Both the position numbers and the translations under genes were made by a program. Under the pieces are notes generated by a model, which made no database searches, was not told where the DNA came from, and was given only the letters and a program-made list of their open reading frames with translations. Shown here one piece after another: positions 1-64,000 of a stretch of DNA of 64,000 bases. Source of the stretch: Candidatus Rokuibacteriota bacterium. Lineage in GTDB: Bacteria > Methylomirabilota > Methylomirabilia > Rokubacteriales > CSP1-6. The DNA is taken from NCBI GenBank assembly GCA_003220225.1, contig QHRU01000042.1:25696-89695 (forward strand). Direction: 5' to 3'. Position 1 is the stretch's first letter. Each line of letters opens with the position of its first letter.

Positions 1-359
1 TCGCTGCGCCAGAAGTCGAACGAGGCGCCGCGGCGCCGCTGCAGCGCGATGCGCACGTTCTCGAGCACGCTGAGGTGCGGGAAGACGGCCGAGATCTGGA
101 AGGAGCGCACGAGCCCCATGCGCGCGATGGCGGCGGGCTTGCTGCCCGTGATGTCGCGGCCGTTGAAGCGGATGCGCCCCGCCGTCGGCGTCAGGAAGTG
201 CGTGAGGAGGTTGAAGCAGGTCGTCTTGCCGGCCCCGTTGGGCCCGATCAGCGCGTGGATCGAGCCTCGCCGCACGCGGAGGCCGACGTTCCTCACGGCC
301 ACGAAGCCGCGGAACTCCTTGGTGAGCCCCTCGGTCTCGAGGATGACGTCGGACGTCAC
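1..359 (-). CDS. ABC transporter ATP-binding protein, LivG type (partial, 3' end off window)
   Basis: This is the N-terminal part (about 119 residues) of an ABC ATPase; the rest lies beyond the left edge, so the ORF track misses it. The reading has a complete Walker A (GPNGAGKT) followed by the LivG-like segment FNLLTHFLTP and a Q-loop region (LVRSFQISAVFPHLSVLENV). This is the pattern of the HAAT branched-chain amino acid importer ATPases. The start is a GTG whose last two bases belong to the TGA of the upstream enoyl-CoA hydratase gene (GTGA), so the two are translationally coupled. The substrate cannot be told from this fragment. Confidence 0.85.
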   Translation of the reverse strand, partial: MTSDVILETEGLTKEFRGFVAVRNVGLRVRRGSIHALIGPNGAGKTTCFNLLTHFLTPTAGRIRFNGRDITGSKPAAIARMGLVRSFQISAVFPHLSVLENVRIALQRRRGASFDFWRS

Positions 360-1171
360 GGTGCCGGTCGCGGATGGAACACGGGCTCGCGCTTCTCCTT
401 CCACGCGCGGTTGGCCTCGCCCGTCTCCCACGAGCGCATGCAGTCGTCCTGCGCGCGCAGCACGTCCTCCACGAGCGCGCGCGGATCGGCGTGGAACGAC
501 GCCTGGAGCAGCCGCTTGATGTGGCCGTTGGCCGTCGGCGCCTGGTGGCGCAGCCGCTCGAGGAGGACGGCCAGCGCCGCGTCCACCTCGAACGGCGCGC
601 ACACGCGCGTGACGAGACCGATGGCGTGCGCCGCCTCGGCGGAGACGTCGTCGTTGAGCAGCGAGAGCTCCTTGGCGCGCGCGAGCCCGATCAGCCGCGC
701 CAGCCGCAGCACGGAGCCGTCGGGGATGATGCCGTGGTGCGAGGCGCCGAGGCCGACCACGGCGTCGCTCGTGGCCAGCCGGAGGTCGCACGCCACCGCG
801 AGCTGGAGCCCGCCCCCGATCGAGTAGCCGTGCAGGACGGCGATGGCGACCTTCGGCATGTCCTCTAACAGATTCAGGGCGCGGATCCAGTGGCGGTAGA
901 ACGACTCGTCGATGGCGCCGGCCGCGAGCGCGGTGCGGTCCATCCCCGAGCAGAAGGCGCGGCCCGCGCCGCGCACCACGACGACGAACGTCGCGGCGTC
1001 GCCCGCCGCGCGCTCCACGCACTCCGCGAGGGCCGCGGCGAGCGCGGTGTCGAGCGCGTTGAGCACGGACGGCCGGTTGAGAGTGATCCAGCTCACGCCG
1101 TCCCGCGCCTCGTAGATCACGGGAGCGGACGTGCTACGATCTGACTGCTTCCCAGCCGCGGGTTCAGCCAT
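356..1171 (-). CDS. Enoyl-CoA hydratase/isomerase family protein (crotonase fold)
   Basis: A 271-residue crotonase-superfamily protein, the usual length. The two oxyanion-hole segments are visible: GRAFCSGMD (about residues 70-78) and GYSIGGGLQLA (115-125), which bind the acyl-CoA thioester carbonyl. The region where classical hydratases carry a QPE glutamate reads LGASHHG, so a standard enoyl-CoA hydration cannot be assumed; isomerase, hydrolase or decarboxylase activity is equally possible. The first ~18 residues are low-complexity. It is the first gene of a unit that continues GTGA-coupled into a Liv-type ATPase, which links acyl-CoA metabolism to import. A likely promoter lies immediately upstream. 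Confidence 0.85.
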   Translation of the reverse strand: MAEPAAGKQSDRSTSAPVIYEARDGVSWITLNRPSVLNALDTALAAALAECVERAAGDAATFVVVVRGAGRAFCSGMDRTALAAGAIDESFYRHWIRALNLLEDMPKVAIAVLHGYSIGGGLQLAVACDLRLATSDAVVGLGASHHGIIPDGSVLRLARLIGLARAKELSLLNDDVSAEAAHAIGLVTRVCAPFEVDAALAVLLERLRHQAPTANGHIKRLLQASFHADPRALVEDVLRAQDDCMRSWETGEANRAWKEKREPVFHPRPAP

Positions 1172-1185
1172 GGAGAGTGCGGCCT

Positions 1186-1214
1186 AACGTATGGAAAGAC
1201 CGCGATCCTGTCAA
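1186..1214 (-). promoter_or_regulatory. Probable sigma70-type promoter for the enoyl-CoA hydratase gene
   Basis: On the minus strand a perfect TTGACA (1214-1209) is followed after exactly 17 nt by TACGTT (1191-1186), a partial match to the -10 consensus. Transcription would start about 8 nt before the ATG at 1171. No Shine-Dalgarno sequence is present in that short space, so the mRNA may be nearly leaderless. The element sits inside the 54-bp gap between two divergent genes and must overlap the plus-strand control region. Confidence 0.45.
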
Positions 1215-1225
1215 GGAGACGCCCT

Positions 1226-2197
1226 ATGCCGCGAGCGAGCAGACGCGATTTCCTGACGACGTCCGCCGGCGCGCTGCTGGCCGTCGGCGCCCCGCGCATC
1301 GGTCACGCGCAGACGGCGGTCAAGGTCGGCACCGCCGTGCTCGGCGATTACGCGCTGGCCGGGCCGTTCATCGTGGCCGACGCGAAGGGCTTGTTCAAGA
1401 TCGAGGGACTGGCCGCCGAGTTCGTCCCCTTCCGCGGCGGCCCGGACCTCGTGAAGGCGGTCGTCGCCGGTGAGCTCCTCCTCGGCGCGGCCGGCAGCAC
1501 GGACATCCTCGTGGCTCGCGAGGCGGGGCAGCCGTTGAAGATGGTGGCCACGCACACCGAAGGCAACCACTTCACCCTCAACGTCGCGCCGGACGTGGCG
1601 GCCGCCGCGGACTTGAAGGGCAAGACGATCGGCGTCACGCGCGTCGGCGCCACCACGTGGGTCTTCGCGCGCATGTTCGCCAAGCAGCAAGGGTGGGATC
1701 CGGATCGCGACGTGAAGATCGTCGGACTCGGAGGCCTCGACGGGCAGCTGGCCGCGCTCGCGCGCAAGGAGATCGCGGCCTTCGTCTGGGGTGACGGCGG
1801 CGCCGTCACGCAGCTCGCGGGCAAGTCCAAGGTGTTGCTGCGACTCGACGCGGTGACGCCCAGATGGATCAGCCAGATCCAGTACGCCTCCGAGGACGGT
1901 ATCAAGAAGAACGCCGACCAGATCCGCAAGGCGCAGAAGGCGATCTTCGGGGCCTTACGCTTCATGAAGGACCAGACGAACGACGCCGCGAAGCTCGTCT
2001 CGGCGAAGATCGGCTGGAGTCCGGAGGCCGTGCTCGCCGCGCACAAGATCTCGAGCCCGCTCTTCTCGCTGGACGGCCAGGTGAGCATGCAGGCGCTGGG
2101 GTCCATGCAGGACACGCTCCTCGAATACGAGGTGATCAAGAAAAAGCTGCCGCTCGAGGAGCACGTGGCGCGCGAGTTCTTCCCCGTCCGGCTTTGA
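1226..2197 (+). CDS. ABC transporter substrate-binding protein, NMT1/SsuA type, Tat-exported
   Basis: A 323-residue periplasmic binding protein. The N-terminus MPRASRRDFLTTSAGALLA carries a twin-arginine signal (RRDFLTT), followed by a cleavable region ending near HAQ. The body has the NMT1/THI5-like pattern: an opening strand then GPFIVADAKGLFKIEGL, FVPFRGGPDLVKAV, AREAGQPLKMV and LKGKTIGVTRVGATTW. These proteins feed SsuBC/TauBC-type importers. An AAGGAG Shine-Dalgarno lies about 6 nt before the ATG. No permease or ATPase is adjacent; the nearest matching importer (5095-7369, opposite strand) lacks its own binding protein, so this could be its partner. The substrate is unknown. Confidence 0.88.
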   Translation: MPRASRRDFLTTSAGALLAVGAPRIGHAQTAVKVGTAVLGDYALAGPFIVADAKGLFKIEGLAAEFVPFRGGPDLVKAVVAGELLLGAAGSTDILVAREAGQPLKMVATHTEGNHFTLNVAPDVAAAADLKGKTIGVTRVGATTWVFARMFAKQQGWDPDRDVKIVGLGGLDGQLAALARKEIAAFVWGDGGAVTQLAGKSKVLLRLDAVTPRWISQIQYASEDGIKKNADQIRKAQKAIFGALRFMKDQTNDAAKLVSAKIGWSPEAVLAAHKISSPLFSLDGQVSMQALGSMQDTLLEYEVIKKKLPLEEHVAREFFPVRL

Positions 2198-3543
2198 GCC
2201 GCGCGCGTCTCGCGCTCGCCGCAACTCTCCTGCTCGTCGGGCTCCCCGCGATCGCGCACGCGCAGGTCTTCCTCGCCTCCAAGCCGAACGCCCCGTTCGA
2301 GATCGGACCGCTCTTCGTCCGCGCCAGCGTGACGCCGGGCCTCGGGGCGCTCGACGTGAACGTCATCTGGAGCATCGTGCTGCCCGCGACGCGCTCGGCC
2401 TCCGGCGTCGAGCAGGATCTCTATCTGATGTGGCCGGGCAGCCTGGTGGCCGACGCCAAGCTGGGCCAGGGCGATCCCGCCCTCGACAAGTACATCGCGG
2501 ATCGGGGCTTCAAGGTGACGCGCTCCGGCCGTCTGACCATGACGGCGCAGAACCTCTATCGCTCGGGCCCCGACCGTGCCGAGCCCATCGAGGGCGGCGC
2601 GCCGTTCGTGACCTTCTTGCGTCAGGACTCGGGTCCCCTCGGGAGCACGACGCCGGCGTCGTTCATCCGAATCCCGTGGGACCCGCGCGCGCTCAACCGC
2701 GCCTATCTCATGCGGCTCAGCATGAAGGCCGAGGGCCTCATCCGCCCGAAGCCGGCGACGTGGCTCGAGCACACGCTCTGGGGCAACCGCTACCGCCTGT
2801 TGCTCTCGTTCAACGAGGTGCGGCAGCGCGCGCTCTTCCGCCTCTATCTCGAGCACAGGGACCGCGTCGTGCGACTCAGCGAGGATCCCGCGCAGCTCAT
2901 CGTCGACTTCGCCGAGAACGACCGGCTGAAGATCGACGAGCTGTCCCCGCACTCCGCGACACGGCAGCCCAGCGAGAGCCGCGCCAAGACGGAGCGCGTG
3001 TCGCTGTTCCTCGACCGCTCGGAGGGCCTCATTCCACAAGTCCTGATGGTCCAGTTCGGCTACTTCTCGGGGTTCCAGTCGTGGGCGCCGGTCCTGATCC
3101 CGCTCGCCATCTTCGCAGCCGGCAACGTCGGCGGCGTGCTGCTGCGCAGCGTCGCAGAGCGGCTCAGCAAGCGCTGGGCGGGACGCGTCGGTTTCTGGAG
3201 CAAGACCGCGGAGGACAGGACGCGCGAGACGGGCGTGGTGCTCGACAGGGACACACTGGCCAGGATCAGGCCCGGGACGACGACCTACGAGCAGGTGCTC
3301 GATCTGTGCGGCCGCACGGTGGAGGAGCGGACGTCACCGCTCGGCGCCCCCGACCGCCGCACGCTCGTCTACCGTGGCCGGCGCATCGTCCCGCGCCGCC
3401 GCCGTGTGGCCGGGCTGCTCGCGACGGTCACGCACTGGGACGTCGAGGACCACGAGGTGGAGATCGTGCTGGAGCACGACATCGTGCGCGACGTCCAGGC
3501 TCACGTGCGCCGCTCGCGACTCATGGAGCCGGCGACGGTCTAG
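2194..3543 (+). CDS. Predicted envelope protein with signal peptide, one membrane segment and BamE-like C-terminal domain
   Basis: I place the start at a TTG (2194) whose TG is shared with the TGA of the upstream gene (TTGA). From there the protein (449 aa) begins with a clean signal peptide (RLALAATLLLVGLPAIAHAQ); the track start at 1864 is in shadow sequence. Residues 22-285 are an unrecognised extracytoplasmic region. A hydrophobic segment follows (about residue 295: WAPVLIPLAIFAAGNVGGVL). The last ~100 residues contain IRPGTTTYEQVLDLCG and WDVEDHEVEIVLEHD, which resemble the SmpA/BamE/OmlA fold. The function is unknown. A GGGGGGCC-type hairpin abuts its stop codon. Confidence 0.7.
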   Translation: MSRARLALAATLLLVGLPAIAHAQVFLASKPNAPFEIGPLFVRASVTPGLGALDVNVIWSIVLPATRSASGVEQDLYLMWPGSLVADAKLGQGDPALDKYIADRGFKVTRSGRLTMTAQNLYRSGPDRAEPIEGGAPFVTFLRQDSGPLGSTTPASFIRIPWDPRALNRAYLMRLSMKAEGLIRPKPATWLEHTLWGNRYRLLLSFNEVRQRALFRLYLEHRDRVVRLSEDPAQLIVDFAENDRLKIDELSPHSATRQPSESRAKTERVSLFLDRSEGLIPQVLMVQFGYFSGFQSWAPVLIPLAIFAAGNVGGVLLRSVAERLSKRWAGRVGFWSKTAEDRTRETGVVLDRDTLARIRPGTTTYEQVLDLCGRTVEERTSPLGAPDRRTLVYRGRRIVPRRRRVAGLLATVTHWDVEDHEVEIVLEHDIVRDVQAHVRRSRLMEPATV

Positions 3544-3570
3544 ATGGGGGGCCATTTCGGGGCCCCCCAT
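3544..3570. terminator. Conserved GC hairpin (copy 1 of 3), bidirectional terminator-like
   Basis: A perfect 10-bp stem (ATGGGGGGCC/GGCCCCCCAT) closes a 7-nt loop, ATTTCGG. It starts at the base after the TAG of the plus-strand gene and lies 17 bp before the end of the convergent minus-strand gene. There is no U-tract, so it may act as an mRNA 3'-end stabiliser or transcriptional roadblock rather than a classic intrinsic terminator. Near-identical copies occur at 20945 (opposite orientation) and 43926. Confidence 0.6.
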
Positions 3571-3587
3571 TACTAAGGGCGAGGTGA

Positions 3588-3815
3588 CTACACGCTCACG
3601 GGCTCGCCCACCGGCACGCGCGACAGCGCGTACTCCGGCAGCGAGACGTGCTCGTGGCAGACCCGGCAGTGGAAGTCGAGCTCCAGTCCCTGGCGCCTTC
3701 TCAAGAAGGCCATCGGCTGACCGCACCGCGTGTGGTGCAGCCCGTCTTCGCCGAGGAAAACGGTGGTGATGGTCGGCGTCTCGTTGGCTGCCGGCTTGAC
3801 CGTCGCGACTGCCAT
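3588..3815 (-). CDS. Small zinc-ribbon-like protein, unknown function
   Basis: A 75-residue protein with a strong Shine-Dalgarno (AGGAGG, 10 nt before the ATG). It has a likely metal site made of HHTRC (about residues 27-31) and HCRVCHEH (49-56), the two-knuckle pattern of small zinc ribbons. The rest is charged and carries no signal peptide. I do not recognise the family. The gene stands alone between a convergent plus-strand gene and a relatively AT-rich upstream region. Confidence 0.6.
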   Translation of the reverse strand: MAVATVKPAANETPTITTVFLGEDGLHHTRCGQPMAFLRRRQGLELDFHCRVCHEHVSLPEYALSRVPVGEPVSV

Positions 3816-4012
3816 GGCTGCTTTGCCTCCTGCTCTTGTCCCGGCGGGTGCCGGCTCACGGCAGGTCTCTTAGGCAAGGGCCATTCCATGGCTGACCGTC
3901 GCTCAACTCATTGTTTTCTTTAACCTCAAAGGTCAGACCGTGGCCAAACGGACAAAAACCGCTCACGGCCTCCGTGGAAATATTGTCCGGGCGGTGACCA
4001 AACGCGGCAGGG
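3816..4012. other. Intergenic region, locally AT-rich, with short direct repeats
   Basis: The stretch around 3905-3985 (TTGTTTTCTTTAACC; GGACAAAAACC; AAATATTGTCC) is clearly less GC-rich than its surroundings and probably holds the promoter of the 75-aa gene. The motifs GGTCAGACC (3931 and 4011) and GTGrCCAAACG (3939 and 3994) each occur twice about 60-80 bp apart. I see no confident -35/-10 pair and no ORF. Confidence 0.3.
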
Positions 4013-5098
4013 TCAGACCTTGTACCGCTTGAGCGCCGCCTGGGACAACGCGCAGCCGAGGCCGGGCTGCTCGCTCAGCACGACGCAGCCGGCCTCGATC
4101 GCCACCGGCTCGGTGAAGAGCGGCTCCCACCAGCCCATGTGCTCGAGGATCAGCGCGTTCGGCGTCGCCGCGAGCAGGTGCGCGGAGGTCTCCGTGAAGA
4201 GATGCGAGGACACGGGCTGCTGCCAGGCGTGGCAGAGCGCGGCCGCGCGCAGGAACTCGGTGGGGCCGCCCATTCGCTGGAGATCCGGCATCAGCACGTC
4301 GGCGGCGCGCGCCTCGAGGTGGCGCTTCATGCCCGCGCTGCCGTAGTCCGTCTCGCCGGTGGCGATGCGCATGTCGAGCGCGGCCGCGACGCGCGCGCAG
4401 CCCGCGAGGTCGTCGTAGGGCAGCGGCTCCTCGAGCCAGTAGAGGTCGTGCTCCTCCAGCCGCCGCCCCACGCGGATCGCCGTCGGCTCGTCCCAGCCCT
4501 GATTGACGTCGGCCAGCAGCGCGGCGTCGCCGCCCAGCGCTTCGCGCACGATCCGCACGCGCTCGACGTCTTCCTCGGGATCGGCGCGGCCGACGCGGAT
4601 CTTCATCGCGCGGTGGCCCGCGGCGCGGAAGTCCTCGGCCTCGCGCAGGAGCGCGTCCAGGCTCCCGTCGATCCACAGCCCGCTCGAGGCGTAGGTCGGC
4701 ACGCGCGTGCGGTCGCCGCCGAGGAGCCGGAACAGCGGCAGGTTCGCCGCGCGCGCGGCGAGGTCCCAGCACGCCGTGTCGAGCGCCGCGAGCGCGATGA
4801 GCGACGGCCCCGCGTGGCCGATGAAGTTCAGCGCCCGCCACGCCTCGGCGTGCCGCGCCTGCGGCGCCGGCGCCCGGCCGACGTAGGTCTCCGCGAGATC
4901 CTCCACCAGCTCGGCGAGCGCGCGCGCGCGGCGCGCGCCGAACGCGAAGCAGTAGCCCGCGCCCACGAGGCCGGCGTCGGTGCGCATCTCGACGGCGACC
5001 GTGTCGGCGCGGGCGTGATCGTGGCGCGCGGTGCGCACGGGACGCGGAAGCGGGACGGACAGCCGGTGGACGACGACGTCGGTGATCTTGAGCTTCAT
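4013..5098 (-). CDS. Mandelate racemase/muconate lactonizing enzyme family protein, MR-subgroup residues
   Basis: A 361-residue enolase-superfamily enzyme starting at the ATG at 5098; the longer track ORF is a fusion with shadow sequence. It shows K166-I-R (AMKIRVG), metal ligands D197 (ADVNQGW), E223 (WLEEP) and E249 (ATGET), and the Asp-His dyad D272 (MPDLQRMGG) and H299 (VSSHLF). These positions are within two residues of the mandelate racemase numbering (K166, D195, E221, E247, D270, H297). The enzyme therefore probably abstracts the alpha proton of a carboxylate (racemase or acid-sugar dehydratase type). It is ATGA-coupled to the permease gene upstream, which suggests the imported molecule is its substrate. 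Confidence 0.88.
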   Translation of the reverse strand: MKLKITDVVVHRLSVPLPRPVRTARHDHARADTVAVEMRTDAGLVGAGYCFAFGARRARALAELVEDLAETYVGRAPAPQARHAEAWRALNFIGHAGPSLIALAALDTACWDLAARAANLPLFRLLGGDRTRVPTYASSGLWIDGSLDALLREAEDFRAAGHRAMKIRVGRADPEEDVERVRIVREALGGDAALLADVNQGWDEPTAIRVGRRLEEHDLYWLEEPLPYDDLAGCARVAAALDMRIATGETDYGSAGMKRHLEARAADVLMPDLQRMGGPTEFLRAAALCHAWQQPVSSHLFTETSAHLLAATPNALILEHMGWWEPLFTEPVAIEAGCVVLSEQPGLGCALSQAALKRYKV

Positions 5099-5856
5099 CG
5101 GGGCTCCCCTCGCCACTGCGACAGGCGGTCGTTCAACACGTCCAGCGAGAGCACGATGACGATCGACGCCGCCGACACGAGGGCGGTGGCGGCGAACAGC
5201 TCGGGCGCCCGGAAGCCGTTGGCGAGCGACGACAGGACGTACCCCATGCCGCGCACGCCCGCGAACATCTCGACCACGAGCACGCCGAGCAGGCAGAAGA
5301 CGACCCCGAGCCGCATGCCCGCCAGGACGGTGGGGACGATGGCCGGCAGCACGACCTTCCAGTAGAGCTGCCAGCGCCGCGCCCCGAACGCGCGCGCGAC
5401 GGTCACGAGGGTGCGGTCCACGTCGCGCACGGCGCCCGTCACGAGCACGAGGATCGGAAACACGCCGTGGATGGTCGCGTAGACGACGGCCGGCGTGGCG
5501 CCGAAGCCGAGGAACAGCACGATCCACGGCAACACGAGGATCTTCGGCATCCCGTAGAGCGCGATCACGAACGGGTTGACGGCCTGGCGCAGCGGGCGCA
5601 CCGAGCCGAGCAGGATGCCGCCGCCCACGCCGATGACCACCGCGAGCACGTAGGCGATGGCGGTCTTGAGCAGCGTGTCGCCGAGGCCGGCCAGCGCGGC
5701 GCCGCCGATGCGGCCGAAGGCGCGCAGGACGGCGCTGGGCGCCGGGACGAAGAGCGGGTCCACCCACCCCGCGCGCGCCACGCCCTCCCAGGCGAGCAGC
5801 AGCGCCGTCACGCTCAGCACCTGCACGACGCGCACCCGAGGCGTTAGTCGGTCCAT
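5095..5856 (-). CDS. ABC transporter permease, SsuC/TauC type (second of a pair)
   Basis: A 253-residue inner-membrane permease with about six hydrophobic segments. It has the BPD_transp_1 EAA-loop region (VARAFGARRWQLYWKVVLP) that docks on the ATPase, and the NitT/TauT family hallmark WIVLFLGFG. The start is the ATG at 5856, 13 nt inside the preceding permease gene. The 3' end overlaps the MR-family gene (ATGA). Together with the permease at 5844 and the ATPase at 6587 it forms a heterodimeric importer of the nitrate/sulfonate/taurine-like family. No binding protein gene is in this operon. Confidence 0.9.
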   Translation of the reverse strand: MDRLTPRVRVVQVLSVTALLLAWEGVARAGWVDPLFVPAPSAVLRAFGRIGGAALAGLGDTLLKTAIAYVLAVVIGVGGGILLGSVRPLRQAVNPFVIALYGMPKILVLPWIVLFLGFGATPAVVYATIHGVFPILVLVTGAVRDVDRTLVTVARAFGARRWQLYWKVVLPAIVPTVLAGMRLGVVFCLLGVLVVEMFAGVRGMGYVLSSLANGFRAPELFAATALVSAASIVIVLSLDVLNDRLSQWRGEPR

Positions 5857-6590
5857 CGCTGGGCGCGGTGCTCGACGGCGCTGGCGAGCGCGTCGGAGCC
5901 GACGATCAGGACGAGCGTGACCACGACGAGCGCGATGTAATCCGCGGTGCGGAAGAGGCCATAGGCGTGGTTGATCAGCGAGCCCATGCCCGACTTGCTG
6001 CCGAGGATCTCGCCGACGATCACGCCGATGACGGTGAGCGCGAGCCCGGTCCGCAGGCCGCCCACCAGCGTGAACAGCATGGCGGGCAGCGTCACCTTGC
6101 GGAACGCGGTGAGGCCGTCGGCGCCGAAGGCGCGCGCCACCACCAGCATCTGCGGGCTCACCTGGCGGATGCCGGCGAGCACCGCGAGCGTGATCGGGAA
6201 GAAGCCGAGCAGGAAGCCGAACGCGATCTTCGACGCGGCGTCGAGGCCGAAGAAGAGCATGAGCGACGGGTACCAGACGACGGCGGGCACCGCGTAGAGC
6301 GCGGCCAGGATCGGTCCGTACGCGCGGCCCACCAGCCGGTTGAAGCCGAGCGCGAAGCCGCATCCCAGGCCAGCGACGATGGCGAGGGCGTAGGCGACCA
6401 GGATCTCGCGCAGCGTGAGGAGCAGGTGCTCGGCCAGGTCGGGATAGGAATCCCGCGCGAGCAGCCGGCCGAGCGCGGGCACCGCGGCCGAGGGCGGCAC
6501 GTAGAGCAGCGGGTTCGCCGTGCGGCCCACGATCTCCCAGGCGCCGAGCAGCGCGACGACGATCGCCACGCGGATCGCCAGGACCTTCAT
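5844..6590 (-). CDS. ABC transporter permease, SsuC/TauC type (first of a pair)
   Basis: A 248-residue permease paralogous to its downstream neighbour. It shows GAWEIVGRTANPLLYVPPS at the N-terminus, the mid-protein hallmark WYPSLMLFFGLD, and an EAA loop (VARAFGADGLTAFRKVTLP). The ATG at 6590 overlaps the ATPase stop (ATGA), and the 3' end overlaps the next permease by 13 nt, so stoichiometric coupled synthesis is expected. It is the partner half of the translocation pore. The substrate is unknown; the flanking acyl-CoA dehydrogenase and MR-type enzyme suggest a carboxylate. Confidence 0.9.
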   Translation of the reverse strand: MKVLAIRVAIVVALLGAWEIVGRTANPLLYVPPSAAVPALGRLLARDSYPDLAEHLLLTLREILVAYALAIVAGLGCGFALGFNRLVGRAYGPILAALYAVPAVVWYPSLMLFFGLDAASKIAFGFLLGFFPITLAVLAGIRQVSPQMLVVARAFGADGLTAFRKVTLPAMLFTLVGGLRTGLALTVIGVIVGEILGSKSGMGSLINHAYGLFRTADYIALVVVTLVLIVGSDALASAVEHRAQRWTD

Positions 6591-7369
6591 GGATGAGGCT
6601 CGCCCATCGCGCGCAGGGATTCGTCGCGGATGTCGCTCCACAGCTTCGCGCGCAGGGCCACCAGCTCGGACGACTCCATGGCGCGCGGGTACGGCATCGG
6701 GAGCTCGAGCACGCTCTTGATGCGGCCGGGCCGCGCGGTCATGACGACGACGCGAGTGGACAGCGCGAGCGCCTCGTGCAGGCTGTGGGTGACGAACACG
6801 ACGGTCTTGCGCATGCGGCGCCAGATGTCGAGCAGCCACTCGCCCATCAGCACGCGCGTCTGCTCGTCGAGGGCGCCGAAGGGCTCGTCCATCAGCACGA
6901 TCGGGGTGTCGATGGCGAGCGCGCGGCCGATGGCGACGCGCTGCCGCATGCCGCCCGACAGCTCGCGCGGGTACTTCGCCGCGAAGTCGCGCAGGCCGAG
7001 CGGGCCGAGCAGGTCCGTCGCCACCTGGCGGCGGCGCGCGGCCGGCACGCCCTGGAGCTCGAGGCCGAACTCCACGTTCTCCAGCGTCGTGCGCCAGGGA
7101 AAGAGGCCCGGGTCCTGGAAGACCGTGGCCACGCGACGCGGATCGGGACGCTCCACCGGCCGGCTGTCGACGACGACGCGCCCGGCGTCGGCGGTGACGA
7201 GGCCGCCGAGCATGCCGAGCAGCGTGGACTTGCCGCAGCCCGAGGGACCGATCAGGGTGCAGAACTCGCCGCCGCCGACCGAGAGCGAGATGTCGCGCAG
7301 CGCGTCCACCGGCCCGGAGGACGTGACGTAGCGCTTGGAGACGCCCTCGACGACGATCAGCTCGCTCAA
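6587..7369 (-). CDS. ABC transporter ATP-binding protein, SsuB/TauB type
   Basis: A 260-residue ATPase with Walker A GPSGCGKS, Q-loop FQDPGLFPW, signature LSGGMRQRV, Walker B PIVLMDEPFGALDE and the H-switch FVTHS. It is the energising subunit of the 5095-6590 permease pair. The chosen start is a TTG at 7369 whose last two bases form part of the upstream TGA (TTGA). It gives the normal N-terminus LSELIVVEGVSKRY and matches the coupling seen at neighbouring junctions; the 554-aa track ORF is a read-back into shadow sequence. Confidence 0.9.
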   Translation of the reverse strand: MSELIVVEGVSKRYVTSSGPVDALRDISLSVGGGEFCTLIGPSGCGKSTLLGMLGGLVTADAGRVVVDSRPVERPDPRRVATVFQDPGLFPWRTTLENVEFGLELQGVPAARRRQVATDLLGPLGLRDFAAKYPRELSGGMRQRVAIGRALAIDTPIVLMDEPFGALDEQTRVLMGEWLLDIWRRMRKTVVFVTHSLHEALALSTRVVVMTARPGRIKSVLELPMPYPRAMESSELVALRAKLWSDIRDESLRAMGEPHP

Positions 7370-8511
7370 GGGGTCTTGAGTATCTCGCGGGCGATGACGA
7401 GCCGCTGGACTTCCGACGTCCCCTCGCCGATCTCGGTGAGCTTGGCGTCGCGAAAGATGCGCTCGACGGGGAACTCCGTGATGTAGCCGGCGCCCCCGTG
7501 GATCTGCACGGCCTTCGTCGCCGCCTTCATCGCCGCCTCGGAGGCGAACACCTTGGCCATGGCGGCGGCGTGCATGGCCGGCCGGCCCGCGTCCTTGAGC
7601 CACGCCGCGCGCAGCAGGAGCAGCCGCGCGACTTCGACGTCGGTCGCGACGTCCGCGATCATCCCCTGCAGGCCGTTGAACTCGGCGAGCGTCTTGCCGA
7701 AGGCCGAGCGCTGCTTCATGTACTTCACCGCCGCGTCCACCGCGGCCTGCGCGATGCCGACGGCCATGGCCGCCATCGCGATGCGCCCGCCCTCCAGCAC
7801 CTGCATCGCCTGCACGAACCCCTGGCCCTCGGCGCCGAGCAGGTGATCGGCCGGCACGCGCGCGTCCTCGAAGATCAGCTCCGCGGTGTCGGAGGCGTGC
7901 AGCCCGAGCTTGCGGTACGGCGTGCCCGCGCGGAAGCCCGGCGTCCCCTTCTCGAGCACGAAGGCCGAGATCCCCTTGGCGCCCTTCGTCGGGTCGGTGC
8001 GCGCCATCACCACGGCCGTCTGGCCGACCGACGCATTGGTGATGAACGCTTTGCTCCCGTTCAGCACGTATTCCCCGCCGCGCCGCTCGGCGCGCGTGAT
8101 CAGCGCCGCCGCATCCGAGCCGGAGCCGGGCTCGGTCAGCCCCCACGCGCCGAGCACCTCGCCGCTGGCGAGCCTCGGCAGCCACTTCGCCTTCTGCTCG
8201 GGCGACGCGAAGAGGTTGACGTGGTTGGTGCAGAGCGAGTTGTGGGCCCACATCGTGATGCCGACGGAGGCGTCGCCGCGGTTGAGCTCCTCGACGATCA
8301 GCGCGTAGGAGACGTAGTCGAGCCCCGCGCCCCCGTATTCCTCGGGCACGAGCGCGCCGAGGAAGCCGAGGGGCCCGAGCTTGGCGACGATCGCGTGCGG
8401 GAACTCGTGGCGCTCGTCGTAGGGCGCGATCTTTTCGTGCAGCTCCGCCTCGGCGAAGTCGCGCGCGACGTCGCGCGCCTGCTTCTGCTCGGGCGTGAGC
8501 TCGAAATCCAT
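7366..8511 (-). CDS. Acyl-CoA dehydrogenase
   Basis: A 381-residue flavoprotein of the typical length of short/branched-chain acyl-CoA dehydrogenases. It has the N-terminal helical domain, the beta-domain signature WGLTEPGSGSDA and the flavin/acyl segment GSKAFITNA. The C-terminal half carries QRSAFGK, QIHGGAGYITEFPVER and IGEGTSEVQRLVIAR, which includes the position of the catalytic glutamate. It oxidises an acyl-CoA at C2-C3 and passes electrons to ETF; etfAB lie upstream in the same gene run. It is TTGA-coupled to the ABC ATPase. The acyl chain is not readable from sequence; the neighbourhood suggests a branched substrate. Confidence 0.93.
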   Translation of the reverse strand: MDFELTPEQKQARDVARDFAEAELHEKIAPYDERHEFPHAIVAKLGPLGFLGALVPEEYGGAGLDYVSYALIVEELNRGDASVGITMWAHNSLCTNHVNLFASPEQKAKWLPRLASGEVLGAWGLTEPGSGSDAAALITRAERRGGEYVLNGSKAFITNASVGQTAVVMARTDPTKGAKGISAFVLEKGTPGFRAGTPYRKLGLHASDTAELIFEDARVPADHLLGAEGQGFVQAMQVLEGGRIAMAAMAVGIAQAAVDAAVKYMKQRSAFGKTLAEFNGLQGMIADVATDVEVARLLLLRAAWLKDAGRPAMHAAAMAKVFASEAAMKAATKAVQIHGGAGYITEFPVERIFRDAKLTEIGEGTSEVQRLVIAREILKTP

Positions 8512-8541
8512 CGCGTCAGGCCGAAGCCCGCCGATCGTCCG

Positions 8542-8793
8542 TCACTGCGGCTTGCTCTTCAGCTCCGCGTCGTGGGCCTTGATGAAGGCGCGAATCTCGT
8601 CGGCCAGGTCGAGCAGCTTCGCCCACTGCTCCTTGTACAGCGTGACCGGGAAGCGTCCGAGCCCGTACACCGACACGCCGCCCTTCTCGCTCACCTTCAG
8701 CGACACCGCGCCACGCCGGATCGTCGACGCCTTGAGGGCGGCGTTCTCCGCGCGGAGGCGCTCCAGCTCGGATTGCACGTTCTCGTCAGCCAC
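8542..8793 (-). CDS. Small hypothetical protein with coiled-coil N-terminus
   Basis: An 83-residue soluble protein. Two GTG codons are adjacent; the second (8793) has a GGAGG at 6-nt spacing and is preferred over the track start at 8796. Residues 5-25 form a short heptad-like coiled coil (VQSELERLRAENAALKA). A compact segment follows (GGVSVYGLGRFPVTLYKEQW) and a C-terminal amphipathic helix. I do not recognise a named family. It sits between the acyl-CoA ligase and the acyl-CoA dehydrogenase in the same direction and is likely co-transcribed. Confidence 0.6.
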   Translation of the reverse strand: MADENVQSELERLRAENAALKASTIRRGAVSLKVSEKGGVSVYGLGRFPVTLYKEQWAKLLDLADEIRAFIKAHDAELKSKPQ

Positions 8794-8811
8794 CACCAGC
8801 CTCCATGCGCG

Positions 8812-10413
8812 TCATCGGAGCGCGCTCTTGATGACCTTGCCGTTCGGGTTGCGCGGCAACGCGTCGAGCACCGCGATCTCGCGCGGGACCTTGAACTTCG
8901 CGAGCCGCGCGGCGACGAAACGGCGCACGTCGTCGGGGTCCACCGAGACGCCGGCCCGCGGGACCACGCACGCCTTCACCGCCTCACCGTACACGGGATC
9001 GGCCACGCCGACGACGGCGGCCTCGAGGACGGCCGGATGGGCGCACAGCACGTCCTCGACCTCCACGCAGTAGATCTTCTCGCCGCCGCGATTGATCATG
9101 TCCTTGAGGCGATCCATGATCGTCACGTAGCCGTCGGCGTCGATCCTCGCGAGGTCGCCCGAGCGCATCCAGCCGTCGCCCATCGTCGCCGCCGTCGCCT
9201 CCGGATTCGCCCAGTAACCGGGTACCACGTGCGGGCCCCGGATGCACAGCTCGCCCACCTCGTCGGCCGCGCACTCGCGGCCGGTGCCGACGTCCACCGT
9301 GCGCAGCTCGGCGATCGGCACCGGCCAGCCGACCGACGAGATCCGCGCGAGCTCCTGGCCGAACGGCATGAGCGTCGTTGGCGACGACGTCTCCGTCATC
9401 CCGTACGCGTTCTGCAGGGTGGCCTGCGGCAGCCACTCGCGCAGTGCGACGATGCCGTCGGGCGGCGTCGGCGCGCCGCCGTAGCCGACGCGCCGCAGGC
9501 TGCGGCCGGCGTCACGCGCGCCCGGCTGCTGCAGCATCATCGTGAACACCGTCGGCGCCGCGATCATGTACGTGATCCGCTCGGCGTCGAGCAGACGGAT
9601 CGCCTCCGCCGCGTCGAAGGTCCGCATCACGACCGTGGTGCCGCCGAGCCAGGCCATCGTCAGGAGCTGACCGATGAGACCGGTCACGTGGAAGAGCGGT
9701 ACCGCCACCAGGGTGCGCTCGCCGTCGCCGAGTCCCATGCAGCGCTCGAAGGAGATGCTCGACGTGACGATGCCGACGTGCGTGCCCAACGCGCCCTTCG
9801 GGCGGCCGGTCGTGCCCGAGGTGTACATGATGAACGCCGTGTCATCCTCGTCGACGACGACCGCGGGCGGGCGCTCCCGCGTGTCGGTCAGGCGGTCGAG
9901 CGGCTCCGTCCCCGCCGGCGGCCGGCCCGCCACGTAGACGGCCTCGCAGGGGACGGTGGCGCGGATCGGCGCGATCTCGTCCCACAGCGCCTCGTGCATG
10001 ATCAGAATCCGCGCGCCGGAGTTCTGCAGCATGAACTCGAGCTCCGGCGCCCGCAGCTTGGTGTTCAGCGTGACGGCCACCGCGCCGAGCCGCGCGCACG
10101 CGAAGACGCCGACGCAGAAGTCGACGGAGTTCAGCAGGAGCAGCGCCACGCGGTCGCCCGGCTTGACGCCGTGCCGGGCGTGGAGGGCACCGGCCATACG
10201 GTCCACCTCGGCGCGCAGCTCGCGCCAGGTCAGGCGGCGCTCGCGCGTGACGACGGCGTCGCGGTCGGGCACGCGCGCGGCCGCGCGGCCGAGCACGTCG
10301 CCGAGCGTCCGCGCGTCCCGCGGGTAGCCGCGCAGCCGGTGGCCGTGATGGGTCTCATCGACGAGATCGCGGGTGAGCGGCGCCGGCCAGAGGTCGCTTC
10401 CCCGGACGCGCAT
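8812..10413 (-). CDS. Acyl-CoA synthetase, AMP-forming (ANL superfamily)
   Basis: A 533-residue adenylate-forming enzyme that activates a carboxylic acid with ATP and joins it to CoA. Motifs in order: the P-loop YTSGTTGRPKGA (about residue 200), QNAYGMTET (the A5 region), MRSGDLARIDADGYVTIMDRLKD (A7/A8), GEKIYCVEVE, and the C-terminal A10 lysine in NGKVIKSALR. The length and core are normal. The start has no obvious Shine-Dalgarno but lies 3 nt after the B12-subunit stop. In this run it would supply acyl-CoA to the mutase and dehydrogenases. The exact acid is unknown. Confidence 0.9.
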   Translation of the reverse strand: MRVRGSDLWPAPLTRDLVDETHHGHRLRGYPRDARTLGDVLGRAAARVPDRDAVVTRERRLTWRELRAEVDRMAGALHARHGVKPGDRVALLLLNSVDFCVGVFACARLGAVAVTLNTKLRAPELEFMLQNSGARILIMHEALWDEIAPIRATVPCEAVYVAGRPPAGTEPLDRLTDTRERPPAVVVDEDDTAFIMYTSGTTGRPKGALGTHVGIVTSSISFERCMGLGDGERTLVAVPLFHVTGLIGQLLTMAWLGGTTVVMRTFDAAEAIRLLDAERITYMIAAPTVFTMMLQQPGARDAGRSLRRVGYGGAPTPPDGIVALREWLPQATLQNAYGMTETSSPTTLMPFGQELARISSVGWPVPIAELRTVDVGTGRECAADEVGELCIRGPHVVPGYWANPEATAATMGDGWMRSGDLARIDADGYVTIMDRLKDMINRGGEKIYCVEVEDVLCAHPAVLEAAVVGVADPVYGEAVKACVVPRAGVSVDPDDVRRFVAARLAKFKVPREIAVLDALPRNPNGKVIKSALR

Positions 10414-10416
10414 CGT

Positions 10417-10824
10417 TCAGACGGCGGCGCGAACGTGCTCGCGGACGAAGCGGACGATGTCCTGGGTCGAGGTGCCGGGCGTGAAGAGCTCCTTCACGCC
10501 GATCGCCTTGAGGGCGGCGATGTCCTCGGGCGGGATGATGCCGCCACCGAAGACCACGACGTCCTCGGCGCCCTTCTCCTTCAAGAGCTCGAGCACGCGC
10601 TTGAAGAGGTAGTTGTGGGCGCCGGAGAGCACGCTGAGCCCGATCGCATCCGCGTCCTCCTGGACCGCGGTGGCCACGATCTGCTCCGGGGTCTGGTGCA
10701 GGCCCGTGTAGATGACCTCGAAGCCGGCGTCGCGCAGGGCACGGGCCACGATCTTGGCGCCGCGGTCGTGGCCGTCGAGGCCGGGCTTGGCGACGACCAC
10801 GCGCACGGTGCGCTCCGGGCTCAC
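10417..10824 (-). CDS. B12-binding small subunit of an acyl-CoA mutase (IcmB/McmA2-like)
   Basis: A 135-residue stand-alone cobalamin-binding domain with the base-off/His-on motif D17-x-H19-x-x-G22 ([10 protein letters not shown]), a serine in the LSVLSGAH loop and the GGGIIP loop that cradles the nucleotide tail. It would pair with the large subunit at 12509, which lacks a B12 domain. This split layout is the one found in isobutyryl-CoA mutase IcmA+IcmB and in archaeal-type mutases. The start is a GTG overlapping the HIT stop (GTGA). Two genes separate it from the large subunit, which is unusual. Confidence 0.88.
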
Positions 10825-11246
10825 TGCGCCTCCGCCAGCGCCTGTCGTATGCGCTCGCCGATCTGGATGATCTGGGCGCGGTCCCCCGGCACGAGCTTCC
10901 AGTCGAAGCCCTTGCCATCGTTGTTCCAGCGCGGGATGAGGTGCAGGTGGAAGTGCGGCACCGACTGGAAGGCGGCGGCGCCGTTGGCCTGGAGGATGTT
11001 GAGCCCGTCCGGCTTGACCGCCTCCCGCAGGGCGACGGCCACCGTCTTCGCCGTCGCGATGGCCGCCTGCAGATCGTCGACGTCCGCATCCCAGATCGTC
11101 GGCGCGTGCGGCCGCGTGACGACGAGACAGTGCCCGGCGTTCAACGGGTTGATGTCCATGAACACCAGCGTGCGGTCATCCTCGTAGACCTTCATGGACG
11201 GGATCTGACCGTCGAGGATCTTGCAGAAGACGCAGTCGGCGCTCAT
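10821..11246 (-). CDS. HIT family nucleotide hydrolase/transferase
   Basis: A 141-residue HIT protein with an N-terminal CVFCKI segment (C5, C8; the usual zinc site) and the catalytic histidine triad H98-F-H100-L-H102 (HFHLHLIPR). Members cleave nucleoside phosphoramidates or Ap4A. A GGAGG lies about 9 nt before the ATG. It is coupled at its 3' end (GTGA) to the B12 mutase subunit gene. Its place inside the mutase cluster may be chance or may serve removal of AMP-derived by-products of the adjacent AMP-forming ligase; the latter is speculation. Confidence 0.88.
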
Positions 11247-11259
11247 GCCCTCGCCCCTC

Positions 11260-12330
11260 CTAGACGGCCAGCATCCACCCGTGGGTGTCGGGCGCCGTGC
11301 CGTACTGGATCCCGACGATCGTGTCGTAGAGCTTCTGGGACAGCTCGCCGATCCTGCCGCCGTTCACGACGATGCGCTCGCTCTTGTACGTCAGCTCACC
11401 GACGGGCGAGATGACGGCGGCCGTGCCCGTCGCCCACACTTCCTTCAGCGCGCCCTTGTGAGCGGCCGCGATGACCTCGTCGATGGTGATCTGGCGCTCC
11501 GACACGCGCAGGCCCCACGCGCGCATCAGCGTCAGCGCGGTGTCGCGCGTGACGCCGGCCAGGATGGTGCCGGCGAGCGGCGGCGTGATCACCTCGTCGC
11601 CGATCTTCAGCATGATGTTCGAGGTGCCGACCTCCTCGAGGTACTTGTGGTGCACGCCGTCCAGCCAGAGCACCTGCGTGAAGCCCTCGTGCTTGGCCTC
11701 CTCGGCCGCGTAGAGGCTGGCCGCGTAGTTGGCCGACGTCTTCGCCTCGCCGAGGCCGCCCGCCACCGCGCGCACGTAGTTGTCGATGACCTTGATCTTC
11801 GTCGGCGCGAGGCCCTCCGGATAGTACGGGCCGACCGGCGACAGGATCGCGTAGTAGATGTACTCCTTGGCCGGGCGCACGCCGAGGAACGGCTCGCTCG
11901 CGATGATGGTCGGCCGGATGTAGAGCGAGGTGCCGACGGACGACGGCACCCAGTCGCGGTCGACGTCCACCAGCGTCGTCCACGATCTCAGGATGAGGTC
12001 GGGATCGAGCTGCGGAATCGTCATGCGCGTGGCCGTGCGGTTCAGCCGCTCCACGTGCTTCTGCGGGCGAAAGAGACGGATCGTGCCGTCCGTGCCGCGG
12101 AAGGCCTTCAGCCCCTCGAAGAGCGACTGGCCGTAGTGCAGCACGGCCGTGGCCGGATCGAGCGAGAGCGGCGCGTAGGGCTCGACGCGCGGGTCGTACC
12201 AGCCCTTCTCTTCCTGGAAATCGACGACGAACATGTGGTCGGTGAACACCGTGCCGAAGGCCAGATCCTTGTCCTTCGGCCTCTGTTTCTTCTTCGCCGT
12301 CTTCGTGATCCGGATCGCGTCGCTACTCAT
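11260..12330 (-). CDS. ilvE: Branched-chain amino acid aminotransferase (PLP fold type IV)
   Basis: A 356-residue BCAT of the long form. I start it at the ATG at 12330, which has GAGGGGGGAG directly upstream, rather than at the 11-codon-longer track start. Visible family segments are LHYGQSLFEGLKAFR, RPQKHVERLNRTATRM, the PLP-lysine region GEAKTSANYAASLYA, EVGTSNIM and the phosphate-loop GTAAVISPVGEL. It interconverts valine, leucine and isoleucine with their 2-oxo acids. In this cluster it could connect branched-chain amino acids to the branched acyl-CoA mutase and dehydrogenases. A 126-bp palindrome lies between it and the mutase gene. Confidence 0.92.
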   Translation of the reverse strand: MSSDAIRITKTAKKKQRPKDKDLAFGTVFTDHMFVVDFQEEKGWYDPRVEPYAPLSLDPATAVLHYGQSLFEGLKAFRGTDGTIRLFRPQKHVERLNRTATRMTIPQLDPDLILRSWTTLVDVDRDWVPSSVGTSLYIRPTIIASEPFLGVRPAKEYIYYAILSPVGPYYPEGLAPTKIKVIDNYVRAVAGGLGEAKTSANYAASLYAAEEAKHEGFTQVLWLDGVHHKYLEEVGTSNIMLKIGDEVITPPLAGTILAGVTRDTALTLMRAWGLRVSERQITIDEVIAAAHKGALKEVWATGTAAVISPVGELTYKSERIVVNGGRIGELSQKLYDTIVGIQYGTAPDTHGWMLAV

Positions 12331-12382
12331 CTCTCCCCCCTCTGGCAACGAACAGCCCGGCATCGTGCCGCCTCATGACGCT

Positions 12383-12508
12383 CGAGGACGATCAAAATGG
12401 TCCAGATGCGAGGCGCCGAGGGAGGGGCCGACTGAGGCGTAGGCCGCCTACGCCGCAGGGAGGCCCGACCGAGGCAACGACGCAGATGGGCCATTTTCAT
12501 CGTCCTCG
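12383..12508. repeat. 126-bp imperfect palindrome (long hairpin element)
   Basis: Two ~62-bp arms face each other around position 12445. The core is a perfect 9+1+9 inverted repeat (GGCGTAGGC-C-GCCTACGCC). The ends match too: CGAGGACGATcAAAATGG at 12383 against the complement of CCATTTTCATCGTCCTCG ending at 12508. The arms also share CAGATGCG/CGCAGATG-like, GGAGGGGCCGA and GGGAGGCCCGA blocks with a few mismatches. It begins directly after the mutase stop codon and fills most of the mutase-BCAT gap. As RNA it would fold into a ~60-bp hairpin on either strand. It could be a MITE-like or REP-like element, or an operon attenuator. Confidence 0.75.
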
Positions 12509-14119
<1,611 letters not shown>

Positions 14120-14144
14120 CCTCGCCTCCCCGACGCGCCGGCGA

Positions 14145-15284
14145 TCACTTGAGCACCTCGCGCGCGATGACCAGCTTCTGGATCTGCGACGTGCCCTCGT
14201 AGATCTGCGTGATCTTCGCGTCGCGGAAGTAGCGCTCGACCTCGGCCTCGCGGATGAAGCCGAAGCCGCCGTGGACCTGCACGGCGTCGGTGGCGACCTT
14301 CATCGCCGTCTCGGCCGCGAAGAGCTTGGCCATCGCCGCTTCCTTCGTGTACGGCTGGCCGGCGTCCTTGAGGCTGGCCGCCTTCAGCGTCATGAGCCGC
14401 GCGCCGTCGATGGCGGTCGCCATGTCGGCCAGCATCCAGCCGACCATCTGGTGCTCGCCGATCAGCACGCCGAACGCCTTGCGCTCGCGCGCGTACCTGA
14501 CCGACCGCTCGTAGGCGCCGGCCGCGATGCCGACCGCCTGCGCGGCGATGCCGACGCGCCCGCCGTCGAGGGTGGCCAGCGCGATGTGAAAGCCCCTGCC
14601 CTCCTCGCCGATCCGGTTGGCGGCGGGGACGCGGCAGGCATCGAAGACCAGCTCGGCGGTGTCGGAGGCGCGGATGCCGAGCTTGTCCTCCGTCTTGCTG
14701 ACCGAGAAGCCGGGCGCGCCCTTTTCGACGACGAACGCGCTGATCCCGCGGTGGGCCTTGTCGCGGTCCGTCTGGGCGAACACCAGCGCGTACGAGGCCT
14801 CGCGGCCGGTGCTGATGAAGAGCTTGCGCCCGGTGAGCACGTAGTTCTCGCCGTCGCGCACGGCCACCGTGTGCTGGTTGCGCGCATCGGAGCCCGCCTC
14901 GGGCTCGGTGAGGGCGAAGCAGCCGAGCGCGTGACCGGCCGCCACCGGCTTGAGGAAGCGCGCGCGCTGCTCGTCGGTACCGTACTTCCACAGCGGGTCG
15001 CAGTAGAGCGAATTGTTGACCGACATGACGACCGCGTGCGAGGCGCACGCCTTGGCGATCTCCTCCAGCGCGACCACGTACGAGACGGCGTCGGCCCCGG
15101 CGCCGCCCCACTGCTCCGGCACCATGATCCCGAGCAGGCCCAGCTCGCCCATGCGCTTGACCGTCTCGTGCGGGAAGCGCGCGTCGCGGTCGATCTCCGA
15201 GGCGATGGGCGCCACGTGCTCCTGGGCGAACTCCGCAGCCATCGCGCGGATCATTTGCTGCTCTGACGTCAGCTCGATTCGCAT
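14145..15284 (-). CDS. Acyl-CoA dehydrogenase
   Basis: A 379-residue acyl-CoA dehydrogenase starting at the ATG at 15284; the 705-aa track ORF is a fusion with shadow sequence. Diagnostic segments: [46 protein letters not shown] and [19 protein letters not shown] with the catalytic glutamate position in YEGTS. It lies directly downstream of etfBA and upstream of the mutase, so electrons probably go to that ETF. The chemistry next to a branched-chain mutase and BCAT suggests isobutyryl- or 2-methylacyl-CoA as substrate (inference). Confidence 0.93.
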
Positions 15285-15295
15285 GATCCCTTTCG

Positions 15296-16279
15296 CTACG
15301 ATTTGTCCAGCAGTCGCTTGAATTCGTCGGTCAGCGCCGGGACCACCTCGAAGAGGTCGGCCACGATGCCGTAATCGGCGATCTTGAAGATCGGCGCCTC
15401 CGGGTCCTTGTTGACGGCGACGATGATCTTCGAGGTGCGCATGCCGGCCAGGTGCTGGATGGCGCCCGAGACGCCGAAGCCGAGGTAGAGCTTGGGCGAG
15501 ATCGTGCGGCCGGTCTGGCCGATCTGGAAGCGGTGCGGCCGCCAGCCGGCGTCCACCGCGGCGCGCGAGGCGCCGACAGCGGCGCCGATCACCTTGCCCA
15601 TGTCCTCCAGAATTACGTAGTTCTCGGGGCCTTTCATGCCGCGCCCACCGGAGATGACGATCTCGGCCTCGGTCAGCTCGGGCAGGCCCGTCGAGACCTC
15701 CTCGCGCCGCTCGACCAGCTTCATCCTCGCGGCGGGGATCTTCACGCTCGGCTTCTCCACCTGCGCGCTCTTGCCGGCCGCGCTCTCGGCGGGCTTGAAG
15801 ACGTTCGGGCGCAGGGTGGCGATCCACGGCGTCTTCGCCCACGTCATCTTCGCGAGGAGCTTGCCGGCGTAGACGGGGCGCGTCGCGACCAGCGCGTCGC
15901 CCTCCATCGCCAGGGCCACCGAGTCGGCCGAGAGCCCGGCGCCGAGCCTCGCGGCGAGCCGCGCCACGAACTCGCGCATGCGGCTCGTCACCGGCGCGAA
16001 GATCGCCTTCGGCGACTCCTTGGCCACGAGCTCGGCGAGCGCCGGCACCCACACCTCGCCCATGTAGGGCGCGAAGGCGGCGTTCTCGAGCACCCAGACC
16101 TTCGAGGCCCCCCACGCGCCGAGCTGCTTGATCCCCTCGTCGCTCGCCTTGTCGGTGAGCCAGACCGCCTCGACGTTGGCGCCCGCCAGTCGGCCGGCCT
16201 CGCCCAGCACCTCGGCCATCACCTTCTTGGGCGAGCCCTTCCGATCGTCCTCGACGATGCACCAGTATGCGGTTGCCAT
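15296..16279 (-). CDS. etfA: Electron transfer flavoprotein alpha subunit
   Basis: A 327-residue ETF alpha subunit. The C-terminal FAD domain is complete and near-consensus: [68 protein letters not shown] and [10 protein letters not shown]. The N-terminal domain carries [19 protein letters not shown]. It takes electrons from acyl-CoA dehydrogenases and passes them to ETF:quinone oxidoreductase, which is not in this window. It follows etfB after a 1-nt gap and is followed by an acyl-CoA dehydrogenase gene, so the set is co-expressed. Confidence 0.96.
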
Positions 16280-16280
16280 G

Positions 16281-17060
16281 TCAGATCGCCTTCGCGTCCT
16301 CGCGCAACGCGCGGACGAGCTCTTTCACCGCGTCCTTGATCTCGCCCTGGATGACCCGCCCCGGCGGCCGCGCCGGCAGCGCCTCGAGGTTCTTCACGGC
16401 GACCTGCGGGGCGGCGGGCGTGAGGCCGAGGTCGCCGGCCTTCACGTCCTTGATCTCCTTCTTCTTGGCGCCCATGATCCCCTTCAGCGTCGGATAGCGC
16501 GGCTCGTTGAGCCCCTTCTGCGCGGAGAGCACGGCGGGCAGCGGCAGATCGAAGACCTCGAGCCCGCCCTCGACCTGGCGGCCCACGCGCACGCTCTTGG
16601 CGTCGGCGTCGACGGCCTCTTCCATGATCCACGACGCGCAGGGCCAGCCGAGCACCTCGGCCAGCTGCGCGCCGACGGCGCCCATGTCGTCGTCGATCGC
16701 CTGGCGGCCGCAGAGCACGAGCGCGGGCTGCTCCTGCTTGATCACGGCGGCGAGCGCCTGCGCGGTGGCCAGCGTGTCGGCGTTGGCCCAGGCGGGATCG
16801 TTCAGATGGATCGCGCGGTCGCAGCCCATGGCGAGCGCCGAGCGCAGCGCCTCTTTCACCCGATCCGGACCGAGCGAGACCGCGATCACTTCACCTTGAC
16901 CACGCTTCTCCTTGAGTCGAAGAGCCTCTTCGATGGCGAATTCGTCATACGGCGAAACGATCCACGTGATCCCCGCGGTGTCGATGGCCTTCGGATCACC
17001 ACCGATCTTCACCTGCGTGGCGGTGTCCGGAACCTGCTTGATGGCGACGACGATCTTCAT
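16281..17060 (-). CDS. etfB: Electron transfer flavoprotein beta subunit
   Basis: A 259-residue ETF beta subunit opening with MKIVVAIKQVPDTA. It continues with NPYDEFA-like WIVSPYDEFAIEEALRLKE, the AMP/nucleotide segment CGRQAIDDDMGAVGAQLAEVLG, and GLNEPRYPTLKGIMGAKKK, the recognition-loop region that docks on acyl-CoA dehydrogenases. The ATG overlaps the stop of the GntR regulator (ATGA), so regulator and ETF are translated together. It heterodimerises with EtfA. Confidence 0.96.
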   Translation of the reverse strand: MKIVVAIKQVPDTATQVKIGGDPKAIDTAGITWIVSPYDEFAIEEALRLKEKRGQGEVIAVSLGPDRVKEALRSALAMGCDRAIHLNDPAWANADTLATAQALAAVIKQEQPALVLCGRQAIDDDMGAVGAQLAEVLGWPCASWIMEEAVDADAKSVRVGRQVEGGLEVFDLPLPAVLSAQKGLNEPRYPTLKGIMGAKKKEIKDVKAGDLGLTPAAPQVAVKNLEALPARPPGRVIQGEIKDAVKELVRALREDAKAI

Positions 17061-17800
17061 GAGGTCGCTCCTCGCTCGGACTGCTCGTAGTGGAGTTCGC
17101 GGGTGATCCGGAAGCGGTCGCCGGGGATGAAGACGCGATCGAAGACGACGGGCGCGCCGCCCTGGTCGAACGACACGCGCTCGGACTCGAAGGCGGGCAC
17201 GCCGGCGCGGCAGCCGAGCTCGCGCGCCTCGCGGAGCCCGAGCCGCACGGCCGACACGCTCTCGCGCGCGCGATCGATGGTGATGCCGAGCTTGAACTCG
17301 AGCACCTGGCGCAGCGGCGTGGTGCCGAGATCCGCCTTCAGCACCTCCTCGCCGACGGCCGTGGAGAGGAACGAGCGCTGGAGACTCATCGGGTGGCCGT
17401 CGACCAGCCGCAGCCGCTCGAGCTGCACGACGCCGGCGCGCGCGCCGAGGCCGAGCGCGTCGGTCACGCGGCGGTCGGCGCGCGCCACGCGCCCGCCGAG
17501 CAGACGCGTGGTGACGTGCTCGCCCTGCGCGGAGAGGTCGCCGGCGAAGCGGCGCAGCTGCAAGATGTCGTAGTCGATCGACGGCGCGGCGACGAAGGTG
17601 CCGAGGCCGTGACGGCGCGCGATCAGGTTCTCACGCTCGAGCACCTCGAGCGCCTGGCGCAGCGTCATGAGCGTCACCCCGAAGCTCTTCGCGAGCTGGC
17701 GCTGGTTGTCGAGCCGCGTCCCCGGCGTGAGGCGGCCGGCGTGGATGCGGTCGCGCAGCGACTCGGCGATGCGGTGGTAACGCGGCACCCGTGCGTTCAC
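17057..17800 (-). CDS. GntR family transcriptional regulator, HutC/UTRA subfamily
   Basis: A 247-residue regulator with an N-terminal winged helix (YHRIAESLRDRIHAGRLTPG ... TLMTLRQALEVLERENLI, about residues 8-70). A C-terminal UTRA ligand-binding domain follows (ESVSAVRLGLREARELG; GGAPVVFDRVFIPGDRF). It is the first gene of the long minus-strand run through the ETF, mutase and importer genes and is ATGA-coupled to etfB, so it is the obvious candidate regulator of that unit. A perfect 10-bp palindrome (GTTCTAGAAC) lies 18 bp upstream of its start and could be its operator. The effector is unknown; acyl-CoAs or acids are plausible. Confidence 0.92.
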   Translation of the reverse strand: MNARVPRYHRIAESLRDRIHAGRLTPGTRLDNQRQLAKSFGVTLMTLRQALEVLERENLIARRHGLGTFVAAPSIDYDILQLRRFAGDLSAQGEHVTTRLLGGRVARADRRVTDALGLGARAGVVQLERLRLVDGHPMSLQRSFLSTAVGEEVLKADLGTTPLRQVLEFKLGITIDRARESVSAVRLGLREARELGCRAGVPAFESERVSFDQGGAPVVFDRVFIPGDRFRITRELHYEQSERGATS

Positions 17801-17818
17801 GGCGACTCCTCTGTCGGT

Positions 17819-17828
17819 GTTCTAGAAC
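17819..17828. promoter_or_regulatory. Possible GntR operator (10-bp palindrome)
   Basis: GTTCTAGAAC is a perfect palindrome 18 bp upstream of the gntR start codon, at the head of the long acyl-CoA/importer gene run. Placement suits autoregulation by the GntR/UTRA protein. HutC-type operators usually have spaced half-sites (GTnTAnAC-like), which this partly resembles. No second copy was found by eye. Confidence 0.35.
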
Positions 17829-17988
17829 TCCGCGCTGCAAGAATCGTCGCCGGGGCGCCGAACGGAACGAACGAGAGCAACGACGAAAGGGACTTAGGCG
17901 CGACGGCGGTTACGGGAGGCATTGTACGGCCGGGGCCCGAGGGTCCGCAAGAGGATCCGGCGGCTACGCAAAAAAGGGGCAACAAAGC

Positions 17989-18189
17989 GCGTCGATTGAG
18001 CAACGCCATGCACTGCCGCAGCCGGCGCCGCCGCGAAATCCCCGAACATCGCCGGTCTCGGGTCCGGTACGGCGATTGCTCTTTCCAGCGTACGAGCGAG
18101 CGGACGGCTCGCGGTCCGCGCCGAAAGGCCGGGCCGCTTCGCTCAAACCGACGCTTGCTCGACCGCGCTCATGAGCGCGCTTCTTTTTT
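17989..18189 (+). ncRNA. Possible structured small RNA ending in an intrinsic terminator
   Basis: The 404-bp gap between gntR and trpD has no credible ORF. Its plus strand ends in a textbook intrinsic terminator (18164-18189). The 5' part (GCGCGTCGA..GCAA, 17989-18005) is complementary to the 3' part (TTGCTCGA.CCGCGC, 18155-18168), so an RNA of ~180 nt could close into a long rod with internal hairpins such as GCGGAC..GTCCGC. The closing stem and the terminator stem share bases, so they may be alternatives. I could not match it to 6S, tmRNA, RNase P or SRP RNA motifs. No clear promoter was identified. Confidence 0.3.
18164..18189 (+). terminator. Rho-independent terminator, plus strand
   Basis: A perfect 16-nt palindrome (CGCGCTCATGAGCGCG, 6-bp stem with a CATG loop) is followed by CTTCTTTTTT. 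The T-tract is on the plus strand only, so it does not terminate trpD or gntR transcripts, both of which are on the minus strand. It either ends an unannotated plus-strand RNA or blocks antisense transcription into trpD. Confidence 0.65.
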
Positions 18190-18204
18190 GTGCGGGGAAG
18201 GGCG

Positions 18205-19275
18205 CTACGTCTCCTCCGCCAGACGGCGGCTCAGCGCGACCAGCGCGTCGAGCTTGCCGCGGGCGGCGCTCGAGTCGATCGACTGCGCGGCGACGGCGAC
18301 GCCGTCCTTGAGGTCGCGCGCCCGGGCGCCGGCCACGAGCGCGGCGGCGGCGTTCATCAGCACGATGTCGCGCCGGGGCCCCGTTTCGCCGCCGAGCACC
18401 GCGCGGATGATCTCGGCGTTCTGCTCGCGGTCGCCGCCCTGGAGGTCCTTGATCGACGCGCGCGCCAGCCCGAAGTCCTCCGGCCGCACCGCGTACGTGC
18501 GCACGCCGCCCTCGCGGACCTCGGAGACGCGGCTCTCGCCGGTGTTGGAGATCTCGTCGAGATTGTCGGCCCCGTGCACGACGAAGGCGCGCACCGTCCC
18601 CAGCTCGGCCAGCACGCGCGCCAGCGGCTCGGTGAGCGACGCCGCGTAGACGCCGATGATCTGGGCGTTGGCGGCGGCGGGGTTGGTGAGCGGCCCCAGC
18701 ATGTTGAAGACGGTGCGCACGCCCATCTCACGGCGCGCCGGCATGACGTGCTTCATCGCCGTGTGCAGCAGCGGCGCGTAGAGGAAGCCGATGCCGACCT
18801 CCTCGATGCAGCGCGTGACCTTGTCGGGCGGCAGCTCGAGGCTGATGCCGAGCGTCTCGACCACGTCGGCGGAGCCGCACAGCGAGGACACCGAGCGGTT
18901 GCCGTGCTTGGCCACGCGCAAGCCGGCGCCGGCCACGACGAAGGCGGTGGCCGTCGACACGTTGAAGGTGCCGGTGGCGTCACCGCCGGTGCCGCAGGTG
19001 TCGATGAGCATCTCCCGGTCGGTGCCGCTGATCCCCGCGACGTCGTCGCCCCGCGCGCGGATGCGCACGACCTTCTGCCGCATGACCTGGGCGAAGCCGA
19101 TCAGCTCCTCGACGGTCTCGCCCTTCATGCGCAAGGCCGTGAGGAAGGCGCCGATCTGCGCGCCGGTGGCCGCGCCCGTCATGATGGCTTCCATGGCGGC
19201 CGCCGCCTCGATACGGGTGAGGTCCCGGCGGTCCACCAGCGCGCGGACCGCCTCCGTGATGATCGGGCTCGTCAT
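18205..19275 (-). CDS. trpD: Anthranilate phosphoribosyltransferase
   Basis: A 356-residue TrpD, the usual length. The PRPP/Mg motif DTCGTGGD (about residues 92-99) and the anthranilate/PRPP loop KHGNRSVSS are intact, as are NMLGPLTNPA and the Asp-Glu metal pair region (HGADNLDEIS). It transfers phosphoribose to anthranilate in tryptophan synthesis. It stands alone here, with no trpC, trpE or trpG next to it. It also lacks a conventional 3' terminator on its own strand. Confidence 0.95.
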   Translation of the reverse strand: MTSPIITEAVRALVDRRDLTRIEAAAAMEAIMTGAATGAQIGAFLTALRMKGETVEELIGFAQVMRQKVVRIRARGDDVAGISGTDREMLIDTCGTGGDATGTFNVSTATAFVVAGAGLRVAKHGNRSVSSLCGSADVVETLGISLELPPDKVTRCIEEVGIGFLYAPLLHTAMKHVMPARREMGVRTVFNMLGPLTNPAAANAQIIGVYAASLTEPLARVLAELGTVRAFVVHGADNLDEISNTGESRVSEVREGGVRTYAVRPEDFGLARASIKDLQGGDREQNAEIIRAVLGGETGPRRDIVLMNAAAALVAGARARDLKDGVAVAAQSIDSSAARGKLDALVALSRRLAEET

Positions 19276-19366
19276 GACCCTGCGATTCTAGCGCAGGTCT
19301 CCGGGTCGACGACGCCGCCGACCCGACCCTCGTGCGGACAGGTCGTGCGTTCCGGGAAACAAACCG

Positions 19367-19849
19367 TTACTGGCTGGTCGGGCCGCCCACCAGGATCGTC
19401 GTCGGCGCGATGCCGGCGAGCTTCACGTGCAGACGCCACGGCGGCGGGCCGACCTGGTCGAGCGGGAACGTCGCGAAGGTGTGGCCCTCGATGCGGCTGG
19501 GGCCCTCCCCGACGGGCACGCCGACACCGACGCCGGTCCCGATCACGCTGCCACGGCCGATCGACGCGCCGCCGACGCCGATGCCGACGGTCGGCCCCGG
19601 ACCCGTAACGACGGGCGCGTTCTCGATGGTCTGCGCGCGCACGGCCGTACCATCCGCCCTGACGATCCAGATGTCCTCCAGGCGGCGGTGATCCGTGTCG
19701 ATCTCGATCCTCAGCCGATCGGCGAGCATCTGGTAGGCGGCGGAGACCTTCGCGCCGTCCGGCTGCTGCTCCGGCTTGTACGGCAGGGTGGCCTGGGCGC
19801 AGCCCGCGAGCGCCACGAGCGCGACGACGGTCAACGATGGCGTGGTCAT
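19367..19849 (-). CDS. Predicted lipoprotein, unknown function
   Basis: A 160-residue protein with a short lipoprotein signal: LVALAGC places the lipidated cysteine at residue 16. Mature N-terminal residues include KVSAAYQMLADRLRIEIDTDHRRLEDIWIV. A Gly-rich run follows (VGIGVGGASIGRGSVIGTGVG, residues ~88-112) and a C-terminal segment about polar interactions (WRLHVKLAGIAPTTIL). It is divergent from the alcohol dehydrogenase gene across a 53-bp gap. I do not recognise a named family. Confidence 0.65.
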   Translation of the reverse strand: MTTPSLTVVALVALAGCAQATLPYKPEQQPDGAKVSAAYQMLADRLRIEIDTDHRRLEDIWIVRADGTAVRAQTIENAPVVTGPGPTVGIGVGGASIGRGSVIGTGVGVGVPVGEGPSRIEGHTFATFPLDQVGPPPWRLHVKLAGIAPTTILVGGPTSQ

Positions 19850-19882
19850 GCGGTCAGCGTACAGGCCGATCGTGATAAGGTC

Positions 19883-19900
19883 GAGCCTCCAAGGAGGCTC
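19883..19900 (+). promoter_or_regulatory. Inverted repeat that contains the Shine-Dalgarno of the alcohol dehydrogenase
   Basis: GAGCCTCC-AA-GGAGGCTC: the right arm includes the GGAGG ribosome-binding site and ends two bases before the ATG at 19903. As RNA it can fold into a 7-bp stem with a CAAG loop that hides the Shine-Dalgarno, or it may be a DNA-level operator. Related but weaker arrangements precede the genes starting at 28280 and 47450. Confidence 0.4.
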
Positions 19901-19902
19901 CC

Positions 19903-20940
19903 ATGCGCGGCATCGTCTTCCTCGGCAATCGCAAGCTCGAGATCCAGGAGTTCCCCGACCCCACGCCCGGCCCCGGCGAAGTCGTCCTCGAGATGAAAGC
20001 CTCCGGGATGTGCGGCAGCGACCTGCATCCTTATCGAGCGGCGGGCAACGCCGCGGCCGCCCTCGGCCTCGGCGCCGGCGGCCCGGTCATCGCCGGCCAC
20101 GAGCCGTGCGGCGTGGCTGCCGCCGTCGGCGCCGGCGTCGATCCCGCGCTCGTCGGCCAGCGCGTGATGAATCACCACTACAAGGGCTGTGGCGCTTGCC
20201 GGCACTGCCGCCTCGGCTGGTCGCAGCTCTGCCGCGCCGGCATCACCGTCTACGGGATGACGGGTCACGGCGGCCACGCGCGCTACATGAAGGCGCCCGC
20301 GTTCACCTGTGTTCCCTTGCCCGAGGAACTCTCCTTCGAGGAGGGGGCTTCCGTGTCCTGTGGCACCGGCACCGCCTACGGCGCCCTCAAGCGCATCGAC
20401 GTCTCCGGCCGCGACACCCTCGCCGTCTTCGGTCAGGGCCCGGTCGGACTCAGCGCGACGATGCTGGGGCGGGCGATGGGAGCGCGCGTGATCGCCGTGG
20501 ACATCGTGCCCGAGCGGCTGGCGCTCGCGCGCGAGTTCGGCGCCGAGCACGTCGTCAACGCCAAGGACGCCGATCCCGTGAAGGCCATCCACGAGCTGAC
20601 GCGCGGCGAGGGCGCGGAGACGACGATGGACTGCTCCGGCTCGTCGGAGGGCCGGCTGGGCGCGCTCCAGTCCGCGGGCACGTGGGGCCGCGTCGCGTTC
20701 GTCGGCGAGGGCGGGCAGACGACGATCGACGTGAGCAAGCACATGCTCCGTCGCCAGCTCACCGTGCACGCGTCATGGACGTTCTCGGCCGTCGGCCAGG
20801 AGGAGTGCGCGCGCTTCGTCGCCGACCGCAAGATCCCGCTGAAGCGGCTGCTCACGCACCGCTTCCGGCTGGAGCAGGCGGACGACGCGTACCGCCTGTT
20901 CGACACGCAGACGACGGGCAAGGGTGTCTTTGTGTTCTAG
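19903..20940 (+). CDS. Zinc-binding alcohol dehydrogenase family protein (MDR)
   Basis: A 345-residue medium-chain dehydrogenase. The catalytic zinc site shows C37 (MCGSD) and H66-E67 (AGHEPCG). The structural zinc site has all four cysteines C96, C99, C102 and C110 (GCGACRHCRLGWSQLC). The Rossmann dinucleotide loop is FGQGPVG (about residue 177), followed by an acidic residue after strand two (AVDIVPERL) that favours NAD over NADP. It oxidises a secondary alcohol or polyol; threonine- and sorbitol-dehydrogenase-like relatives have the same layout. The start has a strong AAGGAGG that is embedded in an inverted repeat. Confidence 0.9.
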   Translation: MRGIVFLGNRKLEIQEFPDPTPGPGEVVLEMKASGMCGSDLHPYRAAGNAAAALGLGAGGPVIAGHEPCGVAAAVGAGVDPALVGQRVMNHHYKGCGACRHCRLGWSQLCRAGITVYGMTGHGGHARYMKAPAFTCVPLPEELSFEEGASVSCGTGTAYGALKRIDVSGRDTLAVFGQGPVGLSATMLGRAMGARVIAVDIVPERLALAREFGAEHVVNAKDADPVKAIHELTRGEGAETTMDCSGSSEGRLGALQSAGTWGRVAFVGEGGQTTIDVSKHMLRRQLTVHASWTFSAVGQEECARFVADRKIPLKRLLTHRFRLEQADDAYRLFDTQTTGKGVFVF

Positions 20941-20944
20941 GAAC

Positions 20945-21009
20945 ATGGGGGGCCCCGAAATGGCCCCCCAATCCCCCCAGCGCCCGGGGCGCCCCGGCGA
21001 AGCCGTGGC
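20945..21009. repeat. Conserved GC hairpin element (copy 2 of 3), inverted orientation
   Basis: Positions 20945-20970 read ATGGGGGGCC-CCGAAAT-GGCCCCCCA, the exact reverse complement of copy 1 in the stem and loop. A second shared block, CGCCCCGGCGAAGCCGTGGC (20990-21009), is the reverse complement of GCCACGGCTcCGCCGGGGCG at 43847 beside copy 3. The element therefore has at least two parts and ~65-105 bp. It lies between convergent gene ends (plus 20940, minus 21032). Confidence 0.6.
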
Positions 21010-21031
21010 ACCCCTCGATACTCCGGACGCC

Positions 21032-22237
21032 TTAGCTCTTGCGGGGCTGCAGGTGGAGCCCCGAGAGAATGGAGCGACTCTCCGGGATCTCGTCGAGGTG
21101 CCTGAACGGCAGGTGGAAGACGGGCCGCGACGCCAGGAGCACCATGGCGAAGTTGACGGCGGCGGCGGCGACGTGGAGCACCGGCAGCGCCAGGTAGTCG
21201 AGCATCCGGTCGCTCGCGGCGTGCAGCCACTCGGTCTCGCGCCGAATGTCGCGTAGCGGCCCTTCCCACCAGGCCGGCATCGCCGCGCCCGCCGGGGCCG
21301 GCGGCGCGCCTTCGGCCGACGTCAGAGGCCGGCGCGACATGAAGGCCATCAGCGGCGCCGTCCCGTACTGACCGAACAGGAACCACGTCATACCGCGGAC
21401 GCCGAGCCAGCCGCACGTCGCCACCACGATCGTCCCGGCCTGCTGGTCGGCGAGCGCCGGCATGAAGGCGGTCACGATCTCGCGGTACAGGAACATCACC
21501 TCGAAGAAGGCGACGAAGATCTCGACCGCGATCATCTGCGCGACGTACTTCATCTGGCGCGTGCGGATGGCGTCCACCAGCGCCTGCGTGCAGGCGAAGC
21601 TGCCCATCACGAGCATCATGAGGAAGACGAACAGCATCGGCCCGGTGGCGCGCGCCGGCTCCGGCGTCTCGGCCAGACGGCTCAGGACGTCAGTCACCGT
21701 CGGAAAGAGGACGTGCGTGAACACGGTCGCCTCGAGCACGCACCAGAGCATCAGCGCGACGAACGCGACCCACGGCGCGCCCGGCTGGAAATACCGGTTC
21801 GTCATCCGTCCCGTCACGATGAAGGGCGTCAGCGCCACCTTGCGCGTCGCCTCCACGATCAGCCGCACCAGGAAGGTCGCGAAGATGACGATCCAGCCGA
21901 GGGCGACCCCGACGCAGCGGATGAGCCCCATCCAGTAGAGCCACACCGCCCGCGCGGCGTCCCACCACGCCAACAGCAGCGCCGACACGAAGTGGACGCG
22001 GCCGTTGCGGAACGGCAGCGTGTAGATCGAGAGCTGCGTGCACCAGAGCGCGGCCAGCCCGAGCAGCGCGGGGAACAGGAGCAGGACGTACTTCGCGGCC
22101 GCCATCCAGGGCGATGGCGAGTGCAGGAAGAAGTCCATGAGGACATGCTGCAGCCGCGGGATCCAGGCGACCGGTCCCAACAGCAGCGCGATGACCTCCT
22201 GCCATTGTTGCGGGAACGAGCTGATGATCTGCTCCAC
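21032..22237 (-). CDS. Integral membrane protein, unknown function
   Basis: A 401-residue protein with about seven or eight hydrophobic segments (for example YVLLLFPALLGLAALWC, VGVALGWIVIFATFLV, MLFVFLMMLVMGSFAC, YLALPVLHVAAAAVNFAMV). It has one longer charged loop near residues 305-345. The start is GTG. No transporter or enzyme signature is visible and I do not recognise the family. It is in the same direction as, and 26 bp downstream of, the lytic transglycosylase gene, so a cell-envelope role is possible but unproven. Confidence 0.65.
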   Translation of the reverse strand: MEQIISSFPQQWQEVIALLLGPVAWIPRLQHVLMDFFLHSPSPWMAAAKYVLLLFPALLGLAALWCTQLSIYTLPFRNGRVHFVSALLLAWWDAARAVWLYWMGLIRCVGVALGWIVIFATFLVRLIVEATRKVALTPFIVTGRMTNRYFQPGAPWVAFVALMLWCVLEATVFTHVLFPTVTDVLSRLAETPEPARATGPMLFVFLMMLVMGSFACTQALVDAIRTRQMKYVAQMIAVEIFVAFFEVMFLYREIVTAFMPALADQQAGTIVVATCGWLGVRGMTWFLFGQYGTAPLMAFMSRRPLTSAEGAPPAPAGAAMPAWWEGPLRDIRRETEWLHAASDRMLDYLALPVLHVAAAAVNFAMVLLASRPVFHLPFRHLDEIPESRSILSGLHLQPRKS

Positions 22238-22263
22238 CGCTCGACCCTCCCCTTGCGCCGCCG

Positions 22264-23025
22264 TTATGGCGACTCTGACTTCTTCTTCTCGGGCGGAGCG
22301 CCCACGAGCTCCTCAGCGCGCGCGGGCGCCGGCGTCATCGGAGCGGAAACCGCGCGCCCGGCGTACGTGACCCGCGTCACCTTCGGCGGCGCCGGAGCGG
22401 CGAGCTGCTGCGCGACCACCCGCGCCGCCTCGTGATCGTAGCGGCGCAGCACGCGGACGACGTATTGCCGCGTCTCGCGGTACGGCGGAATGCCTCGATG
22501 GTTGATGACCGCCTGCTCGCCGGCGTTGTAGGCCGCGAGCGCGAGCGGCACGTTGTTGTGGAAGCGCACCATGAGCCGCTTGAGATGGCGCACACCACCG
22601 TCGATGTTGTCGCGCGGATCGAACGAATCCTGGACGTCGAGGTCCGCGGCCGTGGCCGGCATGAGCTGCATCAGCCCCTCGGCGCCCCGCCGCGAGACCG
22701 CGCGCACCTTGAACTGCGACTCGACGGCCACGATGGCGGCGATGAGCTTGGGCTCGACGCCGTGGCGCCGGCCGACCTCGACGATGTGGGTGTTGATGTC
22801 GCGCGTGTCGACCGCGGGCGGGCTCGACGCCGGCTCCTCGGCGACGATCTCGACTTGGTGCTCGGCGGAGTCGGCGACGGCCACGCGCGAGACCGCGTAC
22901 GCGGTGCCCACGGCGAGCACCAGCACGCCGAGCCCGAGCGCCTGTCGCGCCAGGGACTCGCGCGCCGTGAGCGTTCGTCCGAGTGCCTTGTGGCCCATAG
23001 CGCCGTGCGCGGACACGGCGGGCAC
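22264..23025 (-). CDS. Lytic transglycosylase, SLT domain (goose-lysozyme/Slt70 type)
   Basis: A 253-residue periplasmic muramidase-like enzyme. An N-terminal membrane anchor (ALGLGVLVLAVGTAYAV) is followed by the SLT domain at residues ~78-205. It has the catalytic glutamate E102 in AAIVAVESQF, then GLMQLMPATA, NIDGGVRHLKRLM and LALAAYNAGEQAV. A Pro/Ala-rich tail ends in a Lys-rich stretch. The track start is GTG; an ATG at 22998 is an equally good start and neither has a clear Shine-Dalgarno. It cleaves peptidoglycan glycan strands to anhydromuramyl products. Confidence 0.9.
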   Translation of the reverse strand: MPAVSAHGAMGHKALGRTLTARESLARQALGLGVLVLAVGTAYAVSRVAVADSAEHQVEIVAEEPASSPPAVDTRDINTHIVEVGRRHGVEPKLIAAIVAVESQFKVRAVSRRGAEGLMQLMPATAADLDVQDSFDPRDNIDGGVRHLKRLMVRFHNNVPLALAAYNAGEQAVINHRGIPPYRETRQYVVRVLRRYDHEAARVVAQQLAAPAPPKVTRVTYAGRAVSAPMTPAPARAEELVGAPPEKKKSESP

Positions 23026-23233
23026 TGTTGAGCAACCAGGGTGCCAGACCCGGACCGTCGAGCCGAAACTACCCGGTTTGTCGCGACTTGCGGGCGGGGC
23101 TGGTCAAAAGTCGACCGGCCGGTGGCGTCGGCCAGGTGACGTCCGGGCCGACACGGCGTGTCAGCCTGCCTGTGGCTGCCACGTCAGGCGCCGAACTGGC
23201 GCAACCGGCGGCCCCTCCTGAGCGGACGAGGCG

Positions 23234-23716
23234 CTAGCGGAAGATCTTCTTGAGGCTCTCGACGGCGTCGCTCACCGGCGGGGCGCCGGGCAGCGGCAAT
23301 GCCGTCGCGCGCGGCCCCAGGCGGAAGCGAACCTCCGAGGTCTGGCCGGCGAGCACCTGCACCGTGCGCGTCTCCGTCGCGAGCTTCGGATGGCTCGCGC
23401 GCAGCCGGTACGTTCCTTCCTTCAGCGTGTAGCGCGCGCCGGCCGGCTCGGTCGCCCGGAGGCTCGTCACCAGCGCGTCCTTGGGCGTCAGCACCTCGAC
23501 GGTGGCGTCGGGCAGCGGCTTGTCGGCGCGATCCCGCACGAAGGCGATGATCTCCCCCGTGTTCGGAGGCCGCGCGACCTTCAGGTAGCCGTAGACGGAG
23601 CCGCCGATCGACAGGCACGCGGCGATGATGCCGAAGATCGCCTGCGTGCGCGACAGCGACAGGTGAGCGCGCAACCTGACGAACAGCCCGGATTCCTCGG
23701 ACGTCGCGCCGCTCAC
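23234..23716 (-). CDS. Membrane-anchored protein with a PEGA/carboxypeptidase-regulatory-like beta domain
   Basis: A 160-residue protein with a short cytoplasmic N-terminus, a single membrane segment (AIFGIIAACLSIGGSVYGYL, residues ~26-45) and an extracytoplasmic beta-sandwich-like domain. The domain pattern (GEIIAFVRDRADKPLPDATVEV ... YTLKEGTYRLRASHPKL ... VLAGQTSEVRFRL) matches PEGA or CarboxypepD_reg folds that bind surface polymers or proteins. No catalytic site is visible. It lies upstream of the lytic transglycosylase in the same direction after a ~200-bp gap in which I see nothing recognisable. Confidence 0.6.
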   Translation of the reverse strand: MSGATSEESGLFVRLRAHLSLSRTQAIFGIIAACLSIGGSVYGYLKVARPPNTGEIIAFVRDRADKPLPDATVEVLTPKDALVTSLRATEPAGARYTLKEGTYRLRASHPKLATETRTVQVLAGQTSEVRFRLGPRATALPLPGAPPVSDAVESLKKIFR

Positions 23717-23729
23717 GACGGCCAGCGTA

Positions 23730-24408
<679 letters not shown>

Positions 24409-24434
<26 letters not shown>

Positions 24435-25146
24435 ATTCCTCGCCCAGGTACGCCTCGATGACCCGGGGGTGGCTGGCGATGACGGCCGGCGGCCCCTCGG
24501 CCACCGTCTCGCCGAAGTTGAGCACGACGATCCGGTGCGAGAGCGCCATGACTGCGCGCATGTTGTGCTCGATCAGGAGGATCGATACACCGCCGCGGTG
24601 GATGTCGCCGATGAGCGCGACGAGCGTCGCGATCTCCGTCGGGTTCAGCCCGGCCATCACCTCGTCGAGCAGCAGCAGCATGGGCTCCGTGGCGAGCGCG
24701 CGCGCCAGCTCGAGCCGTTTGCGCTCGGCCAGTGTGAGGCCCGCCGCGGGCTGCGCGGCCCTGGCGCCGAGCCCCACGCGCTCGACGACGGCGCGCGCCA
24801 GCCCGCGGGCGCGTGCGACCGCGGGATGCCGCGCCAGCGCGCCGACCATGACGTTGTCGAGCACGCTCAGTCGCGGGAATGGGCGCACGATCTGGAACGT
24901 GCGCGCCAGCCCGAGCTGGCAGATCGTGTGCGGCTTGAGGCCCAGGAGCGAGCGCCCGCGGAAGCGGATCTCTCCCGCGTCCGGCGCCAGGAAACCGGAG
25001 AGCAGATTGAAGGCCGTTGTCTTGCCGGCGCCGTTGGGCCCGATGAGGCCGAGCACCTCGCCCTCGGCCAGCGTGAGGTCGAGACCGGCGACGGCGTGGA
25101 CGCCGCCGAAGTGTTTCGAGAGTCCGCGCGTCTCGAGCAGGCTCAT
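24409..25146 (-). CDS. livG: Branched-chain amino acid-type ABC importer ATPase, LivG (Liv operon 1)
   Basis: A 245-residue ATPase with Walker A GPNGAGKT, the LivG-specific FNLLSGFLAPDAGEI and ARTFQIVRPFPRLSVLDNV, a degenerate signature (LTLAERKRLELARAL) typical of LivG, and Walker B MLLLLDEVMAGLNP. The ATG at 25146 overlaps the livM stop (ATGA). The 565-aa track ORF is an upstream shadow extension. It pairs with LivF to drive the LivHM permease. Confidence 0.92.
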
Positions 25147-26114
25147 GCGGTGTCCGGCGCGCGGCGTCGCAAGAGCCGCGCCAGGCGCGGGTACGCTCCC
25201 TCGGGCAGGAAGAGCACCACGGCGATCAGCAGGAGCCCGTACACGACGAGGTGAGCGCCGTGCCAGCCGCCCTGGGCGAAGTAGTGGCGCGCCAGCTCGG
25301 CGAGCGGGCTCAGGATGAAGGAGCCGAGGATCGGCCCGAGCACGGTGCCGGCGCCGCCGACGATAGCCCGGATGATGATCTCGACGGACAGCGGGATGCC
25401 GAACACGGAGCCCGGCTGCAGCGAAAAGAGATAGAAGGCGTAGAAGGCGCCGCCGACGCCGGTGAGGAACGACGACAGCATCATCGCGAGCATCTTGTAG
25501 CGGAAGGTGTCGACGCCGAGCGCCTCGCACGCGCTCTCGTCCTCGCGGATCGCGCTGAGGTACACGCCGAAGCGACGGCGCTCGAGCCACGCCACCACGC
25601 CCGTCGCCGTCAGCATGAGGACCAGCGCGACGTAGTAGTACACGCGCGCGTCCTGGAACTGGAACTGGCGCGGGTTGCCGGTGAACGTGATGTAGTAGCC
25701 GACGGCGCCGCCGATGGCGTCGGTGTTGGACGCGATGATGCGGCAGATCTCGGCGAAGGCGACGGTGAGCAGGACGAAGTAGAAGCCGCGGAGCCCGAAG
25801 CGAAAGCCGAGGAAGCCGATGAGGGTGCCGAGGACCGCCGCCAGCGCGCCGCCCACGAACATGCCGACCCAGGGCGTGATCCCCTTCTCGACCGAGAGCA
25901 GGGCCGCGGTGTAAGCGCCGATGCCCAGGAAGGCCGCGTGGCCCGCCGAGAGCTGGCCGGCGTAGCCGCCCACGATGTTCCACGCCTGGCCGAGGAACCC
26001 GTAGAAGAAGATGAGCGTGAAGAGGGTGACGGCGTAGGAGCCGAACACGGACGGCAACAGCGGCAGCGCCGCCAGCAGCGCCACGGTCGCCGCCGCCCAG
26101 ACCCACCGGGTCAC
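25143..26114 (-). CDS. livM: Branched-chain amino acid-type ABC importer permease, LivM (Liv operon 1)
   Basis: A 323-residue inner-membrane permease with 8-9 hydrophobic segments. It has the LivM signature SAGHAAFLGIGAY and the C-terminal EAA-like segment AIREDESACEALGVDTFRYK that contacts the ATPases. The 3' end overlaps livG (ATGA). The gap to livH is 16 bp. Normal length and no damage seen. Confidence 0.92.
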   Translation of the reverse strand: MTRWVWAAATVALLAALPLLPSVFGSYAVTLFTLIFFYGFLGQAWNIVGGYAGQLSAGHAAFLGIGAYTAALLSVEKGITPWVGMFVGGALAAVLGTLIGFLGFRFGLRGFYFVLLTVAFAEICRIIASNTDAIGGAVGYYITFTGNPRQFQFQDARVYYYVALVLMLTATGVVAWLERRRFGVYLSAIREDESACEALGVDTFRYKMLAMMLSSFLTGVGGAFYAFYLFSLQPGSVFGIPLSVEIIIRAIVGGAGTVLGPILGSFILSPLAELARHYFAQGGWHGAHLVVYGLLLIAVVLFLPEGAYPRLARLLRRRAPDTA

Positions 26115-26130
26115 GGCGCTCGCCTGCCGC

Positions 26131-27009
26131 TCACGACGCGCGCCGGCCGAAGAGTCCCGCGGGGCGGAACAACAAGATGAGCACGAGCAGCGAGAAGCTC
26201 ACCAGCTCCTTGAGGGAGGGCTTGAGGAACACGGCGCCGAGCGACTCGGCGACCGCGACGAGCAGCCCGCCCATGAAGGCGCCGAGGAGACTGCCCATGC
26301 CGCCGATGATCACGATGTTGAACGAGGCGACGGAGAGCTGCAGGCCCGTCGGCGGCTGGAAGGGCAGGAGCGGCGCCACCAGCGCGCCGGCGGCGCCCAC
26401 GCAGGCGGCGCCCACCCCGAAGGCCACCGCGTAGACGCGACGGACGTCGGTGCCGATGACGAGCGCGCCGTACGTGTTGTCGGCGGCGGCGCGGATGGAG
26501 CGGCCGAGGTCGGTGCGGAACAGGAAGAGCGAGAGCAACAGCGTGAGCACGACGGCCACGCCGAACGCGATGAGGCGCGCCACGTCCACGAACACGGGGC
26601 CGAGCCAGAGCGTCGACTGTGCGAGCGCGCTGCGCACGCGCTGCGGTTCGGGGCCGAAGGCCAGCAGCGCCGCGTTCTCGAGCACGAGGGCCACTCCCAG
26701 CATGAGGAGGATCTGCATCTCGTGCGGCGCGTCGACGATGCGCTGCACGAGCACGCGCTGTACGACGAAGCCGAGGAGGAAGAGGGCGGCCGCGCACACA
26801 ACGAAGCCGGCGTAGGGATCGACACCGCCGCGGGTGGCCATCAGCCACGCCAGGTACATCCCCCACACCATCATGTCGCCGTGGGCGAAGTTCACCACGC
26901 GCATGACGCCGAAGATGAGCGTGAGCCCGACGGCCATGAGGCTGAACACGCCGCCGAACAGCACGCCGTTGAGCAGGCCCTGCGCGACGAGGGTCGCGTC
27001 GATCGTCAG
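26131..27009 (-). CDS. livH: Branched-chain amino acid-type ABC importer permease, LivH (Liv operon 1), CTG start
   Basis: A 292-residue permease with the LivH signature FGVMRVVNFAHGDMMV near the N-terminus and IRAAADNTYGALVIGTD before the last segments. No ATG, GTG or TTG occurs in frame where the family begins. The fitting start is a CTG at 27009 that overlaps the livK stop as CTGA, giving MTIDATLVAQGLLNGVLFGG, the expected N-terminus and length. The nearest alternative, a GTG 15 codons in, would cut the first membrane helix. The 498-aa track ORF runs back into shadow. Confidence 0.88.
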   Translation of the reverse strand: MTIDATLVAQGLLNGVLFGGVFSLMAVGLTLIFGVMRVVNFAHGDMMVWGMYLAWLMATRGGVDPYAGFVVCAAALFLLGFVVQRVLVQRIVDAPHEMQILLMLGVALVLENAALLAFGPEPQRVRSALAQSTLWLGPVFVDVARLIAFGVAVVLTLLLSLFLFRTDLGRSIRAAADNTYGALVIGTDVRRVYAVAFGVGAACVGAAGALVAPLLPFQPPTGLQLSVASFNIVIIGGMGSLLGAFMGGLLVAVAESLGAVFLKPSLKELVSFSLLVLILLFRPAGLFGRRAS

Positions 27010-28280
27010 GCCTTGGGGCGCGGGAACACGAACTTCTGCAGGGCGGCTTCCTTGGGCCAGACGGCCACCGGCCGCTGCCGGAGGATCTGGATCATGGTCG
27101 GGATCGCGTTCGGGTTGTCGCCGATCTCGTTGAAGTGGATCGGCCCGCCGTACTGCATGAGGCCGGCGCTGTACGTCGTCTTCTGGATCGCGTCCACGAT
27201 GGCGTCGGGATCGTCGAGCTTCGCCGCGCGCTCGAGCACGTCGGCGACCACGAAGATGGCGTCGTACGAGTAGCCGGAGTTCGTGTCGAAGAGCCGGCCG
27301 CCCGAGCGCTTCTGATATTCCTCGGCGAGCTGCTGGGTCTTCGGATTGCGGAAGTTCGGCCAGGGGTTGCTGGCCATCACGTATTCGAGGTCTCCCTTGA
27401 GCGCCGCGAGCTGGCCCGCCTCGTAGAGCCCGGGGCTGCCCGGGCCCACGATGCCGAGGGACTCGACGCGCTGCTTGCGAATCTCCGGCAGCAGGAGCTG
27501 CGCGCTCGCCGGCCGCGTGATCGGCGCGATCACGTCGGGCTTGAGCGCCTTCAGCCGCGCCACCTCCGTCGAGAGGTCCGAGGGCGGCTCCGGCCACGGG
27601 ATCACCTCGTCCTCCAGCAGCGTCCACGCCGGCTTCGCCGCCTTGTACGCGGCCAGGAAGCCACGCGACTGGTTCAGGCCGAAGAGGTCGTTGCAGTGCA
27701 TCAGCACGACGCGCCGGGGCGTGACCTTCGCCTCCGCGAAGATCTCGGTGAAGTAGCGCACCGCGCTGCGTCCGAACCCCGAGCCCGTCGGGAAGTTGCG
27801 GTAAACGTACTGGACCTTCTGCTGGCCCTCCTTCACCGCCTTCGCCACGTTGGCGGTGATCGGATCCGCGGCGGCGATGTCGATGAGGAACGGCAGCCGC
27901 TTCTGCTGCGCGACCGAGACCATGGCCGCCGTGCTCCCGGAGTCGAACGAGCCCACCAGCATCTGCGCGCCCTGGTTGACCACGCGCTCGGCCTCGACGC
28001 GGCCGTTCTCGGGCTTGCTCTGCGTGTCGCCCGTGATCAGCTCGAGCTGCAGCCCGCCCTTGCCCTTCACGCCGCCGGCGGCGTTGACGGCCTCGACGGC
28101 GAGCTGGGCGCCGAGCCGGCAGGCCTGGCCCGGCTCGGCGAGCGGGCCCGTCACGGGGTGAATCGCGCCGATCTTGAACGGCTTCGGCTGCGCGCGGAGC
28201 GGAAGCGGCACGCCGGCGACGGCGGCGCCGGCCACGGTGGTCTTGAGGAACGCACGCCGGCTGAGTTGGCGCATCGTCAT
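27006..28280 (-). CDS. livK: ABC importer substrate-binding protein, LivK/peripla_BP_6 type, Tat-exported (Liv operon 1)
   Basis: A 424-residue periplasmic binding protein with a twin-arginine signal (SRRAFLKTT). The Leu/Ile/Val-binding fold shows KIGAIHPVTGPLAEPGQ, AVEAVNAAGGVKG, LVGSFDSGSTAAM and an N-terminal lobe ending in VYRNFPTG. It defines the substrate of the LivHMGF complex encoded just downstream. AAGGAGG lies 5 nt before the first ATG; a second ATG two codons later is possible. The Shine-Dalgarno sits in a short inverted repeat (GCCTC-AAG-GAGGC). Confidence 0.92.
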   Translation of the reverse strand: MTMRQLSRRAFLKTTVAGAAVAGVPLPLRAQPKPFKIGAIHPVTGPLAEPGQACRLGAQLAVEAVNAAGGVKGKGGLQLELITGDTQSKPENGRVEAERVVNQGAQMLVGSFDSGSTAAMVSVAQQKRLPFLIDIAAADPITANVAKAVKEGQQKVQYVYRNFPTGSGFGRSAVRYFTEIFAEAKVTPRRVVLMHCNDLFGLNQSRGFLAAYKAAKPAWTLLEDEVIPWPEPPSDLSTEVARLKALKPDVIAPITRPASAQLLLPEIRKQRVESLGIVGPGSPGLYEAGQLAALKGDLEYVMASNPWPNFRNPKTQQLAEEYQKRSGGRLFDTNSGYSYDAIFVVADVLERAAKLDDPDAIVDAIQKTTYSAGLMQYGGPIHFNEIGDNPNAIPTMIQILRQRPVAVWPKEAALQKFVFPRPKA

Positions 28281-28356
28281 TCGAGCCTCCTTGAGGCCGT
28301 CGAGATAGAAGCGCTCCAACTCTACTACCAGCGACCAGGCTTGTAGCGGCGGTCGA

Positions 28357-29853
28357 CTAACGGCCCTGACGCACGAAGGCCTTTCGGAACACGTGGTCGG
28401 CCACGCGCCGGCCCTGGGCGATGCCCTCGGTCTTGTCGAACACCCAATGGATGCCCAGGTAGATGCGGCTCTGGCCGTTCTCTTCCTCGGCCTCGGAGAG
28501 CGACGCGAAGCTACGCGGCACGAGCGGGCGCGCGTTGCCCTCGTTGTCGAGCGTCTCGCCGTTGAGCTCGTCCGACACGAATGTGAAGGCAATGCGGTCG
28601 GTCCCGTAGAAGTCGCGCAAGATCTGGAAGAGCGCGCCGCCGAACCCCGCGTGGCCCGAGGGGTATGCCGGGAACGGCGGGGTGAAGTTCGGGCCGTTGA
28701 GGTTGCTCGCGGGCGCGCCGAGCGGTGAGTACGTGGGATCGGGTGGCGTCCTCAGATTGCCGTCGGACTCGCGAATGCCGGTGACCGGGCGCCAGAACAC
28801 GTAGTGGTACTTCGACTCCCAGATCGCGACCCCGGCGTCGGCGATCGCCACGTTGACCAGGGCCAGGAGACGGGCGAGCTCGATGCCGCCCGTCCTGCGC
28901 TGCTCGGCGATGTGCAGCACGATCTGGTTATAGAGCCGTGGCGGCGCGCACAGGGTCGGCGTGCCGTCGTACGCCCAGAAGATGCCGGTGAGCGTCTGAT
29001 CGGCGGTCCGCACGGTGGGGGTGACGATCCCGTCGCCGCCCACCGCCTTCACTTCGTTGTACGCGCCCGTGTACTCCCGATTGTCGAGATCGGGCGGCGG
29101 CGGAACGCGAAACTGATCGCCCGACCGGAGCACGAACGGCGTGACGTCTCCCCAGTGAGCGCCCAACGCGAGCGGGTTCTGGCTGATCGGGTCCTGGCGC
29201 CACTTGCCGGGCGCGTCGCTGGTGATGTAGTCGATGCCGATGCGCGGCTCAGGGTGCGCCGCGCCGTCGTTGGCGCGGCGCGCGAGGATGGCGGCGGCGG
29301 CCGCACGCCCGAGCGTGACGCCGTTGGCTTTGGCGCGCCCGTCGCGGAGGGCGCTGAGGTCTTCGACGAGCTCGGCGTCGAAATCGGCCTTCTGCGAAGG
29401 GAAGAGCGCGGTCAGCGTGTCGTGCGCGGCCACCGCAATGGCGGCCTCGACAGACGCGTCCTGGGAGGCAGCGCGAAGACGCGTGTAGCTCTGGAAGCCC
29501 CCGACGACAGCGTTCACGGCGTCGAAGACCGCGATGTGGACGATGGCCAGGGCCCGACTCGAGCGTCCCGGCCCGAACTGCTCGCCGAACACGCGTGGAT
29601 CACCGGGCGGGACCGGCGTGTGGTCGACGCCGCTGGCGTCGACGGCGATCTGGTTCCAGTGGCGAAGACGGTCCGTGACGCCCGGGCCGCGCTGCCGCCG
29701 GCGTCTCGGCTCACGCGGGTTCGGGCGAGCGTCGAAGCGCGGCCCGAGGGCGTCGCGGAGACCGCCCTGGATTCCGTCGGCGCCGGCGGGGACCGGCAGA
29801 CCGAGCGCGAGCATCCCCAGCACGAACGCGCGTCGCGATGACCGGCTGCTCAT
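28357..29853 (-). CDS. Vanadium-dependent haloperoxidase-like protein (PAP2 superfamily), Tat-exported
   Basis: A 498-residue secreted protein with an SRRAFVLG twin-arginine signal and a Pro/Arg-rich linker to about residue 60. The C-terminal half has the full vanadate/phosphate pocket: K348 and R355 (KYHYVFWRPVTG), S399-G400-H401 (AYPSGHAGFGG), R463 and the axial H469 (SRIYLGIHWVFD). Bacterial homologues are annotated as vanadium chloroperoxidases or as phosphatases of the same fold. Halogen specificity cannot be read here. The gene stands alone and diverges from the racemase-family gene. Confidence 0.85.
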   Translation of the reverse strand: MSSRSSRRAFVLGMLALGLPVPAGADGIQGGLRDALGPRFDARPNPREPRRRRQRGPGVTDRLRHWNQIAVDASGVDHTPVPPGDPRVFGEQFGPGRSSRALAIVHIAVFDAVNAVVGGFQSYTRLRAASQDASVEAAIAVAAHDTLTALFPSQKADFDAELVEDLSALRDGRAKANGVTLGRAAAAAILARRANDGAAHPEPRIGIDYITSDAPGKWRQDPISQNPLALGAHWGDVTPFVLRSGDQFRVPPPPDLDNREYTGAYNEVKAVGGDGIVTPTVRTADQTLTGIFWAYDGTPTLCAPPRLYNQIVLHIAEQRRTGGIELARLLALVNVAIADAGVAIWESKYHYVFWRPVTGIRESDGNLRTPPDPTYSPLGAPASNLNGPNFTPPFPAYPSGHAGFGGALFQILRDFYGTDRIAFTFVSDELNGETLDNEGNARPLVPRSFASLSEAEEENGQSRIYLGIHWVFDKTEGIAQGRRVADHVFRKAFVRQGR

Positions 29854-30116
29854 GAGGTCGCTCCTGTCTCGGCGGAGCCACCGCGGGTGCGGGCAAGATG
29901 GAGGAGAGCAGACGTCGTGCCAGACCAGCGTCCAGCGGCGGCGACCCGGAATCTCAACGGGTTCGAGCGCGGCGCTCGGTCGTCACGTCGCCGGCGAAGA
30001 CAGCGCGTCACAGCGTGTCAAGCGGCGTGACACCGCGCGAGCTCATTCGCGAAACTGACGCGCGCGTCGCCGCGGGACATGCCGGAGAGCCATCGCGCGC
30101 GCGCGTATAATGCCGC
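29854..30116. other. Intergenic region between divergent genes
   Basis: 263 bp with no ORF of note. It holds a TTGACA on the minus strand (30021-30016) without a convincing -10 at the right distance, several short TGTCAC/GTGACA-like repeats (30008-30032: GCGTCACAGCGTGTCAAGCG and GGCGTGACACC) and, at the right end, the TATAAT of the plus-strand gene. The repeats may be a regulator site but I cannot name one. Confidence 0.3.
30106..30111 (+). promoter_or_regulatory. Consensus -10 box, probable leaderless promoter
   Basis: A perfect TATAAT ends 5 nt before the GTG start codon at 30117. With the usual 6-8 nt to the transcription start, the first transcribed base falls at or next to the GTG, so the message would be leaderless. 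No convincing -35 is present and there is no Shine-Dalgarno. Confidence 0.5.
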
Positions 30117-30842
30117 GTGCGCATCGGAGTCCTCGTCCCGCCCGGCAACCCGACGGTGGAGCCCGAGCTCTACCGCATGGCGCCGGCGCAGGTGACGATC
30201 CACTTCGCGCGGCTGGACTCCGGTGCCGAGAGCGGCGATCCCGGCAGTCGTACGGGGATGGAGGACCGCACGCGCGCGTATCTGGCCGGTCTTCCGCTCG
30301 TCGCGCGCGGACTCGCCCAGGTACGCCCGGCCGTCGTCGTGCTCGCCCACACCGCCTCGAGCTACGCCAACGGCTTCGCGAACGAGCCGGCGCTCGTGGA
30401 GCGGCTCTCGTCGCTCACGGGCGCGCCGGGGGTGACAGCGGCCGGGGCCGTACGCGCCGCGCTCCAGCACCTCGGTGCCAAGCGCCTGGCGCTCGGCACG
30501 CCGTACCAGGAGAGCGTGAGTCTGCAGGGCAGGGCCTACTGGCAGGCCGCGGGCTTCGAGATCGTCGGCTACCGGCGGCTCGGCGACGTGGGATCGATCT
30601 ACGACGAGACCGAGGAGCGCGCGTACGAGCTGGCGCGCCTGGCCGATGCGCGAGAGGCCGACGCGGTGCTGCTGAGCGGCACCGGACTGCCGACGATCGG
30701 CGTGCTCGAGCGTCTCGAGCGCGACCTCGGCAAGCCGGTCGTCAGCAGCATCCAGGCCTGCCTGTGGCAGGCCCTGCGCGTGGCCGGCCGGCCTCAGCCC
30801 ATCGCGGGCTTCGGTCGGCTCCTCCGCGACGTCGCGCGCTGA
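30117..30842 (+). CDS. Asp/Glu racemase-family protein (maleate isomerase/arylmalonate decarboxylase-like) lacking both catalytic cysteines
   Basis: A 241-residue protein with the maleate cis-trans isomerase/AMDase layout: MRIGVLVPPGNPTVEPEL at the N-terminus, VVLAHTASSYANG in the middle, and LLSGTGLPTIGVLERLE followed by LGKPVVSSIQACLWQALRVAG. In maleate isomerase the second segment reads CTS-like and the third SCTNL-like, each with a catalytic cysteine. Here those positions are His/Thr and Gly, and the only cysteine lies in QACLW. So the normal two-base chemistry is unlikely. It may be a divergent enzyme or a binding protein. It starts at a GTG directly behind a TATAAT box. Confidence 0.75.
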   Translation: MRIGVLVPPGNPTVEPELYRMAPAQVTIHFARLDSGAESGDPGSRTGMEDRTRAYLAGLPLVARGLAQVRPAVVVLAHTASSYANGFANEPALVERLSSLTGAPGVTAAGAVRAALQHLGAKRLALGTPYQESVSLQGRAYWQAAGFEIVGYRRLGDVGSIYDETEERAYELARLADAREADAVLLSGTGLPTIGVLERLERDLGKPVVSSIQACLWQALRVAGRPQPIAGFGRLLRDVAR

Positions 30843-30882
30843 CGCACCACGTCCGCGAGCCCTGCGAGACGATCCTCAGCGT

Positions 30883-31062
30883 GGCTACTCGCTGTCCCAC
30901 AGCCAGGCCAACTTCGCCGCGTTCCGCGCGGCGGGCGGCCGCGGCACGTTCAGCGAGCTCGAGGCGCCGCCGAATCCGTTCGGCGGCCACGGGCTCTTCG
31001 CCTATCCCGACGTCTGGGCCTCCGCCGTGGACGCCTATCTGAAGCGCCGCGGCCTGCCCTGA
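30883..31062 (+). pseudogene. C-terminal remnant of an alpha/beta hydrolase (dienelactone-hydrolase-like)
   Basis: Reading from 30883 gives GYSLSHSQANFAAFRAAGG, then ELEAPPNPFGGHGLFAYPD, WASAVDAYLKRRGLP and a stop. The GGHGLF block carries the histidine expected near the C-terminus of dienelactone-type hydrolases. There is no start codon in frame after the preceding gene stop, and the nucleophile and acid portions are absent, so it is a decayed 3' fragment. It is absent from the ORF track in this frame. Confidence 0.5.
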
Positions 31063-31081
31063 CCGCGGCGCCGCGCGAGGC

Positions 31082-31924
31082 TCAGCGCGCGCCGAGACCG
31101 TCGTAGCAGAGCCGCGCCATCCGTCCGATGAGCTGCGCGGCGGCCGCGAAGCCCGGCGTGCCGTCGGGCAGCGCCGCCGGCACGCGGTCCGTGAACGCGG
31201 TCAGGATGCAGAGCGGACGGTCGTCCTTGAAGAGGATGCCCGCGTCCATGTAGCCGCGTGCGCCGGTGCCCGTCTTGTGCGCGACTTTCGCGCCGAGCGG
31301 CAGCAGCGAGGGCAGCCGCGTCTTGTACTTCTGCCACGAGAGGATGTCGAGCCCGAGCCGGCAGAGCTCCGGCGTGGAGCCCAGCCGCGCCGCGACGGCG
31401 GGATCGGTCGTGCCCTTGAGGATCAGCTCGAGCAGCAACCCCTGGTCGTTCGGCGTCGTGCTCGTCACCTGCTCGAGCGTATGGTCGGCGGGCAGCTTCG
31501 GCGGGAGCCCGAAGCGATGGATCGTCGCCGTCATGCCGACGCCCTCGCACCAGCTCTGGAGGTTGCCAAGCCCGACGAGGTCCACCACGTGCCCGGTGCA
31601 CGTGTTGTCGCTGACGATGATCATCATCACCAGCGCGTCGCGGAACGTGATCCAGAACCCCGGCGTGAGGTGCTGAAACGTGCCGGACTCGTTGTTCTGG
31701 AAGCGCGCCTCGATCGTCACCTTCTGATCGAGCGCGAGCTTGCCCGCGTGCACGGCCGCGAGCGCCGCCATCATGATCGAGATCTTGCGCGTGCTCGCCG
31801 ACGGCACCGGCACGTCGCCGAGGCGATCGGCGCGCGCGCCGGTCGCGACGTCTTTGAGATACCAGCTCGCGTGGAAGGGCGCGGCATCGCACAGGGCGTC
31901 GAGGCGTTCGACCAGCTCTCGCAT
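31082..31924 (-). CDS. Beta-lactamase-fold serine hydrolase (class A-like) without the general-base glutamate
   Basis: A 280-residue class A-like domain starting at the ATG at 31924. The nucleophile tetrad S44-T-R-K47, S105-D-N107 and K217-T-G219 are present and ordered normally. In TEM-1 the omega loop from Arg161 to Thr-Thr spans 21 residues; the same span here (R137 to TT) has equal length, and Glu166 falls on P142, so the deacylating glutamate is missing. No signal peptide is seen, so it may be cytoplasmic. It begins 2 nt after a peptide-type binding-protein gene. It is more likely a peptidase/esterase-like or inactive homologue than a resistance enzyme. Confidence 0.82.
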   Translation of the reverse strand: MRELVERLDALCDAAPFHASWYLKDVATGARADRLGDVPVPSASTRKISIMMAALAAVHAGKLALDQKVTIEARFQNNESGTFQHLTPGFWITFRDALVMMIIVSDNTCTGHVVDLVGLGNLQSWCEGVGMTATIHRFGLPPKLPADHTLEQVTSTTPNDQGLLLELILKGTTDPAVAARLGSTPELCRLGLDILSWQKYKTRLPSLLPLGAKVAHKTGTGARGYMDAGILFKDDRPLCILTAFTDRVPAALPDGTPGFAAAAQLIGRMARLCYDGLGAR

Positions 31925-31926
31925 GA

Positions 31927-33525
31927 CTACCTCCGCTCCAGCCAGACGTTCCAGAAGTGCATGTACGGTCCGGGCTCGTAGCCCTGGACGTCCTTGCGCC
32001 GCGCGTCGAGGCGGAAGTAGTCGCCGAGCCTGATGCGCGGCGCCTCCGCGTAGAAGATGGTCTGGACCTTTTCCCAGATCGCGACACGCTTCTTCAGATC
32101 GAACTCGCGCCCCATGGCCTGCAGGAGCGCTTCCTTGTCCGGATGGCACCACCAGCCCGGCCAGTCGCACAGCACCTGCGCCGCCACCGTCGGCTCGGGC
32201 AGGAAGACGAACGCCGTGCTGAACGCGTCCCACAGCTCCGGCTTGGCGCGGCGCTGGACGACGGTGGCCCAGTCGGCGACTTGCAGGTCGATCTTGAAGC
32301 CGACTTCCTCGAGCTGGCTCTTGGCCACGAGCGCAGGCTTGTAGTGATGCTCGTACTCGGTGGTGACGAGCCAGCGCACCGGCTGGCCCGCGTAGCCCGC
32401 GTCCTTCAAGATGCGCTTGGCCTTGTCGCGGTCGCGCTGGTTGTACGCGGCGGCGGCGACGCGTGAGTGATAGGGCTGCTCCTGGAAGACGATGCCCGGG
32501 TCGAGGCGGTAGAAGTCTTTGTGGCCGAGGCCCGCGAGCATCATCGGCTCGACGTCCAGCGTCGCCTGGATCGCCTGGCGCAGGCGCTTGTCCGTCATCA
32601 GTCCCTGCCTGGTGTTCAGCACGACCGTCGCCCAGCCGTACGGCTTGACCACGACGGGCTCGACGCCCTGCGTGGCCTTGATCCGGTCGTACTGATCGGG
32701 CTTGATCTGCTGGATGTACTGATACTCGCCGGTGGCGATCCCCGCCTGCCGCGTGGCGTAGTCGGGTACCGGCAGGAAGAGCAGCTCGTCGACGTGGGCG
32801 ACGCGCTGGCCCGCGAGGCCGCTGGCGGGCTCGCTGCGTGCGGCGTAGCCGTCGAAGCGCGCCAGCTTGATGTGGCGATCGGGCCGGTGCTCGACGAACT
32901 TGAACGGCCCGGTGCCGACGTACTCCTTGAGCTGTCCCTCGCCCGTCGCGTCCACGACCTCCTTGGGATAGATGAAGGCTGCGCTGTCGACGTGGGCCAG
33001 GATCGTCAGCAGGCTGCTCGAGGGCTCCTTCAGCCGGATCTCGACGCCGAGCGGCCCCTTCGCCTCGACGGCCTCGACATTCTTGAAGACGGACTTGCCG
33101 GGGCTGGACGTCGCGCCCCAGCGCTTGAGCGAGGCGACGACGTCCGGCGCGCCCAGCGTCTTGCCGTTGTGGAACTTGACGCTGTTGCGCAGGTGGATGA
33201 CGTAGCGCCGGCCGCCGTCGAGGGCTTCCGCGCGCTCGGCGAGGAGCGGCACGGGCTGGTACTTCGCGTCGAGCGCGAACAGCCCCTCGTAGATGTTGAT
33301 GACGATCTCGCGGGTGATCACCGCCGTCGTCGCGTGCGCGTCGAGCGTCGGCGGCTCGCCGATCAGCGCGATGCGCAGGACGCCGCCTGTTTTGGCCGCG
33401 GGCGCCGGCTTGGCCGTGGGCGCTGGCTTCGTCGCCGGCGCCTGCGCCTCGCCGGACGAGGCGGCCAGCCACGCCGCGATGGCCAGCAATGCCGCGACTC
33501 CGAGAGCCCGGGGGACACGGTGCAT
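31927..33525 (-). CDS. ABC transporter substrate-binding protein, peptide/nickel (SBP family 5) type
   Basis: A 532-residue OppA/DppA-like protein. The signal peptide (VAALLAIAAWLAASSGEAQA) is followed by a Pro-Ala-Lys linker (three KPAP/KPAPAAK repeats). The SBP_bac_5 fold then shows GGVLRIALIGEPPTLDAHATT, YEGLFALDAKYQPVPLLAE, VIHLRNSVKFHNGKTLGAPD and YVGTGPFKFVEH. AGGAGG is 6 nt before the ATG. No cognate permease or ATPase genes are adjacent; the only partner in the unit is the beta-lactamase-fold hydrolase. It probably works with a transporter encoded elsewhere. Confidence 0.92.
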   Translation of the reverse strand: MHRVPRALGVAALLAIAAWLAASSGEAQAPATKPAPTAKPAPAAKTGGVLRIALIGEPPTLDAHATTAVITREIVINIYEGLFALDAKYQPVPLLAERAEALDGGRRYVIHLRNSVKFHNGKTLGAPDVVASLKRWGATSSPGKSVFKNVEAVEAKGPLGVEIRLKEPSSSLLTILAHVDSAAFIYPKEVVDATGEGQLKEYVGTGPFKFVEHRPDRHIKLARFDGYAARSEPASGLAGQRVAHVDELLFLPVPDYATRQAGIATGEYQYIQQIKPDQYDRIKATQGVEPVVVKPYGWATVVLNTRQGLMTDKRLRQAIQATLDVEPMMLAGLGHKDFYRLDPGIVFQEQPYHSRVAAAAYNQRDRDKAKRILKDAGYAGQPVRWLVTTEYEHHYKPALVAKSQLEEVGFKIDLQVADWATVVQRRAKPELWDAFSTAFVFLPEPTVAAQVLCDWPGWWCHPDKEALLQAMGREFDLKKRVAIWEKVQTIFYAEAPRIRLGDYFRLDARRKDVQGYEPGPYMHFWNVWLERR

Positions 33526-33594
33526 GGAAGGCCTCCTGTGGGGTTCGTACGATACCGCGGACCGCCCCCGGCCGAAAGCGCTAGAGTGTCGCCG

Positions 33595-34989
33595 ATGAGC
33601 GGGCCGCTGGTCATTCACGGAGCCACCATCGTCACGGCCGACGATGCCGGCACGCTCCACCCCGATGGCGCGCTCGCCGTGGAGCACGGGCGGATCGTCG
33701 CGCTGGGTCCCGCCGCCGACGTGCTCGGGCACTATGCGTCGGCCGAGCGGATCGACGCGCGCGGCCGCGTGATCCTGCCGGGCTTCGCCAACACCCACAC
33801 GCACCTGGCCCGAGTGCTCGCGCGCGGGATCTACGAGGACCTCTCCCCGCCCCACACGCCGCCATTCACCGGCGGCCTCGCGCCGCTGCCGTTGCCGTCG
33901 CTGTCCGCCGACGAGGAGCGCCTGATGGCCGTGCTGGGCGCGCTGGAGGCGATCCGTAGCGGCACCACGCTGGTATTAGAGGAGGGCGCCCAGCTCGAGC
34001 GCTACGCGCAGGCGCTGGCGGATACGGGCCTCCGGCTCGTGCTCTGCGAGCGCGCGTGGGACCGCGGGCGGGCGTCGATCGGCCAGCCGGGTCCGTTCGA
34101 GCGAGACGCGGCGCTGGCCGAGGCCGGCCTCGCGCGCATCCGAGAGTTCCACGCGCGGTGGCACGGTCGCGGCGACGGCCGCGTCAGCGCCGGCGTCGCC
34201 GCGTGGGCGCCCGATCTCTGCTCACCGGAATTGCTCGGGCGCGTGCGCAAGCTCCAGGACGAGCTCGACGCGCTCGCCACGCTCCATCTGAGCCAGATCT
34301 GGGGCGAGGTCGCGGCCATTCGCGAGCAGCGCGGCGTCACGCCGGTCGAGTACGTCGCGCGCTGCGGCTTGCTGTCCCCGCGCCTGATCGCCGCCCACTG
34401 CCGCTGCATGACCGCAGAGGAGGAAGCCACGCTGGGCGCCTCCGGCGCCGCCGTCGCGATCAATCCCGCCATCGCCGCGCGCCGCGGGCTCGCCGCGCGC
34501 ATCGACGAGCTCGAGCGCGCGGGCTGTCTCGTCACGCTCGGCACCGACAACATGGCCGAGGACATGATGGAGGTCGTGCGCACGGCGATGTTCATGGAGC
34601 GCGTGCGCCGCGCCGACGGCCGTCAGCCGACGCCGGAGCAGGCGCTGACGTGGGCCACGCGCAACGGCTATCGCGCGCTCGGTATTCCCGACGGCGGCTG
34701 GCTGGCGCCGGGCAATCGCGCCGACTTCATCGTCGTCGACTTCCGCCGCCCGCACCTCACGCCCGCGCTGCGCCCCGTCTCGTGCTTCGTGCACCAGGGC
34801 CAGGCCGGCGACGTCGAATCCGTGATGGTGGACGGGCGCTGGCTCATGCGCGACCGGCGCGTGCTGACCCTGGACGAGCCCGCGATCGTCGCCGAAGCCG
34901 AGCGCGTGGCGCGCGCGGCGTGGACGCGGTTGTTCGCCGAGCGCCCGGATCTGAAGGCGCCGCCCGGCCTCGATCTGTCGCCGCGTTAG
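33595..34989 (+). CDS. Amidohydrolase (guanine deaminase/SsnA/atrazine-hydrolase-like)
   Basis: A 464-residue metal-dependent hydrolase with an N-terminal beta domain and a TIM barrel. Metal ligands are visible as H68-T-H70 (FANTHTHLAR), a barrel His in ATLHLSQ, another in AAHCRCM and the Asp in LGTDNMAE. The C-terminal strand RADFIVVDFRRPHL is typical. Members remove amino or chloro groups from purines, triazines or related rings. I start it at the ATG at 33595; the 840-aa track ORF is an upstream shadow. It diverges from the peptide-type binding-protein gene by 69 bp, so they may be co-regulated. Confidence 0.9.
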   Translation: MSGPLVIHGATIVTADDAGTLHPDGALAVEHGRIVALGPAADVLGHYASAERIDARGRVILPGFANTHTHLARVLARGIYEDLSPPHTPPFTGGLAPLPLPSLSADEERLMAVLGALEAIRSGTTLVLEEGAQLERYAQALADTGLRLVLCERAWDRGRASIGQPGPFERDAALAEAGLARIREFHARWHGRGDGRVSAGVAAWAPDLCSPELLGRVRKLQDELDALATLHLSQIWGEVAAIREQRGVTPVEYVARCGLLSPRLIAAHCRCMTAEEEATLGASGAAVAINPAIAARRGLAARIDELERAGCLVTLGTDNMAEDMMEVVRTAMFMERVRRADGRQPTPEQALTWATRNGYRALGIPDGGWLAPGNRADFIVVDFRRPHLTPALRPVSCFVHQGQAGDVESVMVDGRWLMRDRRVLTLDEPAIVAEAERVARAAWTRLFAERPDLKAPPGLDLSPR

Positions 34990-35005
34990 TTCACGAACAC
35001 CAACG

Positions 35006-36256
35006 ATGCCTGCGCTGCTCGCGAACCTCCTCGCCCGGTACGGATACGCGATCGTATTCCTCGGCGTCTTTCTCGAAAGCGCGGGAGTGCCGGTGCCTGG
35101 CGAGACCGTCTTGCTGGCGGCGGGCTTCTTCGCCTCCCAGGGCACCTTCGCGCTGCCATGGGTCATCGGCCTGGGAATCGGTGCGGCCATCCTGGGAGAC
35201 AATGTCGGCTACTGGATCGGCCGGCGCGCCGGGCGGCCTCTCGTCGAACGGTACGGACGCCTCGTGGGACTCACGCCCGGCAGAATCGCGGCGTTCGATG
35301 CCTTCTTCCAACGCCACGGCGCCAGGACGGTCTTTCTCGCGCGATTCGTCACCGGATTGCGAGTCGTGGCCGCGCTGTTCGCGGGCGTCGCCCGGCTGCC
35401 CTGGTCCGAGTTTCTCCTCTACAACGCCGCCGGCGCGCTGGTCTGGGCAACGACGGTCACCCTGGCCGGATATTTCTTCGGGCGCAGCTGGGAGCTGCTG
35501 CACCGCTGGTTCGGCCGCGCGGCCCTGTTCGGTGCCGCGCTGGCGATCGCACTGGTCGTGGTGGCGCTCGCGCGGCGCTTCGGCGGGCCGCTGTTCGCCT
35601 CCGTCGTGGCGAAGCTGCCGGCGTCGCTCGCGCGACGCGAGCTCGCGTTCGCGGCCGCGTCGCTCGGGTTCGTTGCGGTGTTCACGAAGATCGCGGAGGA
35701 CGTGATCACCAAGGAGTCCACCGCCTTCGATCACGGCGCGAGCCTCACGCTCCACGCGTTTGCCAACCCGGTCCTCGACCGCCTCATGCACGTCGTCTCG
35801 GACATCGGCTCAGCTCCTGTCGTGTCCGCGATCGTCGGCGCCGTGATCGTCTGGTGCCTGCTCCGAAAGGAGGCCCGCGTCGCTGCGGCTCTGGCCGGGA
35901 CCGCTCTGGCGACGGAGGGACTCAACCTCGTCCTCAAGCTCGCCTTTCAACGCACCCGGCCATCGCTGTGGGAACTGGCGACGCTGCACAGCTACAGCTT
36001 CCCCAGTGGCCACGCGATGGCGGCCCTGGCGATTTACGGCATGGTCGCGGTCATCGTTGCGCGCCGTTGGCCGCGCCTTCGTTGGCCGATCATGATGGGC
36101 GCGTGCGTGATGATCGTGGCGATCGGCGTGTCGCGCGTATACCTGGGCCATCACTGGGCGACCGATGTGCTCGCCGGGTATGCCGCCGGCGCCTTCATCC
36201 TGGCAGGCGGTGTGTACGTCCTCGAGCGCGTCGCGCGGTCCCCCTCGGATCGGTGA
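35006..36256 (+). CDS. DedA-family membrane protein fused to a PAP2 phosphatase
   Basis: A 416-residue fusion. Residues 1-190 are a DedA/SNARE-associated domain (FLESAGVPVPGETVLLAAGF, GDNVGYWIGRRAG, FLARFVTGLRVVAALFAGV). Residues ~215-410 are a PAP2 domain with the full lipid-phosphatase signature: KLAFQRTRP, YSFPSGHAMA and SRVYLGHHWATDVLAG. DedA proteins flip undecaprenyl phosphate or phospholipids, and PAP2 enzymes dephosphorylate polyprenyl or phosphatidyl phosphates. The fusion therefore suggests hydrolysis and transbilayer movement of one lipid carrier. Such fusions are known. It is convergent with the MFS remnant 10 bp away. Confidence 0.93.
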   Translation: MPALLANLLARYGYAIVFLGVFLESAGVPVPGETVLLAAGFFASQGTFALPWVIGLGIGAAILGDNVGYWIGRRAGRPLVERYGRLVGLTPGRIAAFDAFFQRHGARTVFLARFVTGLRVVAALFAGVARLPWSEFLLYNAAGALVWATTVTLAGYFFGRSWELLHRWFGRAALFGAALAIALVVVALARRFGGPLFASVVAKLPASLARRELAFAAASLGFVAVFTKIAEDVITKESTAFDHGASLTLHAFANPVLDRLMHVVSDIGSAPVVSAIVGAVIVWCLLRKEARVAAALAGTALATEGLNLVLKLAFQRTRPSLWELATLHSYSFPSGHAMAALAIYGMVAVIVARRWPRLRWPIMMGACVMIVAIGVSRVYLGHHWATDVLAGYAAGAFILAGGVYVLERVARSPSDR

Positions 36257-36266
36257 GGCGCCCGGC

Positions 36267-36893
36267 TCAGCTCTCCACGATCGCCGCATGGCGCTCGACG
36301 CCGGCCGGCGGCTCGCCGAGCCGCGGCCGATGGCCGAGGAACAGCACGAACGGAATGACGGCGGCGAAGATCCAGGCCAGCCACCAGAAGTTGTCGATGA
36401 ACGACAGCAGGAGGGCCTGGCGCTGCACCATCTGGTACAGGTGCGCCCACGCCTGCTGCTCGGCCGTCGCCAGGTCCGCGCCGCGCGCGGTGAACGTCGC
36501 GACCAGCGTCTGGTAGCGGTCCCACACGGCGGGGTCGTAGAGGCTCACGTGGCTCGCCAGCCGCGCCTGGTGGGTCTGTGTTCCGCGCTGCAGGAACGTC
36601 GCCACCGCGGCGATGCCGATGCTGCCGCCGATGGTGCGGAGGAAATTGAACAGCCCCGAGGCGTGGCCCAGCTCGCGCATCGGCACCGCGCTGAGCGCCA
36701 CCGTCGAGAGCGGCACGAACGTGAAGCCGATGCCGAGCCCCTGGATGAAGCGCGGCAGCATGATGTGCCAGCAGCTCGCCTCCAGCGAGAGCGTGGCCAT
36801 CAGGTGCATGGCGTAGGCGTTCAGCGCGCAGCCCGCGACGATCATCCAGCGCGGATCGATACGGTTCATGCACGGCCCCGAGCGCGGCCGGAT
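36267..36893 (-). pseudogene. C-terminal fragment of a DHA2-type MFS drug transporter
   Basis: About 200 residues from MNRIDPRWMIVAGCALNA through RFIQGLGIGFTFVPLSTVAL, HASGLFNFLRTIGGSIGIA and the last helix AWIFAAVIPFVLFLGHRP. This corresponds to roughly the final 40% of an EmrB/QacA transporter of ~510 residues. The N-terminal eight or so helices are absent. At ~36893 the sequence switches abruptly into the 5' part of an NHL-repeat protein gene in another frame. It is the scar of a deletion or recombination; a functional transporter is very unlikely. Confidence 0.75.
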
Positions 36894-37023
36894 TGGGCAA
36901 CCGCGTCCCGATGAACGCGTCGAAGACGAGGCGCTCGCCACCCGTGACGAGGGCAGCGAATGTCAGCACGGTGAGCACACACGCGAGAGCGATGGTCCGC
37001 GCGCGCACACGCGGGGTATCCAT
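36894..37023 (-). pseudogene. 5' remnant of an NHL-repeat protein gene (locus copy A)
   Basis: From the ATG at 37023 the reading is MDTPRVRARTIALACVLTVL, then TFAALVTGGERLVFDAFIG, matching the intact copy B (MDTWRARLVVLACVFTVLTF, AGPAIAGERLVFDAFLG) almost codon for codon, including the signal peptide. After about 40 codons similarity ends and the MFS remnant begins in a different frame. It keeps a GGAGGG Shine-Dalgarno and the shared leader. Confidence 0.65.
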
Positions 37024-37216
37024 GAAAGAACCCTCCACTGAGCAGGCATGTCCGCACGGCTGTGCGGTCACTTCTCCACTCGAACCTGCCCGTGAATGGC
37101 AGAACTCGTGCCAGACGAAGAATCGCGAATGAGGCGGCGGCGACGGCGCGGCGCGAGTTGGATTCGGAGAAGTGCCCGATCGTTTTGGCACGCGGCCCCA
37201 TGCTGCCCGAAGAAAA
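37024..37216 (-). repeat. Conserved ~190-nt 5' leader, copy A
   Basis: One of three near-parallel leaders (also 39421-39612 and 40045-40231), each ending at the start codon of an NHL-type gene. Conserved minus-strand blocks in order: CTTCGGGC, CGTGCCAAAACGATCGGGCA (GTGCC/GGCAC hairpin), TCGTCTGGCACGA, CTGCCATTCACGGGCAG (hairpin), GTGACCGCACAGCCGTGCGG (hairpin CCGCAC/GTGCGG) and the Shine-Dalgarno. Even length and retained stems suggest a functional cis element rather than mere spacer. Confidence 0.55.
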
Positions 37217-37243
37217 CGCGCGCGCGACGCCGACACGCGCGCC
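37206..37243 (-). terminator. Probable Rho-independent terminator of the NHL-repeat gene (copy B)
   Basis: On the minus strand a GC stem (GCGCGCG..CGCGCGC, loop about TGTCGGCGT) is followed by TTTTCTT, 60 nt after the stop at 37303. It overlaps the outer edge of leader A, so terminator and next leader form one repeated boundary unit. Confidence 0.5.
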
Positions 37244-37302
37244 AGATGGGGAGTGACCGGGCGATCGGAGCGACCCCGACCGCCCGGTTCTCGCCTGGTG
37301 GG

Positions 37303-39420
37303 CTACTTGAGCGGCAAGGCCTCGCCTTCGAGCGAGAATTCGCACACGGGAAACGCGAGCCTGGCCGTCGTGTCGGGCTCTCTGAACCCGTAGGTCTCTG
37401 GCGCAAGGTCGAAGCCCAGAAGCATCCGCGCGCCATCGGGGGGCCGGTACAGCTTCACCAGAGCGCACGTCTTGTCGACCCGGATCGTCAGACTCTTCGC
37501 GGCCTCCGCGTTGCCGGCGTTGTCGCGCGCGAAGTAGGTGACGGTCGTGCTGCCGTCCATGGTGATCGGGATCGTCGCGACGCCGCCGGAGATGGTTGCG
37601 GCGCTGTTGTGAGCGCCGCGGAGCGCGACGGCAATCTCCTTCACGCCTGACCCCGCGGCGTTGTCCGCGGTCGTCAGGGTGACGGTGACGTCCCCATTGT
37701 TCGCCGGCGGTGAGACGGCGGCCTGCGTTGTCGGCGGCGTCGTGTCGGCGAAGATGGTCTGTCCCGCAGGAAGTGTGATGCTCGACCCCCCTACGGTCAG
37801 GGCCAGCATGCCGGCGTTGCTCCGGATGCTCGACGTCGTGGGATCGACCGACAGACTGTCGCCGTCCGTCAGCGTCGCGGTCGCGACGGTTCCGTCCGCG
37901 GCCGTGAACGTCCAGGGGATCGGGCCCGCGAGGATGTCGAGGGTCGGGATGGAGCAGTGGAAGTCGAGCGCATTGTCCGCCGCGATCGTGATGCGGCCCC
38001 CAGATGGCCGCGTGGGGTAGCGACAAAACAGAGCGACGTCGAACGTGAGCGGCTGTCCCGTTGTTAGGAATGTGTTCCATGCGGCGATTCGAATGGTGTC
38101 CGACGTGCTGGGGGGGTCGTACACGACGAACGGCAGGCCGGTCCGCGTGAGGACGTGCGCGCCGGCATTGCCGGCCGCGGCCTCGTCCGAAACAATCGTC
38201 GGATCGAGATCGACCTCGTCCACGAGGCTGTCGTCGTCGCTGTCCTCGCGTGCCTGCAGCACCTGAACGCGGAGGTTGCGCGTCTCGGCGACGTAGATTT
38301 CTCGGCACTGCGCTTTCGGGTCGAAGGGTTTGATGAAGAACTCGCAGAATGCAACGAGGTTTCGTGGGAGGGCCGCGATGAAGGCCGGTCCGCCGAAGAC
38401 GCCGAGGCCGCGCCCGGTCGACCCCGCTGTCGCGAGGAACCTCCCGGTGCCGTCGAACTTGCGGATGCGGTCGTTGTCAAACTCGGTGACATAGACGTTG
38501 TCGGCAAAGTCGACCGCCACATCGGCGACACTCGCGGCGGTGGCAAACTTCAAGAGCAAGACACCGTTCGTATTGAACTTCTGGACGCGGCCCTGGTCTG
38601 CGACGTAGACGTTGCCGAAGCTGTCGACCGCCATGCCGACCAGGCTCACTTGAAATCCCCGTTGCGGCTGTGAGCGTGGGTCGGTCGCGACCGCCAAGAA
38701 GTTGGTAAAGCCGAACTGTCCATCTCCGGTCACGATGGCGCCGGCCGCACTGGCGTTACACGGGCCCACGGAAGCGGAACTGAATTCACAAAACGATCCC
38801 CACGCTCGCACGAATGTTCCGTCGGCCCTGAATTTCTGAATTCGAACGTTCGCGTCGCTCGTGGAACATGAGCGGACATCGCATGTGCGACCCCCGTCGT
38901 CCAAGACGTAGAGGTTGCCACGGGGATCGACGGCCATGCGGATGGGCGTCTCGAACTCGCCCGGGCCGGTACCGGGCCAGCCGACGACCTTGAGCAACCG
39001 CTGGTTCTTGTCCATCTTGATGACACGGCCGGTGAGCGTGCTGGTGATCCATACGTCGTCGTTCCGTGGATCGACCGCGACACTCATCGGGAATTTCAGC
39101 GCGACCGAGACATTCGTGGCCAAGAAACCGTCGCCGTACGCCGTGTAACAACACACCCTCGTCACTCGGCGCACCCCCAACCCGTCGTAGATCAAGACGG
39201 AATCGTTGACAGGATCAGCCACGTAGACGACGCCGCGGCTGTCCACCGCCATGCCGGCCGCGAAAAAGTAGTCGCGGTTCGGGTCCACGCCCGTTGGTGT
39301 GAGCTGCGCTCCGAGGAACGCGTCGAAGACGAGGCGCTCGCCGGCGATCGCGGGGCCGGCGAACGTCAGCACGGTGAACACACACGCGAGAACGACGAGC
39401 CGCGCACGCCAAGTATCCAT
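37303..39420 (-). CDS. Secreted NHL-repeat (beta-propeller) protein with Ca-binding loop and Ig-like C-terminus (locus copy B)
   Basis: A 705-residue exported protein. After the signal peptide (LACVFTVLTFAGPAIAGE) come repeated NHL blades such as GMAVDSRGVVYVADPVNDSV, SVAVDPRNDDVWIT, MAVDPRGNLYVLDDGG, MAVDSFGNVYVADQG and VAVDFADNVYVTEFDNDRI (residues ~50-400). An Asp-rich loop DSDDDSLVDEVDLDP (~444-458) looks like a type-3 thrombospondin or EF-hand calcium site. The C-terminal ~230 residues contain an OmpL47/Big-like module (TTPPTTQAAVSPP, GVKEIAVALRGAH, TVTYFARDNAGNAE). Function is unknown; surface adhesion or ligand binding is plausible. It is the only intact member of a three-copy locus. 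Confidence 0.8.
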   Translation of the reverse strand: MDTWRARLVVLACVFTVLTFAGPAIAGERLVFDAFLGAQLTPTGVDPNRDYFFAAGMAVDSRGVVYVADPVNDSVLIYDGLGVRRVTRVCCYTAYGDGFLATNVSVALKFPMSVAVDPRNDDVWITSTLTGRVIKMDKNQRLLKVVGWPGTGPGEFETPIRMAVDPRGNLYVLDDGGRTCDVRSCSTSDANVRIQKFRADGTFVRAWGSFCEFSSASVGPCNASAAGAIVTGDGQFGFTNFLAVATDPRSQPQRGFQVSLVGMAVDSFGNVYVADQGRVQKFNTNGVLLLKFATAASVADVAVDFADNVYVTEFDNDRIRKFDGTGRFLATAGSTGRGLGVFGGPAFIAALPRNLVAFCEFFIKPFDPKAQCREIYVAETRNLRVQVLQAREDSDDDSLVDEVDLDPTIVSDEAAAGNAGAHVLTRTGLPFVVYDPPSTSDTIRIAAWNTFLTTGQPLTFDVALFCRYPTRPSGGRITIAADNALDFHCSIPTLDILAGPIPWTFTAADGTVATATLTDGDSLSVDPTTSSIRSNAGMLALTVGGSSITLPAGQTIFADTTPPTTQAAVSPPANNGDVTVTLTTADNAAGSGVKEIAVALRGAHNSAATISGGVATIPITMDGSTTVTYFARDNAGNAEAAKSLTIRVDKTCALVKLYRPPDGARMLLGFDLAPETYGFREPDTTARLAFPVCEFSLEGEALPLK

Positions 39421-39612
39421 GGAACCCTCCCCTGAGTCGAATATCCGCAACGACTGTGCGGTCACTTCGCCAATGCAACCTGCCCGTAAATGGCAGAATT
39501 CGTGCCAGACGAAAAAGCCCGAAGGACGCCGCGATGCGGGCGTGTCACGAGTCGGCTTCGGAGAAGTGCCCGATCTTTTTGGCACGCGGCCGCGAAACAC
39601 CCGAAGAAAAAA
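39421..39612 (-). repeat. Conserved ~190-nt 5' leader, copy B
   Basis: Leader of the intact NHL gene. It contains the same ordered blocks as copies A and C: CGTGCCAAAAAGATCGGGCAC, TCGTCTGGCACGA, CTGCCATTTACGGGCAG, GTGACCGCACAGTCGTTGCGG and GGGGAGGG 4 nt before the ATG. The CTGCC/GGCAG stem is kept in all three copies while its loop varies. Confidence 0.55.
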
Positions 39613-39640
39613 CGGCGCGCGTTTGCGTCACACGCGCGCC
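39600..39640 (-). terminator. Rho-independent terminator downstream of the copy C remnant
   Basis: Read on the minus strand: GGCGCGCGT (39640-39632), a 9-nt loop, ACGCGCGCC (39622-39614), then GTTTTTTC. A perfect 9-bp GC stem and six Ts. It follows the last codons of the copy C remnant (stop at 39655), so it is the original terminator of that gene. Confidence 0.7.
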
Positions 39641-39654
39641 GTGCGAAGGAGTGG

Positions 39655-40044
39655 CTACTTGATCGAGAAAGCCTTCTGAGCTTCGGGATCCACGCGGGCC
39701 TCCAGACGGGACGCGGTGACTCGGCCTGCGGCGTCGGCGCGGTTTCCGGCCGTTCAGGCCGAGGAGGAGACAGGCGCCGACGAGCGCTTCCGGCTTGGCC
39801 GCGATGCTCGACGGAGCGTGAAACGAGCCCAGGCCAGGGCCACCGGCGGCGTCGGCCTGGGCGAGCCGTCCTTCTAGAGGAACGCGCCGCCGCGCGGGCT
39901 TCCGGATCCGCCGTTGCCGCTGTCGGTGCTGACCCACTCGGCGAGCAACCGCCCGTTCGTGTCGAACTTCTGGATCCGGTCGTTGGTGCCATCGGCCACG
40001 TACACGTTGCCGGCGCTGTCAACGGCGATCCCGGGAGTGACCAT
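39655..40044 (-). pseudogene. Decayed NHL-repeat protein gene (locus copy C)
   Basis: From the ATG at 40044 (GGAGG upstream) the frame gives MVTPGIAVDSAGNVYVADG, then TNDRIQKFDTNGRLLAEW, one clear NHL blade, and stops after 56 residues at 39874. The signal peptide is missing. Further on, a 3' piece reads RVTASRLEARVDPEAQKAFSIK and a stop at 39655, directly before a terminator, and looks like the original C-terminus. The pieces are separated by frameshifts and internal deletion. It is probably not functional. Confidence 0.55.
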
Positions 40045-40231
40045 GGACGAATCCTCCACCAAGCAGAACCTCTGTACGGCTGTGCGGTCACCAATGCAAC
40101 CTGCCCACTGATGGCAGAAGTCGTGCCAGGCGAAAATTCGCGAAGGAGGCCGCGCTTGCGGCGGCGCGGGAGGCGGATTCGGAATACTGCCCGATCGTTT
40201 TGGCACGCGGCCCCCCGGGTTGCCCGAAGAA
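40045..40231 (-). repeat. Conserved ~190-nt 5' leader, copy C
   Basis: The third leader, ending at the copy C start codon. Shared blocks: CGTGCCAAAACGATCGGGCAG, TCGCCTGGCACGA, CTGCCATCAGTGGGCAG, GGTGACCGCACAGCCGT and GGTGGAGG. It is slightly shorter than A and B, and its outermost stem has one lost pair. Confidence 0.5.
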
Positions 40232-40292
40232 CGCGCGCGCGCGTGACGACGCGAGGTGGGCCCGGCGTCGAAGTCTGGCTGGTCCGGTGGTC

Positions 40293-40715
40293 CTACACGC
40301 TCTGGCGCGTCAGGGTCAGCGCCGGCGCTTCAGGCACTCGTGGTACGGTCAGCGCCTTGAGTCGAGGCTGGTTCCAGTTGTTGCCCAGCCGGCAGCGGGC
40401 CGCCGCGTCGTCCTCGTTCGGCGCGCTGGTGGGCGACGGCGGGGCCAGCATCTCCTCGTCGCTCTCGGGCCCGCGGAACTGATCCGGTATCGGCGTGGCC
40501 GCCTTCACGCGCTGCCAGCCGTTGCCGCGCATGCAGGCGCGGTAGACCTTCTCCATGTCCGCGCCCCGTGGCGCCCGCTGGGCGTCGCCGGCACAGCCGG
40601 CGCTGTCGTGCTCGAAGTCGGACTGGCCGCGGCCGGCCTGGTGCCAGTAGTGAGGATTGACGGCACAGCCGGTGGCGAGCGCGGCGGCGAGGACCAGGGT
40701 CACGATGCGGATCAT
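40293..40715 (-). CDS. Predicted small lipoprotein, unknown function
   Basis: I use the ATG at 40715, which has AGGAGG at 6-nt spacing; the track ATG two codons upstream directly abuts the Shine-Dalgarno. The 140-residue product starts MIRIVTLVLAAALATGC, a clear lipobox with the lipid cysteine at residue 17. The mature part contains YWHQAGRGQSDFEHDSAGCA and VYRACMRGNGWQ, with three further cysteines, a pattern common in small outer-membrane lipoproteins of soil bacteria. Function is unknown. Confidence 0.7.
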   Translation of the reverse strand: MIRIVTLVLAAALATGCAVNPHYWHQAGRGQSDFEHDSAGCAGDAQRAPRGADMEKVYRACMRGNGWQRVKAATPIPDQFRGPESDEEMLAPPSPTSAPNEDDAAARCRLGNNWNQPRLKALTVPRVPEAPALTLTRQSV

Positions 40716-40745
40716 GCTCATCCTCCTTGTTCCCGGGTTCCCAGC

Positions 40746-41417
40746 TCAGGGCCGCAGCCGCATGAGCAGCAGTAGTGGCCAGCCGAGGTATTTCGCGGCT
40801 TTCGGCGAGCGGGCGGCCAGGGCATCGTCGACCGCGTGCTCGCTCATGTGCTCGAGGGCCAGCCCGCTCCGGACGGCCCCCATCACGTAGTCCGACAACT
40901 GGTTCGCGATGCTGGCGGGACGGACTTCGCGCCCCGTCACCGGATCGGTGAAGCGGGCCTGGATCCCGCGCAGCATCATTGCAGGATGAAACGACGAGAC
41001 GAGCACGAACCCGTCGCCGCGACACACGCGCCGGCACTCCGCGAAGAAGGTCGCGACGTCGGCGAGGTGGTCGAGCACCAGGAAGCTCAGGACGCGATCG
41101 AAGGCGCGATCCGCGAACGGCAGCGGCCGCGTGAGATCGTGCGCCACGAACCGGACGCGCCCCCAGCCGGGCTTGGCGCGCGCCTTCGCGACCATGCCCT
41201 CGCTGAAATCCACGGCGGTCACGCGCGCGCCCGCCGCGGCGAGGCGGAGCGTACGACGGCCCGTGCCGCAGCCGAGATCGACGACGTCCAGGCCGCGGAC
41301 GTCGCCGAGCAGCGGAGCGAGGTGCGCGTCCTCGAGCAGGACGAGCGGGTTGTCCTCGTCGTCGTAGATCGCCGCCCAGCGGTCGTAACCCTCGCGCGTG
41401 GGCAGGTGCTCGATCAG
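40746..41417 (-). CDS. Class I SAM-dependent methyltransferase, CTG start
   Basis: A 223-residue methyltransferase with motif I VVDLGCGTGRRTL, post-I acidic VTAVDFSEGM, motif II FDRVLSFLVLDHL and a post-motif region LVSSFHPAM. The best start is a CTG at 41417 that overlaps the CaiB stop (CTGA), yielding (M)IEHLPTREGYDRWAAIYDDEDNP, the typical N-terminus. The next in-frame candidates would remove this block. The 676-aa track ORF is a shadow extension through the CaiB gene. The methyl acceptor is unknown. Confidence 0.85.
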   Translation of the reverse strand: MIEHLPTREGYDRWAAIYDDEDNPLVLLEDAHLAPLLGDVRGLDVVDLGCGTGRRTLRLAAAGARVTAVDFSEGMVAKARAKPGWGRVRFVAHDLTRPLPFADRAFDRVLSFLVLDHLADVATFFAECRRVCRGDGFVLVSSFHPAMMLRGIQARFTDPVTGREVRPASIANQLSDYVMGAVRSGLALEHMSEHAVDDALAARSPKAAKYLGWPLLLLMRLRP

Positions 41418-42604
41418 ATCACGCCCTCGGCGCGCAGCGCGGCGATCTCGTCGCGCGACATCCCGAGCAAGCCCGTGAGCACCTCGTCGGTGTGGCGCCC
41501 GAGCGCCGCCCCCGCGTGCGTGATGCGGCCGGGCGTGCCCGAGAGCTTCGGCACCACGGCCGGCTGGGGCAGCGCGCCGATATCGGAGGGCACGTCCACG
41601 ATCATCTCGCGGGCGCGGACGTGCGGGTCCGCGAAGATGTCGGCCATGCTCATGATCGGCGAATGCGGGATGTCGTGCGCGTGCAGCTCGTCCATGGCCT
41701 TGTCGAAGGAGCGCGCGGCGAACCAGCGCCCGGCCATTTCCAAGATCACGTCGATGTGCTTCGGCCGCTCGGTCGCGCCGGCGAAGCGCGGATCGTTCGG
41801 GAGGTCGGGCTGGCCAAGCATCACACACAACCGCTCGAAGAGGTGCTGCGCGGGCGCGGTGAAGACGATCCAGCGATGGTCGAGCGTCTCGAAGGCGCCG
41901 CCGGGCCAGCCGGCGTGCTGCAGCCCCCCACGCTCGCGCACGACGCCCTGGCGACCATAGAACGTCGTCGTGTACTCCATGATCCGGAACGCGGACTCGT
42001 AGAGCGCGGCGTCGATCCACTGCCCCTCGCCCGTCGCGTCGCGGTGGCGTAGCGCCGCCATCACGCCGAACGCGGTGAAGAGCCCCGTGAGGTAATCGGG
42101 ATAGACGGGCGTGGGCCGCGCGGGCGGGCGGTCGGCGGGGCCGTTGACGTACCACGTGCCGCCGAAGGCCGAGGCGATGGCCGCGTAGCCGGGGCCCTGG
42201 CGCAGCGGGCCGGTCTGGCCGAATGCGGTGATGCGCGCCATGACCAGGCGCGGGTTGAGCGCGCGCAGCGTCTCCCAGCCGAGGCCCCACTTCTCCAGCA
42301 CGCCCGGACGAAAATTCTCGAGCACGACGTCGACCTTCGGAACCAGCCGCCGCACGATCTCCTGGCCCTTCGGCGTGCGCAGATCGAGCGTCATCAGCTT
42401 CTTGTTGCGGTTGTCGACGGCGAACCAGTAGGAGACGCCATCCTCGCTCGGGCCCAGGCGGCGCAGGTCGTCGCCCTTGCCCGGCATCTCGGTCTTGATG
42501 ACCTCGGCGCCGAACTCCGCCATGAGCGTGCCGCAGAACGGGCCCGCGACGACCTGCGCGAGCTCGAGCACCCGGATGCCTTCCAGCGGCCGTCGCGTCT
42601 CCAT
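41414..42604 (-). CDS. CaiB/BaiF family CoA transferase (type III)
   Basis: A 396-residue type III CoA transferase. The N-terminal GIRVLELAQVVAGPFCGTLMAEFGAEVIK and RNKKLMTLDL are classic. The catalytic aspartate is D170 in VYPDYLTG, matching Asp169 of formyl-CoA transferase. It moves CoA between carboxylic acids through an aspartyl-CoA thioester. It is CTGA-coupled to the methyltransferase. It diverges from a metal-dependent hydrolase gene at 42664. The acids involved are unknown. Confidence 0.92.
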   Translation of the reverse strand: METRRPLEGIRVLELAQVVAGPFCGTLMAEFGAEVIKTEMPGKGDDLRRLGPSEDGVSYWFAVDNRNKKLMTLDLRTPKGQEIVRRLVPKVDVVLENFRPGVLEKWGLGWETLRALNPRLVMARITAFGQTGPLRQGPGYAAIASAFGGTWYVNGPADRPPARPTPVYPDYLTGLFTAFGVMAALRHRDATGEGQWIDAALYESAFRIMEYTTTFYGRQGVVRERGGLQHAGWPGGAFETLDHRWIVFTAPAQHLFERLCVMLGQPDLPNDPRFAGATERPKHIDVILEMAGRWFAARSFDKAMDELHAHDIPHSPIMSMADIFADPHVRAREMIVDVPSDIGALPQPAVVPKLSGTPGRITHAGAALGRHTDEVLTGLLGMSRDEIAALRAEGVI

Positions 42605-42663
42605 GACCGCGTGAGTCTACAACTTCCGGGCGAAGGTGTACTATCCCCGGCGAGGAGGACGAC

Positions 42664-43803
42664 ATGCCGTACACGCGGATCTCGGCCGACTGCCACATCG
42701 ACCTGCCCATGCTGCCGCCGGACCTCTTCACCGCCAACGCCTCGGCGGCCATGAAGGACCGGATGCCGTACGTCACCGAGGGACCCGACGGTCCTCACTG
42801 GACCTGCAAGAAGGGCGGCTCCTTCGGGCTCGTCTGCGGCGTGGGACCCGGCGGGCAGAAGCTCGTGCCCGGGCAGAACCACCGCGTGGACGCCATGGCC
42901 GCCACCGGCCTGTACGAGGACGGCAAGAAGGGCGTGCTGCGGCCCTCGACCCCGGCCCTCCGCGCGAAGGACATGGATCGCGACGGCGTGCAGGCCGAGG
43001 TGATCTTCGGCATCCTCGGTGCCGCCACGCGGCTCGGCGACCACGAGGCGGCCACCGAGATGTTCCGCATCTACAACGACTGGCTCGTGGACTTCTGCAA
43101 GCACGACCCCACGCGGTTCATCGGGCTCGCATGCCTGCCCTACGGCGACATCGACGCCGCCGTGAAGGAGATCTATCGCGTCGGCAGGCTGGGTCTGCGC
43201 GGCATGGAGCTCTCGTGCTCGTGGGACATGGAGCCCATGTGGCATCCGATCTGGGAGCCGCTCTGGCAGGCGGTGAACGACGTGAACCTCCCGCTGCACT
43301 TCCACACCTTCCCGTCGGTGCCGCCCGGCAAGATCGACGAGCAGAGGGGGATGATCCGTCGGGCCGCCTTCTTCACCGCCGTCTCGAGCTTCCAGCTCAA
43401 CCTGATCAGCATCCTGTCGGCGGTCATCGGCCGCGCCGTCCTCGAGCGCTACCCGAACATCCGGATCTCGTTCGGCGAGAGCGGCATCGGCTGGATCCCC
43501 TACGCGCTCGATCGCATGGACTACGAGTGGGAGGACCGCTTCCGCGACCTCGGGCTCACGATGAAGCCGAGCGACTACTGGCGCCGCCAGTGCAAGGCGA
43601 CGTTCCAGTACGACCGCGTCGGCACCCGGCTGATCGACGACATGGGCGTCGAGACGCTCATGTGGGGCTCCGACTACCCGCATCCCGACGGCGTCTGGCC
43701 GGAGTCGTCGAAGTACATCGCCGAGCAGTTCGGCCACCTGCCGGCCGATGTCACGCACAAGATCACGTGCGAGAACGCGGGGAAGTTCTACGGACTGATG
43801 TAG
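42664..43803 (+). CDS. Amidohydrolase family 2 metal-dependent hydrolase (ACMSD/decarboxylase-like)
   Basis: A 379-residue TIM-barrel protein of the amidohydrolase_2 group that includes ACMS and gamma-resorcylate decarboxylases. The N-terminal metal motif reads D9-C-H11-I-D13, i.e. HxD rather than HxH. Further ligands are in LPLHFHTF and the Asp of WGSDYPHPDGVWP. The segment MDRDGVQAEVIFG is typical of the group. GGAGG lies 7 nt before the ATG. A C-C bond-breaking (decarboxylase) or hydrolytic activity on a small acid is expected; the substrate is unknown. Confidence 0.88.
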   Translation: MPYTRISADCHIDLPMLPPDLFTANASAAMKDRMPYVTEGPDGPHWTCKKGGSFGLVCGVGPGGQKLVPGQNHRVDAMAATGLYEDGKKGVLRPSTPALRAKDMDRDGVQAEVIFGILGAATRLGDHEAATEMFRIYNDWLVDFCKHDPTRFIGLACLPYGDIDAAVKEIYRVGRLGLRGMELSCSWDMEPMWHPIWEPLWQAVNDVNLPLHFHTFPSVPPGKIDEQRGMIRRAAFFTAVSSFQLNLISILSAVIGRAVLERYPNIRISFGESGIGWIPYALDRMDYEWEDRFRDLGLTMKPSDYWRRQCKATFQYDRVGTRLIDDMGVETLMWGSDYPHPDGVWPESSKYIAEQFGHLPADVTHKITCENAGKFYGLM

Positions 43804-43846
43804 ACGGGGCGCGGTGATGAGCCATCCTGTGTCAAGCCCGAGGCGC

Positions 43847-43950
43847 GCCACGGCTCCGCCGGGGCGTGTCCGAGCGATGGCCGGGGGAGTCCGAGGGGGG
43901 CGTAGCCCCTTTCGCTTAAAGGATCTGGGGGGCCATCTCGGGGCCCCCCA
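43847..43950. repeat. Conserved GC hairpin element (copy 3 of 3)
   Basis: The core at 43926-43950, TGGGGGGCC-ATCTCGG-GGCCCCCCA, has a 9-bp stem and differs from copy 1 by one loop base. About 80 bp upstream, GCCACGGCTCCGCCGGGGCG (43847-43866) repeats the block next to copy 2 in the same relative orientation. The element lies between two co-directional plus-strand genes and ends 9 bp before the start codon at 43960. The rest of this 156-bp gap shows no ORF. Confidence 0.6.
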
Positions 43951-43959
43951 CGACGATCG

Positions 43960-44775
43960 ATGAGCCTCCTGCGCCCGAGCGAGCGCGACCTCACCTTCGA
44001 CGGACGGCGCCTGCACCTGCTGGACTGGGGCGGCGACCGCCGCCCGCCGCTGCTGCTGCTGCACGGCTTCACCGGCCACGCCCACGCCTGGGACACGCTC
44101 GCCATCGCGCTGCAGCCGCACTTCCACGTGATGGCGCTCGACGCGCGCGGCCACGGCGACAGCGATCCCGCCGACGTCTACGACTCGGCCGGCTCCTTCC
44201 GCGACCTCTCGAGTGTCGTCGAGCAGCTCGGCCTGCGCGCGCTCACGCTGATCGGGCTCTCGATGGGCGGGCGCACCGCGATGTACTTCGCGGCCAAGCG
44301 GCCCGAGCTGGTCGAGCGAGTCGTCGTCCTCGACATCGGCCCCGAGGTCAGCAAGCGCGCCATGGCGCCGTCGTCGGGGCCGCCGGAGCCCGAGACGTGG
44401 GAGTCGATCGAGCAGGCGGCGCGGCATCTCTATCGCGGCAACCCCTATCCCGGCATCCATTACTACCGCTGGGTGGCGTCCTCGAGCCTGCGCGCGCGCG
44501 ACGACGGCCGGCTCGTCTGGAAGTGGCACCCGTCGATCAAGGAGCGTCGCGTGATGGGCGACGTGGACTGGTGGGCGATCGTGCGCGAGATCAAGCCGCC
44601 GCTGCTGCTGCTGCGCGGCGCCGAGAGCACCGTGCTCGACGCCGACGTGGCCGAGCGCATGGCGCGCGAGCTGCCGCGCGGCACGCTCGTCGAGATCCCG
44701 CGCGCCGTGCACACGCTGCACGAGGACAATCCGGAAGCCGTCCTCGACGCGCTGCGCGCGTTCCTGAAATTCTGA
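43960..44775 (+). CDS. Alpha/beta hydrolase
   Basis: A 271-residue alpha/beta-hydrolase fold protein. It has the oxyanion HGFTGH segment (35-40), the nucleophile elbow G-L-S101-M-G-G and a C-terminal histidine region AVHTLHEDNP (~253-262). An acid residue is expected in LLLRGAESTVLDAD. Esterase, lactonase or C-C hydrolase activity cannot be separated by sequence. It is followed by a fumarylacetoacetase-family gene after 16 bp, so both probably act on one ring- or chain-cleavage product. Confidence 0.88.
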   Translation: MSLLRPSERDLTFDGRRLHLLDWGGDRRPPLLLLHGFTGHAHAWDTLAIALQPHFHVMALDARGHGDSDPADVYDSAGSFRDLSSVVEQLGLRALTLIGLSMGGRTAMYFAAKRPELVERVVVLDIGPEVSKRAMAPSSGPPEPETWESIEQAARHLYRGNPYPGIHYYRWVASSSLRARDDGRLVWKWHPSIKERRVMGDVDWWAIVREIKPPLLLLRGAESTVLDADVAERMARELPRGTLVEIPRAVHTLHEDNPEAVLDALRAFLKF

Positions 44776-44791
44776 CGACAGCGAGGCGACC

Positions 44792-45727
44792 ATGAAGATT
44801 ATGTTTTTCGACGAGTTCAAGCTGGGCCTGCTGAAGGGCGATGCCGTCGTCGACGTCTCGCGCGTGGTGCAGGACATTCCGCACCTGGGGCCGCAAGACG
44901 TCGTCCGCGGCGTGATCGAGCGCTGGGCCGAGTTTCGCCCGAAGCTCGAGGCCGCGGCCGCCCAGGAGCGCGGCGTGCCGCTCGACCGCGTGAAGATCCG
45001 GCCGCCGCTGCCCAAGCCGACCAACGTCGTCTGCATGGCCGTGAACTACATGGAGGACGGCACCCGCAGCGAGCCGGCGCCCATCAACGCCTTCCTCAAG
45101 TCCCCCTCGGCGATCATCGGCGACGGCGACACGATGGTGCTCCCCGACGTCCCCGCCACGATCTTCGAGGGCGAGGCCGAGATGGCGGTCATCATCGGCA
45201 GGCGGGCCTCGCACGTCTCGGCCGCCAACGCGATGAGCTACGTGTTCGGCTACACCAACTTCATCGACGGCTCGGCGCGGGGCCTGCTGCCCGCCGGCAA
45301 CACGTTCTACCAGATGAAGTCGCGCGACACCTTCGCGCCGCTCGGCCCGTACCTCGTCACCGCCGACGAGATCGCCGACCCGCACCAGCGACAGATCAGG
45401 CTCTCGGTGAACGGCACGCTGAAGCAGAACTTCAACACGAACGACATGGCGCACAAGATCCCACGCTGCATCGAGTGGGTCACCTCCATCCACGCGCTGG
45501 AACCGGGCGACGTGCTGGCCACCGGCACCAACCATCGCGGGCTGAGCGCGCTGCAGGACGGCGACGTCGTCGAAGTGGAGACGGAGGGTCTGGGGAAGCT
45601 GCGCTTCAACATCCGCGACGCGCTCAAGCGCACGTGGGACCGCGAGACGCGCCTGGACCGGCAGCAGAAGGGCCAGGAGGGGACGACGCCGCAGCTCAGC
45701 GGCAAGCACGCGCCGGCGAATCGCTGA
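44792..45727 (+). CDS. Fumarylacetoacetate hydrolase family protein
   Basis: A 311-residue FAH-superfamily enzyme. It carries KIRPPLPKPTNVVCMAVNYMED, the metal-binding EGEAEMAVIIG and VFGYTNFIDGSARGL (normally the nD.SaR region). It continues with KSRDTFAPLGPYLVT, LSVNGTLKQNFNTNDM and GDVLATGTNHRG. Members hydrolyse, decarboxylate or hydrate oxo acids with a divalent metal. The C-terminal ~35 residues are charged and extend beyond the fold. The neighbouring hydrolase and amidohydrolase suggest a catabolic step. Confidence 0.9.
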   Translation: MKIMFFDEFKLGLLKGDAVVDVSRVVQDIPHLGPQDVVRGVIERWAEFRPKLEAAAAQERGVPLDRVKIRPPLPKPTNVVCMAVNYMEDGTRSEPAPINAFLKSPSAIIGDGDTMVLPDVPATIFEGEAEMAVIIGRRASHVSAANAMSYVFGYTNFIDGSARGLLPAGNTFYQMKSRDTFAPLGPYLVTADEIADPHQRQIRLSVNGTLKQNFNTNDMAHKIPRCIEWVTSIHALEPGDVLATGTNHRGLSALQDGDVVEVETEGLGKLRFNIRDALKRTWDRETRLDRQQKGQEGTTPQLSGKHAPANR

Positions 45728-45742
45728 GGGCCCGCCGCCGCC

Positions 45743-46144
45743 TTGCTTCTGTACCGGCCGGTTGGGCTCAAGGAGCTTCGACTCATCGCCGAGTCGGGGT
45801 TTCGAGCCTTCCCGCCGCGGCTTGCCCACCAACCGATTTTCTATCCGGTGCTGACAGCGGAGTACGCGCGGACGATCGCCCGCGATTGGAACACGAAGGA
45901 CGCGGCCTCTGGCTACGCCGGCTTCGTCACCAGATTCGAGCTCGAGGATGAGTTCGCGCGGCGATATCCGGTACAAACCGCGGGTGGGCGCGCGCACCAG
46001 GAGCTCTGGGTGCCCGCAGACGAACTCGAGGACTTCAACAAGCACATCGTCGGCGGCATTCAGGTGATCGAGGCGTACCCGGGGTCGCGATTCGCCGGGA
46101 CGATCGACCCCAAGACCAACATTCCGGTCGACCTTCTCGAGTGA
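45743..46144 (+). CDS. Small conserved protein of the type often labelled ADP-ribosylation/crystallin J1
   Basis: A 133-residue protein with a TTG start and the distinctive string LYRPVGLKELRLIAESGFRA, then RDWNTKDAASGYAGFVTRFE and HQELWVPADELEDFNKHIVG. Similar short proteins are widely annotated with the crystallin J1 label, but none of the ADP-ribosylglycohydrolase metal motifs is visible, so I do not trust that function. It is co-directional with the FAH-family gene 16 bp upstream. Confidence 0.7.
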   Translation: MLLYRPVGLKELRLIAESGFRAFPPRLAHQPIFYPVLTAEYARTIARDWNTKDAASGYAGFVTRFELEDEFARRYPVQTAGGRAHQELWVPADELEDFNKHIVGGIQVIEAYPGSRFAGTIDPKTNIPVDLLE

Positions 46145-46164
46145 CGGATGCCCGGCGCGCGTGG

Positions 46165-46620
46165 CTAGACGGCGACGCCGCGGCGGGCCAGCTCGCGCTC
46201 GAGATCGAGCGGGCGCGTGCCGGCCGGCTTGCCGTCGGGCACCGTCCAGAACAGCTCGAACTCGAGCCCGTCGGGATCCTTCGCGTAGAGCGAGAGGCTC
46301 ACGCCGTGGTCCGACTGGCCCACGAGGGCGCCGGCCTGGATCAGCACGCGCCGCGCTCGCGCGAGGTCCGACAGGGCGCCCACCTCCCACGCCGCGTGGT
46401 ACATGCGCGCCGAGCGCTCGTCGGGCTCGCGCAGCCCCGGCTGCTCGAAGAGACCGAGGTCGTGATCGTCCCCGCTGCCCGGAATTCTCAGGAACGCGGC
46501 GTTGGGATACCGGTGCGCGACCTCGAAGCCGAGCACGTCGCGATAGAAGCGCTCGCTGCGCTCGACGTCGGCCACCCAGAGCACGATGTGCTGCAGGCGC
46601 TTGAGTCCGACGCCGCTCAT
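46165..46620 (-). CDS. VOC family protein (glyoxalase/ring-cleavage dioxygenase fold)
   Basis: A 151-residue VOC protein starting at the ATG at 46620. It has LQHIVLWVADVERSERFYRD (metal His in LQHIVL), HDLGLFEQPG, MYHAAWEVG with a second His and DPDGLEFELFW with the C-terminal Glu ligand. This is the normal two-repeat bleomycin/glyoxalase layout for metal-dependent isomerases or extradiol dioxygenases. It is ATGA-coupled to the dehydrogenase upstream. Confidence 0.88.
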   Translation of the reverse strand: MSGVGLKRLQHIVLWVADVERSERFYRDVLGFEVAHRYPNAAFLRIPGSGDDHDLGLFEQPGLREPDERSARMYHAAWEVGALSDLARARRVLIQAGALVGQSDHGVSLSLYAKDPDGLEFELFWTVPDGKPAGTRPLDLERELARRGVAV

Positions 46621-47450
46621 GGCGCCAGCGTCTTGGCGACCTCCGCCATCGACGGCGGCGTCGCCGTGTCCTTCCAGCCCGCGAGCCGCCGGTAGATCTC
46701 GCCGGCCGCCTCGTGGAAGCCGTCCGGCAGCCCGGCCGCCTCGAAGGTGGCGGCGATCTCCTCCATCTCGCCGACGAAGCGCCACGCCTTCTTGATGTTG
46801 GCGGAGACCGCGCGCTCCGAGCGCGCCGTCACGTCGGGCTGCGAGCGCGCCCACTCCGCGACGAGCGCCGCGTCCACGCCCTCGTGCGCGGCGAGCGCGC
46901 GGATGGCGAGCAGCAGCGCCTGCGAGCCCTTGTTCCACCCGGCGTAGGCCATCTTGATGGCGGAGGCGGCGCCGACGGGGCCGTCGAGCACGATGGCCTC
47001 GAGCAGGCTGCCCTTGAAGTGCGCGGCGACGTCGGCGGCGCCGGGGCCCGAGAGATAGAGGCGCGTGCCGCCGGCCTTGCGCGCGGGCGGACCGATGATG
47101 CCACCGTCCACGAAGCGCGCGCCGCCGGCCGTGATGATCTCGCCGACCGCGCGCGTCGTCGCCGGCGCGATGGCGTTGCCGTCCACGAACGTGCCGCCGA
47201 AGCGCGTCGCGGCGACCTCCCGCGCGACGTCCGGCGCGCTGGCCGGCGGGCACACTGACAGGATGATCTCGCTCTCGCGCGCGAGCCGTACCAGCGTGCC
47301 CACGTCCTCGAGCCCGTCGGCCTCGGCGCGCTTGCGCGTCGCCTCACCGCGCCCCGCCGACGCCCAGACCACGCGCGAGCCCCCCGCCCGCGCCGCCGCG
47401 GCCACCGAACTGCCCATCTCGCCCGGATGCAGGATCCCGATCGTCGTCAC
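46617..47450 (-). CDS. NAD(P)-dependent dehydrogenase, 6-phosphogluconate-dehydrogenase-like (DUF1932 C-terminus)
   Basis: A 277-residue protein starting at a GTG (47450) with AAGGAGG at 5-nt spacing; the longer track start has no such site. The Rossmann domain opens TTIGILHPGEMGSSVAAAARAGG (GxxxxG-type loop). The segment VDGNAIAPATTRAVGEII matches the beta-hydroxyacid dehydrogenase substrate region, and KMAYAGWNKGSQALLLAI carries the conserved catalytic lysine helix. Members oxidise beta-hydroxyacids. Its position downstream of the Liv2 genes suggests action on the imported compound. Confidence 0.85.
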   Translation of the reverse strand: MTTIGILHPGEMGSSVAAAARAGGSRVVWASAGRGEATRKRAEADGLEDVGTLVRLARESEIILSVCPPASAPDVAREVAATRFGGTFVDGNAIAPATTRAVGEIITAGGARFVDGGIIGPPARKAGGTRLYLSGPGAADVAAHFKGSLLEAIVLDGPVGAASAIKMAYAGWNKGSQALLLAIRALAAHEGVDAALVAEWARSQPDVTARSERAVSANIKKAWRFVGEMEEIAATFEAAGLPDGFHEAAGEIYRRLAGWKDTATPPSMAEVAKTLAP

Positions 47451-47475
47451 TTCAGCCTCCTTGGCTCGTTCCAGC

Positions 47476-48420
47476 CTACGCCGCGCGTCGAGCGCCGCCA
47501 AGCACCCCGCGCGCCCGCTCGGCGGCCTGTACGAGGCCACCGGGCAGCAGCAGCACGATGCCCACGAAGAGCGCGCCGAAGATCAGCAGGTGGATGTCGA
47601 CCCAGCGCAACGCGAGATATTCCTTGAGCACGATATAGAGGATGGCGCCGAGCACCGGCCCCTGGAGCGTGCCGACGCCGCCGATGAACGTCATCAGCAG
47701 CGCGTCGAACGTCCAGTGCGGCCCGAACGGGTGCGACGGGTAGTAGCTGATGTGGTAGTAGGCGAAGAGCCCGCCCGCGAGCCCGGCCAGCGCCGTCGAC
47801 AGCGCGAGCGCCGTCAGCTTCAGCGAGAGGGCGCCGACGCCCGACGACTCCGCGGCCTCCTCGTCCTCGCGGATCGCGCGCATGCCGAGACCGAGGCGCG
47901 AGGTCGCGAGGGCGGCCACCGCCAGCACCGACACGGCGGCGAGGCCGAGGGCCAGGTAGAAGCGCTGGGTCAGGCGGTAGCTCGCGATGGTGGCCGCGGG
48001 CAGCGTCGAGATCTCCGGCAGCACGTTGCCGACGGTGGTTCGCAAGATCTCGCCGAGGGCCAGCGTGCCGATGGCGAAGTAGGCGCCGCGCAGCCGGAAC
48101 GCGGCCACGCCGATCACGAGCGCGAACAGGGTGGCCGTCCCCGCGCCGGCCGCCATCGCGAGCAGCACCGGCGCGCCCTCCGTCCACAGCATGCGGGTGA
48201 CCAGCGCGCCGAGGCCGAAGAACGCCGCGTGGCCGAGGTTCACCTGCCCGGCGTAGCCGGCGACGATGTTCCAGGACTCCGCGAGCGTGATCGCCAGCAA
48301 GATGAGGAAGACGAAGTTCAGGACGTCGTCGCGCGGCGCCGTCAGCGGCAGCAGCGCGAGGAGCGCGAGCGCCGCGAGGATCACGATGGCCCAGCGCCGT
48401 TCGTGGCCGCCCGCCGTCAT
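47476..48420 (-). CDS. livM: Branched-chain amino acid-type ABC importer permease, LivM (Liv operon 2)
   Basis: A 314-residue permease, start ATG 48420 overlapping the livH stop (ATGA). Features: AGYAGQVNLGHAAFFGLGALV, the EAA-like MRAIREDEEAAESSGVGALSLK and multiple hydrophobic helices. It is a clear paralogue of the LivM at 25143 but diverged, so the two operons probably serve different substrates. It is followed after 25 bp by the dehydrogenase/VOC gene pair. Confidence 0.92.
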   Translation of the reverse strand: MTAGGHERRWAIVILAALALLALLPLTAPRDDVLNFVFLILLAITLAESWNIVAGYAGQVNLGHAAFFGLGALVTRMLWTEGAPVLLAMAAGAGTATLFALVIGVAAFRLRGAYFAIGTLALGEILRTTVGNVLPEISTLPAATIASYRLTQRFYLALGLAAVSVLAVAALATSRLGLGMRAIREDEEAAESSGVGALSLKLTALALSTALAGLAGGLFAYYHISYYPSHPFGPHWTFDALLMTFIGGVGTLQGPVLGAILYIVLKEYLALRWVDIHLLIFGALFVGIVLLLPGGLVQAAERARGVLGGARRAA

Positions 48421-49286
48421 CGGCCGAAGAGCCCACGTGGGCGCACGGCGAGCACGACGACGAAGATGACGAGCCCGACGATCTCGCGGTAGGGTCCGCC
48501 GAACGTCGCCGCGCTCGCCGCCTCCGCCAGGCCCAGCACGAGGCCGCCGACGAAAGTGCCGAGCATCGAGCCGAGCCCGGCGAGGACGACGACGATCAGC
48601 GCCTTGAGCGTCCACTCGAGCCCGATCGACGGGCTGACGGAGTACGCGACGGTGACGAGGGTGCCGGCGGCGCCCGCGAGCGCGGTGCCGAGCGCGAAGG
48701 CGAGGAGATAGGCGCGGCGGATGTCGATGCCGGTGAGCAGCGCGGCCTGCCAGTCCTCCGCCGTCGCGCGGATCGCCTTGCCCCAGCGCCAGCGTGAGAG
48801 GAGGAGCTGGAGCGCGCCGATCAGAACCAGCGCCAGCGTCAGCGTCGCGAGCCGCACGAGCGGGATCGACAGCTCGCCGACGCTGAGCACGGCCCCCCCG
48901 TACGACGTGGGGATGGAGCGCTCGTCGGCCGTCCAGAGGCGCACGGCCAGCGCGTGCAGCGCCAGCGCCAGGCCGAAGCCGATCAGCAGCGAGTTCTTGA
49001 TGCGCGTTTCCTCGTGCGCGCGCACGACGAAGCCGAAGAGCCCCCAGTAGAGGAGTGCGCCGAGGAGCAGCGAGCCCGGGATCACCAGCACGAGCGAGGC
49101 GAACGGATCGACGCCGAAGAGCGCGGCGAGCCAGAAGGCGCCGTAGCCGCCGAGCATGATCAGCTCGCCATGCGCGACGTTCAGCACGCGCATGACGCCG
49201 AACACGAGCGAGAGACCCGCCGCGGCCAGGCCGTAGAGCCCGCCGATCAGGAGGCCGAGCAGGAGCTGCTGGGCGAGGACGCTCAC
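48417..49286 (-). CDS. livH: Branched-chain amino acid-type ABC importer permease, LivH (Liv operon 2)
   Basis: A 289-residue permease with FGVMRVLNVAHGELIMLGGYGAF and KAIRATAEDWQAALLTGIDIRRAY before the last helices. It starts at a GTG overlapping the livF stop (GTGA) and ends ATGA-coupled to livM. In this operon the ATPases precede the permeases (livK-livG-livF-livH-livM), unlike the order of operon 1. This speaks against a recent tandem duplication. Confidence 0.92.
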   Translation of the reverse strand: MSVLAQQLLLGLLIGGLYGLAAAGLSLVFGVMRVLNVAHGELIMLGGYGAFWLAALFGVDPFASLVLVIPGSLLLGALLYWGLFGFVVRAHEETRIKNSLLIGFGLALALHALAVRLWTADERSIPTSYGGAVLSVGELSIPLVRLATLTLALVLIGALQLLLSRWRWGKAIRATAEDWQAALLTGIDIRRAYLLAFALGTALAGAAGTLVTVAYSVSPSIGLEWTLKALIVVVLAGLGSMLGTFVGGLVLGLAEAASAATFGGPYREIVGLVIFVVVLAVRPRGLFGR

Positions 49287-50026
49287 TGATGCTCCCCCTG
49301 GGGGGACGGCGTGCGCACCGCGAGCGGGCCGAGGTAGGCGCGCCGCACGTGCTCGTCGGCCATCAAGCTTGCGCCGCTTCCCTCGCCGACGATACGCCCG
49401 CCCTCGAGGAGGTAGCCGCGGTGGGCCAGGCTCAGCGCCGCCGGCACGTTCTGCTCGACGAGGAAGACGGTGACGCCGGCGCGGTTGATCGCGACGAGCG
49501 CCTCGAGAATCGCCGCGACGAGCCGCGGCGCCAGCCCGAGCGAAGGCTCGTCCAGCATCAGCAGGCGCGGGCTCGCCATGAGCGCGCGCCCGACGGCGAC
49601 CATCTGCTGCTGGCCGCCCGAGAGCGCCTGCACGGCCGTCCGCCGCCGCTCGGCGAGCACCGGAAACAGCGTGTAGACGCGCTCGAGCCCGGCGCGCCGG
49701 CCCCCCCACGCGCGCGACGCGAAGGCGCCGAGCTCGAGATTCTCCTGCACCGTCATGCCGCCGAAGAGCCGGCGGCCCTCCGGTACCAGCGCGACGCCGC
49801 GCTCCACGATCAGGTGGGCGCCGAGCGTCCGGAGGTCCTGGCCGTCCCAGCGGATGGCGCCGCTCCGCGGGCGCACGAGACCGGCCACACAGTTCAGCAG
49901 GGTGCTCTTGCCGGCGCCGTTGGGACCGAGCAGCGCGACGATCTCGCCGGCGCCGACCGAGAGCGTGACGCCGAAGAGCGCGCGCACATCGCCGTAGCCG
50001 GCCTGCAGTCCGTCGATCTCAAGCAC
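49283..50026 (-). CDS. livF: Branched-chain amino acid-type ABC importer ATPase, LivF (Liv operon 2)
   Basis: A 247-residue ATPase starting at a GTG (50026) that overlaps the livG 3' end by 8 nt and gives (M)LEIDGLQAGYGDVRAL. Walker A GPNGAGKS, signature LSGGQQQMVAVGRALM, Walker B RLLMLDEPSLGLAP and VEQNVPAAL mark it as LivF. The track start at 50104 is an upstream shadow. It ends GTGA-coupled to livH. Confidence 0.92.
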   Translation of the reverse strand: MLEIDGLQAGYGDVRALFGVTLSVGAGEIVALLGPNGAGKSTLLNCVAGLVRPRSGAIRWDGQDLRTLGAHLIVERGVALVPEGRRLFGGMTVQENLELGAFASRAWGGRRAGLERVYTLFPVLAERRRTAVQALSGGQQQMVAVGRALMASPRLLMLDEPSLGLAPRLVAAILEALVAINRAGVTVFLVEQNVPAALSLAHRGYLLEGGRIVGEGSGASLMADEHVRRAYLGPLAVRTPSPQGEHQ

Positions 50027-50759
50027 GCGTGCGGCGCTCCACGGCCGCGCCGAGGTAGACGTCGACGACGTTCGGATCCGCCGCCACCGCCGCCGGCGGG
50101 CCATCGGCGATCTTCTCGCCGGCGCTGAGCACGATGATGCGCCGCGCGAGATCCATGAGCGCCCACACGATGTGCTCGACCATCAGCACGGTCATGCCGC
50201 CGGCGACGAGATCGCGGACGAGCTCCATGGCCGTCGCCGTCTCCACGGGGTTGAGCCCGGCCATGAACTCGTCGAGCAGCAGCAGCCGCGGCGACGTCGC
50301 AAGCGCCCGCGCGAGCTCGAGCCGCTTGCGGTCGATCAGCGTCAGCCGCGCGGCGGGCTCGCCGGCGCGCGGTTCGAGGCCGAGCACCCGCAGCAGCCGC
50401 CGCGCCTCGGTCACCGCCTCCGACGTCGTCGTGCGCGCGCGCCCGTAGAGCCGGCCGACCAGGACGTTCTCGAGCACGGTGAGCCCCGCGAACGGGCGGA
50501 CCAGCTGGAACGTGCGCGCCACGCCCGCGGCGCAGACCTCGTGCGCCGGCCGCCCCGCGATGTCGCGGCCGGCGAGACGGATGCGGCCGGCGTCGGGCGA
50601 CAGCGCGCCTGCGATCAGGTTGAAGAGCGTCGTCTTGCCCGAGCCGTTCGGGCCCATGATGCCGAGCAGCTCGCCCTCGTCGAGGGCGAAGCTGACGTCG
50701 CTGACGGCCCGGACACCGCCGAAGCCCTTCGACAGCCGCTCCACCTCGAGGAGAGGCAT
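50019..50759 (-). CDS. livG: Branched-chain amino acid-type ABC importer ATPase, LivG (Liv operon 2)
   Basis: A 246-residue ATPase: Walker A GPNGSGKT, FNLIAGALSPDAGRI, ARTFQLVRPFAGLTVLENV, the degenerate LivG signature LTLIDRKRLELARAL and Walker B RLLLLDEFMAGLNP. It begins 24 bp after the livK stop. It partners LivF of the same operon. Confidence 0.92.
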   Translation of the reverse strand: MPLLEVERLSKGFGGVRAVSDVSFALDEGELLGIMGPNGSGKTTLFNLIAGALSPDAGRIRLAGRDIAGRPAHEVCAAGVARTFQLVRPFAGLTVLENVLVGRLYGRARTTTSEAVTEARRLLRVLGLEPRAGEPAARLTLIDRKRLELARALATSPRLLLLDEFMAGLNPVETATAMELVRDLVAGGMTVLMVEHIVWALMDLARRIIVLSAGEKIADGPPAAVAADPNVVDVYLGAAVERRTRA

Positions 50760-50783
50760 GCGGCCGCTACGGCCTCGACGAGA

Positions 50784-51962
50784 TCAACGCTTCGCGAACG
50801 GCGGCGCGGGGTAGGCGAGCGGAGCCGTGGCGAACTCCTTGGGCCACACCAGCTCCTGCTTGCCGTTCTGCCATTGCAGAAATGCTTGCTGCACGATACC
50901 CGTGCCGTCGGGCCGGAACTTCACGGGCCCGATGACCGTGGTCATGTCGGTGGCGGCGATGGCGTCGCGCACCTTCGCGTGGTCGAGACTGCCCGCTTTC
51001 GCCACGGCCGCGGCGGCGATCTGCACGCATGCGTAGGACGGGCCGCTGATCGGATCGGTGGCGCGCCCGTACTTCTTCTCGTGCGCGTCGTTCAGCTCCT
51101 TCACGCCGGGCGCCTTCACCGCGTGGTGCCAGCCGGCCGCCAGGACCATCCAGTCGCCGTCCTTGCCGAGGTTCTTCGACCAGACGATGGCGTCGGGGGC
51201 GCGGATGAACAACGCCAGCTTCGGGGTGTAGCCGAGCTCCTTCATCTGCTTGACGATCGTCATGCCGTCGGGCGGGGTCGGCAGCGCGAACACGCCGTCG
51301 GCGTTCGCGGCCTTGGCTTTGAGGACGAGGTCGGAGAAGTCCTTGGCGCCGGGCGAGTACTCGCCGACGGTGGCCGTGTAGCCGGCGGCCCGGCCCGCCT
51401 CCGTCCATGCCGTCGCCATCTCCTTGCCCCAGTCGGTCTTCTCCTGGAAGATCACGACCGTCTTCGGCCGCTCACCGGCCGGGATCAGTCCGAGCAGGCC
51501 TTGCGTCGCCTGGCCGATGTCGGGCGACTTCCAGAACGGCGAGAAGAGGTACTTGAAGCCTTGCTGGTGGACCTTGTTGAGCGCGAAGGCGACACCGAGG
51601 TAGGGAATCTTGTTCTTCTCGGCGACCGAGGCGGCGGCCGCGTGCAGGTCAGAGCCGAAGCCGCCGAGGTAGGCGACCACGCCCTGCGCGGCGAGGCTCT
51701 CGAGCCGCGCGACCGTCTTGGTGGCGTCCGACTCGTCGTCGAGGAGGATCAGCTCCAGCGGCATCTTCTTGCCGGCGACCGTCACGCCGCCCGCCGCGTT
51801 GATCTGCTCGACGGCGATCTCGTACCCGGAGCGCACCTGCGCGCCGCCGGCGCCGTAGCGGCCGGTGAGCGGGACGACGGCCCCGAGCTTGATCGTTTGC
51901 GCCGCGGCGAACGACGGCCAGAGTCCCAGCACTCCAAGCACCAACGCGGCGAGCACTCTCAT
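50784..51962 (-). CDS. livK: ABC importer substrate-binding protein, LivK type (Liv operon 2)
   Basis: A 392-residue binding protein with a Sec signal (MRVLAALVLGVLGLWPSFAAAQ). The fold shows KLGAVVPLTGRYGAGGAQ, EQINAAGGVTVAGKKMPLEL and YLGGFGSDLHAAAASVAEKN. GGAGGG lies 6 nt before the ATG. Unlike the LivK of operon 1 it lacks a twin-arginine motif, so the two are exported by different routes. Substrate unknown; amide, aromatic acid or amino acid are all possible. Confidence 0.92.
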   Translation of the reverse strand: MRVLAALVLGVLGLWPSFAAAQTIKLGAVVPLTGRYGAGGAQVRSGYEIAVEQINAAGGVTVAGKKMPLELILLDDESDATKTVARLESLAAQGVVAYLGGFGSDLHAAAASVAEKNKIPYLGVAFALNKVHQQGFKYLFSPFWKSPDIGQATQGLLGLIPAGERPKTVVIFQEKTDWGKEMATAWTEAGRAAGYTATVGEYSPGAKDFSDLVLKAKAANADGVFALPTPPDGMTIVKQMKELGYTPKLALFIRAPDAIVWSKNLGKDGDWMVLAAGWHHAVKAPGVKELNDAHEKKYGRATDPISGPSYACVQIAAAAVAKAGSLDHAKVRDAIAATDMTTVIGPVKFRPDGTGIVQQAFLQWQNGKQELVWPKEFATAPLAYPAPPFAKR

Positions 51963-51987
51963 CGATGTCCCTCCAGTGGGAATCGGT

Positions 51988-53427
51988 TCATTCGGTCGAC
52001 GACCAGATGTCGGCGACGATGCCGTCGCCCGTGAGCCAGAACGAGTAATAGCGCCTCTCGTCGGCGTTGACGGCTCGATAGTGGCATACGCGGCTCACAC
52101 GGGCGCCGTGACGCTCCGTGCCGCGTGACGAGGTGTCGTCGCACGTGACGAACGCGAACGACTTGAGCGTGGCGAGCCGCTCGCCGAGTACGGTTCGACC
52201 GAGCGGTGAGAAATACGACGCCGCGAGTGGCAGCACCGTCGGATCGGGCTCGTTCTTCGCGATCCGCTCCAGCGTCTCGCGCAACCGGACCGTGCGCGCG
52301 GGATCCGCGTCGGCCTCGGCCTTCTGCGGGCCGACCAGCAGGCCCTTGACGTACCGGCCGGCCACACCGTAGGTCAGCCCCCACGCATTCACCCGCGGTG
52401 CCGGATCGCCGCTGGAGCGGCCGAGGTTGGTGAGAACGACCACGGTCACGCCATCGTTGGGAAAGCGCGAGAGCTCGGTGCCGGTGATGCCGGCGTGGGA
52501 GATCCAGCGATGGCCACGGCGGTCGTCGACGAACCAGCCGAAGCCGTACGGATAGGTTCCGCCGTAGTTCAGGCGCACCGGCGTCCACATCTCGGCGAGC
52601 GTCGCGGGCGCGAGGACGCGGCCGGCTGCCAGCGCCGCGTCCCAGGCCACGAGATCCTTCACGGTGGACATCACGCCGTAGTGCGACGCGAGCTCCATCT
52701 GCCAGACGCGCCTGATGTTCATGAGCTGGCCGTCGCGTAGCGTGTAGCCGGCGGCGCGATTCTTGAGGATCCGCCACTGGTCGATCACGGAGGTCGACCT
52801 CATACCGAGCGGCTTGAAGAATTTCTCGTCGAGAAAGTCGCGGTAGCGCTGCCCGCTGACCGCCTCGATGATCATTCCGAGCACGAAATAGCCCCCGTCG
52901 CTGTAGAGGAAGCGCTCGCCGGCGGCGAACTTCAGTTCGTCTTTCACGGCCGCGTCGAACAGCTGCGCCGTCGTGTAGTTCACCCGCTGGCCGGCGGCGC
53001 GCAGCGCCTTGAAGCCGTCGTCGCCGGGCAGTCCCGACGTGTGCGTCAGCAGATGCCGCACCGTGATGGCCTTCCACGTCTCGGGCGCGCGCGGCAGGTG
53101 CCAGGCGACGGGGTCGTCGAGCTGGACCTTGCCCTCCTCGACGAGCAGCATGATGGCGGTCGCCGTGAACTGCTTGGTGACCGACGCCAGCTCGAACACG
53201 GTGTCCGGGGTCACGGGGACGTCGTGCTCGAGATTCGCGATGCCGTAGCCGCGCACCTTCACGATCTTGCCGTTGCGCGCGACGGCCAGCGCCAGGCCCG
53301 GGATGTGGCGCCGCTCCATCTCGACCTTGATGTAGTCGTCGATGGCGTCGGCGCGCGCCGGCGGCGCCGCGACGAGGAGTGGCGCGAGCAGCAGCACGAG
53401 CACGAGCGATGCCTGGCGACGCGGCAT
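51988..53427 (-). CDS. Secreted serine hydrolase, class C beta-lactamase/esterase family
   Basis: A 479-residue exported protein (signal LVLVLLLAPLLVAAPPARA). The catalytic triad of the AmpC/esterase family is visible: S82-V-T-K85, Y175-S-D177 (normally YxN, here Asp) and H311-A-G313 in place of KTG. This set is typical of esterases and D-aminopeptidase-like members rather than true lactamases. Residues after ~375 form an extra C-terminal domain (SYFSPLGRTVLGERLATLKS, YYSFWLTGDGIVADIW) that looks NTF2-like. Stand-alone, downstream of the Liv2 operon genes on the same strand. Confidence 0.87.
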   Translation of the reverse strand: MPRRQASLVLVLLLAPLLVAAPPARADAIDDYIKVEMERRHIPGLALAVARNGKIVKVRGYGIANLEHDVPVTPDTVFELASVTKQFTATAIMLLVEEGKVQLDDPVAWHLPRAPETWKAITVRHLLTHTSGLPGDDGFKALRAAGQRVNYTTAQLFDAAVKDELKFAAGERFLYSDGGYFVLGMIIEAVSGQRYRDFLDEKFFKPLGMRSTSVIDQWRILKNRAAGYTLRDGQLMNIRRVWQMELASHYGVMSTVKDLVAWDAALAAGRVLAPATLAEMWTPVRLNYGGTYPYGFGWFVDDRRGHRWISHAGITGTELSRFPNDGVTVVVLTNLGRSSGDPAPRVNAWGLTYGVAGRYVKGLLVGPQKAEADADPARTVRLRETLERIAKNEPDPTVLPLAASYFSPLGRTVLGERLATLKSFAFVTCDDTSSRGTERHGARVSRVCHYRAVNADERRYYSFWLTGDGIVADIWSSTE

Positions 53428-53442
53428 GACAGTCTCCGCGGC

Positions 53443-54528
53443 TCAGCGGCCCCACACGAGGCGCGCGACCTCGGCCACGCGCTCGAGCTTCTTGCGCTGA
53501 TCGTCCGGCGTGACGCGGTTGCCTTCCAGCGTGCTGGCGAAGCCGCACTGCGGGCTCAGGGCCAGCCGCTCGAGCGCCACGTGCTTGGCCGCCGCCTCGA
53601 TGCGCCGCCGCAGCTCGTCCACCGACTCCAGCCGCGGCTTCTTCGTCGTCACGAGCCCCAGCACGACCTCGCGGTCCGCCGGTATCACGCGCAGCGGATC
53701 GAAGTCGCCCGAGCGTTCGTCGTCATACTCGAGCAGGAAGCGCTGGAAGCGGCTCTTCTCGAACACGCGCTTGATCGGCTCGTAGCCGCCGCTCGCGTAG
53801 AACTTCGACTGGTTGTTGCCGCGGCAGATGTGCAGGCCGAAGGTCACGCCCGGATGGCGGCCGATGACCGCGTTGTCCATCTCGATGCAGGCGTCGATGA
53901 GCCGGTCGGGATCGGCGCCGCGCTTGACGTAGCCCGCGCGCAGCTCGGGATCGAGCAGCGCCGCGTACTGGGGCGCGTCGATCTGGACGTAGGTGCAGCC
54001 CAGCCTCACCAGCTCCTCGACCTCGCGCCGGTTGAAGTCGACCACGTCGGCCAGGTACGCGTCGCGCGTCGCGTAGGCGCCCGCCGACTGCTTGGGATCG
54101 TAGTAGGCGGCCGCCTGCTGGGCGCTGATCAGCGTGACCTTCGTCGCCTTGGTGGCGCGCGCACGCAGGTACGCGAACTCCTCGCCGCACATGCCGCGCC
54201 GCCACGCGAGCTTCTCGACGACGACGGGGCGCTTGAAGATCAGCTCCTCGCCCTGCTCGTCGCGAAACGGGATGGCCCAGCCACCGTGCTTGTCGAAGCC
54301 CGCGAGCGCCTCGACCATGTGGCCGAAGAACGCGTAGCGCCGCATCTCGCCGTCGGTGACGACGTCGAGGCCGGCCGCTTCCTGCAGCCGCACCGCCTCG
54401 TCCACGGCGCGGTCCTCGATCCGCTTGAACTCCTGTGCGCTCAGCCGTCCCGACTCCACCGCGGCGCGCGCCTCGAGGAGGTCGGGGGGGCGCAGGAGAC
54501 TGCCGACGACGTCGCTGCGCAGGGCCAT
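53443..54528 (-). CDS. MetE C-terminal-like, cobalamin-independent methyltransferase family protein
   Basis: A 361-residue single-domain relative of the MetE catalytic domain, start ATG 54528. The zinc ligands of methionine synthase are all present: H233 and C235 (HICRGN), E267 (LLEYDD) and C328 (LSPQCGFAST). The N-terminal SDVVGSLLRPPDLLEAR is typical. Proteins of this length include archaeal MetE cores and epoxyalkane:coenzyme M transferases, so the methyl or alkyl donor and the thiol acceptor are open. A thiol alkyl transfer is the safe statement. Confidence 0.87.
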   Translation of the reverse strand: MALRSDVVGSLLRPPDLLEARAAVESGRLSAQEFKRIEDRAVDEAVRLQEAAGLDVVTDGEMRRYAFFGHMVEALAGFDKHGGWAIPFRDEQGEELIFKRPVVVEKLAWRRGMCGEEFAYLRARATKATKVTLISAQQAAAYYDPKQSAGAYATRDAYLADVVDFNRREVEELVRLGCTYVQIDAPQYAALLDPELRAGYVKRGADPDRLIDACIEMDNAVIGRHPGVTFGLHICRGNNQSKFYASGGYEPIKRVFEKSRFQRFLLEYDDERSGDFDPLRVIPADREVVLGLVTTKKPRLESVDELRRRIEAAAKHVALERLALSPQCGFASTLEGNRVTPDDQRKKLERVAEVARLVWGR

Positions 54529-54645
54529 GGCGGGGCCGATGATACCGCTAGTTCGCCGGCGCCCACCGCCCGATCTGGACGCGGCCCCCGAGAATAGTGT
54601 CAGGGCGCACGTCGTCAAAGTTACAGAAGTGAGAGGAGGACACCC

Positions 54646-55038
54646 ATGAAACGCCTTGCTGCCGTTGCTCTCATGACCGTGATCCTGCTCCCCGGCGTCG
54701 CGTTCGCCGGCTCATCCACCGACGCCGCCCTCGGCCTTGGCGCTTTCGCCGTCTTCAACCAGATCCTCGGAGGTGTCGGAATCTTCGGCCGTCCGGCCGT
54801 CGTCGTCGCACCCGTGCCGCCGGTGGTCTACGCGCCGCCCGCACCGGTCGTTTACGCGCCTCCGCCTCCGGTGGTCTATGGGCCGCCGCCGGTGGTGTAC
54901 GCGCCTCCGCAGCCGGTGTACGTCGTTCGGCAGCCCGTCTACGTCACCCCGCGGCCAGTGTATGGCTATCGTCAGTACGCGTATCGTCACGGGTGGGAGC
55001 GGCACGGGCGCTGGGAGCGCCACGACCGCGACCGCTAG
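54646..55038 (+). CDS. Small secreted Pro/Tyr/Val-rich repeat protein
   Basis: A 130-residue exported protein with a clear signal peptide (LAAVALMTVILLPGVAFAG) and a Gly-rich hydrophobic stretch. Degenerate repeats follow, of the type PPVVYAPP, APVVYAPPP, PVVYGPPP, VVYAPPQPVY and PVYVTPRPVY (residues ~60-105). The tail is rich in His, Arg and Trp (WERHGRWERHDRDR). A strong GAGGAGG precedes the ATG. Similar low-complexity surface proteins are common in this kind of genome; no function can be assigned. It ends one base before the stop codon of the convergent ATPase gene. Confidence 0.75.
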   Translation: MKRLAAVALMTVILLPGVAFAGSSTDAALGLGAFAVFNQILGGVGIFGRPAVVVAPVPPVVYAPPAPVVYAPPPPVVYGPPPVVYAPPQPVYVVRQPVYVTPRPVYGYRQYAYRHGWERHGRWERHDRDR

Positions 55039-55039
55039 A

Positions 55040-56122
55040 TCAGCGCGGATCGCTCTCCGCCAGCGGCACGCACGCCGCCGGCTCGATCCGCAGACCCACG
55101 GCGGCGCCGACCTCGAAACGCGGGGTCGGCGCCGCCGCTGCGCGTAAGACCAGATCACTGTCGGCGACGGCGATCTCGTAGTCGACGCTGTCGCCGAGAA
55201 ACGCCGCGCGCCGCACGGTGCCGCGAAAGGCGTTGGCGCCGCCGGCGGCGGCCCCCGGCTCGCCGAGCCTCAGCTGGTGCGGGCGGATCGACAGCGCGAC
55301 GCGCGCGCCCGGCTCGAGATCGGCGGTGGCGACACGGAGCCGCAGGTGGCCGTGGGCGACCGTGTCGCGCGCGACGGCCACGCCGTCCAGCACGTTGGTG
55401 CGCCCGATGAATTCCGCCACGAAGCGTGTGCGGGGCCGGTGGTAGAGGTCGTCGGCCGTCCCCGCCTGCGCCACCTTCCCCGCCTTCAACACCGCGATGC
55501 GGTCGGAGATCACCATCGCCTCGCCCTGGTCGTGCGTGACGTAGAGGGTCGTGTTGCCGAAGGTCTCGTGCAGTCTCCTGATCTCGAAGCGCATCTCCTC
55601 GCGGAGGTTGGCGTCGAGGTTGGACAGCGGCTCGTCCAGCAAGAGGATCTCCGGCTCGACGACCAGCGCCCGCGCGACGGCCACCCGCTGCTGCTGGCCG
55701 CCCGACAGCTCGCCCGGGTAGCGTCTCTCGTATCCCGCGAGCTGGACGACGCGGAGCATCTCGCGCACGCGCGCCTCGCGGTCGCCGCGCGAGAGACCAG
55801 GCTTGAAGCGCAGACCGTAAGCGACGTTCTGCGCGACGGTCATGTGTGGCCACAGCGCATAGCTCTGGAAGATCATGGCCATGCGCCGGCGCTCGGGCGG
55901 CACGACGCTCGCCGGCGACGACAGACACCGGTCGCCGACCCAGATCTCTCCCGCCTCCGGCGCCAGGAAGCCGGCCACGAGCCGCAGCGTGGTGGTCTTG
56001 CCGCAGCCCGACGGGCCGAGCAGCGCGAGCAGCTCGCCGGGCTTGACCTCCAGCGAGAGACCGTCCACGGCGCCGACGTCGCCGTAGCGCTTCGAGAGGG
56101 ACTTCAGAATCACGCCGGGCAC
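55040..56122 (-). CDS. ABC transporter ATP-binding protein, FbpC/PotA type
   Basis: A 360-residue ATPase with Walker A GPSGCGKTT, Q-loop FQSYALWPHMTV, signature LSGGQQQRVAVARAL, Walker B ILLLDEPLSNLDA and the H-switch YVTHDQGEAM. The C-terminal third (from about residue 235: RTRFVAEFIGRTNVL) is a TOBE regulatory domain. This belongs to the Fe3+/polyamine/2-aminoethylphosphonate importer group. It is the last gene of the binding protein-permease-ATPase set that is coupled to MmgE/PrpD and an acyl-CoA dehydrogenase. Confidence 0.92.
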   Translation of the reverse strand: MPGVILKSLSKRYGDVGAVDGLSLEVKPGELLALLGPSGCGKTTTLRLVAGFLAPEAGEIWVGDRCLSSPASVVPPERRRMAMIFQSYALWPHMTVAQNVAYGLRFKPGLSRGDREARVREMLRVVQLAGYERRYPGELSGGQQQRVAVARALVVEPEILLLDEPLSNLDANLREEMRFEIRRLHETFGNTTLYVTHDQGEAMVISDRIAVLKAGKVAQAGTADDLYHRPRTRFVAEFIGRTNVLDGVAVARDTVAHGHLRLRVATADLEPGARVALSIRPHQLRLGEPGAAAGGANAFRGTVRRAAFLGDSVDYEIAVADSDLVLRAAAAPTPRFEVGAAVGLRIEPAACVPLAESDPR

Positions 56123-56141
56123 GCTGACTCCGCGGCGCGCG

Positions 56142-57803
56142 TCACTTGCGCGTTCCGAGCACGTCGCGGCCCAGCGCGGCCTGCACCAGGGCGACGGTGG
56201 CGAACGTGAGGCCGAGCATGACCAGGCCGAGCACGGAGATCGCGCCGAACTGGCCTTCCTCCTTGAGGTCGAAGATGACGACGGACATCACCTTCGTGCT
56301 CGGCGTGAACAATAGAATCGACGCCGACAGCTCCCGAATCACGCCGATGAAGATGAAGCACCAGGCGGCGATGATGCCGCTCTTGGCCAGCGGCGCCGTG
56401 ACCTCTTTGAGGATGCGCAGCCGCCCCGCGCCCAGCACCCTTCCGGCGTCCTCGAGGTCGGCGGGAATCGCGCGAAACGTCGCGTCGGCCTGCGCGTAGC
56501 CGACCGGCATCTCCTTGGTGAGGTACGCGAGGAAGAGGATCCAGAGCGTGCCGTACAGCACGAACGGCGGCCGCGTGTAGGCGATGAACAGACCCACGGC
56601 GAGCACGACGCCCGGCACCACGACCGGCGCCAGCGCCAGGAACGCGACGAGCTGGTGGCCGACGACCAGCCGGCGGTTGGTGACGTAGGACAGCACGGCG
56701 ACCATCACGGCGCCGACGCACGCCGTCATCACCCCCAGCTCGAGCGTGTTGACGATGGCATCGCGCGTCGCGCCGTACTCGAAGAACGTGAACGTGAAAT
56801 TGCCGAGCGTGAGGTTGTCGCGGCTCAGCGGCTGGGCCCACGCGCGCGCGAAGGCGGCCTTGGCCAGCACGCCGTAGGGCAGGAAGATCGCGCACGCCAT
56901 CACGGCCAGACACGCGAACAGCGCCGGGAAACGCCACGCACCGAGCGGGATCGTGCGGCGCTGGCCGCCCTTGCCGCCGACGGCCGCGTAGCCGCGGCGG
57001 CCGAGCACGCGCTTCTGGACCTGCAGCAGGAGCGCCGTCGCCAGCAGGAGGGGGATCGAGAACGCGGCCGCCTGCTCGACCTTGGGCGGGAACTGGAACA
57101 GCGACCAGATCTGCGTGGTGACGGTGTGGAAGCCCGCGGGCAGTGCCAGGATCGCCGGCGAGCCGAAGAGCGCGAGCGCCTGGAGCACGGCGAGGATGAA
57201 GCCGCTCGCCAGCGCGGGCAGCACCATCGGCAGCGTCACCGTGCGGGCGACGGTCAGCCGCCCCGCGCCCAGGATCGCGGCCGCCTCCTCGAGGTCGGAG
57301 GCGATGAGCGCCAGCGTGTTGGCCACCATGATGTAGACGTACGGGAACGTGTAGATCGCCACGATGAAGATGAGCCCGGGCATCGTGAAGATATTCAGCA
57401 GCGGCTCCCTCGAGCCGGTCACCGAGCGCCAGAGCGTGTTGAGGATGCCCGCGTTGGGACCGGCCAGCATCACCCACGCGAAGGCGCCGAGGAACGGTGG
57501 CGTCACGAACGACGCGAGCACCAGACCACGGATGAGCCCGCGGCCGGGTATGTCGGTGCGCGCGGTGAGCCACGCCAGCGGCGCGCCGAGGGCGACCGAG
57601 ACGAGCCCGACCCAGAACGCGAGCACGACGGTGTTCCACAGCGCCTTGCGCAACGCCAGGTCGGTGAAGACGTCGCGATAGTGCGCGAGGGTGGCGCCGT
57701 GCTCGCCGCTGACGCTGAGCCACCCGAGCCAGCCGAGCGGCAGCGCCATCAACACGACGAGCGACAGCGCGGCGAAGACCCAGACGGCGACCGAGCGATC
57801 CAC
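56142..57803 (-). CDS. ABC transporter permease, FbpB type (double-length)
   Basis: A 553-residue inner-membrane permease made of two fused BPD_transp_1 halves with about 12 helices. There are two EAA loops, one near AAAILGAGRLTVARTVTLPM and one near AGRVLGAGRLRILKEVTAPL, as in FbpB/AfuB. It forms the whole pore on its own. It lies 3 bp downstream of the binding-protein gene and 19 bp upstream of the ATPase gene, so the set is one transcript. Confidence 0.92.
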   Translation of the reverse strand: MDRSVAVWVFAALSLVVLMALPLGWLGWLSVSGEHGATLAHYRDVFTDLALRKALWNTVVLAFWVGLVSVALGAPLAWLTARTDIPGRGLIRGLVLASFVTPPFLGAFAWVMLAGPNAGILNTLWRSVTGSREPLLNIFTMPGLIFIVAIYTFPYVYIMVANTLALIASDLEEAAAILGAGRLTVARTVTLPMVLPALASGFILAVLQALALFGSPAILALPAGFHTVTTQIWSLFQFPPKVEQAAAFSIPLLLATALLLQVQKRVLGRRGYAAVGGKGGQRRTIPLGAWRFPALFACLAVMACAIFLPYGVLAKAAFARAWAQPLSRDNLTLGNFTFTFFEYGATRDAIVNTLELGVMTACVGAVMVAVLSYVTNRRLVVGHQLVAFLALAPVVVPGVVLAVGLFIAYTRPPFVLYGTLWILFLAYLTKEMPVGYAQADATFRAIPADLEDAGRVLGAGRLRILKEVTAPLAKSGIIAAWCFIFIGVIRELSASILLFTPSTKVMSVVIFDLKEEGQFGAISVLGLVMLGLTFATVALVQAALGRDVLGTRK

Positions 57804-57806
57804 GCG

Positions 57807-58841
57807 CTACGCCCCGAAGAACTCCACGAAGCGCTTCTTGAGCTCCTCGTTGCGCTTCTCGAGCTCCTCCGGCGTCACCGTCAGCAGCTTCAGCTCGTTG
57901 AGCTTCGGCTTGTCGGCCGGGTACGTCACCTCCGGATGGCCCGTGTAGAGGCCCTCGCTGTCGGCCATCACCTGCTGACACTCGCGCGTGAACGTGAAGT
58001 CGGTGAAGAGGCGCGCCGCGTTCGGGTGCGGCGCGAAGCTCGTGATCGCGGTGGGCGAGACGACGAGCGGCACGCCTTCCTTGGGATAGACGATCTCGAT
58101 GGGGTTGCCCTTCTTCTTGAGCTGGTAGGCGCTGTAGTCGCCGCCGTTGACGGCCACGATCCGCTCGCCTGAGGAGACGACGGTCGCTGGATCGTTCGCG
58201 GACTGCACGATCATCACGCGGTTCTCCGCGAGCGCCTTGAAGTAGTCCCAGCCGTGCAGGTGGACGAGGGCCAGGACGTGGGTGGCGATGACGCCGCTGT
58301 AGCCCGGGTGGGCCGTCACCAGCTTGCCCTTCCACTTCGGGTCCAGCAGATCCTTCCACGTCTTCGGCGCCTCGGCCGCCGACATCGCCTTCGTGTTGTA
58401 GGTGATGGCGTTCACGGTGGCGCGCAGGCCGTAGTAGTAGCCGTCCCTGTCCTTGAAGCCGGCGGGAAACGCGTCCACGCCGGCGGGCGTGTACTTCGCG
58501 AGCAGCTTCTTGTCCTTGAGGAGCACGAAGTGGCCGGCGTCGGAGGTGTGCACGACGTCCACGTTCTTGATGTTCGCCTGCAGCTCCTGCATCACGCGCT
58601 GCAAGATCCGCTGCGAGCCCGTGCGGTGGACCTCGACCTTCACGCCGGGATAGGCCGCCTCGAACAGCTTGGCGACTCTCTCGGCGCTGGGCAGCACCAG
58701 CGAGGTGTACCAGACGACCTTGCCTTCCTTCTTCGCCGCCTCGAGCCGCGCGTCCTGCGTCTGGGCGTCGCCGGCCACCACGAGGCCCGCGAGAAGCGCG
58801 GCCACGACGACGGCGGCGAGGGCCATGGATCTCTTGCTCAT
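57807..58841 (-). CDS. ABC transporter substrate-binding protein, FbpA/AfuA-like
   Basis: A 344-residue periplasmic binding protein with a Sec signal (ALAAVVVAALLAGLVVAGDAQ). The fold shows EGKVVWYTSLVLPSAERV, FEAAYPGVKVEVHRTGS, DVVHTSDAGHF and YYYGLRATVNAITYNTK. Fe3+-binding members use a C-terminal Tyr-Tyr pair; the only tight tyrosine cluster here is the early GYYYG, so iron is not supported. Given the ATGA coupling to an MmgE/PrpD gene, an organic acid or phosphonate-like anion is a better guess. Confidence 0.88.
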   Translation of the reverse strand: MSKRSMALAAVVVAALLAGLVVAGDAQTQDARLEAAKKEGKVVWYTSLVLPSAERVAKLFEAAYPGVKVEVHRTGSQRILQRVMQELQANIKNVDVVHTSDAGHFVLLKDKKLLAKYTPAGVDAFPAGFKDRDGYYYGLRATVNAITYNTKAMSAAEAPKTWKDLLDPKWKGKLVTAHPGYSGVIATHVLALVHLHGWDYFKALAENRVMIVQSANDPATVVSSGERIVAVNGGDYSAYQLKKKGNPIEIVYPKEGVPLVVSPTAITSFAPHPNAARLFTDFTFTRECQQVMADSEGLYTGHPEVTYPADKPKLNELKLLTVTPEELEKRNEELKKRFVEFFGA

Positions 58842-60223
58842 CGATTGTTCTCCGGGGTGAGGGCTGCGACCAGGTCTTTCAGGCTCGGCGCGGCGGCCAA
58901 CCCGCTCACCGCGCGAATGATCGCGTCAGCGCGCGCGGACGGCAGGACCAGCGCGGCGTTGCCTCGGAATTTCGTCTCGATCTCCGCGCGCGTGAGCGGC
59001 GCGTCTGGGCCGCCGCGCGGGCGGTCCTGGCGCTCGCGGAGCCGCCGTCCGTCGGCGAGCGTGACCTCCACGTCGCCGACGAACTGGCGCGGGTAGTCGA
59101 TGGTCGGATCGATCTCGTACGTCACGCGCGACGCCACGCGCAGCACCTCGGCGTCGCGCACGGCAGCGTCGGTGAACTCCGCGAGTCCCGCGCGCCCGCG
59201 CACGAAGATCGTGCCGAGCAGATATGGCAGGCTGAACTTCGCCGCGTAGCCGTTGGGCGGCGCGTGCTTGGCGGCCAGCGGCTCCCAGAGCCGCGGCACC
59301 GGGCCGGCGGACGTCCGGCAGCGGATCGCCGTCACCGCGTCGGCCTTGATCCCGTCGCGCTCGCGCAGCCGCGCCGCGCAGTCCATGTAGGGCTGCGCGA
59401 TCGAGCCGCACGGGTAGGGTTTGAGCGTGAGCGCCTCGAGCTCCCAGGTCTGCCCGAGCGTGTCGAGGAGCGCCTCGAGGCGCCTGGCGTCGTGGCCGCC
59501 GGCAAACGCCGCATAGAGCCCGTGCTCGCCCTCGAGCACCGTCGCGGGCCCGGTGAAGCCTCCGCGCGCGAGCACGGTGGCGACGACGCCGGCGTGCGAC
59601 ACCCAGCCCGGGTGCAAGCGCTTCGGCCACGAGCCGTCGGCGAGGTACTCGATGATCCCGGCCGCCTGACTGCCGACCAGACCGAAGGCGTGAGCGAGCT
59701 GGGCCTCGGTGAGGCGAGAGAGCTTCCCCGCGGCGGCGACGGCGCCGAAGCCGCCCGCGATCGCCGTCGGGTGGAAGTGCCGCGCGTGCAGCGCGCCGGG
59801 CACGGCGAGCCCGACGCGGCACATGACCTCCACGCCCGCGATCAGCGCCTCGAGCATGGCCCGGCCCGACGCGCCGGCGGCCTCGCCGGCGGCGAGCGCC
59901 GTGGTCACCGCGACGCAGCCGGTGTGGACGATCGCGTCCTCGCGCGTGTCGTCGAAATCGAGGCCGTGGGCGAGCGTCGCGTTGGCGAGCACCGCGTTGG
60001 CGGCGGCGACGCGCGCGCGGCGGCCCAACAGCGCGCTCTCAGGGGCGCCGCCCAGCCCCTCGGCCACGTCGAGCGCGGCGCGGCCGAAGTCCTCGCCCGC
60101 CGCGGCCAGCCCGTTGCCGAGGGTGTCGAGGGCGAGCAGGGCTGCCCGACCGACGACCGGTTCCGGGATCGTATCGAGCGTGAGAGCGGCGACGAAGCGC
60201 GCCAGCCGCCGGGCGGCAGTCAC
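58838..60223 (-). CDS. MmgE/PrpD family protein (2-methylcitrate dehydratase-like)
   Basis: A 461-residue protein starting at a GTG that overlaps the upstream acyl-CoA dehydrogenase stop (GTGA) and ending ATGA-coupled to the binding-protein gene. Typical PrpD/MmgE segments are present: [18 protein letters not shown] (the conserved Asp-rich active-site strand), [54 protein letters not shown] and LKPYPCGS. Members dehydrate 2-methylcitrate, cis-aconitate-like or itaconate-pathway acids. No prpB or prpC neighbour is present, so the substrate is probably different. The 913-aa track ORF is a shadow fusion. Confidence 0.9.
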
Positions 60224-61365
60224 TCGAGCAGCTCCTTGGCGATGACCACGCGCTGGATCTGGTTGGTGCCCTCGTAGATCTGCATGATCTTGGCGTCGCG
60301 CATGTAGCGCTCGACGGGGAACTCGCGCGTGTAGCCATAGCCGCCGAAGATCTGCACGGCATCGATGGTCACCTTCATCGCGGTGTCGGCGGCGAAGCAC
60401 TTCGCCATCGACGCCTCGTACGCGTTGCCGGTGATCCCCGCGTCCACCTGCCGCGCGCAGTAGTGGATCATGAGCCGCGAGGCGTGGACGGCCATCGCCA
60501 TGTCGGCCAGCATGAACTGGATCCCCTGGAAGGCGCCGATCGGCTGGCCGAACTGCTGGCGCTCCTTCGCATAACCGACGGCGGCCTCGAGCGCGGCCTG
60601 GGCGATGCCGAGCCCCAGCGCGCCGGTGGCCGGTCGCGTGATGTCGAGCGTGCGCATGGCGAGCTTGAAGCCCTCGCCCTCGGCGCCGAGGCGGTTGGCG
60701 GCAGGCACCGCGCAGTCGCTGAAGTGCAGCGCCACCGTCGGCGAGGCGCGGATGCCCATCTTTCTTTCTTTCTTGCCGACCGAGAAGCCGGGCGTGCCCT
60801 TCTCGACGAGAAACGCCGTCACGCCGCGCGCGCGCTTGGACGGATCGAGCGTGGCGAACACGGTGATCACGTCGGCGTGGTCGCCGTTGGTGCACCACTG
60901 CTTGGAGCCGTTGAGCACGTAGTGGTCGCCCTTGCGAACGGCGGTGGTCTTGAGCCCGGCGGCGTCCGAGCCCGCGGCCGGCTCGGAGAGCGAATACGCG
61001 CACAACAGTTCGCCGGTCGCGAGCCTCGGCAGGAAGCGCTTCTTCTGCTCGTCGGTGCCGGCGAGGAGGATCGGGATGCCGCCGAGCGGCTGGTCGAGAT
61101 ACTGCGTGCCGGTGGCCGCGCACGCGGCCGCGATCTCCTCGCACACGAGGGCCAGCGCGAGAGCGCCCATCGCGTTGCCCCCGTACGCCTCGGGGACCCA
61201 GATGCCGTAGAGCCCGGACTCGATGAGCGCGCGGATCGAGTCCTCCGGGTACGCCTCGGCCTCGTCGTAGCGCGCGGCGTTCGGCGCCACGCGCTCGCGC
61301 GCGATCTTTCGCGCGAGGTGACGGAGCATCCGCTGATCGTCGGTGAGATAGAAGGGCTCGTTCAT
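60220..61365 (-). CDS. Acyl-CoA dehydrogenase
   Basis: A 381-residue acyl-CoA dehydrogenase: [84 protein letters not shown] and [19 protein letters not shown]. It is the first gene of a coupled unit with MmgE/PrpD and an FbpABC-like importer. This suggests that the importer supplies an acid that is degraded through a CoA ester. No ligase or CoA transferase is in this unit, though a CaiB-type gene ends at 63947. Confidence 0.93.
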
Positions 61366-61374
61366 GCGCGGATA

Positions 61375-61935
61375 CTATACAGGGCGCGTCGCCGCCGGGC
61401 GCGTCGCCTCGCGGGCGACCGCGCCGAGCATCGCATGGCGGATGAGTCCGCTGAACGGCCGGACCACCAGCCAGTAGAGGCGAAAGCGCCGGCGGCTCGC
61501 CGCGTCGAGGCACTGCACGCGCGTCTCGGTCACGAGGCGCGTCGTCCCCGTACCGAGGGGCTCGACGGCAAAGGTCCACACGACTTTCGCGTTGCCGGAC
61601 TCCCCAAAATCACGGAACGCGTCGGGCCTCACCTTCACGCGTCCGCCCGACGGCATCCAGAAGCGACCGACCAGGCCGAGCGCGACTTCCCGCCCCTCCC
61701 GCTCGCCGAGTCGGAGGAAGCCGCCGGCGACGAGCCGGTCGAGCGTCAGCCGGTGGACCTGCGCGGGCCGCCGAAGGCCGCGCAGCGCGAGCAGCGCGCG
61801 CACGTACCACGCGCCCGCGAAGTCGGCGCGATGCAGCGCCGCCCAGACGGCCGGCGCCGGCGCCGCCACCCTCACCGCGTGGCGCATGAGCACGTCGTAG
61901 GCCGGCAGATAGTCGTCGGCGAGCGTTCCGGCCAC
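61375..61935 (-). CDS. SRPBCC/DUF2867-like small protein
   Basis: A 186-residue protein if started at the GTG at 61935, 5 bp after the stop of the phosphatase-like gene; the gap carries GAGGAGC. An internal ATG (MRHAVRVAAP) is the other candidate. The pattern LPAYDVLMRHAVRVAAPAPAVWAALHRADF, VWTFAVEPLGTGTTRLVTETRVQC and FRLYWLVVRPFSGLIRHAML is that of START/SRPBCC-like ligand-binding folds of the DUF2867 kind. No catalytic residues are recognised. Confidence 0.7.
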   Translation of the reverse strand: MAGTLADDYLPAYDVLMRHAVRVAAPAPAVWAALHRADFAGAWYVRALLALRGLRRPAQVHRLTLDRLVAGGFLRLGEREGREVALGLVGRFWMPSGGRVKVRPDAFRDFGESGNAKVVWTFAVEPLGTGTTRLVTETRVQCLDAASRRRFRLYWLVVRPFSGLIRHAMLGAVAREATRPAATRPV

Positions 61936-61940
61936 GCTCC

Positions 61941-63935
61941 TCAGCGGGCGCTCTGTTGCAGAGCCTCGAACGTCTCGCGCTCCGCCTCCAGCTCCGAGCC
62001 GTCCCGATAGAAGTAGTGCGTGCCGTCGATGCGCGGAAGCGTCTCGTCGCCGTCGGCGCCGTGGGCGAGATACCCCATGCCGGACCTGGTCGCATAGAGC
62101 CGCTCGAGATCGTGCTCGAGGGTCACCGCGGTGCCGTCCGTCGCGTAGGGGTTGACCATCCATTGTGTCGGGTTCGCCTTCACGTAGGCCTCGACCTGCT
62201 CGTACGTATAGGCATTGAAGAACAGCCGTTCGTCACGCCGATACGGGAGGTAGGCGGGCCACTTCTCGGGTGGTCCGTAGTACTCGCCGGCCGTCAAGGA
62301 CCGGAGATAGGCAGCGATGTCCCCGTTGGCGATCCCGATCTCCTTCATCTTCTTCTGATCGAACCAGAGGTTGATGAAGCCCCCGCCGAGACTGATCCTG
62401 GCCCCGAACTTCTTGTCGATCATCTCGAGCAGGGTGCGCAGGAAGAGCCGATGGCCGTTCACGACCTCGGGCATCGGCATCATCCCGTGATCGGCGGTGA
62501 TGGTGACGACGTAGTTGCTCTCGCCCACCCGCGCATTCAGCTTCTCGATCAGCCTGCCGACACAGGCGTCCTGCGCGCGCAGCGCCTCTCGCGCCTCGAG
62601 GCTCTCCAGCCCCCAGCGGTGGGCGGCGTAATCCGTCGGCTTCATGCTCATGTAGATCAGCGAAGTCACGTCGGCCTGATCGATGGGCTCGCGATCCAGC
62701 ATCAGGAGCATGTTGTCGCACTCGAAATTGACGTACGCCGGTGAGAAGCGGACGTTTCCGGTGTCGTCGATCTTGTGTCCCATCCAGACGCCGGTGCCGC
62801 CCGTCAATTCCTGGACGTACGGCGTCGGGCTGCGGCCGCGGAGGTATGCCGGGAAGCTGAAGAGGGCGATGTTCGTCATCAGGCGGTGCTCCTGCTCGTC
62901 GCCCGGAAACTCGGCCCGCAAGGCCGGCGTCCTCGGCCGGTCGAACAGGATCACGATGTGGCTCTTGTTGCCCGGATGATGGGCGGCCCCGTGGCCGACC
63001 ATCCCGATGGCGGCGCGGTCCTGGAAGCTCGTCCCGATCACGACCGGCTTGTGGCGCGCGGTGACGCCGTACTCGTCGGCCAGCGTAGGCGCCTTGACGA
63101 ATTCCGGAGACAGGTCCGGGAACGAGTTGATCACCTGGTTCCGCGCGGGGTCGTAGATCTCGTTGCCGACGATGCGCGTTGCGAAGGGGTAGCCGCCGGT
63201 CCCGATCGCCGCGTGCGACACGGCCGTCGCCGTCTCGAGCTGCGTGACCTTCGCGTCCGTGTACTCGACGCCGCGCGCTGCGAGGCCCTTTATGACCGGC
63301 CAGGCATCGGGCCACGCCTCATAGAGCGTCCGCCCGCCGCCGTCCATCACGATCGTCAGGATGACCTTGGGCCGCTTGGACGTGGGAACGAGCGCCTCCG
63401 TCATCACCCGGCCCATCGAGCCGCCGGGTGGCGGCGTCCCGATCATCCGCGCGTACGTCGGCGCGATGTTCTGCAGCGTGGTCTTGCCGAGCCGGACGCC
63501 TTCCTTGACGAACCCCGGACCGTACAGGACAAACTTGATGTCGGTGTCGTAGTCCCACGACGAGGCGTGCGTCGTCCACATGTGCTTGAGGACGATGACC
63601 TGGTCCGGGTCCTGGGGTCGGACGCCTCGGAAGGAACGCAGGGGGATGTGGCTGAACTCGTCGGCGAAGAACATCCGGTCGGCGACGATCGTGTGACGGG
63701 CGGGAATCATGATGACGTGACCGTTCTGCTCCGCCGCCCAGCTCTGCACGGCGTAGGCGAAGTGCCAAGCATCGTCGCGATCCTGGCTCTTGTACGCCGA
63801 GTCCGACCAGCGCGGACCAATGCTTGTGGCCTGCCCCTGAACACCGGACGCGGGCGCGCGCGCGCCGCAGGCGGCCAGCGCGAAGACGAACACCAGAGGA
63901 ATGAGACTCGCGCCGAAGAAGTGTCTCCTCACCAT
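61941..63935 (-). CDS. Lipoprotein of the alkaline phosphatase/phosphodiesterase superfamily with apparent circular permutation
   Basis: A 664-residue protein with a lipobox (FALAAC, Cys23) and AAGGAGG before the ATG. Superfamily metal and nucleophile positions are complete: D198 (VMDGGG), T237 (TATAVSHA), D435 and H439 (PTDYAAHRWG), D482 and H483 (TADHGMM). The striking point is residues 118-182: TTHASSWDYDTDIKFVLYGP, then LGKTTLQNIAPTYARMIGTP and GRVMTEAL. In PafA/NPP-like enzymes that block, with the last metal-binding His, follows ADHG at the C-terminus; here it precedes the first Asp. A periplasmic phosphomonoesterase or phosphodiesterase is likely. The C-terminal AHGADG (~637) is an alternative last His. 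Confidence 0.82.
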   Translation of the reverse strand: MVRRHFFGASLIPLVFVFALAACGARAPASGVQGQATSIGPRWSDSAYKSQDRDDAWHFAYAVQSWAAEQNGHVIMIPARHTIVADRMFFADEFSHIPLRSFRGVRPQDPDQVIVLKHMWTTHASSWDYDTDIKFVLYGPGFVKEGVRLGKTTLQNIAPTYARMIGTPPPGGSMGRVMTEALVPTSKRPKVILTIVMDGGGRTLYEAWPDAWPVIKGLAARGVEYTDAKVTQLETATAVSHAAIGTGGYPFATRIVGNEIYDPARNQVINSFPDLSPEFVKAPTLADEYGVTARHKPVVIGTSFQDRAAIGMVGHGAAHHPGNKSHIVILFDRPRTPALRAEFPGDEQEHRLMTNIALFSFPAYLRGRSPTPYVQELTGGTGVWMGHKIDDTGNVRFSPAYVNFECDNMLLMLDREPIDQADVTSLIYMSMKPTDYAAHRWGLESLEAREALRAQDACVGRLIEKLNARVGESNYVVTITADHGMMPMPEVVNGHRLFLRTLLEMIDKKFGARISLGGGFINLWFDQKKMKEIGIANGDIAAYLRSLTAGEYYGPPEKWPAYLPYRRDERLFFNAYTYEQVEAYVKANPTQWMVNPYATDGTAVTLEHDLERLYATRSGMGYLAHGADGDETLPRIDGTHYFYRDGSELEAERETFEALQQSAR

Positions 63936-63946
63936 CGCTCCCTCCT

Positions 63947-64000
63947 TCAGATCACGCCGCGGCGGTGGAGGGCCGCCACGGCAGCGGTGTCGAGGCCAAG
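63947..64000 (-). CDS. C-terminus of a probable CaiB/BaiF CoA transferase (partial, 5' end off window)
   Basis: The last 17 codons read LGLDTAAVAALHRRGVI followed by TGA. This matches the typical CaiB/BaiF ending (compare SRDEIAALRAEGVI at the end of the CoA transferase at 41414). It is upstream of the phosphatase-like gene by 11 bp on the same strand. With so few residues the assignment is provisional. Confidence 0.5.
   Translation of the reverse strand, partial: LGLDTAAVAALHRRGVI

Follow-up and report, generated by a model that had tools for sequence, protein, structure and literature searches.

A putative circularly permuted lipoprotein phosphoesterase of the alkaline phosphatase superfamily in Candidatus Rokuibacteriota

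Introduction

PafA (profile NF042991; PDB 5TJ3) serves as a model enzyme in mechanistic work on phosphoryl transfer. In the same branch of the alkaline phosphatase superfamily stands SPAP/PhoK of Sphingomonas (PDB 3Q3Q, 5XWI), whose metal M1 is held by His491, His304 and Asp300 and whose metal M2 is held by His346, Thr89, Asp345 and Asp49 (PMC3145672). The class is defined by a signature of Thr, Asn, Lys and Arg (Thr89, Asn110, Lys171 and Arg173 in SPAP), in which Lys171 contacts the nonbridging phosphate oxygens and, together with Arg173 and Tyr301, blocks the R' site that a diester would need (PMC3145672). Searches of open-licence papers brought up no description of a permuted protein in this superfamily. 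Here, we analyze a gene of Candidatus Rokuibacteriota whose product appears to carry the blocks of a PafA-type enzyme in circularly permuted order. It lies in a stretch of 64,000 nucleotides of contig QHRU01000042.1, called the window below.

Results

The gene occupies positions 61941..63935 of the minus strand (664 amino acids, ATG start, stop included), and a ribosome-binding-site-like sequence, GGAGGGA, is found just 5' of the ATG (63939..63945; all features given here are on the minus strand). Pattern matching predicts a lipoprotein signal peptide at residues 1-23 (63867..63935), with the lipobox LAAC at 20-23; lipobox-like patterns were matched in the same way in three distant relatives discussed below (L023, L055 and L083). 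The main catalytic block, residues 188-500 (62436..63374), is equivalent to the N-terminal two thirds of canonical enzymes and is recognized by PF01663 (Phosphodiest) over residues 193-517 (E=5.9e-28; 98.9 bits, above the gathering cut-off of 23). The PafA equivalog NF042991 scores 115.8 bits, below its curated cut-off of 650. A profile of the permuted proteins (A2) finds PafA as its best PDB match, covering residues 16-414 of that chain at E=5e-33. By alignment, residues 501-581 (62193..62435) are a diverged equivalent of canonical positions ~337-416 and end at AYTYEQVEA, the counterpart of canonical AFTRxxL, where the fold now has its C-terminal limit.

The segment in front of the catalytic block is of particular interest. 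The preliminary description had likened it to the C-terminal end of PafA/NPP-type enzymes, and the likeness to PafA-type enzymes is real: residues 1-190 alone match NF042991 positions 485-553/554 at E=4.9e-10 (aligned residues 113-182), while in the full protein positions 271-376 of the same model are matched by residues 392-497, so that the order is inverted. A separate search of residues 1-190 had been proposed as a check with Pfam models; the match came from the PafA model, and no Pfam match was obtained within these residues. The extent first given for the block, 118-182, lies within the matching region but begins too late, since the block reaches upstream to ~59-70 and this extension includes an (S)GH(V)xM strand that aligns with canonical RSGDI. 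From NF042991, the can1 profile (454-516) and alignments, we place the transposed block at residues 70-187 (63375..63728), containing the equivalents of the canonical RSGD strand, THGSPxxYDT, DIAPT helix and GRVL end. Its last residues, VPTSK (183-187; 63375..63389), form the new linker between the former C-terminus and the former N-terminus. Comparison with the PDB chains by phmmer gives the same picture, with query residues 188-316, then 413-543, then 120-182 following one another along PafA and 186-500, then 119-173, along PhoK/SPAP. In both chains the earlier parts are matched by residues 188-543, and the N-terminal block falls on PafA 472-533 (residues 120-182) and PhoK/SPAP 487-540 (residues 119-173), matches that are weak taken alone (9.6 and 4.5 bits, respectively). 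An independent curated model, PF00884, detects the equivalent block in two relatives, where its positions 255-300/301 are matched by residues 72-119 of L023 and its positions 258-300 by residues 113-155 of L083.

The score that HMMER assigned was unchanged when the sequence was un-permuted, because HMMER sums local matches regardless of their order. We therefore compared a profile of 19 canonical proteins with the same profile written twice end to end, using ten canonical proteins as controls. With the doubled profile all six permuted proteins aligned in a single stretch across the joint and the best stretch gained 34-87 bits: from 118.6 to 166.9 bits for the window protein (P0001), from 126.6 to 176.0 for L003, from 83.6 to 170.6 for L055, from 55.8 to 91.7 for L023, from 51.2 to 95.7 for L083 and from 63.6 to 97.6 for L084. 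None of the ten controls scored higher by running from the former end into the former start. The best-preserved members start and end at canonical 416/417 and are clean circular permutations: L055 covers canonical 416-514, 1-179 and 236-416, so that start and end are both 416; L084 covers 417-509, 2-147 and 248-416 (start 417, end 416); and L023 starts at 417 and ends at 414. In these proteins nothing is duplicated or missing and the block occurs once. Both parts are homologous to the canonical protein in swapped order, the old termini are joined and there is one new cut, which in PafA corresponds to about residues 435-438, in ...LSTDEIWESS / IPEPIKSRVINGYNWKRSGD (A3 alignment), within a loop that is variable in sequence among canonical proteins. 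For the window protein, whose own region past residue ~500 has diverged and carries a tail of ~80 residues, a clean cut is suggested by its relatives.

Whole-genome searches, covering about a thousand distinct genomes, added four permuted proteins and brought the total to six, from four bacterial phyla; the family is rare at this count. The nearest relative (L003/L004, genome G053) is colinear, has the same block order and is 77-80% identical; its contig, QHSQ01000504.1, belongs to Candidatus Rokuibacteriota AR27, a named and separately submitted MAG. The four distant members share ~24-30% identity and come from three further phyla: L023 (G211), L055 (G501), L083 (G869) and L084 (G757), the last two genomes belonging to one order. 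With three block models built from a permuted trio (Hterm, Tcat and DH), all permuted proteins show the order Hterm-Tcat-DH, as opposed to Tcat-DH-Hterm in ~53 other PafA-type proteins, and in each permuted protein Hterm has a single match, located N-terminally. The permuted gene was absent from the two genomes of the same genus that were searched, and the PafA-type proteins encoded in three genomes of this phylum (G084, G010 and G014) have the normal order, with the block C-terminal. No permuted member was found in searches of two other phyla or among the viral contigs, phages and plasmids searched, and the six loci picked up by a motif scan of viral contigs were all without a phosphatase of this type. 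Because six proteins of four phyla share the same rearrangement, we regard it as belonging to an inherited protein family and not as a sequencing artefact. In a separate observation, three proteins from the phylum of genome G122 (L062, L064 and L075) carry canonical PafA-type blocks near the end of ~1000-residue frames, preceded by ~450-500 residues of unexplained N-terminal frame.

A maximum likelihood tree was computed for the six permuted and 40 canonical proteins from the main block only, which the permutation does not move. Blocks were aligned separately, as aligning whole rotated sequences to a canonical HMM misplaced signal peptides and tails. A branch supported at 100/99 separates the six permuted proteins from the 40 canonical ones. 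When one distant outgroup was added the permuted clade was kept at 99/98, with no settled place among the canonical groups.

All the active-site motifs named in the preliminary description are present: D198 (63342..63344; Asp49 of SPAP), the predicted nucleophile T237 (63225..63227; Thr89), D435 and H439 in DYAAH (62619..62633) and D482-H483 in ADHG (62487..62492). These residues are invariant in the six permuted proteins, as is H123 (63567..63569), the predicted zinc M1 ligand, which phmmer aligns with His491 of SPAP and which is also kept in 33/33 canonical proteins. The full set of superfamily ligands is thus in place, with the last metal-binding His, at residue 123, standing before the first metal Asp. 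N258 (63162..63164; Asn110) is found in 5/6 permuted and 40/40 canonical proteins, and R307 (63015..63017; Arg173) is an Arg in 5/6 and 39/40. The remaining residue of the SPAP/PafA signature is replaced: alignments put Q305 (63021..63023) at the position of Lys171, where the six permuted proteins have Q, Q, H, I, Q and Q and all 40 canonical proteins have Lys. An AlphaFold model made from a two-sequence alignment (the two Rokubacteria rows only) had a pLDDT of 30.4 and showed no usable fold.

Beyond the end of the fold, residues 582-664 (61944..62192) form an extra C-terminal tail containing AHGADG. Only the two Rokubacteria members have this tail of ~80 residues; L023, L055, L083 and L084 lack it and all end at canonical AFTxxEL. 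H625 of AHGADG is a Tyr in L003, the 80%-identical homologue, and AHGADG was rejected as a metal site on the basis of this substitution and the lack of the tail outside Rokubacteria. The preliminary description had named a last metal His in AHGADG as a finding that would overturn the permutation, and this objection therefore does not hold. Between the window gene and its Rokubacteria relative dN/dS is 0.15 overall, with 0.14 for the N-terminal block, 0.12 for the main block, 0.14 for residues 501-581 and 0.30 for the tail, which evolves faster. The value for the N-terminal block is similar to that of the main block, and the block is under purifying selection.

Across the six permuted genes there is no conserved operon, the exception being a PF00884 gene directly downstream in G869 and G757. 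These sulfatase-like ORFs (L083:2617-4086:+ and L084:2985-4385:+) lie on the same strand, overlap or abut the permuted gene and have SNESLLSH at the position of the sulfatase CxPSR motif; the pair may form a two-gene operon. In the window, the downstream ORF on the same strand (61378-61947, minus) looks SRPBCC-like by eye and has no Pfam match, and an acyl-CoA dehydrogenase gene is also found downstream. The window reaches the end of its contig (C3 in our numbering), whose final ~150 bases (63850-64000) are repeated as the start of contig C18 (L011, G000:C18:1-12000), which makes the two contigs neighbours. Upstream, on C18, are an ORF named by eye as CaiB/BaiF-like and one for an AMP-binding enzyme.

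Discussion

We propose, with a probability of roughly 0.9, that the product of the window gene is an exported, circularly permuted lipoprotein phosphoesterase belonging to the PafA/SPAP branch, an assignment drawn from sequence comparison. The permutation suggested at the outset is strongly supported at the sequence level by the inverted block order, by ends that meet at one canonical position and by six proteins that form one clade. In this protein the canonical last ~100 residues, with the last zinc-binding His, come first, right behind the signal peptide. A short linker bridges the former C- and N-termini, and the chain ends in what is a surface loop of canonical enzymes, past AFTxxEL and ahead of the helix that leads into RSGD. 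After export and lipidation the protein would most likely fold to the usual alkaline phosphatase core, with the usual two-metal site in which two zinc ions are held by D198, T237, D435, H439, D482, H483 and H123. Catalysis would then proceed by attack of Thr237, a covalent phospho-threonine intermediate and hydrolysis. As for origin, the most likely course is a tandem duplication and in-frame fusion of a pafA-like gene followed by loss of the two outer parts, in which copy one would have gained a new signal peptide and start, and copy two a new stop. No tandem pafA intermediate was seen in our searches. The rearrangement would have happened a single time, and its later spread would have been both vertical and horizontal.

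Several other explanations have to be weighed. The N-terminal block could be a relic of a second, fused phosphatase domain, as had also been suggested, with AHGADG in the extra C-terminal tail supplying the last metal His in ordinary topology. The tail does exist, but its His is replaced in the closest homologue and the four distant members lack it altogether, whereas H123 is kept in all six proteins within a block under purifying selection. Moreover, the Hterm block is found a single time in each permuted protein, N-terminally, and nothing is duplicated or missing in the best-preserved members. We consider this explanation very improbable. An assembly or binning artefact, in the form of a chimeric contig or a frame error, deserves even less weight and can be practically dismissed. 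The gene does lie at the end of its contig, where C18 overlaps it over ~150 bases, but the joint between the blocks is ~600 bases from that end, inside an open frame of 664 codons, and dN/dS is 0.12-0.14 on both of its sides. Five other genomes, the MAG with contig QHSQ01000504.1 among them, have this joint as well, and these independent genomes rule out an assembly artefact.

Accepting that the block order is real, the N-terminal block could pack onto a second copy of the protein, by domain swapping or in a dimer, giving a two-part enzyme. The linker between the blocks is short (5 residues in the window protein), which might be thought to favour such an arrangement, but it is short in all six proteins and joins the natural ends directly, as would be expected of spatial neighbours, so that we think a two-part enzyme improbable. 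A further alternative concerns function only and is compatible with the permutation, namely that these proteins are ordinary PafA-like phosphomonoesterases with unchanged specificity in which loss of the Lys was neutral. Consistent with this, the Thr, Asn and Arg of the signature are mostly retained. However, the Lys is present in 40/40 canonical and 0/6 permuted proteins, and in SPAP it makes a direct phosphate contact and acts sterically against diesters (PMC3145672). Unchanged specificity is therefore a rather doubtful reading, although one to be taken seriously.

From the distribution of this Lys we infer that the substrate specificity of the permuted clade has probably shifted; replacement of the phosphate-binding residue (by Q305 here) may have changed substrate preference, possibly towards diesters. 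Taken together, we lean towards the view that these proteins are an undescribed natural permuted family of one origin, spread over at least four phyla, that has lost the monoesterase Lys and forms a functionally distinct class of phosphoesterases. A natural permutant that keeps all its ligands and has moved one zinc ligand from the C-terminal to the N-terminal part provides a test of the extent to which chain order matters for the fold and the bimetal site, and the consistent loss of the Lys offers a natural experiment on monoester versus diester specificity. As the transposed block of the window protein is invisible to Pfam, more such proteins may hide under generic phosphatase names.

Among the described systems, PafA shares with the permuted proteins the blocks, the metal ligands, the Thr nucleophile, the Asn and the Arg, and differs in having its C-terminal ~100 residues in their usual place, the Lys of the KDR motif intact and no lipobox. 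SPAP/PhoK has the equivalents of the same residues (Asp49, Thr89, Asp300/His304, Asp345/His346 and His491); unlike it, the permuted family is without the Lys of the Thr, Asn, Lys and Arg signature and its block order is permuted. The type I phosphodiesterases, or NPPs, resemble the family in scoring above the PF01663 cut-off and in being without the Lys, but the permuted proteins are closer to PafA in sequence, keep the Arg of the KDR motif and are permuted. Finally, similarity to the sulfatases is at the level of the superfamily, with the C-terminal segment of PF00884 detecting the transposed block in L023 and L083, whereas the permuted family has a Thr nucleophile, no CxPSR motif and a permuted order.
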